NCBI RefSeq assembly: GCF_002081825.1
Contig: NZ_MUKU01000035.1
Location: forward strand, 1 to 53,981
Length of the DNA stretch: 53,981 nt
From: Chromobacterium haemolyticum
Lineage (GTDB): Bacteria > Pseudomonadota > Gammaproteobacteria > Burkholderiales > Chromobacteriaceae
Direction: 5' to 3'
Shown: piece after piece, positions 1 through 53,981 of the stretch
Layout: each line of letters starts with the position of its first letter
How positions within the stretch are numbered: position 1 is the first letter of the stretch
The notes under the pieces: model-generated
Database searches by the model: none
What the model was told of the DNA's origin: nothing
Seen by the model: the letters and a program-made list of their open reading frames with translations, nothing else
Made by a program: the position numbers and the translations under genes

Positions 1-1
1 A

Positions 2-181
2 TTGAATGTGTTGTGCTTTGCCAGTCTGGCATCAGCAGGTACGTTACCCGCCCAATTGGCGCGCTTACTGGAGCAGTCGAGGCTGTTTGTGCTGCCACCA
101 CGCAGACCAGGCCGACATTGCCCGCGAGTCGTGAAGAACAGGGCACACAAATATCCAACGAAAAATGCCAGTCAGCGTTAA
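2..181 (+). pseudogene. IS4-family transposase, C-terminal fragment (cut by window edge)
   Basis: The frame is open from base 2 to a TAA at 179-181 and gives about 59 residues. These include a basic Pro/Arg-rich tail (LFVLPPRRPGRHCPRVVKNR) followed by KYPTKN. This tail is typical of the C-terminus of IS4-type DDE transposases as I remember them. The rest of the element lies upstream of the window, so it cannot be judged whether the gene is intact. The stop codon falls in the loop of a long hairpin (164-193), as is common near an IS right end. A longer ATG-started frame over 13-270 is a shadow of this fragment. Confidence 0.55.
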
Positions 182-193
182 CTGACTGGCATT
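164..193. repeat. 12-bp perfect stem-loop at the end of the IS4-type transposase
   Basis: The arms AATGCCAGTCAG and CTGACTGGCATT flank a 6-nt loop, CGTTAA, that contains the transposase stop codon. There is no U-tract on either strand, so it is a poor intrinsic terminator. It is more likely part of the IS end or a transcription/translation barrier of the IS. Confidence 0.6.
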
Positions 194-239
194 ACGCCAT
201 CTGGCGGGCTTTGTCATTGCGCGGAGACGCCGGACTTAA

Positions 240-382
240 GAACCTGTTTACGATCTGCTGCGCGTCGTGAAGCGTGGCACGGTGAGTACGCCTTCGAAAT
301 GCTCATGTACCACGCGTACATTCCGCTTTCTCAGCCATTTTCGCCTTGTCTCGCCTTAGCTCGCGAGATCGTAAACACGTTC
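240..382 (-). mobile_element. MITE-like inverted-repeat element, copy 1 (TSD TAA)
   Basis: This 143-bp non-coding element is in the opposite orientation to the other three copies. Its ends are inverted repeats (GAACCTGTTTACGATCT on the left, complement GAACGTGTTTACGATCT on the right). It is flanked by direct TAA repeats at 237-239 and 383-385. The interior carries the family's AAGGCGAGACAAGGCG block and a TGTAC/GTACA core. The right end abuts the minus-strand DUF465 gene. That gene's stop, TAG at 384-382, uses two bases of the duplication plus the terminal G of the element. Joining the flanks without the element restores a TAA stop at the same codon, so the insertion hit the stop codon and kept the protein length. 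Confidence 0.85.
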
Positions 383-597
383 TAATCGGCCGCCTTCCTC
401 AGGATGGCGTACAACTCGTCCTTGAGCCGTAGTTTTTCCTTCTTCAGATTTTCGATTTCGAAGTCGGCGGAAGGCTCGATACGCGCTTCCATATTCTTGA
501 TCTTCTGGTCCAGGTCGTTGTGTTTGTTGAACAGGCGGGTGAAGTGATCGTCTTCGGTTTTCAGCTTGCTGATCAGTTCGCGGTATTCGGGAAACAT
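382..597 (-). CDS. YdcH-like DUF465 small coiled-coil protein
   Basis: This 71-residue protein starts MFPEYRELISKLKTEDDHF and continues with charged heptad-like helices (NLKKEKLRLKDELYAIL). That is the layout of the DUF465/YdcH family, whose members are about 70-80 residues long with no known activity. The start at 597 was chosen because CAAGGAG lies 7 bases upstream. A longer frame to 705 lacks a ribosome site and family similarity. It is a monocistronic minus-strand gene. The last base of its TAG stop is supplied by the adjoining inverted-repeat element. The role is unknown: the protein is predicted cytoplasmic and helical, and may self-associate. Confidence 0.85.
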   Translation of the reverse strand: MFPEYRELISKLKTEDDHFTRLFNKHNDLDQKIKNMEARIEPSADFEIENLKKEKLRLKDELYAILRKAAD

Positions 598-785
598 GGG
601 CGACTCCTTGGGCGGGTGGATACATGGAGCGGCTAACGACGCGGGCCTGAGCGAAGCGTAAGGGCAAAATCGGTAGTCGTCAGCGATTGGATACTGCCAA
701 ACCATGCTAACACCGCGCGGCGGCGAAGGTTATTGATCCAGAGCAGACGCCCTCCCTTAGGCCAGCCGTGCGCAGCAACGTGCTC
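598..785. other. Intergenic region upstream of the DUF465 gene
   Basis: It should hold the minus-strand promoter of the DUF465 gene. I see no convincing -35/-10 pair, RNA or operator. Two overlapping minus-strand frames (up to 667 and 705) read through it, but they have no ribosome site. Confidence 0.4.
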
Positions 786-788
786 TCA

Positions 789-932
789 GAACGTGTTTAC
801 GATCTCTCGAGCTAAGGCGAGACAAGGCGAAAATGGCTGAGAAAGCGGAGTGTACAAGCGGTATATGAGCATTTCGAAGCCGTACTCACCGTGTCACCTC
901 TCACGAAGCGCAGCAGACTTTAGAACAGGTTC
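789..932 (+). mobile_element. MITE-like inverted-repeat element, copy 2 (TSD TCA)
   Basis: The element is 144 bp with left end GAACGTGTTTACGATCT and right-end complement GAACCTGTTCTAAAGTCT. The two arms have diverged from each other here, unlike in copies 1, 3 and 4. Direct TCA repeats flank it at 786-788 and 933-935. The right TCA is exactly the TGA stop codon of the minus-strand solute-binding-like gene, so the insertion left that protein unaltered. It is non-coding throughout. Confidence 0.85.
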
Positions 933-1691
933 TCAGGGCTTGAACCAGGGGCGCCCGTGCTGGGTGGGAAGCTGATAGCGTTCGGCCAGTTTCTCGTAGC
1001 CGCCGGCGGCGGCGAAGCGGCGCAGGCCCAGATTGAAACGGTCGCGGTCGCGGGCATTGCGGAAAGTCAGCCGGTAATGAGTGGGCGTGAACAGCGCGTA
1101 TGGGCAGAGCTTGGCTCTGATGTCGATCTCGCGGCTGAGATCGTGGCTAAACTGCTGGAAGATGTTGATGTCTGAAATCGCCACGTCGGTGCGCTCGCTG
1201 TACAACAGGCGGTTGAGGGTGACCTGCGGCGATTCTTCGCGGTAGGACGGAATCTGCGGCGTCAGCGCGGCGAAAGCTGGCCCCAGATAAAGGTGGGCGC
1301 CCTGAAAGGCCGCCACCCGGAAGCGAACCAGGTCGTCCAGCCGCTGTAGGTGGATGCGGCGTTTGCACAGCGTGATCGCCATGTTCTGGTAAACGATGTA
1401 GGGCTCGGAAACATGGCCGCCGCTATTGGCGATGGCGGCGTCCACCTGGCCGTTTGCCAGCCAGTTGTGCGCGCGCAGATTGGGGCCGAAGCGGATTTGC
1501 GGCTGATAACCCGCCTGGCTTAAGGCCTGGCTGACGATGTCGTATTCCACGCCCTTGCCGCGTTCGGCGTCGATATAGGGTTGTTTGGTTTCGCCCAGCG
1601 CCACCCGTAGCGACGGCAGCGCCGCAATCTGGGCGCTGAGCAGCAGGGCCGGCAAGGCGCGGAGGACGAGGTGGAGCGGCGTGAAAGCCAT
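933..1691 (-). CDS. Periplasmic solute-binding-like protein (SBP_bac_3 type)
   Basis: A protein of about 252 residues. The N-terminus is a likely Sec signal (MAFTPLHLVLRALPALLLSAQIAALP), followed by LRVALGETKQPYI. This is the first strand of type II periplasmic amino-acid-binding folds, then EYDIVSQALSQAGYQ and a second lobe. There is no adjacent ABC permease or ATPase. Such orphan proteins are common in Chromobacterium and Pseudomonas, often annotated as transporter substrate-binding or lytic-transglycosylase-F-like. The start at 1691 puts the signal peptide first. The frame extends to 1973, but that part begins inside the copy 3 repeat element and is improbable. No good Shine-Dalgarno is visible. 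The stop codon is the right target duplication of repeat copy 2. The ligand is unknown. Confidence 0.7.
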   Translation of the reverse strand: MAFTPLHLVLRALPALLLSAQIAALPSLRVALGETKQPYIDAERGKGVEYDIVSQALSQAGYQPQIRFGPNLRAHNWLANGQVDAAIANSGGHVSEPYIVYQNMAITLCKRRIHLQRLDDLVRFRVAAFQGAHLYLGPAFAALTPQIPSYREESPQVTLNRLLYSERTDVAISDINIFQQFSHDLSREIDIRAKLCPYALFTPTHYRLTFRNARDRDRFNLGLRRFAAAGGYEKLAERYQLPTQHGRPWFKP

Positions 1692-1936
1692 GGGCCGGTA
1701 GCGAGTATCGATATGGTTGCAATGGCGCGCCCTTGGGCGGGGCCGTCGAATAGATTCTTTATAGCCGCTGGCCCGGGTCCGGCCTTGCCTGATGCGCGGA
1801 CGCGAGCCGCGGCTGCCGCATTGTAGCGATTGCGCGGCCGGGCTTCCCGGGTTTCCGGCGGGGGACCGGTAAAAAGCGAGAATATGGCTTATCCACAGGG
1901 TTTGACGCAATGCCGTGCTTATCCACAACGTGCTTA
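1692..1936. other. Intergenic region upstream of the solute-binding-like gene
   Basis: GC-rich upstream region of the minus-strand gene ending at 933. It contains two exact DnaA-box sequences near its right end and then the left target duplication of repeat copy 3. I see no gene in it. Confidence 0.4.
1889..1927. promoter_or_regulatory. Pair of exact DnaA boxes, 30 bp apart
   Basis: TTATCCACA occurs at 1889-1897 and again at 1919-1927 in the same orientation. This is the consensus high-affinity DnaA box. The sequence match is direct; regulatory or titration function is inference. No AT-rich unwinding element or replication gene lies next to it, so it is not a credible origin. Confidence 0.45.
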
Positions 1937-2076
1937 GAGCCTGTTCAAAGTCTCGCGAGCAAGGGCGAGACAAGGCGAAAACGGCTGAGAAAGCGGAATG
2001 TACACGTGGTACATGAGCATTTCGAGGGCGTTTTCAACGCCGTATCGCCGAAGCGCAGTAGACTTTGAACAGGCTC
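1937..2076 (+). mobile_element. MITE-like inverted-repeat element, copy 3 (TSD TTA)
   Basis: The element is 140 bp. Both ends differ from copies 1 and 4 but match each other: left GAGCCTGTTCAAAGTCT, right complement identical. The arms therefore co-vary. Direct TTA repeats flank it at 1934-1936 and 2077-2079. The right TTA is the TAA stop codon of pilR on the minus strand. The interior block (GGGCGAGACAAGGCGAAAACGG) and the TGTAC/GTACA core match the family. Confidence 0.85.
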
Positions 2077-3408
2077 TTACTTGATGCCCAGTCTTTCCAT
2101 CCGATAGCGCATCGATCTGAAGGTTACGCCCAGCATCTTGGCGGCTTGGGTGCGGTTGAAGCGGGTGCTCTCCAGCGCCTTGAGGATGGCTTCGCGCTCC
2201 ACGCGGTCCAGAAAGTCCTGCAGCGCCTCGCCGTCGGCGCAGGTCGGCGCCTCGCCGTCGCCATGGCCGCCCTGATCGCTCGGCAGCAGTTGCAGGTCCC
2301 GCAATTCAATGCGGGCGTCGTTGGCCAGGGCCACCGCGCGTTCCAGGATGTTTTCCAGTTCGCGGAAATTGCCCGGATAGTTGTATTCCAGCAAGGCTTT
2401 GAGCGCCGCCGGCGCCAGCCGCGGCTTTTCATCGGGGGAAAAGCGTTCCAGCAGGCTGGCGATGTAGCGCGGCAGATCCTCGCGCAGTTCGCGCAGCGGC
2501 GGCATGCGCAGCGGGAGCACGTTTAGCCGGTAGTACAGATCCTGGCGAAAGTTGCCGGCGTCTACCCGCGCGGCCAAGTCCTTGTGGGTGGCGCAGATGA
2601 TGCGCACGTCCACCGCTTCTTCCTGGGCGTTGCCCAGGCGGCGCACTTTCTTTTCCTGGATCGCGCGCAGCAGTTTGACCTGCATCGCCAGCGGCAGGTC
2701 GGCCACTTCGTCCAGAAACAGCGTGCCGCCGTTGGCTTGCTGAAAGAAGCCGTCGCGGTCGTTGTCGGCGCCGGTGAACGCGCCTTTGCGGTAGCCGAAG
2801 AATTCGCTTTCCATCAGCGTTTCCGGGATGGCGCCGCAGTTGACCGGGATGAACGGCCGTTCGGCGCGCGCGCTGTGCTCGTGTATCATCCGCGCCGCCT
2901 GTTCCTTGCCGGTGCCGGATTCGCCGCTGACGTAAACCGCGGCCTGGCTGCGCGCCAGCTTGCCGATCAAGCGCAGCGCTTCCTGGATCGCCGGCGATTC
3001 GCCGTCCAGCCGCACCGCGGCCTCGGCTTTGCCGTTGTCCACGCGCAGCACGGATTTCACCAGGCTGCGCAATTGAGCCAGGCTGACCGGTTTTTGCAGA
3101 TAGTCGAAGGCGCCGGCCTTCATCGCCAGTACCGCGTTGTCGGTATTGCCGTAGGCGGTGATCACCGCGATGGGCACGTCCAGGCCCTGTTCGGCGATAT
3201 GGCGCACCACTTCGATGCCCTCGCCGTCCGGCAGGCGCATATCGGTCAGCGCCAGGTCGAAGGGCTGGCTGTTCAGGCTGAGTTTGGCGGCGCCGACGCT
3301 GGCGGCGGTGGCCACGTCCAGCCCCATCTTGATCAGGGTCAGTTCCAGCAGTTCGCGGATGTCCGGTTCATCGTCGATCACCAGCACGCGCAGGGAGGAT
3401 TTAGCCAT
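2077..3408 (-). CDS. pilR: Sigma-54-dependent response regulator PilR
   Basis: This 443-residue NtrC-class regulator activates sigma-54 RNA polymerase, classically at the type IV pilin promoter. The receiver domain spans about 1-120, with phospho-acceptor Asp56 in LTDMRLPDG and Lys106 in LQKP. The AAA+ domain spans about 135-370, with Walker A GESGTGKE (162-169), the sigma-54 contact GAFTGA (209-214) and Walker B GGTLFLDEVADL. A Fis-type helix-turn-helix ends the protein (NRTQAAKMLGVTFRSMRYRMERLGI). Its ATG overlaps the end of pilS by 8 bases, so the pair is translationally coupled. The TAA stop is a target duplication of repeat copy 3. PilR is favoured over other NtrC regulators because the partner kinase is PilS-like. 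Confidence 0.88.
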   Translation of the reverse strand: MAKSSLRVLVIDDEPDIRELLELTLIKMGLDVATAASVGAAKLSLNSQPFDLALTDMRLPDGEGIEVVRHIAEQGLDVPIAVITAYGNTDNAVLAMKAGAFDYLQKPVSLAQLRSLVKSVLRVDNGKAEAAVRLDGESPAIQEALRLIGKLARSQAAVYVSGESGTGKEQAARMIHEHSARAERPFIPVNCGAIPETLMESEFFGYRKGAFTGADNDRDGFFQQANGGTLFLDEVADLPLAMQVKLLRAIQEKKVRRLGNAQEEAVDVRIICATHKDLAARVDAGNFRQDLYYRLNVLPLRMPPLRELREDLPRYIASLLERFSPDEKPRLAPAALKALLEYNYPGNFRELENILERAVALANDARIELRDLQLLPSDQGGHGDGEAPTCADGEALQDFLDRVEREAILKALESTRFNRTQAAKMLGVTFRSMRYRMERLGIK

Positions 3409-4950
3409 AAGCCTTGTGACAGATCAGACGGAACACGCCGCCGGGCGGGCAGTAGTCCAGCCGCGCGTCGTTGGCTTCCGCCAGTTCGCGCGCGATGTAC
3501 AGGCCCAGTCCGGTGCCGGCGCTTTCCGTGGTGAAAAAGGGTTCGAACAAGCGGGCCTGGGCATCTTCGCTCATGCCTGGGCCATCGTCCATTACCTTGA
3601 TGGTCAGGTGGTTTTCCACTTCGCCCACTTCGATGCGCACCGCGCCCGGCTGTTTGCTGGAGTAGCGCCAGGCGTTGGCCAGCAGATTGTTGAGAATCTG
3701 GCCAAAGTGGCCGCGGTCGAACTGGACCGCGGCGGCCTGCGCCTGATAGACGCAGCAGATCGCGCCGGCGGCGGCGGCCTCCACCACGCCGAAGTGGTCC
3801 AGCAGCTCATCCAGGAAGGGCTGCAGCCGTATCGGCTCGGCTTTGATCCGGTCGCGGCGGTTCAAGGCCAGCACTTCTTGCACCATGTGGTTGATGCGTT
3901 TGCTGTTGCCCTGCACGATGCGGATTAGCCGTTGGCGCGCGGGGTCGGTTTCGTCTTCGGCCAGCAGGTCGGCCGCGTGGTTGATCGCCGACAGCGGGTT
4001 GCGGATTTCATGGGCGATATTGGCGGTGAGCCGCCCCAGCGCCGCCAGTTTGACGCGTTTGCCCTCCTCCGCCATGTCCGCCATGTCGCGCATGAACAGC
4101 AGGAGCGCGTGGTCGTCGCCCATCAGCACCGGCACCATGCGGCCCACCAATTGGCGGCCGCGGATGTTGCGGTCGATGAAGCTGGGATTGGGAGGGCAGC
4201 CGTTGTGTCGCCAGCGTTCCACCAGCGGCAGCAGTTCGGGAACGGCGTGGCCGCGGCGCATGGCGCCAAAGTAGCGCGCCGCTTGATTGTTGAACTGACG
4301 CAGCAGGCCGGAGGGGTCCAGCACCACCACCGCGTCGCGCTGGCTTTGCAACACCAGCTCGTTCAGGCGGTTGAGGTTGGCGATCTCGCCGCCGCGGCGG
4401 GTGGCCAGCGCTTCGGAGTCGCGCGCCACCCGGCCCAGCTTCCAGGTGACGATGGAGGTGATGAAGCCGGCGGTGGCCAGCAGCGCGGAGTAGTAGAAAT
4501 CCGAGCCGCGGCCTATGCCCAGGTATTGCTCGACGCCGACGAAGGACAGCAGGATCAGCGTGGCGATGGAGGCGTAGAACAGCGCGTAGCGGCCGGAGGA
4601 CAGTAGGCCGGCCACCGCCAGATAGGGCAAGAGCAGGATGCCGTAGCCGCTGCGCACGCCGTCGTTGATGCCCATCAGCAGCACGATCATCGCGATGTCG
4701 GCGGCGATGGCCAGGGTCAGCTGCAGGGTGTGGGCCAGCCGGCCGTTGCGCAGCAGGAACCAGGCGCCGATCAGCGCGGCGTAGACACCGCTCCACAGAT
4801 AAAAGGCCTTGCCGCCGGCCACCAGCGATTCGCCTTCGCGGTTGGCGAACAGGGACATCGCCAGCAGCACCAGCAGCAGCGCCGCCCGGAAGCTGTTGAT
4901 GAAGACCAGCCCGCTGCGCGGGGTCAACGGCGTCGGCGGGCGGTCCTGGT

Positions 4951-4954
<4 letters not shown>
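3401..4954 (-). CDS. pilS: Membrane sensor histidine kinase PilS
   Basis: A protein of about 517 residues. Residues 20-175 hold several transmembrane segments (e.g. [35 protein letters not shown]). A PAS-like region covers about 195-290. The HisKA box [20 protein letters not shown] carries His315. The HATPase has N-box [11 protein letters not shown] and G-boxes DDGPGMS and GTGLGLYIA. The start at 4954 was chosen because its ATG overlaps the TGA of parC as ATGA; a longer frame to 4990 would run into parC. In the PilS/PilR system the kinase monitors pilin in the inner membrane and phosphorylates PilR. The parC-pilS-pilR order with overlaps argues for co-transcription. Confidence 0.87.
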
Positions 4955-7320
<2,366 letters not shown>

Positions 7321-7486
7321 ATGGGCAAGGCAGGAGGTGAATCGGTTAGCGTTCATCGGCCGGCGTTTGCGCCACGGCAAAGCCTGTCCTCACGGTTATA
7401 GCTGGCGAGGACGCGTTGTCGTAAGCTTGGCCCGGGTGCGCCGCAAGCCGGCCGATGATAATGAATCAGTTCAGGGGAATTCTACT

Positions 7487-7954
7487 ATGGCAAACCGAGT
7501 TGCGTGGCACTGCCACCGTTTCGATGGTTTTACGCCGCTGGCGCTGTATCGGGCCTTGCAGTTGCGCGACCGGGTGTTCGTGGTGGAGCAGCAGTCGATT
7601 TACGGCGACGTGGACGGTGTGGATGTGCACTGCCTGCACCTGTCCGGCCACGACGACGGCGGCCGGTTGCTGGCTTACGCGCGCCTGATCGCGCCGGGGG
7701 AGAAATACCCGGACGCGGCGGCGATAGGCCGGGTGGTGGTGGCGCCGGAGGCGCGCGGCCAGGGTCTGGGCAAGGCGCTGCTGGCGCAGGCGGTGGCGCA
7801 GTGCCGCGCGCATTTCCCGCAGGCGGCCATCATGTTGTCGGCGCAGACCGACGCGCAGGCCTTGTACGAAAGTTTCGGCTTCTGCGCGGTGTCCGAGGCT
7901 TACGACGACGGCGGCATTCCGCATGTGGATATGCGGCGAGAGGCCGGCGTTTAA
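7487..7954 (+). CDS. elaA: ElaA-like GNAT N-acetyltransferase
   Basis: This 155-residue protein has the GNAT fold typical of the ElaA family. The N-terminal LYRALQLRDRVFVVEQ helix-strand is followed by the acetyl-CoA pyrophosphate loop RVVVAPEARGQGLGKALL (consensus Q/R-x-x-G-x-G/A) and a C-terminal ALYESFGFCAVSE strand. The ATG at 7487 is preceded by AGGGGA; frames starting further upstream lack support. The gene is divergent from parC across about 165 bp and convergent with the M28 peptidase gene. The substrate of ElaA proteins is not established. No signal peptide, so the protein is cytoplasmic. Confidence 0.82.
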   Translation: MANRVAWHCHRFDGFTPLALYRALQLRDRVFVVEQQSIYGDVDGVDVHCLHLSGHDDGGRLLAYARLIAPGEKYPDAAAIGRVVVAPEARGQGLGKALLAQAVAQCRAHFPQAAIMLSAQTDAQALYESFGFCAVSEAYDDGGIPHVDMRREAGV

Positions 7955-7981
7955 AACCATTTCATCGCGCCTTCCGCCATG

Positions 7982-8007
7982 AAAAACCCACCCCGCAACG
8001 GGGTGGG
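7982..8007 (-). terminator. Intrinsic terminator of the M28 peptidase gene
   Basis: The stem CCCACCCC/GGGGTGGG with a small GCAAC loop is followed, on the minus strand, by five Us. It lies 26 bases beyond the stop of the minus-strand peptidase gene. Confidence 0.8.
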
Positions 8008-8033
8008 CGCGTCAAGCGGAGATGAAGACGGGC

Positions 8034-9287
8034 TCAGCGTTTGGCGGCCGGGCCGTCGCTGCCCAACTCCACTGCGTAGGCCAGCGCCAGCTGCGAAAAT
8101 TTCAGCGCGTGGCGAGCCTGGTTGCCGGCGCTGGCGAGGGTGTCGCGCACGGAGTGGATATTGGGGTTGGACTGGTTGAAGGCGGATTCGAACGGGAAGG
8201 ACGCCGGATAGCCGTTCTTGTGCCAGGAGGCGTGGTCGGAGCAGGCGTAGCCGCAAGAGCTGTAGCCCACTTTCAGATTGGGCAGATAGACCTTGGCCAG
8301 GTTGGCGAGGAAGGTGTTCTGCGACGCGTTGGTGTAGTCGGTGAACAGGAAGATGTCCTCCGCGCTGCCCTGGTAGTTGGTCATGTCCAGCTGCAAGGCG
8401 CCCACCACGTTGACCTTCTGCTGCTTGTAGCGGTTGGCGATGTCGGAGGAGCCGCGCAGGCCCACTTCTTCCGCCGCATAGGCCATGAACTTGATGGTGC
8501 GGCGCGGCTGGTAGTTGTTGGCCATCAGCACGCGGATCACCTCGGTCAGGCTGGCGATGCCGGAAGCGTCGTCGTCGGCGCCCGGCGCGCGGCTGGTTTC
8601 GCCGGTGCCGTTGCCCACGGTGGAGTCCAGATGCCCGCCCAGCACCAGGGTTTCGGCGGCGTTGTCCTTGCCCTTGATGGTGAGAATCACCGATTTCTGC
8701 GGCCAGGCGCTGTGGGCGAACTGCTCCACGCTCACGTCGCCGCGGCCGGCGGCTAGCTGCCGCCATTGGCTGGCGATCCAGTTGGAGGCGTTGACGCCGT
8801 GGCTGGTGGTGTAGAAGCGGTTCTGGTAGTTGGACAGGGACTGGATGGTGCCGAGGATGTTGCTGTCCTGCAGCTGCGGCAACAGCTTGTTGACGGCGGC
8901 CTGGTCGTTGATCTGGTAGCTGGGCAGCAGCGCGCTGGCCACCGGGGCTTTCAGCGCGGTGCGCGCGTCCTGCAGATCCTTGTGCACGATGAAGCCGCCG
9001 CAATGGCGCAGGCTGTGGTGGATGGCGTCCGACAATTGCGGCAGCACGCTGTCGTCCACTTGCACCAGGTGGACTTTCTCGGTGGCCACGCCCTTGGCGG
9101 ACACGCCGGCCGGCAGCGCGCTCACCGCCAGCTGGCGGCTTTCCTGGCTGCGGCTTTTCGGGCTGACTTGTTGCAGCAACTGATAGGCGTCCTCGCCGAT
9201 GGAAATCCATACCGGCGCGGCCTGGACGGCGCCGGCCAGACTGGTGGCGGCCAAGAGCGCGACGAGACTTGGTTTGAGAGTGAGCAT
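8034..9287 (-). CDS. Secreted M28 aminopeptidase (Vibrio AAP-type)
   Basis: This 417-residue zinc exopeptidase has a Sec signal (MLTLKPSLVALLAATSLAGAVQA), a propeptide-like region (about 25-140) and an M28 catalytic domain. The co-catalytic zinc ligands of Vibrio proteolyticus leucyl aminopeptidase are recognisable: His219 (GGHLDST), Asp239 (PGADDDASG), Glu273/Glu274 (AAEEVGLRGS), Asp301 (LDMTNY) and His352 (SDHASW). The disulfide pair is at Cys345 and Cys349 (SSCGYAC). It should be exported and then secreted, probably by type II secretion, to release N-terminal residues from extracellular peptides. The start at 9287 puts the signal peptide first and has CAGGAA upstream. It lies directly downstream of the M4 endopeptidase gene on the same strand. 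An endo- plus exopeptidase pairing makes sense for protein scavenging. Confidence 0.88.
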   Translation of the reverse strand: MLTLKPSLVALLAATSLAGAVQAAPVWISIGEDAYQLLQQVSPKSRSQESRQLAVSALPAGVSAKGVATEKVHLVQVDDSVLPQLSDAIHHSLRHCGGFIVHKDLQDARTALKAPVASALLPSYQINDQAAVNKLLPQLQDSNILGTIQSLSNYQNRFYTTSHGVNASNWIASQWRQLAAGRGDVSVEQFAHSAWPQKSVILTIKGKDNAAETLVLGGHLDSTVGNGTGETSRAPGADDDASGIASLTEVIRVLMANNYQPRRTIKFMAYAAEEVGLRGSSDIANRYKQQKVNVVGALQLDMTNYQGSAEDIFLFTDYTNASQNTFLANLAKVYLPNLKVGYSSCGYACSDHASWHKNGYPASFPFESAFNQSNPNIHSVRDTLASAGNQARHALKFSQLALAYAVELGSDGPAAKR

Positions 9288-9306
9288 TCCGGAATTCCTG
9301 AGCGAT

Positions 9307-9372
9307 GCCGGCCATGGGCGGACCATGGCCGGCGGATGGGAGAAACGGCGCGGGCCGTCATGGCCGCGCCGT
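9307..9372 (-). promoter_or_regulatory. Two GC-rich hairpins between the M4 and M28 protease genes
   Basis: There is an 11-bp perfect stem at 9307-9333 (GCCGGCCATGG/CCATGGCCGGC, 5-nt loop) and a second 9-bp stem at 9345-9372 (ACGGCGCGG/CCGCGCCGT). Both lie between the stop of the M4 gene and the ribosome site of the M28 gene. Neither has a U-tract. They may be a transcript-processing or partial-attenuation element setting relative expression; function is inferred. Confidence 0.5.
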
Positions 9373-9382
9373 CAGACGGTCA

Positions 9383-11297
<1,915 letters not shown>

Positions 11298-11331
11298 GAA
11301 AATGAAAAGCCGCATCATCCCGATGCGGCTT
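11298..11331 (-). terminator. Intrinsic terminator downstream of pdxH
   Basis: A 10-bp perfect stem (AAGCCGCATC/GATGCGGCTT, loop ATCCC) is followed on the minus strand by a U-rich stretch (UUUCAUUUUC). It lies about 125 bases past the pdxH stop. Confidence 0.7.
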
Positions 11332-11455
11332 GTTGTGATGCGGCAACATCCCTATCGCTATAAAAGCGGACAAACTGTCTAATTATGGATGGTTGCGGTT
11401 TTTTGAATATGCGTAAAGCGCATGATATCAATGAGTTGTTCTCACCCAGCTAGGG

Positions 11456-12097
11456 TTAAGGCGCCAGCCGCGCGACCCTCCAAGCACCGTCTTCCAGCAA
11501 GGAATACTGCACTCGGTCATGCAGCCGGCTGGGGCGGCCCTGCCAGAATTCCAGCCGGTCCGGCGTCACCGCGTAACCGCCCCAATGCGGCGGCCGGGGC
11601 ACGCTCAAGGGGTGTTTGACCCCGAACATCGCCGCGCGCGACACCAGCACGCTCTTGGAGCCGATCTCGCTGCTCTGTTCGCTGGCCCAGGCGCCCACGC
11701 GGCTGGTGTAGGGCCGGCTGGCGAAATAGGCGTCCGAGACTTCCGGCGCCACCTGGGCCGCGCGGCCCTCGATGCGGATCTGCCGCTCCAGCTCCGGCCA
11801 GAAGAAGGTCAGCGCCACATAGGGGTTGTCGTTCAGCTGGCGGCCTTTTCGGCTTAGATAATTGGTGTAGAACAGCAGTTGGCCGTCCTCCACCCCCTTG
11901 AGCAGCACGATGCGCGAAGCGGGACGTCCGTCCGCTCCGGCCGTGGCCAGGTTCATCGCCGTAGGCTCGGGCACTTGCGCGGCGATGGCCTGGTTCAGCC
12001 AGCTCTCCAGTTGGGCCAGCGGGTCCGGCAGGCACTCCTCCGGCGACAGTTCTTTCTTGGAAAAATCCTTGCGGATGTCTGCGAGGTTCAGCGACAT
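11456..12097 (-). CDS. pdxH: Pyridoxine/pyridoxamine 5'-phosphate oxidase
   Basis: This 213-residue FMN enzyme oxidises PNP or PMP to pyridoxal 5'-phosphate in B6 synthesis and salvage. The split-barrel core carries the FMN-binding stretch [20 protein letters not shown] and the SRKG loop. The family C-terminal dimerisation domain follows ([26 protein letters not shown]), with the RLHDR active-site motif. Length matches the family. The start is well supported by AAGGAGG spaced 5 bases before the ATG. It is divergent from hemA across about 218 bp. Cytoplasmic homodimer. Confidence 0.95.
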
Positions 12098-12315
12098 TTC
12101 GTCCTCCTTGAAGGGGCTATCTTATGTCAGCTCCGCTTGGACCATATAGGGGTTTGCGCAAGAAGCGCGCGCTATTTTAGCCGGCGCGCGGCGCCGGATT
12201 CTGCTATGTCATATAAGGCGCTGACGACGGACCGGCGCGGCTTGCCGCCGCGGCGCAGGACTTGCGGTTCAAGTTAGGCTAAAATACCCCATTTCTTTCC
12301 GCGGCTTATCCGCCC

Positions 12316-13569
12316 ATGCATCTGTTCGCCCTTGGTTTGAACCACCATACCGCACCGCTCTCCATCCGGGAAAAGCTGGCTTTTCCTGCGGAGGTGTTGC
12401 CCAAGGCGCTGGACAGCCTGGTCAGCTCGCACGCGGCGCGCGAGGCGGCCATCGTCTCCACCTGTAATCGCACCGAGATCTATTGCACCGGCGGCGATCC
12501 GCAGGCGGCGCTCAGCTGGCTGGCCAAATTCCACGGCCTGGCGCTGGCGGAGATGCAGCCCTATCTCTATCAACTGGACGAGGCCAACGCCGCGCGCCAC
12601 GCTTTCCGCGTCGCCTCAGGCCTGGACTCCATGGTGCTGGGCGAGACCCAAATCCTGGGCCAGTTGAAGGACGCGGTGCGCAGCGCCGAGCACGCCGGCA
12701 CCATGGGCACCCTGCTCAACGGCCTGTTCCAGCGTACCTTCGCCGTAGCCAAGGAAGTGCGTTCCAATACCGCGGTGGGCGCCAGTTCGGTGTCGATGTC
12801 GGCGGCGGCGGTCAAGCTGGCCGAGCAGATCTTCCCCACCATAGGCGAACTGAACATCCTGTTCGTCGGCGCCGGGGAAATGATAGAGCTGGTGGCCACA
12901 CACTTCGCTGCGCGCAATCCTTCCTGTATCACCGTGGCCAACCGCACGCTGGAGCGCGGCCAGCGGCTGGCGGAGCAGTTCGGCGGCAACGCCGTCACCC
13001 TCGCCGAGCTGCCGGACATCCTGCCGCGCTACGATGTGCTGGTCACCTCCACCGCCAGCCAGTTGCCCATCATAGGCAAGGGCATGGTGGAGCGCGCGAT
13101 CAAGGCTCGTCGCCACCGGCCCATCTTCATGCTGGACCTGGCGGTGCCGCGAGACATCGAGGTGGAGGTGGGCAAGCTGGCCGACGTGTTCCTGTACAGC
13201 GTCGACGACATCGCCAGCGTGGTGGAAGTGGGCAAGGAAGCACGCCAGAGCGCGGCGGCGGAAGCCGAAACCATCATCCAGGCGCGGGTCTGCGAATTCA
13301 GCGACTGGCTGAAAAAGCGCGAGGCCGTGCCGCTGATCCGCGCGCTGCGCGACGACGCCGACCGGCTGCGCCGCGCAGCGCTCGACGCCGCGCTCAAGCA
13401 GCTGGCGCGCGGCGAAGCGCCGGAACGGGTGCTGGAAACCCTGTCGGTTCAACTGACCAATAAATTGATGCATCCCCCCACCCGGGCCTTGTCGTCCGGG
13501 CGCGGCGCGGAGCACGACGCGCAGGTGGAAGCCGTGGCGCGTCTTTATCGTTTACACCCGGAGTCGTAA
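12316..13569 (+). CDS. hemA: Glutamyl-tRNA reductase
   Basis: This 417-residue enzyme reduces glutamyl-tRNA(Glu) to glutamate-1-semialdehyde with NADPH, the first committed step of C5-pathway tetrapyrrole synthesis. The N-terminal catalytic domain has the nucleophile Cys50 in STCNRTE and the substrate-binding region [16 protein letters not shown]. The NADPH-binding fold follows ([26 protein letters not shown]). The C-terminal dimerisation helix is present. Its TAA overlaps the ATG of prfA (TAATG), implying coupled translation; this hemA-prfA order is widely conserved in proteobacteria. The ribosome site is weak. Confidence 0.96.
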
Positions 13570-14645
13570 TGAAAGCGTCAATTGCGGCCAAACTGGCGCA
13601 ACTGGCCGACCGTCTGGAAGAGGTTACCCACCTCCTGGCCAGCGAAGCGGCTACTCAAAATATGGATGCGTTCCGCAAGCTCACCCGCGAGCATGCCGAA
13701 CTCAGCCCGGTGGTGGAAACCTACCAAGCTTATCGCCAGTGCGAGAGCGACATCGCCGCGGCGGAAGAAATGTTGTCGGACCCGGAGATGAAGGAATTCG
13801 CCCAGGCGGAAATTGCCGAGGGCAAGGACAAGCTGGCGGCGCTGGAGCTGGAGTTGCAGAAGCTGCTCTTGCCCAAGGACCCCAACGACGAGAGAAACAT
13901 CTTTCTGGAAATCCGCGCCGGCACCGGCGGCGACGAGGCCGCGTTGTTCGCCGGCGACCTGTTGCGCATGTATACCCGCTACGCGGAACGCAACCGTTGG
14001 CAGGCGGAGATTGTTTCCGCCAGCGAATCCGATCTGGGCGGTTATAAGGAAGTGATCGTGCGCCTGATTGGTTTCGGCGCTTTTTCCCGGCTCAAGTTCG
14101 AGTCCGGCGGCCACCGCGTGCAGCGGGTGCCGGTGACCGAGACCCAGGGCCGCATTCACACGTCAGCCTGCACCGTGGCGGTGATGGCCGAAGCCGACGA
14201 GCTGGCCGACGTGGTGCTGAACCCGTCGGACCTGCGCATCGACACCTTCAGGGCCAGCGGCGCCGGCGGCCAGCACATCAACAAGACCGACTCCGCAGTG
14301 CGCATCACTCACCTGCCCACCGGCATCGTCGCGGAATGCCAGGACGGCCGTTCCCAGCACGCCAACAAGGCCAGCGCGATGCAAGTGCTGGCGGCGCGCA
14401 TCATGGACATCCAGCGCCGCGAGCAGCAGCAGAAGGAGGCGGCCGAGCGCAAGAGCCTGATTGGCTCCGGAGACCGTTCCGAGCGCATCCGCACCTATAA
14501 TTTTCCGCAGGGCCGCATCACCGACCATCGAATCAACCTGACCTTGTACAAGCTGGATTATGTGATGGACGGCGACCTGAGCGAGCTGACCGACGCTTTG
14601 ATCGCCGAACAGCAGGCGGAATTGCTGGCGGAATTGGGCGAGTGA
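13569..14645 (+). CDS. prfA: Peptide chain release factor 1
   Basis: This 358-residue RF1 recognises UAA and UAG stop codons and triggers hydrolysis of peptidyl-tRNA. The stop-codon tripeptide PVT is at 188-190 (RVPVTETQG), which marks RF1 rather than RF2 (SPF). The universal GGQ is at 233-235 ([22 protein letters not shown]), and the glutamine is the target of PrmC methylation. prmC does not follow here, although it often does in other proteobacteria; the next feature is a terminator. It is translationally coupled to hemA. Confidence 0.97.
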
Positions 14646-14782
14646 AAGCCGGGCGGTACTAGCCAGGATTATGGCGTTGCCGCTGTCGGCGCAACGCGCT
14701 ACACTCGCAAACTCAAGAACGGGCGGTTTGCCGCCCGCGCCCGCAGGCAGGATTGTTGCGCGGGCTTATTCTCCGAACTTTG

Positions 14783-14804
14783 GGCCACTCGCGTGGCCTT
14801 TTTT
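14783..14804 (+). terminator. Intrinsic terminator of hemA-prfA
   Basis: The stem GGCCAC/GTGGCC with a 4-nt loop is followed directly by six Ts on the plus strand, about 140 bases past prfA. A second GC hairpin (GGGCGG...CCGCCC) lies just upstream near 14719-14735. Confidence 0.75.
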
Positions 14805-14829
14805 CTTGTCCGTTCGCCGGAGAGCGGGC

Positions 14830-14860
14830 AAAAAAAAGCCGGGCCCTGTCTGAACCCGGC
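14830..14860 (-). terminator. Orphan minus-strand intrinsic terminator
   Basis: The stem GCCGGG/CCCGGC (14838-14860) is followed, reading the minus strand, by eight Us (14837-14830). No minus-strand gene lies upstream of it before the LysR gene. It may therefore end an unannotated short transcript, or simply block antisense transcription into prfA. Confidence 0.5.
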
Positions 14861-15277
14861 AATGCCCAACGTGGATTGGCAGTTAATCTGGCGACGCCGC
14901 CGCATCTTGCGGCGACACGCGGTAAGCAGTGGAAAATTCTCCGTTGCAAGCGGATGTCATCCTGTAATATTTATAATCCGTTACTATTTCAGTACGGATA
15001 AAGCCTTAGGCTCGGGAATGACGGTTCCGTTTCCGGGCAAGCCAAGGCCGGGCTTGACTCCGGCTGCCGGCGCCGCGCTGGAAATCGGGGAGCGCGGCAT
15101 AGACGGCTCGCTCGGCGGGGAGCGCGAATCGCCATGCCATTGTTGCATGGCGGCGGTTTGCATGCCGCGGAACGCCGTTCAAAGCCCAGCCGTGCCCGGC
15201 ATGCCTAGCATACGATGTTGCGCCTGGCATGACAAAGCAGTTAATTTCATGATAACCATGATAAAAAGGCATGTAAG
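14861..15277. other. Gene-free region between prfA and the LysR gene, possible minus-strand sRNA
   Basis: On the minus strand near 14990-14960 there is an AT-rich stretch (GATTATAAATATTAC) that could serve as a -10 region. A transcript from there would run about 130 nt to the orphan terminator at 14830-14860. It would contain a GCCGCCGCAUC/UUGCGGCG-type hairpin. The right part (15000-15277) is the LysR upstream region. No protein-coding frame here is credible. Confidence 0.25.
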
Positions 15278-16198
15278 ATGAAGCTGCCACCGCTTAATGC
15301 ATTACGCGTATTTGTCGTTGCCGCCGAGCATTTGTCCTTTACCCGCGCCGCCGCCGCGCTCAGCCTGACCCAAGGGGCGGTCAGCCGCCACGTGCAAACG
15401 CTGGAGGAATACTACGGCGCCACGCTGTTCACCCGGCAAGCGCGCGGCCTGTCGCTGACCGCCGAGGGTGAGGCGCTGATCAAGCCCGCGCGCGAAGCCT
15501 TCCAATTACTGAACGAGGCCAGCGAAGCGCTGCGGCTGCGGCAAAGCGATCTGCGCGTGCGCATGCCCCCCACCCCGGCAATGCGCTGGGTGCTGCCCAA
15601 TCTGCCGGATTTCCAGACCCGCTATCCGGAATACACGCTGCACCTGGTAACCCAACTGATTCACGACAAGCCGTTCAACCGTGCGGAATATGATCTGGCG
15701 GTGGTGGGCATGGCGCGCGCCGAAGTGGCGCCGGACCTGCGCACCGAGTGCATCTGCCGCGAGAAGCTGATTCCGGTCTGCTCGCCGGCCCTGCTGAACG
15801 GCAAGCATCCGCTGAACACCCCGGACGATTTGCGTCACCATACCCTGCTGCACCCATGGCGCGATCAGGACACCTGGAAGCGCTGGCTGAAACTGGCCGG
15901 CGTCAACGGCGTGAATCCGGAAAGCGGCGTCACCTTCGACGCTTCCGAATACGCGCTGCACGCCGCCGTCGCCGGCATGGGCGTGACTCTGGCCCAGGTG
16001 TCCATGGTGACCCAGGACCTGGATTCCGGCCGGCTGGTGATGCCTTTCGATACCGTGCTGGAAACCGAGTGGAGCTATTACCTGGTCTATCCGCACGAGT
16101 TGGCGGAGCTGCCCAAGGTCAAGGTGTTCCGCGACTGGCTGGTGGCCATCCTGGCCAAGAGCGAAGCCAGCAGCTGGCTGGCGCGGCGCGGCTATTGA
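15278..16198 (+). CDS. LysR-family transcriptional regulator (GcvA-like)
   Basis: This 306-residue regulator has an N-terminal winged helix-turn-helix (LNALRVFVVAAEHLSFTRAAAALSLTQGAVSRHVQTLEE) and a periplasmic-binding-like effector domain from about residue 90 (LRVRMPPTPAMRWVLPNLPDFQ...YDLAVVGM). The PPLNALR start and SRHVQTLE resemble the GcvA group. It is monocistronic and followed after about 130 bp by the DHA2 exporter gene, with an intervening MarR-type palindrome. It may therefore be unrelated to the exporter. The effector and targets are unknown. The ribosome site is weak, and an alternative ATG lies 7 bases upstream out of frame. Confidence 0.85.
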   Translation: MKLPPLNALRVFVVAAEHLSFTRAAAALSLTQGAVSRHVQTLEEYYGATLFTRQARGLSLTAEGEALIKPAREAFQLLNEASEALRLRQSDLRVRMPPTPAMRWVLPNLPDFQTRYPEYTLHLVTQLIHDKPFNRAEYDLAVVGMARAEVAPDLRTECICREKLIPVCSPALLNGKHPLNTPDDLRHHTLLHPWRDQDTWKRWLKLAGVNGVNPESGVTFDASEYALHAAVAGMGVTLAQVSMVTQDLDSGRLVMPFDTVLETEWSYYLVYPHELAELPKVKVFRDWLVAILAKSEASSWLARRGY

Positions 16199-16290
16199 GC
16201 GCCAGGCGGCGGGGCATCCCGCCGCCGCTGATCACCCCTTTCTGTAAATTTCTGTGTCGGCCACTGGATTCCAGGGCGTTCTCGGCGCAA

Positions 16291-16312
16291 AATAATTGAC
16301 TAGTCAATTATT
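16291..16312. promoter_or_regulatory. 22-bp perfect palindrome, probable MarR operator
   Basis: The half-site AATAATTGACT is followed immediately by its exact complement, AGTCAATTATT, and ends 15 bases before the exporter ATG. TTGACT and TTGATA motifs suggest that it overlaps the promoter. MarR-family dimers bind palindromes of this kind and size. The MarR gene downstream overlaps the exporter, so autoregulated repression is the simplest reading. Confidence 0.75.
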
Positions 16313-16327
16313 GATAGGTCAACAAAA

Positions 16328-17908
16328 ATGAGCACCTTAGCCGCAAGCGCTGGAGCGGCCGGCGCGCTGGATTTCCGCCAGAAAGTGCTGGCCATGCTTG
16401 GCCTCTGCTTCGTGCTGCTGATGGTGGCGCTGGACCAGACCGTGGTGGGTACCGCCATGCCCACCGTGGTGGCGGAGTTGCACGGCTTCGATCTCTACGC
16501 TTGGGTGGGCACCGCCTACCTGCTGACTTCGGTCATCACCGTGCCCATCTTCGGCAAGCTGGGCGACGACCACGGGCGCAAGCCCTTCGTCTTGACCGCC
16601 ATCATCCTGTTCACCGTCGCCTCCATGTTGTGCGGCCTGGCTCAGAACATGTTGGAACTGGTGCTGGCGCGCGCGCTGCAAGGCGTGGGCGGCGGCATGC
16701 TGGTGGCAACCACCTTCGCCTGCGTGCCGGACATGTTTCCGGAAACCGCGCAGCGCCTGCGTTGGCAGGTGATGTTGACCGCCGCTTTCGGCTTGGCCAA
16801 TGCGGTGGGCCCGACCCTGGGCGGTTTTCTCACCGAATACCTGGGATGGCGTTGGGTCTTCTTCGTCAATCTGCCGGTGGGGTTGGCCAGCCTGTGGTTC
16901 GTCTGGCGCTATCTGCCGGCGATGCGTCGCGGCGGCGCCGCCAGCAAGCTGGACTGGCAGGGCGCGTTGCTGATTGCCGTGCTGCTGGGCTCGATGCAGC
17001 TGCTGGTGGAATGGCTGCCGCTGCACAAGCCGCTGTGGCTGATGGCCGGCCTGGGGCTGGGCGGCCTCGCCGCATTGGCCGGCCTATTGTGGTGGGAGCG
17101 GCGTTGTCCTAATCCACTGTTGCCGCTGGACATGTTGAGCCACCGCAGTCTGGCGCCCTTGTTCGGCCTGTCTTTGCTGCTGGGCGGCGGCATGTTCGCG
17201 GTGATGTATTACGCGCCGTTGATGTTTCAGGGCGGTTTCGGCCTGTCGCCCAACCAGGCCGGACTACTGGTGACGCCGCTGGTGGTGTGCATCACTCTGG
17301 GCAGCATCCTGAACGGCCGCATCGTCACCCGGGTGCGCCGCCCCACCCTGTTGCTGGGCCTGGGCTTGCTGTTGTTCGCCTTCACCGCCGGCGCTTTGGG
17401 CTGGGTGGACGCCGCCACCGAGCACTGGCTGGTGGCCGTGCTGATGGCGGTGGGCGGCTTGGGTTTGGGCCTGTTGCTGCCCAACCTGACCATCTTCGTC
17501 CAACAGAGCGCGCCGCGAGAGCAGCTGGGCGTGGCCACCGCCATGATTCAGTCCACGCGGATGATAGGCGGCATGCTGGGCACCGCGCTGGTGGGCGTGT
17601 TCGTCACCCACCGTTACGTCGCCGGCGTCAACGCTCTGTCGACCGAGCCGCAATGGCTTGCCTGGCTGCGCGATCCGCAAATCCTGCTCAGCCCTGAAAC
17701 CGCCGCTCGCTTCGAACAACTGACGACGGCGGCTCGTATCAACGGCGGCGCCTTGCTCGGTGCCTCCCGGCTGGCGTTGGTGGACGCCATTCACGTCAGC
17801 CAGTGGCTGGTGGCTGCGCTGGTTGTGCTTGGCTTATTGCTCGTGCGTCGAGTCCCACATGTAGAATTGCGCGATGTTAAAACCAAGACGGCGGTAATCC
17901 ATGACTGA
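16328..17908 (+). CDS. DHA2-family (EmrB/QacA) MFS drug exporter
   Basis: This 526-residue inner-membrane proton antiporter has about 14 predicted transmembrane segments. MFS motif C-like and A-like sequences are visible: ALDQTVVGTAMPTVVAEL in helix 1 with an Asp, typical of the DHA2 group, and GKLGDDHGRK between helices 2 and 3. LQGVGGGMLVATTF and GPTLGGFLTEYLGWRWVFFVNLPVG follow. The gene is preceded by a perfect palindrome and overlaps the MarR gene by 8 bases, which suggests inducible multidrug efflux. No membrane-fusion (EmrA) gene is adjacent. The substrate range is unknown. Confidence 0.9.
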   Translation: MSTLAASAGAAGALDFRQKVLAMLGLCFVLLMVALDQTVVGTAMPTVVAELHGFDLYAWVGTAYLLTSVITVPIFGKLGDDHGRKPFVLTAIILFTVASMLCGLAQNMLELVLARALQGVGGGMLVATTFACVPDMFPETAQRLRWQVMLTAAFGLANAVGPTLGGFLTEYLGWRWVFFVNLPVGLASLWFVWRYLPAMRRGGAASKLDWQGALLIAVLLGSMQLLVEWLPLHKPLWLMAGLGLGGLAALAGLLWWERRCPNPLLPLDMLSHRSLAPLFGLSLLLGGGMFAVMYYAPLMFQGGFGLSPNQAGLLVTPLVVCITLGSILNGRIVTRVRRPTLLLGLGLLLFAFTAGALGWVDAATEHWLVAVLMAVGGLGLGLLLPNLTIFVQQSAPREQLGVATAMIQSTRMIGGMLGTALVGVFVTHRYVAGVNALSTEPQWLAWLRDPQILLSPETAARFEQLTTAARINGGALLGASRLALVDAIHVSQWLVAALVVLGLLLVRRVPHVELRDVKTKTAVIHD

Positions 17909-18323
17909 ACGCGCCCCCAATCTGCTGCAGCAAATCGGCCGCACCGGCCGCGCCATGTACGCGGCGTTTGAGCAACAGGTGGGCTACCCCTTGCCGCGCT
18001 GGCGCATCCTCGCCGCGCTGACCGATCTGGAGCAGGCAACGCAGAAGCAGTTGGCCACCCGGCTGATGATGGATCCGGGCGCGTTGACGCGGCAGTTGAA
18101 GGGTATGGAGGAAGAGGAATTGGTGCGGCGGATCACCGACCCTGCCGACAACCGCCAGACCTTGGTGACGTTGGCGCCGGCGGGCCAGGCGCTGATAGAG
18201 GCGGTGCAACCCAAGCGCGAGGCTTTTTTCCGGCACGCGCTGGCGGACATACCCGCCAGCCAGATGGAAACCACGCTGGAAGTGCTGCACCGGCTGGAAC
18301 AGCGCTTCCGCGGCCAGGATTAG
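17901..18323 (+). CDS. MarR-family regulator of the adjacent exporter
   Basis: This 140-residue winged-helix repressor has the MarR core ATQKQLATRLMMDPGALTRQLKGMEEEELVRR, followed by the wing motif DPADNRQTLVTLAPAGQAL, with the D-x-R signature as DNR. Helices at both ends form the dimer interface. The gene overlaps the exporter end by 8 bases and shares its operon, so it most likely represses both from the palindrome at 16291-16312 and is released by a drug or phenolic ligand. A bidirectional terminator follows at once. Confidence 0.9.
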   Translation: MTERAPNLLQQIGRTGRAMYAAFEQQVGYPLPRWRILAALTDLEQATQKQLATRLMMDPGALTRQLKGMEEEELVRRITDPADNRQTLVTLAPAGQALIEAVQPKREAFFRHALADIPASQMETTLEVLHRLEQRFRGQD

Positions 18324-18350
18324 AGCCGGCACCGCCGGCCGCCGGCTTTT
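18324..18350 (+). terminator. Terminator shared by convergent genes
   Basis: The stem AGCCGGC/GCCGGCT with a GC-rich loop is followed by TTTTATT on the plus strand. It sits between the MarR stop and the convergent solute-binding-like gene, whose TAA (18351-18349) overlaps the T-run. Confidence 0.7.
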
Positions 18351-19116
18351 ATTCCTGTGGCTGCCACTGATAGGTTTTCAACACCGCCTTGATGCGGCCG
18401 CTTTTCTGCAGGCGATCTATCGCCAGATTCAGCTGCGCCACCTTGATATCGGAATGCGGCGCCACCGCGCACATGGTGGGCATGAAGGTCACTACCAGCG
18501 AGTGCAGCTTGAATTGCGCCGCATCCTGCGGCCAGGCGCGCGCCCAGGCGGCGAACTCCAGTTCAGACACGATGGCGACGTCGCTCAGCCGTTTTTGCAC
18601 CGATTTGACCAGCAGTTCCATCCGCGCTTCCTCGTTGTGCGAGGCCGGGTTGGCGCGCCAGAAGCGTTCCAGCGTGGGATAGTTGTAGCCGCGTATGGTG
18701 ACGATGCGTTTGCCGGCGAGGTCGCTCACCTGACGTAGTTCCGTCGGCTGCTTCAGCGTCAACGGCCGCTCCAATTGCTGGTAGATTTCATGAGTCCAGC
18801 CCAGACGCGCGGCGTTGCCGAACCAGTCCGGATTGGCATTGCAGATAATGTCCACCCGGCCCGATTCGATAGAGGGCTCCACCCGCTTGCGGGCGATCAG
18901 CATGAACTCCGGACGCAGGCCCAATTCCGCCGCCAGCATCTCGCCGAGATCCTTGGACAATCCGCCGCGCAGATGCTCGCCGTCCGGCGACAACATCACT
19001 ACCGGCGCCGCGTCGGTATCCGCCACGCCTATCCGCAAACTACCCGCCGCCCACGCCTCCCCGCACCATGCCGCCGCCAGCCCCGCGAGCAGCCACAGCT
19101 TATTCGTAATGGCCAT
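18349..19116 (-). CDS. Periplasmic solute-binding-like protein
   Basis: This 255-residue protein has a Sec signal (about 1-24, ending AWAAG) followed by LRIGVADTDAAPVV, KDLGEMLAAELGLRP and GRVDIICNANPDW, as in SBP_bac_3 proteins. The second lobe includes LAGKRIVTIRGYNYPTLERF and a C-terminal GRIKAVLKTYQW helix. There are no ABC transporter genes nearby. Orphan versions can feed a distant transporter or act as sensory-type periplasmic proteins. It is divergent from metH. The ATG at 19116 has AGAGAGAA about 7 bases upstream. The ligand cannot be inferred. Confidence 0.72.
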   Translation of the reverse strand: MAITNKLWLLAGLAAAWCGEAWAAGSLRIGVADTDAAPVVMLSPDGEHLRGGLSKDLGEMLAAELGLRPEFMLIARKRVEPSIESGRVDIICNANPDWFGNAARLGWTHEIYQQLERPLTLKQPTELRQVSDLAGKRIVTIRGYNYPTLERFWRANPASHNEEARMELLVKSVQKRLSDVAIVSELEFAAWARAWPQDAAQFKLHSLVVTFMPTMCAVAPHSDIKVAQLNLAIDRLQKSGRIKAVLKTYQWQPQE

Positions 19117-19233
19117 ATGGATGTTCTCTCTTTATTCTTAAGCAAGCGACCGGACAGTTGATTGCGAGTGTTAAGATGATCTTTTGAGTCCGTTGCGCTT
19201 GTTATCGTTGTAGACAAAAAAAGTTCAGCCGCC

Positions 19234-22936
<3,703 letters not shown>

Positions 22937-22947
<11 letters not shown>

Positions 22948-23467
22948 GGCGGGCAAGCCCTGGCCCAGGCTGCTGTTGGGCGGCCTGATCTTCGGCGTCG
23001 GCGGCTGGCTGTTGCTCTGCTTTCGCGACCGCTACGTGGTGCTGTTGCTGGCCGGCGCGCTGCTGGCCTGGCAAGCGCTGCCGGCCGGTTTTAAAACCCG
23101 CGCGCTGCTGTTGAGCGCGGCCGCCTGTCTGCTGGACTTCGTCGTCTCCGGGCTGGGTCTGTACCGCCTCGTCGGCGTTGGCGTCCTACCCTTGTGGAGG
23201 GTTGTCTTGTGGCTGAGCTTCAGCTGTTGGTGGCTGCGGTTGCTGAATGTCTGGCGACCGTCGCCGCGTCTGCTGGCGCTCATCGGCGCGCTGGCGGGAC
23301 CGTTGGTCTGCTGGGGCGGGCTGCAATTGCGTGCTCTGCAAGCCGGCGCGCCGCCGTGGCTGACGCTGCTGGCCCTGGCCCCGTTATGGGCGGCATTGTT
23401 GGCTTGGACGCCGCGTTTGCTGCCGGAGGCGGATAGGCGGCTGGACCAAGCGCGTGGCTGTGGATAA
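22937..23467 (+). CDS. DUF2878-like membrane protein
   Basis: This 176-residue, strongly hydrophobic protein has about five to six predicted transmembrane helices (e.g. [31 protein letters not shown]). The centre reads [20 protein letters not shown], then [16 protein letters not shown]. This resembles the conserved P-L-W...L-W...F and G-P-L...G motifs I associate with DUF2878. That assignment is from memory and only moderate. The ATG lies 11 bases inside the end of metH in another frame, suggesting translational coupling rather than a functional link to methionine. No function is known. Confidence 0.5.
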
Positions 23468-23496
23468 AAATGCCATTTTCAGCATCCTGTGGATAA
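23459..23496. promoter_or_regulatory. Pair of exact DnaA boxes, 29 bp apart
   Basis: TGTGGATAA, the complement of TTATCCACA, occurs at 23459-23467 (overlapping the end of the DUF2878-like gene) and at 23488-23496, in the same orientation. The spacing nearly equals that of the pair at 1889-1927. Function is inferred only. Confidence 0.4.
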
Positions 23497-23553
23497 AGTG
23501 GCGCGCCGCCGTGTTCACGCGCTGAACATTATTTGGAACTGGCTGGAATCGTA

Positions 23554-23583
23554 AAAAACCGCATCGTTAACGATGCGGTTTTT
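23554..23583. terminator. Bidirectional intrinsic terminator after metH operon
   Basis: A palindrome centred on GTTAAC has arms AAAAACCGCATC and GATGCGGTTTTT, giving a GC stem with a U-tract in both directions. It ends the metH/DUF2878-like transcript. Confidence 0.85.
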
Positions 23584-23956
23584 ATTTAATCCATGAAAGT
23601 AATAATTCATTCAAGATTAATTAAATATTGACTGATAAAGTTAATAGGAAAGCGGTGAAAATTAACAAAGCCGCTATTTAAGCAACGCTCAAAACACGTC
23701 AAGGCCCATCACAGGCTAGTTAGCGATGGATTGGGTAATTAGTTTTAATAAAAACCTATGACTTTGTTATTTTTGTGTTGGTGGATCATGGAAAATTCAC
23801 ACATGCAAATCGTTTTGCAAATCACATAATCATTACAACCAACCGAGAAAGCTTGCGATGGGGAATTGGCAGATTCCTCCTTGAATTAATCGAGCCGGCC
23901 CGGTTGGTCTTTTTGGATGATGAAAACCGCAATAACGATTTTGAAAAGGATATTCC
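23584..23956. other. AT-rich upstream region of the S1 protease gene
   Basis: About 370 bp, far more AT-rich than its surroundings. It contains a direct repeat, TGCAAATC, at about 23814-23833. I cannot assign a promoter with confidence. Short frames here (e.g. 23775-23960) show no recognisable product. Confidence 0.35.
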
Positions 23957-24706
23957 GTGAAAAAACTTATTGTTGCCGCAAGCCTGCTGGCCAGCGCGCA
24001 ATTAGTCGCCGCCGCGCCGTTCTCTCCGGCCGAAACTCACTACGTCAAGCTCGATTTTCGCGGCTCGTCCGGCGGCAATATCTGCGGCGGCTCGCTGGTG
24101 GGGCCGGACCTGGTGCTGACCGCCTCGCATTGCATCCTGGATAACTGGAAGGGTGTGACCGCTCATTATGGGCGTCACTTCGCCCAGCGCGTGGACACCG
24201 CTCGCAACAACGCCAAGCCCAACTGGATCAAGTTCGACCACAATGGCGTGGCGGTGGATCTGGCCTTGTTGAAACTGTCCCGCCCCATCGCCGGACTAGA
24301 CGGAGCCAGGATAGTGCCGGTGGTGGCGCAGGAAGACTGCAACGGCGCGATAGGCGCAATGCAGGCTAATCTGCGCATGGCGGAGACCGGCGGCCAACTG
24401 GCGGCTAGTCTGATGGATGTCCGCGTCGCCAACATCCAGCGGCTGGGGCCGTCGCCTTTGGCTAACGGCGTGTCCTTGCTAGCTAGTGGCACGGTGGGGC
24501 GCGGCGGGGACTCCGGCAGCCCCTTGCTGTCGCCCAAGGGCGTGCAAGTGGGCATATACAACGGCAATGCCGGCAATGTTTCCGCCTTCGCCGCATTGTG
24601 CAAATACGCGGGCAGCATCAAGGCCTGGTCCGATGTGCTGAGCCCGTCCGGCAGCCAGACCCCGCCACCCGGCGACTGGGTGTGGCCGGACGCCGCGCGA
24701 CGCTGA
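23957..24706 (+). CDS. Secreted trypsin-like (S1) serine protease
   Basis: This 249-residue protein has a Sec signal (about 1-20, ending LVAAAP) and a chymotrypsin-fold domain. The catalytic triad is His58 (LTASHC), Asp101 (VAVDLALLKL) and Ser186 (GRGGDSGSPLL). Cys43 and Cys59 (NICGG...SHC) can form the usual His-loop disulfide. There is no obvious zymogen propeptide: the domain begins within a few residues of signal cleavage. Exported to the periplasm and probably secreted. The GTG/ATG context has AAAGGA about 8 bases upstream. It stands alone between an AT-rich region and a strong terminator. Confidence 0.85.
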   Translation: MKKLIVAASLLASAQLVAAAPFSPAETHYVKLDFRGSSGGNICGGSLVGPDLVLTASHCILDNWKGVTAHYGRHFAQRVDTARNNAKPNWIKFDHNGVAVDLALLKLSRPIAGLDGARIVPVVAQEDCNGAIGAMQANLRMAETGGQLAASLMDVRVANIQRLGPSPLANGVSLLASGTVGRGGDSGSPLLSPKGVQVGIYNGNAGNVSAFAALCKYAGSIKAWSDVLSPSGSQTPPPGDWVWPDAARR

Positions 24707-24725
24707 AACCGCGCGTCCAATAAGA

Positions 24726-24750
24726 AAGCAGCCCTTGGGCTGCTTTTTTT
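24726..24750. terminator. Intrinsic terminator of the S1 protease gene
   Basis: The stem AAGCAGCCC/GGGCTGCTT with a 2-nt loop and a run of Ts on the plus strand. Reading the minus strand it is followed by a shorter U-rich tail, so it could also serve the small minus-strand frame at 24783-24890. Confidence 0.85.
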
Positions 24751-24782
24751 GCGTTGGAGTCGTTGAACAGCTTCTTTGCCGT

Positions 24783-24890
24783 TCAGAACACCTCGATATC
24801 GGTCAGATGATGACGGCCGGTGCGGTTTTTCTGGCAGAACACCTTGGCGCGCACGGTCAGGCGCGACTCCGGTTTGCCTATCCTCGACAT
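24783..24890 (-). CDS. Possible 35-residue protein, unrecognised
   Basis: This short minus-strand frame begins ATG-TCG-AGG-ATA (MSRIGKPESRLTVRAKVF) and ends HHLTDIEVF-TGA. It is basic, with 9 Arg/Lys. It has AAGAAG 1-2 bases before the ATG, which is too close for a good ribosome site. A terminator lies 33 bases beyond its stop, and it is divergent from the Fur-box gene. Frame composition is protein-like, but the homologue is not recognised. It could be a remnant of a larger gene's C-terminus. Low certainty. Confidence 0.3.
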   Translation of the reverse strand: MSRIGKPESRLTVRAKVFCQKNRTGRHHLTDIEVF

Positions 24891-24932
24891 GCTTCTTGTA
24901 CGAACAACTCGACAAACGCATAATTGCCGTCT

Positions 24933-24951
24933 TGAAATGAAAATGATTATT
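24933..24951 (+). promoter_or_regulatory. Probable Fur box
   Basis: TGAAATGAAAATGATTATT matches the 19-bp Fur consensus (GATAATGATAATCATTATC) at 13 of 19 positions by eye, including the ATGA and ATTAT cores. It ends 10 bases before the ATG of the di-heme lipoprotein gene. Binding there would repress that gene when iron is plentiful, and possibly the divergent small frame too. Confidence 0.55.
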
Positions 24952-24961
24952 AATTACAAAA

Positions 24962-27619
24962 ATGCACTCGCGCCTTGTTCTTCCCTTTATTCTGGCGGGC
25001 AGCCTGGCCGTGGCCGCCTGCTCCGGCGGCCCCGCCGCTCAGCCAGTACGCACCGGCGTCTTCGTCGATAGCCCGGTAGCGGGCCTGGACTACGACAGCG
25101 GCAGCCATGCTGGCAAAACCACCGCCAACGGCGAATTCCGCTATCTGGACGGCGAAACCGTCGTCTTTCGCATCGGCCAGCTGGAACTGGGCCGCAGCCT
25201 GGGCGCGCCCCAGCTGACTCCGCTGCAACTGGCCGGCAGCCAAAACCCGGCGGATCCCAAAGTGCTGCGCCAGGTACAGCTGCTGCTGACGCTGGACGAA
25301 GACGACAACCCCAATAACGGCATCCAGATCAGCGCCGACACCGCGGCCCGCTTCCGCCGCAGCCAAAGCTTGGCCCAGGCCGGCGATCTGCAAACCCTGC
25401 TGGACAGCGCCGGCATCGCCCGCAGCGTGGTGGCCGACGACTACGCGGCCAGCCACTTCCGCCTCAGCCTGGCCGCGCTGCGCGAACAGCCGCCCGGTCC
25501 GCGCTTCGCCCCGCTGGCCGAAACCAACGGCGCGCCCTTGAGCGACGCGGGCGAACGCGCCGGTTGCGTGAAAGACAAGCAGACCGGCCTGATCTGGGAA
25601 GTGAAGTCCGTGCAAGGCCTGCGCAGCCAATTCCACAGCTATTACGCCAGCGCCAGCCGCAATCCGGAACGCCCGGCCCAGTGCGAGCCCGGCCAGGAAG
25701 ATTGCCTGGCCGTCACCTACACCGAAGCCGTGAACAAGCAAAAACTCTGCGGCTTCGAAGACAGCGAAGACGACATCGCCGCGGAGCGCGGCTGGCGGTT
25801 GCCCACCGAGCGCGAACTGAAAACCCTGTTGGACTGGAGCCAGTACGACCGCTCACGCGGCCTGCCGGCCATGGACCGCCACGCCTTCCCGGACGCCGAA
25901 GCCACCTTTTACTGGACCGCCACCAGCCGCCGCGGCGAAGGCGCGGTGGCGGTGGCCTTCGACGACACCCACCGCACCCTGTCCAGCGTCAGTCTCAGCC
26001 TGGGCCAGCCGGCGCGGCTGCGTCTGGTGCGCGGCCCCAAGCTGGCGGACGATTCCAACCCGGAAGACAATCCGCCGCCGCAGCCGGCCTACATCCCGGT
26101 CAGCGCCGACGGCCAACTGGCCGCGCCGGCCCAGGCCGCCTGCGTTGACGACAACCTGCACCCGGACAGCTGGCGCGACGTCATCCTGTGGCAAGCCCGG
26201 CCGCGGCCGGCCGACGCCGCCAGCCTCAATCCGGCGCTGGCCGCGCTGCAACAGCAGCGGCTGTGCCAGCAGGACAATTGGCGGCTGCCCAGCGTGGTCG
26301 AGGCCATCCGCTGGCTGCAATTGCAACAGGACCCGGACTACCCCGCCGCTAACGCCGCCGCCCGAATATGGGCGCGCGACGCGAGCGGCGAGCTTTACAG
26401 CCTGGACCGCAACGGCGGGAAACAGAGCGCGGCCCATCTCGCCGGCCAGGCCGAGCAACCGCTGCTGGTCGCCCTCTCCATCCGCCCGGCCAAACCGCCG
26501 CTGCCGGACAGCGACGGCGAGGAGCCGGACGCCGCCCAACTGGCGCAATGGCGGACCCGCTACGGCCAATACCAGCCGGGCGCGGACCGCCAAGCGTCCT
26601 GGCCCGCTCCCACGCTGGACGCGTCGGCGCAAGCCGGTTTCCACGATCTGGGCTTGCTGCCGGCGGCGCCGTTTCCGGCCGACAACCCCTATAGCGCCGC
26701 CAAGGCGGCGCTGGGCGACAAACTGTTCCGCGATCCCCGGCTGTCCCGCAACAACCGCATCGCCTGCATCAGCTGCCACGCGCCGGAACACGGCTGGAGC
26801 GATCCGCGTCCGGTGTCCCAGGGCCACATCGGCCAATTGGGCGGCCGCAACGCCATGACCCTGCTCAACACCGCCTACGTCGGCGCGCTGTTCTGGGACG
26901 GCCGCGCCGCCAGCCTGGAAGAGCAAGCCAAGGGTCCGGTGGTCAATCCGCTGGAAATGCACCAGCCGCTGGGCCAGGCCGTGGCCAAGATCGCCGCCGC
27001 GCCGGAATACGCGCCGCTGTTCGCCGCCGCCTACGGCGACAGCCGCGTGGACCTGGACCGCATGGCCAAGGCCATCGCCACCTTCGAGCGCACCCTGATC
27101 AGCCAGGACAGCGCCTTCGACCGCTTCCTCAAGGGCGAGCGCGCCGCGCTGAACGACCAGGCGCTGTGGGGTCTGCATCTGTTCCGTACCAAGGCGCGCT
27201 GCATCAACTGCCATAACAGCCCGCTGCTGTCCGACAACCAGTTCCACAACACCGGCCTCAACTTCATCGGCCGAGACAAGGAAGACCTGGGCCGTGGCGG
27301 CGTCACCGGCTTGCGCGCCGATCTGGGCAAGTTCCGAACTCCCACCCTGCGCGACCTGCTCTACACCGGCGACTACATGCACACCGGCGACATGCCGCTG
27401 GATGAGGACGGCGCCGGCGTGATCGAGTTCTACAACAACGGCGGCAATCTGGTGGAAGCGGTGGGCGTGGAAAAATACACCCTGCCCAAGCCCTCGCCGC
27501 TGCTCAAGCCGCTGGGCCTCAGCGCCGCGGAAAAGCAAGCGCTGCACGCCTTCCTGCAAGCGTTGTCCGGCCCGCCGCGCCTGCAGCCGGCCAGCGAAGC
27601 CGAGCTGTTCCGGCGCTGA
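24962..27619 (+). CDS. Lipoprotein with DUF1566-like modules fused to a di-heme cytochrome c peroxidase/MauG domain
   Basis: This 885-residue protein has a lipoprotein signal with lipobox VAAC (about residue 20), so it is anchored in a membrane facing the periplasm. Residues about 195-360 form a DUF1566 (Lcl-type) module (GCVKDKQTGLIWE, WRLPTERELKTLLD, FYWTATS, RLVRG). A second, weaker copy lies at about 385-515 (DNWRLPSVVEAIRWL). The C-terminal third (575-870) is a bacterial di-heme peroxidase. It has two CXXCH haem sites, CISCH (602-606) and CINCH (747-751), plus GRNAMTLLN, FWDGRAASLEEQA and GKFRTPTLRDL. MauG/MbnH-type and classical CcpA-type enzymes share these. Reaction and partner are unknown. 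A Fur box precedes the gene, and no Shine-Dalgarno is visible before the ATG. Confidence 0.82.
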   Translation: MHSRLVLPFILAGSLAVAACSGGPAAQPVRTGVFVDSPVAGLDYDSGSHAGKTTANGEFRYLDGETVVFRIGQLELGRSLGAPQLTPLQLAGSQNPADPKVLRQVQLLLTLDEDDNPNNGIQISADTAARFRRSQSLAQAGDLQTLLDSAGIARSVVADDYAASHFRLSLAALREQPPGPRFAPLAETNGAPLSDAGERAGCVKDKQTGLIWEVKSVQGLRSQFHSYYASASRNPERPAQCEPGQEDCLAVTYTEAVNKQKLCGFEDSEDDIAAERGWRLPTERELKTLLDWSQYDRSRGLPAMDRHAFPDAEATFYWTATSRRGEGAVAVAFDDTHRTLSSVSLSLGQPARLRLVRGPKLADDSNPEDNPPPQPAYIPVSADGQLAAPAQAACVDDNLHPDSWRDVILWQARPRPADAASLNPALAALQQQRLCQQDNWRLPSVVEAIRWLQLQQDPDYPAANAAARIWARDASGELYSLDRNGGKQSAAHLAGQAEQPLLVALSIRPAKPPLPDSDGEEPDAAQLAQWRTRYGQYQPGADRQASWPAPTLDASAQAGFHDLGLLPAAPFPADNPYSAAKAALGDKLFRDPRLSRNNRIACISCHAPEHGWSDPRPVSQGHIGQLGGRNAMTLLNTAYVGALFWDGRAASLEEQAKGPVVNPLEMHQPLGQAVAKIAAAPEYAPLFAAAYGDSRVDLDRMAKAIATFERTLISQDSAFDRFLKGERAALNDQALWGLHLFRTKARCINCHNSPLLSDNQFHNTGLNFIGRDKEDLGRGGVTGLRADLGKFRTPTLRDLLYTGDYMHTGDMPLDEDGAGVIEFYNNGGNLVEAVGVEKYTLPKPSPLLKPLGLSAAEKQALHAFLQALSGPPRLQPASEAELFRR

Positions 27620-27808
27620 TAAGCTATTTGCGATCCGCTGCGCATCGGCAATGCAGCGTTAAATCGCCATCGCCCGGCCTCACCGCCGGGCCGCGCTTGC
27701 CTGAATCCACTGGCGCAAATGCCGTTTACGGTTTATCCCAAAATATCGCGCCATGACAGGCGCGTGTTTTGCCAACTGAAAACCGACGGATAGCAAGAGA
27801 GGGACGCG

Positions 27809-28432
27809 ATGGCGTGGTCGTTGCGAAGGGCTTTCAATAATGCCGGGAACGGCGCCAACGCCGCCGGAGTGTGCGAGGCCGCGGTCTGCCTGTGGCTTAA
27901 ACACATCCAGGATCGCGTGGGTAAATTCAATATGGGCAGCAGCGCCGGCGACTACCTGCCCACCACCGCGCAGGCGGACGCGCTTTACCAGCAGTTCGAC
28001 AACGGCGCCTACCTGTTCCGCTTCGCCTCCTATCTGGAACAGCAGGTCTACCCCTCGGTGGCCGCCAATAACCGGGTGGGCGATGCCAGCCACGCGGAAA
28101 CCTTCGGTCTTACCTTCTGCCACTACTGCAACAACGCCCACGGCGCCAGCGCCCAAGCCTGGCAAGACATCATCGAAAACCGGATGGTGCGCGGCGACGC
28201 GCTCTTCCTCAACCTGATGCATAACGGTGGCGCTTCCGGTCACGCCGTCGGCGTCTACAAGGGCAGCGACTATATCTGGGTGTTCGATCCCAATTGCGGG
28301 CTCTACCGCGGCAATGTCAGCGCCGGCTGCTGCAGCGCGGCGGACTTGTTCCGCGCGGCGCAATATCTGGCCGGCCTCACCACCGGCTATTGGAACGAGA
28401 CGGTTTACTACGGGCTGCATATGCGGGGGTGA
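27809..28432 (+). CDS. C58-like (YopT/AvrPphB-type) cysteine protease, candidate effector
   Basis: This 207-residue protein has no signal peptide. A papain-like triad fits the C58 family: Cys22 in NAAGVCEAAVCLWLKH, His145 in GASGHAVGVYKG, and Asp160 in YIWVFDPNCG. The His-to-Asp spacing is 15 residues, and the H-A-V...F-D-P-N pattern is the C58 hallmark as I know it (YopT, AvrPphB, LopT). In those effectors the protease cleaves host Rho GTPases or kinases after type III delivery. No secretion genes or chaperone are adjacent, and the N-terminus is short. The residues Cys104, Cys107, Cys163, Cys174 and Cys175 add an unusual Cys content. GAGAGGG lies 5 bases before the ATG. The family call is from motif reading only. 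Confidence 0.55.
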   Translation: MAWSLRRAFNNAGNGANAAGVCEAAVCLWLKHIQDRVGKFNMGSSAGDYLPTTAQADALYQQFDNGAYLFRFASYLEQQVYPSVAANNRVGDASHAETFGLTFCHYCNNAHGASAQAWQDIIENRMVRGDALFLNLMHNGGASGHAVGVYKGSDYIWVFDPNCGLYRGNVSAGCCSAADLFRAAQYLAGLTTGYWNETVYYGLHMRG

Positions 28433-28510
28433 TTTGCGAAGTTACGATTTTTGAGAGTTTGAATCCGCTTCACGGATGATGATTCAGGGCCGGTTCCGCC
28501 CGGCAAACGG

Positions 28511-28542
28511 AAAGGGGAATTTGCGCGGCCAAATTCCCCTTT
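28511..28542. repeat. 12-bp perfect inverted repeat
   Basis: Arms AAAGGGGAATTT and AAATTCCCCTTT surround an 8-nt loop, GCGCGGCC. It sits about 80 bases after the C58-like gene. It has no U-tract in either direction, so termination would be inefficient. It could stabilise the mRNA 3' end. Confidence 0.5.
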
Positions 28543-28689
28543 ACCCCAAAGGCCGCCCTGCAAGCCTGGCCTTCGGCTTCCCGCCGGCTCCCGTCAGTCC
28601 CGAGGCGCGGCTGAACTCGCAGCGCGCTAACGTCGCGCTGCTCGAACAAGCAGCCGCTTAAAACCTCGGGCCTGCCACCCGTCGGCAGG

Positions 28690-29042
28690 CTTGAAGGGAG
28701 CAGGGGCGCGTCGAATACGTGGTTTTCTTAACGTCACATTGGCTTGTGCAAGTGTGAATCCAGTCGCCGCTCCCTTGACCCCTCTTGGAACAACGGCAAC
28801 AATCCGCCTTGTGCCGCGTAATAGTGGCACCGGGACTGCAAACCCGTGGGAGTTAGGCCTGACATGTCAGCTGCGGTTGATGTGTCCGAACGTCATTGGC
28901 ACGACCTTTTCAAGGGCGGGCTATGGCGGGGAGGCCTATGGCCTGCCGGTCCTTACTCCCGGTTTTGCAGCCCTGTCATGTGCCCGCCACCCTCGTCTGC
29001 AAACGGGGAGGCTTTCGGAGCTTTGAGTAAGGAGGTCCTGCC
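28690..29042 (+). ncRNA. Structured leader, possibly C4/ash-type phage RNA
   Basis: About 350 bases with little coding character that end in a near-ideal ribosome site (TAAGGAGG, 6 bases before the 29043 ATG). Long complementary blocks are visible: GGGCGGG (about 28914) with CCCGCCA (about 28982), and a GAGGCC/GGCCTGCC hairpin around 28929-28950. A TATGGC...TATGGCCTGCCGG arrangement reminds me of leaders annotated as ash-like in P4/P1-type prophages, which overlap C4 antisense RNAs. Two overlapping frames (28691-29026, 28846-29046) run through it, and I take them as non-coding. A covariance-model search for C4 would decide. Confidence 0.35.
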
Positions 29043-29474
29043 ATGAGTAACCCGTATTTCCCCCCGCGCCGCCGCTATAAAGGTGTATCAAGAGAAGCTG
29101 TCGAAACCTTGTTGCCCTTCGTCAGCTTCATCCCCGGCCGCACTTATCCCCATTACTGGCAAATCGAGCCCAGCTACGACTCTTATCCACAGGCCTGCGC
29201 CGACGGCCGCGAATACGCCGCCCATCTGCTGCAATGGCTGAAGGACAATCCCTTGCTGGTCGGCTCCGGCCTGCTCGGTCGCATCGCCCGCGACATCGAC
29301 TTTGCCAACGCGCAGCAGCGCGGCGTTTGGGTGGCCTTCTTCAACCACCTGGAACGTGTTCTATCTTTGGGGCTGCGCGGCTTGGATGTGTTCGCCCATG
29401 TCGATGGCCAGCACGATTATCACTTGGCGGTGGAGGCGAGTTTTGAGCTGGAGGGGAAGGTGAGGAAGACTTAA
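29043..29474 (+). CDS. Uncharacterised 143-residue protein
   Basis: The protein starts MSNPYFPPRRRYKGVSREAVETLLPFV and contains WQIEPSYDSYPQACADGREYAAHLLQWLKDNP and a hydrophilic C-terminus. There is no signal peptide or transmembrane segment; it is predicted soluble and mostly helical. I do not recognise the family. The start is strongly supported by TAAGGAGG. A terminator follows 20 bases after the stop, so it is monocistronic behind a long leader. The leader's resemblance to phage-type RNAs would make a prophage or satellite origin possible, but no other phage gene is present. Confidence 0.65.
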   Translation: MSNPYFPPRRRYKGVSREAVETLLPFVSFIPGRTYPHYWQIEPSYDSYPQACADGREYAAHLLQWLKDNPLLVGSGLLGRIARDIDFANAQQRGVWVAFFNHLERVLSLGLRGLDVFAHVDGQHDYHLAVEASFELEGKVRKT

Positions 29475-29492
29475 GTCAACCAGAGAAGTGAG

Positions 29493-29515
29493 AAGCCCGG
29501 CGGTGCCGGGCTTTT
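29493..29515 (+). terminator. Intrinsic terminator
   Basis: Stem AAGCCCGGC/GCCGGGCTT, 3-nt loop, followed by TTAAG. It closes the 29043-29474 gene and marks the left edge of the AT-rich islet. Confidence 0.75.
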
Positions 29516-29557
29516 AAGTAGAGTTATGAGACTGCTGCGTAATGACTACAGCAAATG

Positions 29558-29731
29558 CTACTTTTCCCGCTTTTGGCATGAATATGCAGCAGAAGGAGCA
29601 AAGCGACTGACACTAGATGTAGTGCTGTCTTGAGTTTTTCTTGCTAAATCTTGTTTCCAAGAAGGCCATTGCTCAATATTTTGACTTGCCGCTTTCAAGA
29701 CATCCTGAGCTGACTTTACTGGTTTATTCAT
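29558..29731 (-). CDS. Small protein overlapping the deaminase gene (57 aa)
   Basis: The sequence MNKPVKSAQDVLKAASQNIEQW continues to PSWKQDLARKTQDSTTSSVSRFA. The ATG is 8 bases inside the 3' end of the deaminase gene (ATGAATAA), with a good GGAGGG ribosome site 6 bases upstream. The two genes are therefore co-transcribed and probably translationally coupled. Similar short proteins with an N-I-x-x-W-P-x-W-K motif occur near mobile and defence genes in my recollection; none has a function I can name. Candidates are an accessory factor or antitoxin of the deaminase. The longer frame to 29782 lies entirely within the deaminase and is not used. Confidence 0.6.
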   Translation of the reverse strand: MNKPVKSAQDVLKAASQNIEQWPSWKQDLARKTQDSTTSSVSRFAPSAAYSCQKREK

Positions 29732-31259
29732 GAGACCCTCCAGAAGAAAACTTGATAAGTATACTTGCAAAGTGGGCAACAAAAATAGTTTCTTTTTCCA
29801 GGTAGTTTAGTGGATACATCTGCATACGCAAGGGCGGAAGGGACTGTCCTGGCCATGGGAAGACTTTTCCACTACTGTTTTTGCGTTTTATCGGAAAGCC
29901 ATCGCTCATCTGCATCGAGAATAGATCAAAGAATCGTCTTGGGCCAACTCCAACAAAAGGCTCAAATATTACTTTTGTTTTGTAGTCATCTTTTACCGAA
30001 GAAATAGAGTCGTCATGAAAACACATTGCTTTTGATTTTGGATAGGGCTCGATGTAAACAACCCTTTCAATCCCGGATGCAATGACATGCTTTGCACAGT
30101 TATGGCATGGAAATGTTGTGCAGTATAAATTTGTAGAAGAAGTAGATATACCATTGCGAGCGCAGTTTAAAATGGCATCCATTTCAGCGTGAACGACCCG
30201 GCCATATTCTGTTATATCTTTTATTTTTGATCCATAAAGAACTTTTTTTATTCGGTTTAATACTTTTTTACGGGCTATTTTATTTTTTATATGGCGTGAT
30301 GTTATCTGGTTTTCTATTTTTTTAATAATACTACTTATTATTTCTTGTTTTTCTATAGAGTTAGAGTCTACTCCTCTTTTGTAATCCCTACCTCTTGTAT
30401 CGTCGACAACTTCACCTGTTGCTGTGATACTTGGCCAATAGACCCCTCCTTTGAATTTAGGAACATCATTAGATCCAGTTGAGATAATAGTTTGGTCTTT
30501 AGCTATAACTGCTCCTACTTGACGGGACAAGTCGGCAGATCTCAAAGCTGACGAAAATGCCATAAACATGGCAAACTCATCAAACGTGGGTGTTTTAAAT
30601 GGATCGCCAAAAATTATATCAATAATTCTGTGAATGCTATTTGTTACAATATCCTCATTTCCATCGTAGCTAACAAAAAAATCTGAAAGATGGAATGCAT
30701 CCCTAGTTTTTTGACCATAAGAATCTGGGTCTTCCTCATCTCGACGAATAAGAGCTTCAGCTTGCTCTTCAGTCATCACCATGTCTATAAGAGTTTTTTT
30801 TCTCCTTTTTTCTTCTGAGTAAACTGATATTGCATAGAATCCAGTTTGATATATTTCTCTGAGACGTATGATTTCTTCAGGTGTTTTGATAGAGTTAATG
30901 ATGAATGCTGTGTTTTTTAAAGGGCCAGGTTGTTCTGCCGCGTCTTGTTCTTTTTTTCTAGCCTCATTAATGACAAGAGAAATCCCTCCAGCTAAAATTC
31001 CATTGTCGTTCGCTAGTTTCCTAATTTCATTGCCCTTGTCCATGTAATATGAGATGTGTTCAAATTTTTTTGGTAAGTTATCTTGATTTGGGTATATAAA
31101 ATCAATAACTTGCTTAGAAACTCTTATGTCATGAGAGGTGTAATTGTAAGACTTTAGCTTGTTTTTGATTGGTTCTATAATTTTCTTTAAATCAGTTCCA
31201 ATTGCTCCCACAAGAGCAATGACAATTTCAGATTCATTGAAATTTATAATATCAGACAT
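29724..31259 (-). CDS. avcD: AvcD/DcdV-type antiphage deoxycytidylate deaminase
   Basis: This 511-residue protein joins an N-terminal P-loop NMP-kinase-like domain to a C-terminal zinc deaminase. The P-loop is a modified Walker A, LVGAIGTDLKK (16-26). The deaminase has HAE at 357-359 and PCHNC at 384-388 as zinc ligands and catalytic Glu. This architecture is the AvcD (DcdV) family. In Vibrio, E. coli and Proteus these proteins deaminate dCTP/dCMP when phage infection shuts down transcription, and so starve the phage of deoxynucleotides. In Vibrio the protein is held inactive by the RNA AvcI encoded just upstream. Here only 24 bases separate it from the GST gene. GC content is strikingly lower than on either side, indicating recent acquisition. 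Confidence 0.85.
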   Translation of the reverse strand: MSDIINFNESEIVIALVGAIGTDLKKIIEPIKNKLKSYNYTSHDIRVSKQVIDFIYPNQDNLPKKFEHISYYMDKGNEIRKLANDNGILAGGISLVINEARKKEQDAAEQPGPLKNTAFIINSIKTPEEIIRLREIYQTGFYAISVYSEEKRRKKTLIDMVMTEEQAEALIRRDEEDPDSYGQKTRDAFHLSDFFVSYDGNEDIVTNSIHRIIDIIFGDPFKTPTFDEFAMFMAFSSALRSADLSRQVGAVIAKDQTIISTGSNDVPKFKGGVYWPSITATGEVVDDTRGRDYKRGVDSNSIEKQEIISSIIKKIENQITSRHIKNKIARKKVLNRIKKVLYGSKIKDITEYGRVVHAEMDAILNCARNGISTSSTNLYCTTFPCHNCAKHVIASGIERVVYIEPYPKSKAMCFHDDSISSVKDDYKTKVIFEPFVGVGPRRFFDLFSMQMSDGFPIKRKNSSGKVFPWPGQSLPPLRMQMYPLNYLEKETIFVAHFASILIKFSSGGSHE

Positions 31260-31283
31260 GTGATGCCCTCTGAATTCTGATTA

Positions 31284-31910
31284 TTAAGCTACCCCCACAC
31301 TCCCATGCGTCACAAATCCCGGCCGTTGAATCAGGCGCTGATAATAGGCGTGCGCATGCGGCAGTTCCAGCTTGTCGAAAGGCGTTAGCTGCCAGCGGTG
31401 GATGGACAGGCCGAGCACGATGTCGGCCAGGGTGAAATCGTCGCCGCAGATATAGGGTGTATTCTGCGAAGCCAGCTGCCGGTCTAGAATGGCCATATAG
31501 TGGCCCCATTGCTGGATGCTGGCCTGGATTAGCGCCGGGTCCTGGTGTTCCGGGCTGTGGCGGCTGAGGCCGTGGAAGGCATAGCCCCAGGAGCCGTTCA
31601 GCTCGGTGGCCTGCCAGTCCATCCATTTTTCCACTTGGGCGCGGCTGCGCGGATCGGTGGGCAGCAAGTGGCTGGCCCGGCGCGAGTCGGCCAGGTAGCG
31701 GCAGATGGTGTTGGATTCCCACAGCACCAGGCCGTCGTCCACCACTGTCGGAATCAGCGCATTAGGGTTGAGCGCCAGGAATTCCGGGCTGCTGGCGGAC
31801 TGAAAGCCGCGGCCCCAGTCTTCGCGTTGGTAGTCGATGCCGATTTCATGACAGGTCCACAGCACTTTGCGGACATTGATGGAACTGGTGCGGCCCAGGA
31901 TGCGCAGCAT
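31284..31910 (-). CDS. Glutathione S-transferase family protein
   Basis: This 208-residue protein has a thioredoxin-like N-terminal domain with the glutathione-binding Ser and Arg region (MLRILGRTSSINVRKVLWTCHEIGIDY), then NPNALIPTVVDDGLVLWESNTICRYLA with the conserved cis-Pro and Glu-Ser of the G-site. An all-helical C-terminal domain follows (FTLADIVLGLSIHRW). The start at 31910 is backed by GGAG 7 bases upstream. It is a normal-GC gene, and the AT-rich deaminase islet begins 24 bases past its stop. Cytoplasmic. The substrate is unknown. Confidence 0.88.
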   Translation of the reverse strand: MLRILGRTSSINVRKVLWTCHEIGIDYQREDWGRGFQSASSPEFLALNPNALIPTVVDDGLVLWESNTICRYLADSRRASHLLPTDPRSRAQVEKWMDWQATELNGSWGYAFHGLSRHSPEHQDPALIQASIQQWGHYMAILDRQLASQNTPYICGDDFTLADIVLGLSIHRWQLTPFDKLELPHAHAYYQRLIQRPGFVTHGSVGVA

Positions 31911-32078
31911 GGAAATCTCCGGCGATGATGTTGGGATGGACCGGAGCAGTGTAGTCCCGCCGGAGGCGGGCATGCCATTGAAATGAAGAGTTGTGGCGAG
32001 GATGCGCCAGCTTGGCCGGCCGCCATGGGGTCGGGCTTGGCAAGCGCAAGGCCCTTGTCATATGATGGCTGTCGATTT

Positions 32079-32154
32079 GGGCCGATAGCTCAGCTGGGAG
32101 AGCGCTGCGTTCGCAATGCAGAGGTCGGGAGTTCGATCCTCCTTCGGTCCACCA
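32079..32154 (+). tRNA. tRNA-Ala (anticodon CGC)
   Basis: A 76-nt cloverleaf with CCA encoded. Acceptor GGGCCGA pairs with TCGGTCC through a G3:U70 wobble, the alanine identity element. The D-arm is GCTCAGCTGGGAGAGC. The anticodon arm is CTGCG-TTCGCAA-TGCAG with anticodon CGC. The T-arm is GTCGGGAGTTCGATCCTCC-like. It reads GCG codons, which are very common in this genome. Confidence 0.97.
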
Positions 32155-32307
32155 ATTCCCCCCTTCTTGTTTTTTCCTGCGTGAAACTAGAGAGCATTTT
32201 TTTGCAGTTGCTGCAAAGATAGGCGATCGGGCCTTACACGAGAGCGTTCGTAAGCATTGGCATTAGGCCTGTGCATATAACACTGAACTGCGCATCACTA
32301 TCCAAGC

Positions 32308-32334
32308 AAACCCGCCTAACGGCGGGTTTGTCCT
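32308..32334 (-). terminator. Intrinsic terminator downstream of the amidase gene
   Basis: Stem AAACCCGCC/GGCGGGTTT with loop TAAC. It is U-rich in both directions, so it can end the minus-strand amidase transcript and also readthrough from tRNA-Ala. The rest of 32155-32491 holds no gene. A 47-codon frame continues in phase past the amidase TGA to a TAA at 32348-32350 (ending GEWRWTTTSAE). Confidence 0.65.
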
Positions 32335-32491
32335 TGCTATTGTGTGCTTATTCAGCTGAAGTCGTCGTCCAGCGCCACTCCCCATGGATGCAGGTTCGGC
32401 CAGAGCGGTAATCCCCCTCCAGGAAACCAATGATGGCCTCCAAGCCACTGCTACTGGCTGAACGCCCGTCCTGGTCTGCCCTAGCGGGTGA

Positions 32492-34198
32492 TCATTGAGC
32501 TAGCGGTGGTGTGCGCGGCGGGATCATGCGCTTGTTGCCGGTGGCTTCAAATGCGCCAGCGAAGCGCAGCAGCGCGTTGTCATCATAGGCGCGCCCCGCA
32601 AAAGTCAGCCCCACCGGCATGCCGATATCAGCCATCACCCCCATCGGTACGGTAACCGTCGGGACGCCAAGATGGCGGATGGCGAGGTTGCCATTGGCTA
32701 CCCAGACGCCGTTGCTCCAGGCGATGTCGGCGGAGCGCGGATTGACGTCTGCATCTGCCGGGCCGACGTCGGCCACGGTGGGGAACAGCACGGCGTCCAG
32801 CTTTAGCGCATCCATCCAGTCTTCCAGATCCAGCTTGCGGGTCTTTTCCAGACCACGCAGACCATCCGGCACGCTTTCAATCCGGTCATAGGACTTGAGG
32901 CCCCGCTTGGCCATGTTGACGTACTCGTCCATGCCGGCGGCCAGGTCCCCTTCGCGGTTTGGCAAGGTGCCCGGATCGTGCGGGAAGATCTTCGGACCAT
33001 CCACGTCAGCCAGTTTGTTGAGCTTGGGGTCGCCGTTGGCGCGCAGGAACTCATCGAAAGCCCAACCGGACAGCTCCCACAGCTCGTCATTGAGGAACTC
33101 AGGCGAGACGATGCCGCGGTTGAATACAGTGGGCGCGCCGGGACGATCGCCTTCACAGTTGGAAACCAGCGGAAAATCCACTTCGATGACTTCCGCTCCG
33201 GCGGCTTCCAGTGCCTGACGCGCGGCTTCCCAGAGATCGATCACCGATGCGCGGGTATGGATGCGCTGTCCGGTCGGGCCGCCGATGCCAGGCGTCTCGC
33301 TGGTGCCGGCCAGTTCGTCCTTGTTGATGTACATGCGTGGTATGCCAAAGCGCTTGCCTTTGAGTGTGTCGGGCTGAGCCAGCAGGCCGGAATAGGAATC
33401 TGGCCGGACCTCCGAGGCTTTGGGAATCTCCACCCAGGGCTGCAGGCGCCATAGGTCGCCACGGCTGATCGGGTCGTCCGCGACGATGACGTCGAGCACT
33501 TCGAGCAAGTCCGCCATGGTGCGGGCGTACGGCACGACAACGTCCATGGTCGGTGTCAATGGCCAGTTGCCGCGTACCGAGATCACCCCGCGAGACGGCG
33601 TATAGGCACACAGGCCATTGTTCGAGGCCGGGCCGCGGCCGCTTGACCAGGTCTCCTCGGCCATGCCGAAGGCGGCGAAGCTGGCGGCTGTCGCGGTGCC
33701 GGCGCCATTGGAAGAGCCGGAGGCGAACGGCGCCGTCAGGTAGTTGGCGTTGTAGGGGCTTTCGGCGCGACCGTAGCAGCCGCGCTGCATGCCGCCATTG
33801 GCCATGGGCGGCATATTGGTCTTGCCCAGGCAGATGGCGCCGGCGGCGCGCAGGCGCGCTATGGTGAAGGCATCGTGTTGGGCTAGCAGATCCTTGAACG
33901 CCGGGCTGCCTGAAGCGGCGGTCAGCCCCTGCACCAGATAGCTGTCCTTGGCGGTATAGGGAATGCCGTCCAGCGGGCTCAGCGTTTCACCACGAGCGCG
34001 ACGGGCATCGGATGCCTCGGCTTCCTTGATCGCCTCCGGATTACGCACCACCACCGCATTGAGCCTGGTCTCCGTCGCGGGGCCATCGTAGGCCTCTATC
34101 CGCGCCAGATAGGCCTTGACCAGTTCGACCGCTGTCGTACGCCCGGATTCGAGCGCGGCGCGCAGCTCGGCAATGGATAGCTCGGTCACCTCGATCAT
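32492..34198 (-). CDS. Amidase-signature family hydrolase
   Basis: This 568-residue enzyme belongs to the amidase-signature family. The Ser-cisSer-Lys triad is readable as Lys84 (PYTAKDSYLV), the cis-Ser of FASGSSNGAG (162/163) and nucleophile Ser186 (WSSGRGPAS). The signature is atypical, with SNGAG in place of SGGS. TAASGSPAFKDLLAQHDA and CLGKTNMPPMA are also typical. The start at 34198 has GGAGGT 7 bases upstream; the frame extends to 34312 without support. No signal peptide. The neighbours are a LysR regulator and agmatine deiminase. Hydrolysis of N-carbamoylputrescine or a related amide is therefore conceivable but unproven, since AguB is normally a nitrilase-family enzyme. Slightly lower GC than the core genome. 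Confidence 0.82.
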   Translation of the reverse strand: MIEVTELSIAELRAALESGRTTAVELVKAYLARIEAYDGPATETRLNAVVVRNPEAIKEAEASDARRARGETLSPLDGIPYTAKDSYLVQGLTAASGSPAFKDLLAQHDAFTIARLRAAGAICLGKTNMPPMANGGMQRGCYGRAESPYNANYLTAPFASGSSNGAGTATAASFAAFGMAEETWSSGRGPASNNGLCAYTPSRGVISVRGNWPLTPTMDVVVPYARTMADLLEVLDVIVADDPISRGDLWRLQPWVEIPKASEVRPDSYSGLLAQPDTLKGKRFGIPRMYINKDELAGTSETPGIGGPTGQRIHTRASVIDLWEAARQALEAAGAEVIEVDFPLVSNCEGDRPGAPTVFNRGIVSPEFLNDELWELSGWAFDEFLRANGDPKLNKLADVDGPKIFPHDPGTLPNREGDLAAGMDEYVNMAKRGLKSYDRIESVPDGLRGLEKTRKLDLEDWMDALKLDAVLFPTVADVGPADADVNPRSADIAWSNGVWVANGNLAIRHLGVPTVTVPMGVMADIGMPVGLTFAGRAYDDNALLRFAGAFEATGNKRMIPPRTPPLAQ

Positions 34199-34371
34199 GC
34201 TACTACCTCCACTAAGAAGACGGATTTCATGCCCATCGCGGTGACCGTTTTCCTGCAGGCGCAGGCGGGTCATGCCGCACGGTAGCCGGCGCGCGCATGG
34301 GCTGTTCTGCAATATGGCGGCTAATCTACAAGAGATAGCGTTATACGGGAAAATGATTCATTTTGATGCAC

Positions 34372-35379
34372 TTATTCATGCGGCGAATACCGGGGCAGCG
34401 CCGCATCATCGGATTCGATGAGCTTGCGCATCAAATCGCGCAGCCAGTGCAGCGCAGGATGACTATCCTGCACCGGGTGCCAGATGCAGTTAAGGTGATA
34501 GCCTGGCAACTCTTCCGGCAACGCCACCATCTTCAAGGGCCAGTAACCCGCCATCATCGCCGCTACTTTCTTGGGCAGGATAAACAAATGATCGGTGTTG
34601 CTGACGATGGCGGCTGCAGCCATATAGCTTTGGCTGTGTACCGAAATCTTGCGCTGCAAGCCGCGCTCGGCAAGAAAATCATCCATTGGCGACCCCAGAT
34701 TGCCCAGCGGCGTGTGGAAGACATGCGGCAAGGCAATCAGATCCGATAGTGTCAGTCTATCGTTCTGGAGCGGGTGATCATGGCGCAAGATGCCGATCAG
34801 CGGCTCGTTCAGCCAGGTTTCCCGGCACAGATAGCTGGGGATGGACATGTATTCGTCAAAACCCAGCAGGAAGTCGATTTCGCCGTCGGCCAGCGCCAGT
34901 TCCGGAATGTCTTCCCGCAGGATGGTGATGTCGATATGAACGTTAGGCGCGGCCTCCGCCAGTTTTTTCACCAGGGGCGGAATCAGCACGCACTCTACAT
35001 AATCCGTGGTGCACAGGGTAAAGCGGCGCGTCGATGTTGCTGGGTCAAAGGCCTCCGGCTGGCTGAAATGGCTTTGCAGCAGGCTGAGCGCCTGATGGAC
35101 GCCCTGTTGCAGATAGAGTGCTTTTTGCGTCGGCAGCATGCCGTGCGGCGAGCGCACCAGCAGCGGGTCGTCGAAGAATGTCCGCAAGCGATTGAGCGAG
35201 TGACTCATCGCCGGCTGGCTGACAAACAGTTTCTCTGCCGCCCGTGTGACACTGCGCAGGCTGATCAGGGCATCCAGTGCCAGCAACAGGTTCAGATCCA
35301 GTTGATGCAGTTTCACACCATTCACCGTATTTATGAAAGCATTCGTATTGTTCATTTGCTGAATAGTTTGGCTCTTCAT
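34372..35379 (-). CDS. LysR-family regulator (NodD/LeuO-like group)
   Basis: This 335-residue regulator has a helix-turn-helix reading LDLNLLLALDALISLRSVTRAAEKLFVSQPAMSHSLNRLRTFFDDPLLVR. The D-L-N-L-L opening and SHSLNRLR recognition helix mark the NodD/LeuO/SyrM branch. The effector domain follows (RRFTLCTTDYVECVLIPPLV). It is divergent from agmatine deiminase across about 195 bp and precedes the amidase gene on the same strand (173-bp gap). Control of one or both is likely. The start could also be the ATG at 35355 (MNNTNAF). The inducer is unknown; agmatine or its product is a fair guess from context. Confidence 0.85.
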   Translation of the reverse strand: MKSQTIQQMNNTNAFINTVNGVKLHQLDLNLLLALDALISLRSVTRAAEKLFVSQPAMSHSLNRLRTFFDDPLLVRSPHGMLPTQKALYLQQGVHQALSLLQSHFSQPEAFDPATSTRRFTLCTTDYVECVLIPPLVKKLAEAAPNVHIDITILREDIPELALADGEIDFLLGFDEYMSIPSYLCRETWLNEPLIGILRHDHPLQNDRLTLSDLIALPHVFHTPLGNLGSPMDDFLAERGLQRKISVHSQSYMAAAAIVSNTDHLFILPKKVAAMMAGYWPLKMVALPEELPGYHLNCIWHPVQDSHPALHWLRDLMRKLIESDDAALPRYSPHE

Positions 35380-35574
35380 AGACTACGCCTGTCAATCACT
35401 TCGTCGTTCATTGCAGAGGAAATCTGCAGTTCCAGAACGTTGATCCGCCCGGCGAATGTGCATTGGTCAAGCCTCCGCATCGCGCAGATCGGGAGACGTG
35501 TCGAGTCTGTCATCCGCAAATGCACGATTTATTGAATACTTCTGATGGCATTTATCAAGCCGATGGTGATCAAA

Positions 35575-36681
35575 ATGAACAATAAAACGCACAATAGCCT
35601 ACCTGCCGCCGACGGTTTTCACATGCCGGCCGAGTGGGCTGAGCATCAGGCGGTATGGATGATCTGGCCGCAGCGCCCGGATAACTGGCGCCATGCCGGA
35701 CGCGAGGCGCAACAGGCTTTTGCTGCCATCGCCAAAGCCATTTCGGCGACTACGCCCGTGTTCATGGCCGTGCCAGAACCGTTCATGTCACAGGCGCGCG
35801 CCGTCATGCCGTCCGAAGTCACCCTGGTTGCAATGAATAGCGATGACTGCTGGATGCGCGACAGCGGACCGACCATGGTGATCGATCAGGCGGGCCATCT
35901 GCGTGGCGTGGACTGGAAGTTCAATGCCTGGGGCGGCTTCAATGGCGGGCTGTACCATCCTTGGGATCAGGATAGTGAAGTGGCGGGCCAGGTGTTGGCC
36001 CACCATGGCTTTGATCGCTACCTAGCTCCGCTGGTGCTGGAAGGCGGCTCGATTCATGTCGATGGTGAAGGTACGCTGCTCACCACCGCGGAATGTCTGC
36101 TCAATCCCAATCGCAATCCGGATTTGTCCAAAGCCCAGATTGAGGCCTTGCTTTCCGAGTATCTGGATGTGACGCACTTCATCTGGTTGCCGGAAGGCGT
36201 GTTCATGGATGAAACCGACGGTCACATCGACAATATGTGCTGCTTTGCCCGTCCAGGGGAAGTTGTGCTGCACTGGGTCGACGATGAGCAGGATCCGCAG
36301 TATCCGCGTTCGCAGGCCGCCTACGAAGTGCTGTCCAAAGCGCGCGACGCCAAGGGCCGCCAGCTCAAGATCCACAAGATGCTGGCCCCGGGCCCCTTGT
36401 TCTATGAGCAGGATGAAACGGCTGGCGTGGTGGCTAGCGGGCAGGCGGTGCCGCGTGAGGTTGGCGAGCGCATGGCCGCTTCTTATGTCAATTTCCTGAT
36501 CAGCAACGGACAGATTATTTTCCCGCTTCTGGATGAGCGTACCGATGCCGCGGCAGCCAGCCGCTTGCAGGAGATCTTCCCTGAGTACCGAATTGTCGGC
36601 GTCCCGGCACGCGAGGTACTGCTTGGCGGCGGCAATATTCACTGCATAACCCAGCAAATTCCGGCAGGCAAGGCTGGCTGA
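35575..36681 (+). CDS. aguA: Agmatine deiminase
   Basis: This 368-residue enzyme converts agmatine to N-carbamoylputrescine and ammonia. It has the guanidino-group-modifying fold with [14 protein letters not shown] (substrate Asp and general motifs), [29 protein letters not shown] (His/Asp) and the nucleophile Cys357 in [12 protein letters not shown]. The number agrees with the P. aeruginosa enzyme, which supports the ATG at 35575. The upstream ATG at 35545 has no ribosome site. aguB is not adjacent. Divergent from a LysR gene and followed by a terminator, so transcribed alone. Confidence 0.94.
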
Positions 36682-36694
36682 GGCACTATCGTGC

Positions 36695-36719
36695 ACGGCG
36701 GGTGCATTCCCGCCGTTTC
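36695..36719 (+). terminator. Intrinsic terminator of aguA
   Basis: Stem ACGGCGGG/CCCGCCGT with a 6-nt loop, then TTTCT, 14 bases after the aguA stop. The remaining 36720-36956 shows no gene. Confidence 0.75.
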
Positions 36720-36959
36720 TGTCTGCCATGCGCCGAGCTTGTGCGGAATTTTGTGCGTGGTCAGCTTATGGTTCCCAAGGTCGGCCGAGATATGGTTCCG
36801 ATCACACTATGTGACCGGAGGCCTGCCTGGGCCAAACGGCCAAGCTCGTCCTTCCGGTTTCGCGTTTCCGCCCCCTTCCGCAGTCATTCCGTTTTTCGCC
36901 TTTTTCATTCCCTGAGCTCTTGATCCAGCGAGACCTTCCGTGTTTGAAACCCTGCCTCA

Positions 36960-37099
36960 GAACGTGTTTACGATCTCGCGAGCTAAGGCGAGACAAGGCG
37001 AAAACGGTTGAGAAAGCGGAGTGTACAGACGGTACATGAGCATTTCGAAACCATTTTCAACACCGTATCGCCGACGCGCAGCAGATCGTAAACACGTTC
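36960..37099 (+). mobile_element. MITE-like inverted-repeat element, copy 4 (TSD TCA)
   Basis: The element is 140 bp with exact 17-bp terminal inverted repeats (GAACGTGTTTACGATCT at the left, its complement at the right). TCA direct repeats lie at 36957-36959 and 37100-37102. The interior matches copies 1-3. This is the only copy not on a stop codon, although it lies 50 bases beyond the 3' end of the minus-strand adhesin gene. It could serve as that operon's 3' hairpin. Confidence 0.88.
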
Positions 37100-37149
37100 T
37101 CAGACCAAGCCCACGGCACGGCGCATGGGCGGTCAGGGAGGGCACGGCT

Positions 37150-38268
37150 TCAGGGATAGGTGATCATGAAAACGGCCTTGGCATTGGCGTGGCCGGCGGT
37201 GACATTGCCGGTGCGCACATAGTGGGCGAACAGCGGCATGCTGACCATTCCGTCCAGGGGTGAACCCATGTCGAAGCTGGGCGTGCCGGCATCGTTTTCC
37301 GGCCCAAACGTGATGATGTCGCTTTCCGCGCCGGCCAGACTCCGGCTCAGTTGCAGCCCCAGGCCTTGGGCCGCGGCGACGCCTCCTTCGGGGTTGGCGT
37401 TGATGCTGAGTAGCCGGCTGATATTGCCGGGCTGGTTGGCGTCGCTGAACTGAATCTTGGGCCGGGCTTGCGCCGCGCATTTGCTGAGCTGCAGCGAGAA
37501 TTGCTGGGGCGCTTGGGTGGATGGCTGGCCCAAGGCGGGGAAGTCCGCCGGGGTGTACTGGCCCATTGGGACGGTGATGTTGGCGGTCTGTAGTTCGCAG
37601 GTGTTGGCCACGGACACGTTGATGTCCAACAGCTCGCCAAAAGAGGCCTGCTGGTAACAATCTCTTGTTACATTGCCGTTGCGGGTGGCGTCAATGTAGA
37701 AGGAGGCGCCGGCGCCGGGCACGTTCCCCACGGTGCCGCCGGGCGTGGGACCGGTCAAGATCAGTTCCTGATACAGCTGCAAGATTAGGGTGTCGGATGC
37801 TCCGCCATTCGTGCGTTCGGCGGGCTTCGAGGTCAACACGCGTTCTATAGTGGGGTCGTACGGCAGAGAGGGCTCTCCGTTCCCTGCCTGGTAGCTCCAG
37901 CGCAAACCGATGCCGGCGATATTGGTGGGAATGGTTTCATGTGGCCCAAGCTGGCCGCCGTTGCCGTGGGTCCAGGCGCCGTGGATGCGCACGATGTCCG
38001 GGCCGCCAACCTGACCTTGATATTCGCCGCGCACGGCAATGCCGCGCTTGACCAGCACGGTGCCGGGCTTGGTGTTGGCGGTAATGGTGATGGTGTTGCT
38101 GCTCAGGTCAACCCAGGGGCCGGGCTTGGTGTTGGCGAGAGTGCAGTTGCGCGCCGCCGCCGCCGCGTGGGCTGAGACGCCATGGCTAAGCAAAAGGGCG
38201 GTCAGGCAGGCCGCGCATGCGCGCCGGATAAGCCGCGCTTGTGGTGTGGAGCGGATTGCGTGGGCCAT
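37150..38268 (-). CDS. Two-domain fimbrial tip adhesin
   Basis: This 372-residue protein has a Sec signal (about 1-38, ending SAHAAAAA). A lectin-like N-terminal domain covers about 39-215. A C-terminal pilin domain begins at VANTCELQTANITVPMGQY and has the Ig-like Cys pair (Cys in ANTC and in LSKCAAQ). This is the layout of FimH-type tip adhesins. The pilin domain would be held by the chaperone encoded upstream and placed at the fibre tip by the usher. AAGGAAGG lies 6 bases before the ATG. It is the last gene of the operon, 108 bp after the TpsA gene. The receptor is unknown. Confidence 0.72.
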   Translation of the reverse strand: MAHAIRSTPQARLIRRACAACLTALLLSHGVSAHAAAAARNCTLANTKPGPWVDLSSNTITITANTKPGTVLVKRGIAVRGEYQGQVGGPDIVRIHGAWTHGNGGQLGPHETIPTNIAGIGLRWSYQAGNGEPSLPYDPTIERVLTSKPAERTNGGASDTLILQLYQELILTGPTPGGTVGNVPGAGASFYIDATRNGNVTRDCYQQASFGELLDINVSVANTCELQTANITVPMGQYTPADFPALGQPSTQAPQQFSLQLSKCAAQARPKIQFSDANQPGNISRLLSINANPEGGVAAAQGLGLQLSRSLAGAESDIITFGPENDAGTPSFDMGSPLDGMVSMPLFAHYVRTGNVTAGHANAKAVFMITYP

Positions 38269-38376
38269 TTTTCCTTCCTTGGGAACCGATGACGGTCCGC
38301 GCCGCTCCAGCGGAGGCGGCGCGAACCGGATTACAGCCTGGTCAGGCCGCCGGATAGACCGGCGGCCGGGCGGGGC

Positions 38377-41300
38377 TTAGAAGTAGTAGTAAGACGAGAT
38401 GGTGCCCTGATTGACGCCGTACAGCGGCACCAACAGCGCATTGCCCATGACTTCATTGGCGCGCATCAGGCCGTAGTTCCAACCCACCAGGCCGCCATAG
38501 GTCTGGCGCCAGCCATTGACGAAGTTGACCTTGCTGGTGGCGGTGGAGTAGTCGACGGTGCCGCCGTCTTCGTTCATGCCCACCAGGCCGCCCAGGATGC
38601 TCTCCACGCCGCCGCTGACCGCGCCGCTGGCCACGGAGCTCTGGATTTCGCTCTGGTTGAGTCCCACCAGGCCGCCGACGTTGCTGCGGTATTCGCCGCG
38701 CACATTGCCGGTGGCTTGGGCGGTGGTGATGCGGCCGGCGTTTTCGCTATTGCTGTTGACGCCCACCAGGCCGCCGACGTGGCTGGTGTTGCCGCCGGAA
38801 ACGTCGCCGGAAGCGTCCACGGACTCCAGGTTGCCGCCGTTGTAGCCTACCAGGCCGCCTACTCGGCTATTGGTCCCGCCGCTGACTTTGCCGCTGGCGC
38901 GCGCATAGCTGACGTTGCCGCTGTTGTTGCTGCCTATCAGGCCGCCCACGCGGCTGTTATGGCCGCCGGTCACCGCGCCGCGCGCTTCCGCTGTGCGGAT
39001 GTTGCCGCCGTTGTTGGTGCCGATCAGGCCGCCCAGGCTGGCGCCGGAGGTGTCGTACACCGCGCCGGTGGCGCTGACGTCTTCCAGCTCTCCGCGTTGG
39101 TTAAGGCCCACCAGGCCGCCAATGGCGGAGCTGCCCACGCCGGTGATCTTGCCGCTGGCGCTGGATTTCACGATCTGGCCGCCTTCGTTGTGGCCCACCA
39201 GGCCGCCGATGCGGCTGTCGTAGGTGGCGTATACGCTGTTGCTGGCTTGGGAGTCGATAATCCGGCCGCCTTTGGTGTAGCCCACCAGGCCGCCGACATT
39301 GACGCCGGCGCGGGCGTCGATAGCCCCGGCGGCGCTGGAGCCGCTGATTGTGCCGCCGTTGTTGAGGCCCACCAGGCCGCCCACGCCGCCGCTGCCGATT
39401 TCATTGCGCGGCATGTAGTAGGCGTACACGCGGGCATCGGTGCGGGAGGCATGGATGACGCCGCGGTTTTCCCCCACCAGGCCGCCCAGCACTTGGGTGT
39501 AGCCGTTGCCGTAGACGTTGCCGGTATAGGCGGAGTTGAACACGTCGCCGGTATTGGCGCCGATCAGGCCGCCGACGATGTTCATCGGGCTGCCGTAGGC
39601 GTTGACGGTGGCGTTGCTGGTGGCGTTGTGGACGGTGCCGGTGTTGCGGCCCACCAGGCTGCCGATTTCGACGCGGCCGGTGTAATTGGCGTAGCCGGTT
39701 ACGGAGCTGTTGATCAGGTTGACGTTGCCGATGACGCCGGCGTTGTTGGCGAACAAGCCCAGCGCCGGGCCGGCGTTCTGGATGTTCAGGCGGGTGATGT
39801 TGTTGCCCAGGCCGTCGAACACGCCGGAGAACGCCGCGCCGCCGTTGCCGCCTATGGAGTTGAACACGCGCCCGTAGCCGTCGATGGCGTTGCCCAGCAC
39901 ATAGAGGCCGTTCAGATTGGTGTTGACGGCTTGCAGTTGGGCCACGTCCTGGATCACGGTGTAACGCTTGCCGTTGGATTCGAAGCCGGCGCCCTTGCCG
40001 GACAGGGTGACGCGCTTGCCGGCGGCGACCACGCGGCCTTGGCCGGTAGTGTCTTCGTGGTTGAGCGCCAGCGAGGCGCCGGCTCCGCTCAGGCTGAGGT
40101 TGGCGTTGAGCATGACCTGTTTTTGGGCGGTCAGATCCACCGCGGCGCCTGCGCCGCTGGCGTTGAGGTCGGCATTCAGGTTGACGTTTTGCCGGTCGGA
40201 GCGCAGCGTCAGCTTATTGCCGCTGGACCAATTGATCTTGCCGTTGGCGTTGAGGTCGCCCTGAGTGCTGACCAGCTCGATATGGGTGTTGGCCAGGTTG
40301 CGCGAGACGGTGTCGCTGTAGAGGCCGCTGGACACCGGAGAAGAGGCGGAGGGGCTGAGATCCAGTTGCTCGGCGCTGACTTTCCACGTGCCGGTGCGGC
40401 CGTTGCTGGCCGCGGTGGTGACGTTGGTGGCCAGCGCAACGGTCACGGCCTTGCCTTTGACTTCGATCTGGCCGCCGTCGCCCAGGAAGCTGCCTTGAGC
40501 GCTGGCGTTAAGCGTGCCGGCCACGTTGACGCGCTGATTGTCGCCGGCGTCCAGCACGATCTTGCCGGCGCGGTTTTGCAGGGTGCGGGCTTCGATCACG
40601 CCGGTGTTGTTGACGACGTTGCGCAGGAAGTTGTCGCTGGCGCGGGCGGTCATCAGGACCTCCCCGCCGTCGGCGCGCAGCAGGTTGCCGTTGTGCACTT
40701 GGGCGTTCACGGCGGCGGCGTCCACTTGCAGATTCACCAAGCCGGAGCCGTCGAAGTTCAAGGTGAAGGCCTTGCCGCCGGCCAGGGCCACTTTGCCCAG
40801 GTTGGCCTGGATCACGCCGGTATTGCTGACGCGCGCGCCCAGCAGCGCCACCGCGCCGCCATTTTGGGCGACGAGGGCGCCCTGGTTGGAGACTTCCGCC
40901 GCGGAGTTGCCTTCAAAACGGTAGTTGCCGGCCATGAAGCGTTCGACAGAGAGGTCCTGACTGGAGGCGACCAGGCCGCCCACGTTGACTTGCGCGGTTT
41001 TGCCGAACAGCACCCCGTTGGGGTTGACCAGGAACACGCGGCCGTTGGCGTTTAGCTGCCCCATGATGTTGCTGCCGTCCACGCCCACTACGCGGTTGAG
41101 GGCGATGGAGGCGCTATTGGGCTGGTTGAAGGTGACTTTGTGGCCGTTGCCGATATTGAAGCTGTTCCAGTCGATCGCCAGTTTGTCGCTGGATTGATTG
41201 ATGGACATTTGCTTGCCGTTGTCGAACACCAAGATGTTGCCGTTGCCGGCCTTGATGCTGCCGCCGTCCGGCAAGTTGGCCGCCTGGACGTGCGCGGTCA

Positions 41301-41439
41301 GCAACAGGGCCAGGGCCGGCAGACTACGCGCCAGCAGGCGGCTGCCGCTGCCCGGCTTGCCGCGAGCGCGGCTGAGTTCGCTGCCAACGCTCCAGCACTG
41401 GCGCAGGGAATTCCAAATCAGAGCGTAATTCTTATTCAT
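38377..41439 (-). CDS. Two-partner secretion exoprotein (TpsA) with GLUG repeats
   Basis: This 1020-residue protein begins with the extended signal region (ESPR) of TpsA proteins and autotransporters: MNKNYALIWNSLRQCWSVGSELSRARG, then a Sec signal ending HVQA. The haemagglutination-activity TPS domain follows (LPDGGSI...INQSSDKLAIDWNSFNIG), with the NPNG motif at 139-142 (VFLVNPNGVLFG). After a beta-helix region come about 14 GLUG repeats (GGLVGxN type), from roughly residue 600 to the end. It is expected to cross the outer membrane through the adjacent TpsB and form a surface beta-helix adhesin. GGAG precedes the ATG. No toxin domain is seen at the C-terminus. Confidence 0.88.
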   Translation of the reverse strand: MNKNYALIWNSLRQCWSVGSELSRARGKPGSGSRLLARSLPALALLLTAHVQAANLPDGGSIKAGNGNILVFDNGKQMSINQSSDKLAIDWNSFNIGNGHKVTFNQPNSASIALNRVVGVDGSNIMGQLNANGRVFLVNPNGVLFGKTAQVNVGGLVASSQDLSVERFMAGNYRFEGNSAAEVSNQGALVAQNGGAVALLGARVSNTGVIQANLGKVALAGGKAFTLNFDGSGLVNLQVDAAAVNAQVHNGNLLRADGGEVLMTARASDNFLRNVVNNTGVIEARTLQNRAGKIVLDAGDNQRVNVAGTLNASAQGSFLGDGGQIEVKGKAVTVALATNVTTAASNGRTGTWKVSAEQLDLSPSASSPVSSGLYSDTVSRNLANTHIELVSTQGDLNANGKINWSSGNKLTLRSDRQNVNLNADLNASGAGAAVDLTAQKQVMLNANLSLSGAGASLALNHEDTTGQGRVVAAGKRVTLSGKGAGFESNGKRYTVIQDVAQLQAVNTNLNGLYVLGNAIDGYGRVFNSIGGNGGAAFSGVFDGLGNNITRLNIQNAGPALGLFANNAGVIGNVNLINSSVTGYANYTGRVEIGSLVGRNTGTVHNATSNATVNAYGSPMNIVGGLIGANTGDVFNSAYTGNVYGNGYTQVLGGLVGENRGVIHASRTDARVYAYYMPRNEIGSGGVGGLVGLNNGGTISGSSAAGAIDARAGVNVGGLVGYTKGGRIIDSQASNSVYATYDSRIGGLVGHNEGGQIVKSSASGKITGVGSSAIGGLVGLNQRGELEDVSATGAVYDTSGASLGGLIGTNNGGNIRTAEARGAVTGGHNSRVGGLIGSNNSGNVSYARASGKVSGGTNSRVGGLVGYNGGNLESVDASGDVSGGNTSHVGGLVGVNSNSENAGRITTAQATGNVRGEYRSNVGGLVGLNQSEIQSSVASGAVSGGVESILGGLVGMNEDGGTVDYSTATSKVNFVNGWRQTYGGLVGWNYGLMRANEVMGNALLVPLYGVNQGTISSYYYF

Positions 41440-41510
41440 GACAACTCCATCTTGTTGATAAGCGAAATGCGGACTCCCGTGTGAGGGAGGGTGTATCCAG
41501 CGCGGCGACG

Positions 41511-43208
41511 TCACAGTTGCCAGGTCGCCTGCGCCCAGATAGCGGGGTTGCGCGTGTCCTGGCCGCCGTCGTTGCCGACGCGCCAGGCCGCGCTCACATT
41601 CAGTCTCAGGCTGTCGCGCAGCCAGTTCAGGCCCAGTCCGGCCGCGGCGCGGCTCAGGACGGGGTTGCGATAGCCCCAATCGCGCTTGTTGGCGCGGGTT
41701 TGGCCATAGTCGTAAAACAAGGCGGTTTCCACGCCGGGCCAGGCGGCGTAGCGCAGCTCCAGGTTGCCTATCCAGCCTTGGTCGCCGCTGGCGTCGCCAG
41801 CCGGATAGGCGCGCACCGCGTAGGGGCCGCCCAAGCTGATTTTTTCCGAGGAATCCAGATTGCGGTCCGCCCATTGGCCGTTGAATTGGGCGTAGAGGCT
41901 GAAGCGCTGGCTGAGCCGTTGCAGGCGGACGGCGCTGAGGCTGAGCTTGCCGAAATGACCTTGGGTATCGGCGGTCAGCCGGTCGGCCCACCGCGCTATC
42001 GGGTCGTCAATGCCGAGCCGGCCGTAACCGTAGCCCAGCGAGGCCTGGCTGATGCCGCCGCCGCCCCAGCCATCCTGGCCGTTGGCGCTGAGCATGGCGG
42101 TCCATAGGCGCACGCGTTTGGCGCCGCGGCTGTCAAGCAAGTCGATGTCGTCTTTGAGCCGCTTGTCGTCATACATCAGTTGGGCGTAGGCGCTGGCGTT
42201 CCGGCCGCGCCACAGCGGCTGGGAGAGAAATCCGCTTTGGATGCGGGCGTTGCCATGGGCTTCCAGATCCGTGAAGTCCCGTCCCAGCCGGTATTCCATA
42301 TTGGAGTAAGCGGCGCCCACCCGCGTCAGCCAGGGGCCGACCGGCAGTTGATAGGACAGGCGTTGGTATTGCTGGCGGCCATCGCTGCCCATTGCCCGCA
42401 GGCTGAGCTGATCGCCCAGCGCCAGAGGGTTGTTGAGGTTGAGGTTGCCGCCCAGCCGGTATTCGCCGGTGTATTTGCTGCCGTAGTTGTCGAGTTCGAC
42501 GCCGCCGCTCAATCGTTCCCCGGGCAGGGCCTGCACCAGCAGCTCGGAGCTGCCGGCCTGGCTGCCGGGCCGCAGAGTGGAGCGCACTTTGACGCCGGGC
42601 AGGTCATTCAAGCGCAACAGGGCGCTGTCCAGCGCGTCGCGCTCCACCAGCTGGCCCGCCAAAGGGCGCAGCGGCGCTTGCAGCACCTCGTTGCGCACGG
42701 CGGAGGCGTTGTCCAGCGTCACTTGGTCGTAACGGCCTTCCTGAATGTCGATCCGCACCCAGCCGCCTTCGATATCCTGAGGCGGCAGATAGGCTTGGGC
42801 CAGCAGATAGCCGTGCTGCTGATAGAAGCGCGTGATGCCGCTGGCCGCTGCGTGTAGTTCGGCCAGGCTGAGTTCCTGGCCGGCCAAGGCTTGCAGTTGC
42901 CGGGCCAGCGTGTCTTGAGCGAATACGCTGTTGCCGCTGAAGCGGAAACCGGTCACCAGCAGGCGCGGGCCGGTGTCCTGGACGGCCGGGGATTCGGCTG
43001 CCGGCGGCGTCAATTCCAGCTGCGGAGCCGGGGTAGGCAGCAGCTGCGGCCGCGCCGACTCAATGTCGCGCAAGGACTGGCCGGCGTCCGGCCGTTGCGC
43101 CAAGCCGGGCGCGCTCCATGCTAGGCCCAGGCCGGCCGCTAACAGCAGACTATGGGCGCGGCGGTTCAAGATGGGCGCGCGGGACGGGAGGGGGGATCGG
43201 TTCTTCAT
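41511..43208 (-). CDS. TpsB outer-membrane translocator (ShlB/FhaC type)
   Basis: This 565-residue protein has a Sec signal (about 1-38) and a POTRA pair at about 82-230 (VTGFRFSGNSVFAQDTLARQL; VRIDIQEGRYDQVTL). A 16-strand barrel follows. The loop-6 motif appears as VRAYPAGDASGDQGW (variant of the conserved VRGY). A Pro-rich linker (PTPAPQLELTPP) precedes POTRA. It secretes the adjacent TpsA. The gene starts only 10 bases after the usher stop, and the ribosome site is weak, so translation may depend on the upstream gene. Confidence 0.9.
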   Translation of the reverse strand: MKNRSPLPSRAPILNRRAHSLLLAAGLGLAWSAPGLAQRPDAGQSLRDIESARPQLLPTPAPQLELTPPAAESPAVQDTGPRLLVTGFRFSGNSVFAQDTLARQLQALAGQELSLAELHAAASGITRFYQQHGYLLAQAYLPPQDIEGGWVRIDIQEGRYDQVTLDNASAVRNEVLQAPLRPLAGQLVERDALDSALLRLNDLPGVKVRSTLRPGSQAGSSELLVQALPGERLSGGVELDNYGSKYTGEYRLGGNLNLNNPLALGDQLSLRAMGSDGRQQYQRLSYQLPVGPWLTRVGAAYSNMEYRLGRDFTDLEAHGNARIQSGFLSQPLWRGRNASAYAQLMYDDKRLKDDIDLLDSRGAKRVRLWTAMLSANGQDGWGGGGISQASLGYGYGRLGIDDPIARWADRLTADTQGHFGKLSLSAVRLQRLSQRFSLYAQFNGQWADRNLDSSEKISLGGPYAVRAYPAGDASGDQGWIGNLELRYAAWPGVETALFYDYGQTRANKRDWGYRNPVLSRAAAGLGLNWLRDSLRLNVSAAWRVGNDGGQDTRNPAIWAQATWQL

Positions 43209-43218
43209 CGGTTTATCG

Positions 43219-45939
43219 TTATGGCGAAGGCTGGGGTGTGGGCGCCGCCGCCTGCGCCTGCGGCAGGCAGGGGGCGACGAGCATGTCGTAGCGTTGTTGG
43301 CGACCGGCGCGTTTTTCCGGCAATTGATAGTCGATGCGGCATTGCTGCTCCGGCGTGCCGCCCCATTCGACGATGAGCCAGCCGTTGGGCTCCAAGCCTT
43401 TGGCGAAGAGACGGCCGCCTTGTCCGACCACGCCGACGTTGTCGCCCCGGGCGTTGCGCGCGGCGGCGCCGAAGGGCAGCGGCTTGTCGTCCGGCATCCG
43501 GCTGTCGATCAGGGTGGCGCGCGCCACTTCGGTGGCGTAGGACAGCATCACCACGGAACCCGCGCGCGGGGCCAGTCCTTTGCCGGCGGACTGCTTCAGT
43601 TCCACGTCCAGCGGCATGCCCTTGGGATTTACTTCTATGGTGTTGAGGTGGTAAGGCGTCAGGCTGGGCACCACGGCGTAGCCGCGGGCGTCCACCCGGG
43701 CCCGGGTGGCTCCGACCAAGGCGCCTTCCGCGTCCGGCACTCGCACCACGGCCAGGGTTTCCCCCAATGTCTGCGCCAGGGTCACGCCGCCGGGGTGCGC
43801 CACCAGGGCGCCGGCGGCGCTGGCGGAATACTGGTTGTAGCCTCGGCCCGCGCTGACGCTGGCGTTCAACTGCGTGTAAGGCAGCTGATACCCCAGGCCG
43901 GCGCTGCCGCCTCCGCCGCCGCGTTCGGAATGGCTGGCGGAGACGGAGTAACTGCCGCGGTTGTCGTCGCCCAGGGTGCCGGCCAGGCTGGTGGTGGTCT
44001 GCAAGCCGCTGTCGGAGTCATGGGAAAGGAAGCCGCTGAGCGTGGGCAAACGCCGGCTGTCGCCCAGGGGAAGGCTCAAATTGAGTGCATAGGTGGTCCG
44101 GCTGCGTTCCTGGGAGGTCGGTCCTTGGGCCAGATTGCGCGAACGTTGGGCGGAGAGGGTGTAGCTGACGGAGCCCACGCTGCCGCCGTAACCCACCGAG
44201 AAGTTGACCTCCTTGCTGTCGCTGCCCCAAAACTGTTGCATGGAGCCATTGGCGTACAAGGAGCCGCCGCCCAGTTGCTGGCTGATGTTGACGTCGAAGC
44301 GATGACGCTGGCGCACGATCGCGTTCAGCGTCCGCCGCCGCTGGTATTGATCCTCCGCGACGATGCGCTCGATCAAGCTCAGATAACCGGAGGTGGAGTA
44401 GCGATAGGCCAGCAGCGAGAAGTTGGTGCCGGTGCTGTTCAGCTTTTTGCTGTACGACAGCCGCAGGCTGTTGCCCTGGATGCGCCGGTCGCCGGACAAG
44501 CGGCTTTCGGCTCGGGTCAGGTCAGCGGCGAAAGCGCCGACGCTGGTATTGGCCGCCACGCCAAACAGCCCCGAGGCGTAACCCTGGGAGGCCGTCGCGC
44601 CGGCGTAAGCCGTCCACATGCCGTTCAGGCCGCGCTGGTAAATGGCTTGGGCGAACAGCGGGTCGTCTGTCAGGCCGGGCTGCTTGACCTGGCCGGCGAT
44701 CAGGCTGTAACGCTGGACTCCGCCGCGCAAAAGCTGCGGCGTGGCCGCATAGGGCACCACGCTGGTGTATTCCTGGCCGTCGGCCTCGGTGACTTTGACC
44801 AGCAGGTCGCCGCCCTCGCCGCTGGCCTGCAGATCGTTGATGGTGAAGGCGCCGGGCGCCACGGTGGTTTCATAGATCAGATAGCCGCGCTGGCTTACGC
44901 TGACTTTGGCGTTGGTCCGTGCCGTGCCGTGGATCGCCGGCGCGTAATGGCGCTGGGTGTCCGGCATCATGCGCTCGTCGCTGCTGAGCTGGACGCCGCG
45001 GAAGGACAGGCTGTCGAACAGCTCGCCGCTGCTGGCGGTTTCGCCCAGCACCAGCTGCGAACGCCAAGCCGGCACATCGGTTTGCAGATAGACCGAGCCG
45101 CTTTGATAGCGGGCGGCGCGTCCTGTCCCCCAAGACAAGGCACCGTTGTGGCGCAGCCGCCACGCGCCCAGGTTCAGGCCGCCGTTGAGGCCCAGGTAGC
45201 CGCTATTGGAGCGCTTGCCCTGGTTTTCGCTGCTGTACAGGTTGACGTTGTAGTTGAGCAGGCCGGCGGAGACGCCGTTTTCCCATTTTTCCGGGCCAAC
45301 ATAGGTGCTGGCGGAGGCGAAATGCACGAAGATGGCCGGCACTTGCAAGGACAGTTTTTGCTCGGCCATGTCGGTATTGACGCTGGCGCCTGGAACGTAC
45401 TGCCCCAGATCGCCGCAGAACAAGGCGTCTGGCATGGGGTTGAGCTCGTCTGACCCGCTTTGGCCTCGCGCGGCCTTGTCCATATTGATGCCCAGCCGCT
45501 CCAGTTGCTCCCTGCGGAAGCAGGGGCGCGCCCCCGTCCCGGATGCCGTTTCGACGAATTCGATGTCTTCCATGCCCTGCCAGCGGCCATTGACGCTGAT
45601 TTCCAGACGGTAGGTCCCCGGCGGGGTTTTTCCTTCCTGTTCAAAACGGCTGAGGTCCAGCGGCGGCCCGCCCGCCCCGGTAAACAGATAGGCGGAGTCG
45701 AACACCAGGCCTCGCGCATTGCCCGAGGCGGGGGTTGCGGGCGGCCGGATAGCGGTCAGCGCGGCGCCGTGGGCTTCGGCGGAGTCGGGCAAATCGGTCG
45801 TACCCGTATTGCCGGACGCGCCAACGGCGGGCGCCGCGCCGGCCAGCATGCCGCCAAACACACCCACTGCCCACCAAGCCAGAGGCTTGGTTTTGGGCGC
45901 ACGCGCCCGGGCTTTGTCGCTTACGCTCAAGCCGATCAT
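43219..45939 (-). CDS. Fimbrial outer-membrane usher (FimD/PapC type)
   Basis: This 906-residue protein has a long signal region (about 1-40) and an N-terminal chaperone-binding domain (FDSAYLFTGAGGPPLDLSRF). A 24-strand barrel with plug domain follows (GAFTINDLQASGEGGDLLVKVTEADG is the plug-region signature). The C-terminal domains carry the Cys pair near residues 865-895. It assembles subunits delivered by the adjoining chaperone across the outer membrane. GAGGC precedes the ATG. An internal Gly-rich segment (SERGGGGGSAGLGYQ) lies in the barrel. It is a middle gene of the operon. Confidence 0.92.
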   Translation of the reverse strand: MIGLSVSDKARARAPKTKPLAWWAVGVFGGMLAGAAPAVGASGNTGTTDLPDSAEAHGAALTAIRPPATPASGNARGLVFDSAYLFTGAGGPPLDLSRFEQEGKTPPGTYRLEISVNGRWQGMEDIEFVETASGTGARPCFRREQLERLGINMDKAARGQSGSDELNPMPDALFCGDLGQYVPGASVNTDMAEQKLSLQVPAIFVHFASASTYVGPEKWENGVSAGLLNYNVNLYSSENQGKRSNSGYLGLNGGLNLGAWRLRHNGALSWGTGRAARYQSGSVYLQTDVPAWRSQLVLGETASSGELFDSLSFRGVQLSSDERMMPDTQRHYAPAIHGTARTNAKVSVSQRGYLIYETTVAPGAFTINDLQASGEGGDLLVKVTEADGQEYTSVVPYAATPQLLRGGVQRYSLIAGQVKQPGLTDDPLFAQAIYQRGLNGMWTAYAGATASQGYASGLFGVAANTSVGAFAADLTRAESRLSGDRRIQGNSLRLSYSKKLNSTGTNFSLLAYRYSTSGYLSLIERIVAEDQYQRRRTLNAIVRQRHRFDVNISQQLGGGSLYANGSMQQFWGSDSKEVNFSVGYGGSVGSVSYTLSAQRSRNLAQGPTSQERSRTTYALNLSLPLGDSRRLPTLSGFLSHDSDSGLQTTTSLAGTLGDDNRGSYSVSASHSERGGGGGSAGLGYQLPYTQLNASVSAGRGYNQYSASAAGALVAHPGGVTLAQTLGETLAVVRVPDAEGALVGATRARVDARGYAVVPSLTPYHLNTIEVNPKGMPLDVELKQSAGKGLAPRAGSVVMLSYATEVARATLIDSRMPDDKPLPFGAAARNARGDNVGVVGQGGRLFAKGLEPNGWLIVEWGGTPEQQCRIDYQLPEKRAGRQQRYDMLVAPCLPQAQAAAPTPQPSP

Positions 45940-46030
45940 GAATTGCCTCGTATTGCGCTGTGCCGCCGCGGCAGGGGCAAGCCCTTGTCGGCGGTTGGGG
46001 ATGGAAATCTTGGGAACGGGCGCGTCGGAC

Positions 46031-46771
46031 TTATTGCAGCCGTGCCTCCGCGTCTATGGTTCCGCCAAAGTCGCTGACGGCCTGAAATTGCAGCAAGGCC
46101 CCGGTCTTGAAGGCCTGAGCTTGCCGCTTGATCAAAAACCGCTCGGAGGAGAAAGGCTTCACCATGTCAACCGCCACCTCGACCGGTTTGGCGCCGTCAG
46201 CGGCCAGCTTGGCCTGGAACAGAGAGACGAAGAACGGCGTGGGATTCCGGGCCTCCAGGTAACGCTGGCCGTTTTCCGCCACCACTCGCCATTGCATTTT
46301 TTGCGGCGCCAGCGCGGGCTCGCCCGTCAAGGCTTGGGGCCGGAAAAACACTTTCAGCCGAGTGCGGTAAGTAAATTGCAGGTAGTTGTCCCCCGCCGCC
46401 TTGGGCGGGACTTCCAGGAAGTTGATCCAGAACACCGATTCGCGGTCTGGCGGCAAAACGTCCCCGCTGTACACCATGCGCACCACTTGCCGCTTGTCGC
46501 CGTCCAGGCGGACAATCGGCGGCGACAGGGTGAAGGGCACCTGAATATCGCTGGGCGCGACGGTGGCGTCGCCCAAATCCAGCCAGGACTGCACCAGGAT
46601 CGGGTCCTTGCCCTTGTTCTCCAGCTGAATGCTCACTTCCCGTTCCTGGGCGGGATAAATAATCCGCGTTCCCCGGATCACGAGCGCCGCTTCCGCGGCG
46701 CTCGTCCAGCAAAAAGCCGCCACAGCACACACAGCCGCCATTCCCGCATACTTGCGCGCCATCCATGCCAT
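46031..46771 (-). CDS. Periplasmic fimbrial chaperone (PapD type)
   Basis: This 246-residue protein has a Sec signal (about 1-28, ending AEAA) and two Ig-like domains. The N-terminal one reads LVIRGTRIIYPAQEREVSIQLENKG with the G1-F1 stretch RQVVRMVYSGDVLPPDRESVFWINFLEVPP. The conserved Arg at the start and Lys/Arg in the subunit-binding cleft are present. The short F1-G1 loop suggests an FGS chaperone. It donates a strand to pilin subunits. The ribosome site GGGAGGAG is strong. It lies 40 bases after the pilin gene and 91 before the usher. Confidence 0.9.
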   Translation of the reverse strand: MAWMARKYAGMAAVCAVAAFCWTSAAEAALVIRGTRIIYPAQEREVSIQLENKGKDPILVQSWLDLGDATVAPSDIQVPFTLSPPIVRLDGDKRQVVRMVYSGDVLPPDRESVFWINFLEVPPKAAGDNYLQFTYRTRLKVFFRPQALTGEPALAPQKMQWRVVAENGQRYLEARNPTPFFVSLFQAKLAADGAKPVEVAVDMVKPFSSERFLIKRQAQAFKTGALLQFQAVSDFGGTIDAEARLQ

Positions 46772-46811
46772 GGCCGCTCCTCCCTAGCTGACAGTCAGAT
46801 AAACGCGCCGA

Positions 46812-47399
46812 TTATTGGTAAGCCAGCACATAGTCGATCTGGCTGAATACCGCGCCGCTGCCCGGCACGGTGCCGGTGTTGACGCGCTGGAGCTTGGCCG
46901 ACAAGGGAATATTGGCGGAGCGTTGCACCACAGGTTGGCCATCTGCCGGCACGCTAGGCGTCAAGGTGGCGATCGGCATGTCCGCGCTATTGGTGGAGCC
47001 CAGAGGGATCTTGACCGCGCTGCCGCCAGAGCCTTTGTACAGTTCGATTTCCAGGTTGGACGCCGCGCTCGGTCCGCTCAGCTTCAAGCGGCCGGTTTCT
47101 TTGTTCACGTTCTGGTTATTGGGGTTGAAGGCGATCTGCACGCGGGAGGCGTTGCACACATCGGATTGGCCGGAAACGGTCAGGCTGAACGGGACTTCAG
47201 CGCTGCCGGCGGTCGGGATTTGATCAGGCGTCAGGTTATTGAAGTCCACCACTTTGTAGCCGTCTTCCTGACCATCGATCAGGCAAGTGCTGGTGGCTAC
47301 GCTGCCCTTGAATACAATCTCGCCGCGGTTGGCGGCAAACGCCTGGGAAGCCATGCCCACGCCCAAGGCCAGCGAAACAATGATTGCCAGTTTATTCAT
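46812..47399 (-). CDS. Major fimbrial subunit
   Basis: This 195-residue protein has a Sec signal (about 1-23, ending AFA) and the donor-strand region ANRGEIVFKGSVATSTC. The incomplete Ig fold has the Cys39-Cys82 pair and a C-terminal aromatic motif, IDYVLAYQ. These are typical of chaperone-usher pilins. It is the first gene of the minus-strand operon. The start at 47399 has GGAG 7 bases upstream. Confidence 0.9.
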   Translation of the reverse strand: MNKLAIIVSLALGVGMASQAFAANRGEIVFKGSVATSTCLIDGQEDGYKVVDFNNLTPDQIPTAGSAEVPFSLTVSGQSDVCNASRVQIAFNPNNQNVNKETGRLKLSGPSAASNLEIELYKGSGGSAVKIPLGSTNSADMPIATLTPSVPADGQPVVQRSANIPLSAKLQRVNTGTVPGSGAVFSQIDYVLAYQ

Positions 47400-47805
47400 A
47401 AAGCACTCCACACTTAATTAAGTTAAATCACAGCCGTGACCATGTTTCCTGACCACCGCCCGCTTGGCAGGCCGTCGCCTGAAATTGCCACAGTCTGCCG
47501 CCAATGACCGACATAGTCGTCAATCGGCAGGCACATTATCAGTAGCTATTCTTAATAATTGAATAAGGCGTTTCTTAAAACCCGGGCTTTGGCCGCAGAT
47601 TAAGGAATTACTTAATGGAATAAATAATTGCGTGATTAAGCGAGGCCGTCACTGTGGATGCTGTGTAATAGCCCGCACCCTTTCTGAAGCGTGCTGCAGG
47701 TGCGCATCCTGAAATAGTACAGCGAGGGAGCGAGCACGGAGCAACGCCGCTATCGGGCCGCGCAGCAGGTTTTTCGAGGTCCCTAGAAGAAGCAGGGTTG
47801 TCAGC
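47400..47805. other. Upstream region of the fimbrial/TPS operon and IS5 5' debris
   Basis: About 400 bp that should hold the minus-strand operon promoter. The 47530-47640 part is AT-rich. The 47640-47805 part is probably rearranged IS debris preceding the transposase remnant. I cannot place a promoter with confidence. Confidence 0.35.
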
Positions 47806-48383
47806 ATCTCCTGATGGATAGCACCGGCATCAAGAGGATGGGCGAAGGAGAGTGGAAGGTGAAAAAGCATGGTGCTGACTACCTCCGTCAATGGCGCAAG
47901 CTGCATCTGGGAATGGATGCACAGACGCTGGAAATCCCGGTAATGGAGGTGACCGACAATCGCACCGGCGATGCCACGATGCTACCTGAGCTGCTATCGC
48001 AAATTCGGGCGGCACAGGGACTGGTGACGGTGACAACGGATGGGTCGTGCGACACGTCTATGTCACGCAGCAATTGTGGAGCGCGGAGCTGCCATTATCC
48101 CCCCGCGACGAAATGGCCAATTTTGGCAAGGGAATTCACAAGGCAAGCAGGCGCGCAATGAGTCGCTACGCTTAGTGAAGTATCTGGGGCGAACGCTCTG
48201 GAAAAAGTGGAGTGGCTACCATCGCCGCAACTTGGTTGAAACGAGGATGCACTGCTTCAAATTACTGGCAGACCGGGTCAAGTCGGGGGACTTTGACCGG
48301 TAGGTGGCGAGCTTCAAATCTGTGCAACGATTCTGAATCGTTTCACAGCGCTAGGTACGCCGCAAACGGTACGCGCGGGATAA
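47806..48383 (+). pseudogene. Decayed IS5-family transposase
   Basis: The region encodes the C-terminal two thirds of an IS5-type DDE transposase. The first frame reads LLMDSTGIKRMGEGEWKVKKHG...EVTDNRTGDATMLPELLSQI. A frameshift near 48055 leads into RLCHAAIVERGAAIIPPRRNG...WKKWSGYHRRNLVETRMHCFKLL. A stop at 48301 and further damage follow before the family C-terminus LGTPQTVRAG-TAA at 48351-48383. The N-terminal third is missing. It cannot be active. It separates the two divergent fimbrial clusters. Confidence 0.85.
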
Positions 48384-48412
48384 GTCTGTTTGTGGATAGC
48401 TCAACCTTTAAC

Positions 48413-48431
48413 TGATTTGTGCAACAAAGCC
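48413..48431 (+). repeat. Right terminal inverted repeat of the IS5-family remnant
   Basis: The complement reads GGCTTTGTTGCACAAATCA, close to the IS903-group end (GGCTTTGTTGAATAAATC). It lies 30 bases past the degenerate transposase stop. No matching left end was found, consistent with a 5' deletion of the element. Confidence 0.65.
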
Positions 48432-49040
48432 TGTCAAATCGCTACGCTCCACCACCAATGGCAGAAAAATATGTCAACCCGAGCCTATATTATCGAAGGG
48501 CATTTCGATTGCTTGAATAAGTGGCTTATTAAATTAAGATGTTCAATCTTAAAGCGATATATCTCACAATAAATAAAATGGCGATTGTGGTGCATTAATT
48601 GTTCTATTTTTTGACTTAGCTGCTGGTGGCAATAGGTATCAGCGTTCTACTCGTTGAGTATGGCCGGTAAAAAGAGGCTGTAGTTTGCCTCTGACGTTGA
48701 TTCTAGTGATCAATAGAAGTCTCATGGAAATATTATGTCAATTGTTTTTTTGATGTCTAATGTAAGTCATTTGTATTAAATTTCAGTGATTGGAATAACT
48801 AGACTGCTTAACTTGCACGGGACAGATTAGGTAATAGCAAGTGGAGAGTGTTATTTGGACAATAAAGTTATCGATTTAAGGAAATCCTTATAGGCGCAGT
48901 TGTTGTTAGATACGTATTCTCTGCACTGCTTGCTGCAGTAGTGATGCGGGTTTTGCTGCTGGTGACAGCAAGCTTTTGCAATAACAAAGCATCACCTGAG
49001 GTGGGCTGAATATTGCCAATTTTTTATATGGAGGTTTTCT
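48432..49040. other. AT-rich upstream region of the DUF1120 fimbrial cluster
   Basis: About 600 bp without a credible gene. It ends in a ribosome site (GGAGG) 7 bases before a GTG start. A GC-rich hairpin-like stretch (CTGCTTGCTGCAG; GTGATGCGGG...) near 48928-48975 and long AT runs suggest a regulated promoter. I cannot assign exact elements. Confidence 0.35.
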
Positions 49041-49766
49041 GTGAAAAAGAAAAGCTTGCTTTTAGCATTGGGAATTATGTTTTCTGGGGCGTCGCAATTG
49101 GCGGCGGCAAACAGTGCAGACCTTTTAATTAAAGGAAGATTAGTTCCACCGGCGTGCACACCGGCCTTGGATGGCGGTGCGATTATCGATTATGGCGATA
49201 TCCCGGTGTCCAATCTGAGCAATAGCAAAGCGTACACGCTGGAAGATCGCAATACTAATCTGACGGTAACCTGCCAGGAGGATACCGCGCTGGGCATCCG
49301 CATCACCGATGCCCGCACGGAGAGCAAGCCGGTGTTGGGCACTGAAATTCCACAGCCGGTCACGCATTCTCAATCCACGCATGTGGCCACTTCGAACACC
49401 CAGACCATGGGCTTGGGAAATGATGCGGCTAAAGGCAAGCTCGGCGTATGGTGGATGACGATTGATAAAACGAGGTTGAAAGCGACCAATGTTGAGTCAA
49501 ATGAGGTGCAAGGGAAGGAGTTGTTATTCTCAGCTGACAATGGTGCAAGTTGGGGGTATGTAGCAGTATTCCCAATTGAAGCTCATGCTTTTTCGTCCAA
49601 TGTCACTTTTGCAATTCAAGGAGGTACAACTCTTGCCCCTGCAGTGGCCGCTGTGCATACCTTCCCGTTGGTGGTGGGGGCGGCATTGAATACCAAAGGA
49701 CGGTTGAGCGTGAAGGACGACACCAAACTGGATGGCAAAGGTACTTTCACTATTTATTACCAGTGA
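49041..49766 (+). CDS. DUF1120 fimbrial-type subunit, first copy
   Basis: This 241-residue protein has a Sec signal (about 1-23, ending LAAAN) followed by ADLLIKGRLVPPACTPALDGGAIIDYGDI. That V-P-P-A-C-T-P opening is characteristic of DUF1120 proteins. A second Cys (VTCQED) offers a pilin-like disulfide. The C-terminus GTFTIYYQ is a terminal strand. GTG start with GGAGG 7 bases upstream. DUF1120 proteins are the subunits of the beta-type chaperone-usher clusters. The middle of the gene (about 49470-49600) is more AT-rich than the rest. Confidence 0.8.
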   Translation: MKKKSLLLALGIMFSGASQLAAANSADLLIKGRLVPPACTPALDGGAIIDYGDIPVSNLSNSKAYTLEDRNTNLTVTCQEDTALGIRITDARTESKPVLGTEIPQPVTHSQSTHVATSNTQTMGLGNDAAKGKLGVWWMTIDKTRLKATNVESNEVQGKELLFSADNGASWGYVAVFPIEAHAFSSNVTFAIQGGTTLAPAVAAVHTFPLVVGAALNTKGRLSVKDDTKLDGKGTFTIYYQ

Positions 49767-49901
49767 TTTGCTTGAGCGAATCAGCGCTGAATAAGTCTTG
49801 AGTCAGCGAGCTTGAATACGGGCCGGCGGCATGCTTGCCAGCCCGGTTGATACGGTTTGGCGCGGTGAATAAACGCCGTCCTTGATGGAAAAGAGTTTCA
49901 T

Positions 49902-50630
49902 ATGATGCATGCGCTGAATGTATTTGCCGTTGCGGTCCGCGGCGGCGCAATGGCCGGCGCCTTAGCGCTGGCCCTGCTGCCCGCGGCGGCCTGGTCCGCC
50001 GGCGTGGTGCCGGAAACCTCGCTGGTGGTGGTGGAAGAGGGCGATGGCGAGGGCGTGATCAACGTCAAGAATACCGACGCCCACGCCAGCCTGATGTATG
50101 TCCGGCTGGAAAATCTGCCAGAAGACCCGGAGCAGCTACTGCTGGCGACGCCGCCAATTTCCAGGGTGGAGGGTGGGGAGAAACAACTGGTCCGCTTTTT
50201 GTTGAAATTGCCGCAGCCGCTGCGGACCGAACGGCTGATGCGGGCGTCTTTCGAGGGGATTCCTGCGGTGTCCGCTGATAAGGGACATCGCATTCAGATG
50301 ACTTTCAATCAGAACCTGCCCGTGCTGATCCGCCCCAAGGGGCTGCCGCGTGAAAGAGAGCCATGGACCAAGTTGCAATGGAGCCAGGCGGAAGACGGCC
50401 GGGTGGAAGTCAAAAACGACAGTCCTTACGTGGTGCGCCTGTCCACACACAAGGTGGAGTTACAGCCTGGCAAGCAAGCGCTGGAGCTGCCCAAGGCCTA
50501 TATCCTGCCCGGCGAGCGCTTGCAGCTGGCGTCGGCCGGCCAGACGCCCTTGGACGCCACTCACGTCAAGCTGTGGCCGGCGACCAGTTACGGCTATGCG
50601 GTGGACTCATTCACTGCGTCCTTAAACTGA
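49902..50630 (+). CDS. Fimbrial periplasmic chaperone of the DUF1120 cluster
   Basis: This 242-residue protein has a Sec signal (about 1-30) and two Ig-like domains. The N-terminal one reads VVPETSLVVVEEGDGEGVINVKNTDAHASLMYVRLEN and RVEGGEKQLVRFLLKLP; the latter is the G1-F1 region that binds subunits. The C-terminal one ends HVKLWPATSYGYAVDSF. It is shorter and more divergent than the 46 kb chaperone, fitting the beta group. It lies 135 bp after the first DUF1120 gene and 16 bp before the second. Confidence 0.85.
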   Translation: MMHALNVFAVAVRGGAMAGALALALLPAAAWSAGVVPETSLVVVEEGDGEGVINVKNTDAHASLMYVRLENLPEDPEQLLLATPPISRVEGGEKQLVRFLLKLPQPLRTERLMRASFEGIPAVSADKGHRIQMTFNQNLPVLIRPKGLPREREPWTKLQWSQAEDGRVEVKNDSPYVVRLSTHKVELQPGKQALELPKAYILPGERLQLASAGQTPLDATHVKLWPATSYGYAVDSFTASLN

Positions 50631-50646
50631 ACGGTGAAGCCTGGTC

Positions 50647-51339
50647 ATGAACATTAGCCAAGCGATTATCGCGGCGATGCGCGTTTCCATGCTGGCCGTG
50701 CTGCCGTGCATACCGGCCCTGGCGGCGAACGCGCCGTTCGCGATGACGGCCGAGGTGGTGCCCCCCAGCTGCACGCCCAGTTTTTCCCATAACGGCGTGG
50801 TCGATTACGGCCTCATCCCCTGGTCGGCCTTGAATCCAGGCGCGACGCTGTTGGGCGAGCGGGAGATCAGCTTGCATGTGCAGTGCGATCAGCCGGCGCT
50901 TGTGGGTTTGAGCATACGGGACAACCGCGGCGACAGCCGCGCCGGCGTCGCCGTCATGGCCGGGCTCCAGACGACGGGGGCCGCATCGCCGTCGCTGCCG
51001 GCGGAGGAAGAACAGACTCTGGGCCTGGGCCGGGACAGCCGCAAGCAAGCGCTGGGCTATTGGTGGCTGAGCCTGATCGAGGCTCATGCGGACGAGCATC
51101 CAGCGACGCTGATGCGCAGCGCTGGCCGGCAGGAGGGCTGGTTGCAAGCCAACGCCGAACCGTTGGACTTGCGTTACGGCTATGCACTGGGCTCGCCGCA
51201 GCGCCAGACCTTACAACCGGCCCGCTCCCACGCGTTCAAGCTGCGCGTCGGCGCGGCGCTCAGGGGGCGGCAGACACTCAGCGCGCGCGAACCGGTTAAC
51301 TTGGACGGTCACGCCACCGTCACGGTTTTCTATCCCTGA
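50647..51339 (+). CDS. DUF1120 fimbrial-type subunit, second copy
   Basis: This 230-residue protein has a Sec signal (about 1-27, ending ALAAN) and FAMTAEVVPPSCTPSFSHNGVVDYGLIPWS. It has the same V-P-P-x-C-T-P opening and Y-G-x-I-P as the first copy but is otherwise strongly divergent. The second Cys is in LHVQCDQP. It ends HATVTVFYP. Two different DUF1120 subunits suggest a shaft-and-tip or heteropolymeric arrangement. Confidence 0.8.
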   Translation: MNISQAIIAAMRVSMLAVLPCIPALAANAPFAMTAEVVPPSCTPSFSHNGVVDYGLIPWSALNPGATLLGEREISLHVQCDQPALVGLSIRDNRGDSRAGVAVMAGLQTTGAASPSLPAEEEQTLGLGRDSRKQALGYWWLSLIEAHADEHPATLMRSAGRQEGWLQANAEPLDLRYGYALGSPQRQTLQPARSHAFKLRVGAALRGRQTLSAREPVNLDGHATVTVFYP

Positions 51340-51373
51340 TCTCTCCATCCATCCAAATCTTGGGTCCTGTTAG

Positions 51374-53836
51374 ATGAAGTATTCAATTGAATGGCTGCTC
51401 AGGCCCGTCCCGTTATTGTTGTGGCTGGCCGGAACGTTCCCGACGGCGGCATTGGCGAAGAACGAAGCCCGCGACATAAGCGGCGAGGGCGTGCAGTTTG
51501 ACTTGGGTGTGTTGAAGGCGAGCGGCATCGACCCCGGGGTGGCGGAGTACTTCAGCCTGGGCGCGCGCTTTGTGCCGGGCAGGAATCGGGCGTCCTTATT
51601 CGTCAACGGCGCGGATCGCGGCAGCGCCGAGGTGAGCATAGACGAGGGCGGCCGCCTGTGCGTCGACGACGGATTCTGGACGGCGGCCGGCTTGCTGCCC
51701 ACGGACGGCCAACCGCCGGCAGAGGCCGGCTGCCGGGAGTTGACGGCCTTTTATCCGCAGGCGGTGGTCAAGCTGCGGCCAGAGCTGGCACGGGTGGACA
51801 TCCTTGTGCCCAGCGGCGCCTTGCGGCGCAAGCAGGAGCAACTGGGCGCTCACGATAGCGGCGGCACTGCCGGCGTGTTCAATTATGAGGTGTTGGCCAT
51901 GCGCAGCAGCGGAGGCGGGCGGAGCCAGCAGTATCTGCAAGGTTTTACCGAAATCGGCTTCAATTGGCAGGACTGGATGGTGCGCAGCCGGCAAAGCTTC
52001 GCGCGCAACGGGGCGAGCAATCGTTTCCAGTATCTCTACAGCTATGCGCAGAAGACCCTAGTGAATAGCAAGGCTATCCTGCAAGTGGGCGAGTTGTCGC
52101 TGAACAACCCCTTGTTTGCCGGCGTGAACTTCTCCGGCGCGCAGTGGCTGCCGCAAGGGGCCTTGCTGCCGCGCGGCAATCTGCCGCAGGTCAGGGGCAT
52201 CGCTCAGAGCGAGGCCCGGGTGGAGGTGAGGCAGGCCGGTGCTTTGGTGTACAGCACGCTGGTGCCCCCCGGCGCTTTCGAACTGAATGATGTGCCCATC
52301 CTGTCGGCGGGCTTCGACCTGAATGTCACCGTTACCGAAAGCGATGGCGGCCAGCACGCCTTCACTGTGCCGGCAGCGGCATTTTTTGCCAGCCCGGGCG
52401 GCGATATCGAGGGTTTCAATATGGCGGCGGGCAAACTGCGTCAGTTCAGCGGCCAGGATGGCGACACGCCTTGGTTGTTCTCCGGCAGCCGCAGCTGGCG
52501 GCTGGGCCGGGAACTGGATCTCAGTTTGGGGGGAATGTGGTCCGAACGCTTTCATTCCATCGGAGGGGCCTTGTCTTATCTGTTAAGCCCTGGAATGGTG
52601 GCCGGCATACGTGCCGTGACCTCCCGCGACGGCGAGGCGGGAAGGAGCGGCGCGCAATACAGCGCGTCCTTGAGCGCGAGCTGGAGCGAGCGCCTGTCCG
52701 GCGCGCTGAACCTGAGCCGGCAGAGCGTCCATTTCCGCACGTTGTCGGATTATGCGGCTCGTCGGCAAGAAGTGCCGGCCGCGCTGACGCAGTACGGTCT
52801 GTCCCTGTCCTACAGCCATGAGTTCTTGGGCGTGTTCAGCCTGAGCGCCACGCGCTCGCATAACGGCGGCGATGCTTCCCCGCGCTTGAATGGAGGCTGG
52901 TCACGGCGAGTGTGGGACGCCAATGTTTCCTTGAACGTGGGCCGAGATCTGAGTCAGGGCTCTGGCGCGCATCGTAATCAGTTTTACTTGAACGTCGATC
53001 TACCGCTGGAACGCGCCAGCTTGAGCGCTTATCTGCAACGCTATGGTCAAAGCCAGACTATGGGGACCAGCTACCGCGAAATCGTCAGCGATAGCTTGAA
53101 TTACGGCGTGGCGGTGGATCGCGATGCCGACCAGAACAGCACCGGCTTCAGCGGCAATTTGCACTGGATTCCGCGTTACGCACAGCTGGGCCTTGGCATG
53201 AGCCAGCGCGGCGGCACCCAGTCGTACAACGCCAGCCTGCGTGGCGGCGCGCTGCTGCATGAGCGCGGCCTGACCCTCTCGCCTTATCCGCTGCGCGACA
53301 GCGTCGGGGTGGTGTCGGTGGGCGGCTTGCCCGGCGTGAAGTTCAGCACGCCCAGCGGCCCCGTGTGGAGCGATAGCGAAGGCCACGCGGTATTGGCCAA
53401 TCTGAACGCTTACGCCGATACCCGAGTGGAGCTACAGACGCCTAGCCTGCCGCGCAATGCGGACGTGGCGAATGGCTTGAAAGTGGTGCGCGCTGGGCAT
53501 GGCTCGGTCAGCCGGGTGGACTTCTCGGTGCTCAAGACCCAGCGTTTACTGATCCAGATCGTGACAGAGGACGGCGAGGCCTTGGCATCCGGCCTGAGCG
53601 TGGTGGATGAGGCCGGGCGCTTCATCACGATAACCGGGAATGGGGGCGAGGTATTCCTGGATCAGGCGACCGCGCAGAACGGGCTGTATGTGGAGTCTCC
53701 GACAAGGCGGCGCTGTCGCTTGGACTATGTCTTGCCGGACGAGGACGCTTCCGCCTTGTACCAAACAGTCAGAGCGAGCTGCGCGCCGGATTCGCCGCTC
53801 GAAGCGGATGCGTCGGAACGTTGGCTCGCCGGTTGA
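51374..53836 (+). CDS. Fimbrial outer-membrane usher of the DUF1120 cluster
   Basis: This 820-residue protein has a Sec signal (about 1-28, ending ALAK) and an N-terminal domain (VQFDLGVLKASGIDPGVAEYFSLGARFVPG). A barrel with plug follows (VPPGAFELNDVPILSAGFDLNVTVTESDG), then C-terminal domains with the Cys pair of RRRCRLDYVLPDE and VRASC. It is complete, somewhat shorter than the usher at 43-46 kb, and clearly a different lineage. It starts 34 bases after the second DUF1120 gene. No further gene is visible before the window ends, but an adhesin may follow. Confidence 0.9.
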   Translation: MKYSIEWLLRPVPLLLWLAGTFPTAALAKNEARDISGEGVQFDLGVLKASGIDPGVAEYFSLGARFVPGRNRASLFVNGADRGSAEVSIDEGGRLCVDDGFWTAAGLLPTDGQPPAEAGCRELTAFYPQAVVKLRPELARVDILVPSGALRRKQEQLGAHDSGGTAGVFNYEVLAMRSSGGGRSQQYLQGFTEIGFNWQDWMVRSRQSFARNGASNRFQYLYSYAQKTLVNSKAILQVGELSLNNPLFAGVNFSGAQWLPQGALLPRGNLPQVRGIAQSEARVEVRQAGALVYSTLVPPGAFELNDVPILSAGFDLNVTVTESDGGQHAFTVPAAAFFASPGGDIEGFNMAAGKLRQFSGQDGDTPWLFSGSRSWRLGRELDLSLGGMWSERFHSIGGALSYLLSPGMVAGIRAVTSRDGEAGRSGAQYSASLSASWSERLSGALNLSRQSVHFRTLSDYAARRQEVPAALTQYGLSLSYSHEFLGVFSLSATRSHNGGDASPRLNGGWSRRVWDANVSLNVGRDLSQGSGAHRNQFYLNVDLPLERASLSAYLQRYGQSQTMGTSYREIVSDSLNYGVAVDRDADQNSTGFSGNLHWIPRYAQLGLGMSQRGGTQSYNASLRGGALLHERGLTLSPYPLRDSVGVVSVGGLPGVKFSTPSGPVWSDSEGHAVLANLNAYADTRVELQTPSLPRNADVANGLKVVRAGHGSVSRVDFSVLKTQRLLIQIVTEDGEALASGLSVVDEAGRFITITGNGGEVFLDQATAQNGLYVESPTRRRCRLDYVLPDEDASALYQTVRASCAPDSPLEADASERWLAG

Positions 53837-53981
53837 GATGCCTTGTAGTGCCTGTGATCTTCCCCCTCCAGCCATACCAGCGATAAGGAGAGAAGTCCTA
53901 GGTTTGCATGGTAGTGGTACTGCTTGATAGTTCGGTGGTCCGCTGCTGGCGATAGCGTGCCGCAAACACTGCTGGTGGTAT
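53837..53981. other. Trailing non-coding sequence
   Basis: 145 bases after the usher stop. I see no terminator or gene start, so the operon may continue beyond the window. Confidence 0.3.

Follow-up and report, generated by a model that had tools for sequence, protein, structure and literature searches.

MITEs of Chromobacterium with a C-TNA-G target word that often coincides with stop codons

The analyzed 53,981-bp stretch of the Chromobacterium haemolyticum genome (contig NZ_MUKU01000035.1), hereafter called the window, contains four copies of a short non-coding element (Table 1). The initial annotation had described them as elements with terminal inverted repeats and 3-bp TNA duplications, three of them on the stop codons of minus-strand genes. 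The elements are real and their target duplications (TSDs) are exact; the coincidence with the stop is exact for copies 2 and 3, where the right TSD is a TGA and a TAA stop, respectively, and extends over two bases for copy 1, whereas copy 4 is located in a convergent intergenic region off any stop. The TAG stop of the DUF465 gene next to copy 1 is composed of the TA of the TSD and the first G of the element. It had been proposed that joining the flanks of this copy gives a TAA where TAG now stands, and the outer flank indeed reads TAA at the place of the stop. In C. alkanivorans (locus L213), a TAG is present at the same codon without an element there, and the last residue is different. Among the gene names proposed from the sequence, DUF465 agrees with the Pfam match, while 'solute-binding-like' for the ORF at copy 2 was not confirmed, since this ORF has no Pfam or NCBIfam match. 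The name 'pilR' fits the gene at copy 3 insofar as it encodes a sigma-54 response regulator, but no PilR-specific model was matched. The Rfam search of window positions 1-2500 gave nothing above the gathering score.

Table 1. MITE copies, adjacent genes and an empty site in the window.
Feature	Position	Strand	Details
MITE copy 1	element 240-382, span 237..385	-	TSD TAA at 237-239 / 383-385
MITE copy 2	element 789-932, span 786..935	+	TSD TCA at 786-788 / 933-935
MITE copy 3	element 1937-2076, span 1934..2079	+	TSD TTA at 1934-1936 / 2077-2079
MITE copy 4	element 36960-37099, span 36957..37102	+	TSD TCA at 36957-36959 / 37100-37102
DUF465 gene, 71 aa	382..597	-	ATG at 597, stop TAG at 382-384; PF04325
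ORF	933..1973	-	stop = copy 2 TSD; no Pfam or NCBIfam match
Sigma-54-dependent response regulator (pilR-like)	2077..3408	-	stop = copy 3 TSD
Empty site	32263..32265		matching TAA occupied by an element in C. aquaticum L246

The element core has 167 matches in the window's genome (G000), with none for the reversed-pattern control, and 156-258 matches in four other Chromobacterium genomes; 1.305 Mb of sequence from the window's genome yielded 191 copies. The elements are mostly 140 and 143 bp long and their ends are paired. Identical TNA triplets flank 245 of 510 copies, the remainder being decayed, partial or at edges, and these 245 copies represent 213 distinct insertions over four sources. 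Gene calls come from our own gene model in place of annotation, and locus sequences were merged in contig orientation (34 of 34 overlaps agree). The short non-coding sequence, terminal inverted repeats, fixed-length duplication, high copy number and sites empty in relatives point to non-autonomous MITEs, which are carried by Chromobacterium and some related bacteria; no description of this family was found in the literature among the matches listed. For comparison, Correia elements of Neisseria are short, non-coding, present in many copies and mobilised in trans, have inverted ends and a hairpin, and have been linked to a TA target. The MITE described here differs by its TNA target and IS5-type ends, and we know of no description of exact stop-codon targeting by Correia elements. 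The latter are mentioned in PMC4853749.

Insertion sequences of 850-861 bp, which have two overlapping frames, TNA duplications and ends starting with GAACCTGT, share their ends with the MITEs. One copy (L290, 850 bp) has TAA on both sides, and another (L121, 861 bp) is flanked by TAA and TTA. The frames of L290 match DUF4096 and DDE_Tnp_1 above the Pfam cut-offs, which identifies an IS5-type DDE transposase; NF033580 scores 150.9 bits on the second frame (cut-off 110) and 97.8 bits, under the cut-off, on the first one, and the frame overlap holds an A-run, -1 frameshifting being a trait of some IS1031 members. The TNA duplications, ends and length agree with the IS1031 subgroup by comparison with a single description, that of ISLrh (IS5 family, IS1031 subgroup; 857 bp, 17-bp ends, TNA duplication), in the available part of PMC12016507. 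Both systems have matching ends, overlapping frames, an IS5-family transposase and TNA duplications; however, that part of the description mentions neither a 140-bp derivative, which here reaches 156-258 core matches across five genomes, nor a C-TNA-G context, an overlap with stops or head-to-tail arrays. Complete IS copies are few, with one full but decayed copy in the window's genome and one in genome G001, and the complete genome G005, which carries 156 MITE copies, has no match to the first IS type, the one searched there. The family-edge four-base test outside the IS ends gave 19 of 31, and some of these edges look unlike true ends. Judging from the sequences, the MITEs are likely mobilised by such an IS5-family, IS1031-like element, whose ends match theirs.

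The preferred target of the elements is C-TNA-G, and the TNA is the stop codon of a gene in 118 of the 213 distinct insertions (55%). The enrichment at stops suggested for the window was checked genome-wide, and 44 of 82 clean insertions in the window's genome coincide with stops, compared with 10% expected from noncoding TNA sites. Insertions use TAA (82) and TGA (36), whereas genes end in TGA (1621), TAA (950) and TAG (294); the predominance of TAA follows the T/A-rich target centre, which is seen away from stops too. Divergent regions contain 9 insertions vs 5563 free sites, a total that is not split by distance because divergent sites have no incoming stop. No gene call spans an element, although this is a weak test, since gene calling would not bridge an insertion that interrupts a gene.

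Comparison with relatives revealed 36 exact-gap empty sites, in 31 of which the predicted single TNA is present, including all 19 at stops. Another element adjoins 17 of the 36 sites, some of which match element sequence and not the true orthologous flank; among the 19 sites without an adjoining element, 11 are at stops and three lack the TNA. None of the empty orthologous sites inspected had a gene reading on through the target.

In total, 543 element edges read CTNAG. The element starts with G and ends with C, and thus an insertion rebuilds C-TNA-G at both of its edges. Nested insertions occur at these rebuilt targets: 26 neighbour pairs (20 distinct sites) are exactly 3 bp apart, and all of them are head-to-tail. 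Tandem duplication was rejected as the source of the pairs, since the median identity of partners (0.746) equals that of random pairs (0.762).

The initial annotation regarded stop codons as natural low-cost targets, and this remains the best reading after both the enrichment and the empty-site checks. We consider it probable that the MITEs are moved by IS1031-like transposases into a self-renewing C-TNA-G target and that selection leaves the copies at gene 3' ends and stops. The transposases of full IS5-family, IS1031-like elements with the same ends would insert the MITEs at TNA, with a strong preference for C-TNA-G, and duplicate the TNA. Both TAA and TGA are TNA words, and in this genome of 63% GC they often occur in the contexts C-TAA-G and C-TGA-G. 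The encoded protein is unchanged, since a copy of the stop codon stays beside the gene after insertion. Selection presumably removes insertions within genes and promoter regions, so that the survivors would be found at the 3' ends of genes, roughly half of them exactly on stops, and the rebuilt C-TNA-G on both sides would accept further elements at the same place, giving rise to head-to-tail arrays. Transposon Tn7 also inserts at a gene 3' end, that of glmS, and leaves the protein intact, but it uses a dedicated protein and one site, whereas a 5-bp word serves many genes here. More tentatively, C-TNA-G may be viewed as a gene-safe address within the genetic code, one that designates stop codons in high-GC genomes, and stops as self-renewing docking sites for arrays, possibly with some pull towards 3' ends. 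The overlap of a transposon target word with the stop-codon code is a clear and countable case, in which 150-260 copies per genome are reached while few called genes run into an element (5 of 213 insertions), and provides a ready system to separate insertion preference from selection.

Preference and purifying selection had been called inseparable on the basis of three cases; they proved partly separable, as most of the excess at stops disappears after matching for C-TNA-G context and closeness to the 3' end. When the reference is noncoding TNA sites with the same five bases, the odds ratio of stops is 5.08 (z 11.6); it falls to 1.67 (z 2.3) when the matched sites are taken from the 30 nt downstream and to 2.07 (z 2.6) in convergent regions. 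Without nested-looking insertions, the ratio within 30 nt is 1.87 (z 2.4), and the named loci taken separately give 4.58 (z 3.0) for convergent regions. The fall on matching implies that stops appear mainly as the most frequent C-TNA-G sites at the 3' ends of genes where an insertion does no harm. The matched-site tests leave an excess of about 1.3 to 2.1 fold at stops that is not fully explained, and there may be a small additional preference for stops beyond the C-TNA-G context. Such residual ratios would be expected if the transposase or its complex actively sought gene 3' ends or stops in addition to the DNA word, for example by way of transcription termination, supercoiling or translation. 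The heavy use of C-TNA-G sites located 6-20 nt after the stop codon (13 elements vs 47 free sites) fits this possibility, as does the similar share of stops, 19 of 36 among insertions missing in a relative and 59 of 114 among those that are shared (counted per element and not de-duplicated), as if it were fixed at insertion. However, the ratio in convergent regions within 100 nt is only 1.47 (z 1.3), or 1.25 (z 0.6) without nested-looking cases, stops are no hotter than the C-TNA-G sites just downstream, and selection against promoter hits accounts equally for the remainder; active seeking of 3' ends therefore appears rather unlikely.

The suggestion that the element may become the 3' hairpin of a gene is structurally plausible, as the whole element is predicted to fold into a hairpin (mean folding z in 25 elements of -6.56 for one strand and -5.40 for the other) and two-sided changes occur in 19 of 50 covarying pairs. 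The RNA-strand comparison of G.T and A.C was not decisive either for cells (67 vs 36 in the interior, 50 vs 26 at the ends) or for pairs (12 vs 7 and 8 vs 7). Retention of elements at stops as gene 3' ends or RNA stabilisers would fit the folding and covariation; nevertheless, such domestication is improbable, given that the stop share is no higher among the shared, older insertions, that runs of five T's occur in only 14 and 31 of 140 elements on the two strands, and that the structure may serve transposition or come from templated repair of imperfect palindromes. Orientation relative to the gene is also mixed, with 83 opposite and 35 same at stops. An oriented target model expects 45.6-49.0 opposite cases when nested-looking insertions are left out (51 of 79 seen) and 66.5-68.9 of 118 when they are included, fewer than seen; a functional meaning of orientation was dropped, as the non-nested cases fit this target asymmetry.

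Finally, it is highly improbable that the elements truncate genes and supply their own stops: the five called genes that run into an element and the eight of 213 insertions offset by one base (the copy 1 type, counted separately from the 118) could be so explained, the latter because a new TAG arises where a TTA is joined to the element's G, so that this offset alone is no proof of an older stop, but at zero offset the stop lies wholly inside the duplicated target and must be older than the insertion, the TNA is kept at every exact-gap empty site at stops, the response-regulator gene has the same end codon in relatives, and the gene-model score is at least 30 in 107 of the 118 genes with an element on the stop.

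The four 140-144 bp elements and their 3-bp TNA target site duplications (TSDs) that the initial annotation described are present in the window, and they belong to a genuine and abundant MITE family of the IS5/IS1031 type whose association with stop codons is unusually clean. The TSDs of copies 2 and 3 are identical in every letter to the stop codon of a minus-strand gene; at copy 1, two bases of the stop are shared with the TSD and the third is the first G of the element. Copy 4 is located in a convergent intergenic region. Using a 31-bp core and allowing up to 3 mismatches, we identified 167 matches in the genome of the window (G000), and the reversed core pattern, used as a control in the same genome, gave none. 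A slightly looser pattern detected the core in 24 of 61 genomes searched, G000 included: five Chromobacterium genomes contain 156-258 matches each, the remaining 14 of that genus contain 0-5 each, and counts of 1 to 54 occur in certain other genera within the family and order. Carriers named among the matches listed are C. alkanivorans, C. haemolyticum, C. aquaticum, Crenobacter and Craterilacuibacter.

For the insertion set, stretches were picked around MITE copies: G000 contributed 88 merged stretches (1.305 Mb), G005 60 (0.957 Mb) and G001 20 (0.314 Mb), to which 80 named loci (0.615 Mb) were added, some of them drawn from the G001 genome. The nhmmer profile recovered 510 copies over these four sources before de-duplication; 245 of them carry an identical TNA on both sides and were clustered by their flanks into 213 distinct insertions, and the 265 mutated, partial, one-sided or edge copies were excluded from the main count. 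Genes were called with a purpose-built fifth-order codon-position model. The TSD coincides with a stop codon in 118 of the 213 insertions, a further 8 overlap the stop at offset +1 (the stop being partly formed by the first G of the element), and 87 lie elsewhere. Exact coincidence is found in every source before de-duplication (40/82 in G000, 43/73 in G005, 13/23 in G001, 38/67 in the named loci), and within the named loci in C. alkanivorans (13/22), C. aquaticum (9/16), C. haemolyticum (7/17), Crenobacter (6/6) and Craterilacuibacter (3/6). Among full-length copies, whatever their TSD, the corresponding counts for the four sets are 65/140, 59/110, 17/33 and 57/97. When TSDs were tabulated against stops over TNA sites, as the initial annotation proposed, 44/82 in G000 fell at stops against a plain noncoding-TNA expectation of 10%, which rises to 21-25% once each site is weighted according to the flanks favored by non-stop insertions.

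Insertion targets share the consensus C-TNA-G, which is T/A-rich in its centre. Odds ratios for stops were stratified by the five target bases, with free target sites within overlapping stretches counted twice. Against all noncoding sites the odds ratio is 5.08 (z 11.6); tandem regions give 5.00 (z 8.7) and convergent regions 2.07 (z 2.6), the last being unlike between halves of the data (G000: 1.80, z 1.2; named loci: 4.58, z 3.0). With the comparison limited to sites within 15, 30, 60 and 100 nt, it is 1.76 (z 1.9), 1.67 (z 2.3), 1.84 (z 3.2) and 2.55 (z 5.3), respectively; convergent regions limited to 100 nt give 1.47 (z 1.3). Leaving out nested-looking insertions changes the values to 5.49 overall, 1.93 in convergent regions, 1.87 at 30 nt, 2.70 at 100 nt and 1.25 in convergent regions within 100 nt. 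C-TNA-G sites lying 6-20 nt downstream of the stop are occupied (13 elements versus 47 free sites) at least as often as the stops themselves (60 versus 374), and none of 8 such sites 3-5 nt downstream is used. Divergent regions are almost devoid of insertions (9 versus 5563 free sites), a called gene runs into the element in only 5 of 213 insertions, and the share at stops is equal for insertions absent from a relative (19/36) and shared ones (59/114). The initial annotation had held that preference and purifying selection could not be told apart from three cases; the results above suggest that stops are favored mostly as harmless C-TNA-G sites at gene ends, the link being explained mainly by the target word and tolerance at gene 3' ends, and that stops may have an additional effect of up to about twofold.

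A matching site in another source was found for 200 elements; it is empty with an exact gap in 36, 19 of them at stops. The single TNA predicted for empty sites is there in 31 of the 36 on recount, including all 19 at stops. Another element stands beside 17 of the 36; of the 19 sites with no adjoining element, 11 are at stops and 3 lack the TNA. When the end of the response-regulator gene was compared over 19 Chromobacterium genomes, the same TAA carried an element in G001 and was bare in G014, with a difference of ~24 bp downstream; G005 retains a remnant, G002 has element-like sequence ~15 bp downstream, and the stretch read in the other 14 contains no element. The copy 2 site is also occupied in C. 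alkanivorans and G014, thus this insertion is not recent, and the C. alkanivorans DUF465 gene stops at the same codon with no element there. Across window 785-3408 and the related loci L213, L261, L262 and L263, the same two gene ends vary among Chromobacterium genomes between a full element, a remnant and an empty site, resembling a small insertion hot spot.

The first base of the MITE is G and its last is C, so that a C-TNA-G target is regenerated at either edge upon insertion; the sequence CTNAG stands at 543 element edges. Neighbors -20 to 60 bp apart form 29 pairs, 26 of which are spaced by exactly 3 bp; these are all head-to-tail, 25 with TNA between, and represent 20 distinct sites. Other neighbors within 2 kb comprise 38 in the same and 43 in the opposite orientation. 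Paired elements resemble each other no more than random copies do and are thus separate insertions, as single-element relatives also support (G000 stretch C88 versus L201; L169 versus L208). Long palindromes are unstable in bacteria, and head-to-head pairs may be absent for this reason or through the transposase reading resident ends.

The element folds as one long hairpin (-71.9 and -60.7 kcal/mol for the two strands of copy 3). In 60 random copies out of 123 available of 139-141 bp, with pairs taken from the fold of window copy 3, two-sided changes were observed in 19 of 50 pairs, a number reached by none of 500 shuffles, which ignore relatedness; slid partners gave 6-11 such pairs. For the interior helix away from the ends (alignment A2, columns 41-58 with 81-99, 60 copies) the count is 7 of 15. 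Selection acting on the RNA or the DNA could produce this covariation, as could templated repair of imperfect palindromes or the inheritance of subfamilies.

Candidate mobilizers are two IS types whose ends correspond to the two kinds of end found on the MITE. The first, represented by the copies at loci L121 and L290, has the ends GAACCTGTTCAAAGTCT; the frames of the L290 copy match DUF4096, DDE_Tnp_1 and an IS5 model. Between this copy and the TAA that ends the next gene, presumably xseA as recognized from its translation, lies one 10-bp remnant. Such ends, length and TNA are on record for the IS1031 subgroup (PMC12016507). No match to this IS was found in G005, which has 156 core matches. 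In eight cases two IS ends face each other at a distance of 371-402 bp; these are possibly internally deleted forms, intermediate between the complete IS and the 140-bp MITE. The second type, observed at contig ends, has the ends GAGCCTGTTCACGATCTTTT; 31 of its ends were read, covering 30 of 51 pattern places, with GTTC or GCTC outside 19 of the 31, some by chance, and the stop of a called gene under 5 of the 31.

Coordinates of IS copies, facing IS-end pairs and other features
Feature	Location	Strand	Remark
IS copy	L121		861 bp, decayed; flanked by TAA and TTA
IS copy	L290 (G001)		850 bp; TAA both sides
Facing IS ends	G000 C9:26469-26839
Facing IS ends	G000 C11:66972-67347
Facing IS ends	G000 C22:15176-15546
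Facing IS ends	G000 C24:53414-53784
Facing IS ends	G000 C34:31418-31796
Facing IS ends	G000 C43:22358-22733
Facing IS ends	G000 C48:8977-9352
Facing IS ends	G000 C58:7193-7594
Peptidyl-arginine deiminase family gene	window 35545-36678	+	left flank of copy 4
Fimbrial protein gene	window 37155-38268	-	right flank of copy 4
Large protein (TPS secretion domain, ESPR signal, GLUG repeats)	window 38382-41514	-	resembles a two-partner secreted adhesin
87-bp DNA repeats	window 38.4-39.7 kb		within the TPS-domain protein region
Piece of DDE_Tnp_1 transposase in a short frame	window 47802-48044	+	apparently another, broken IS
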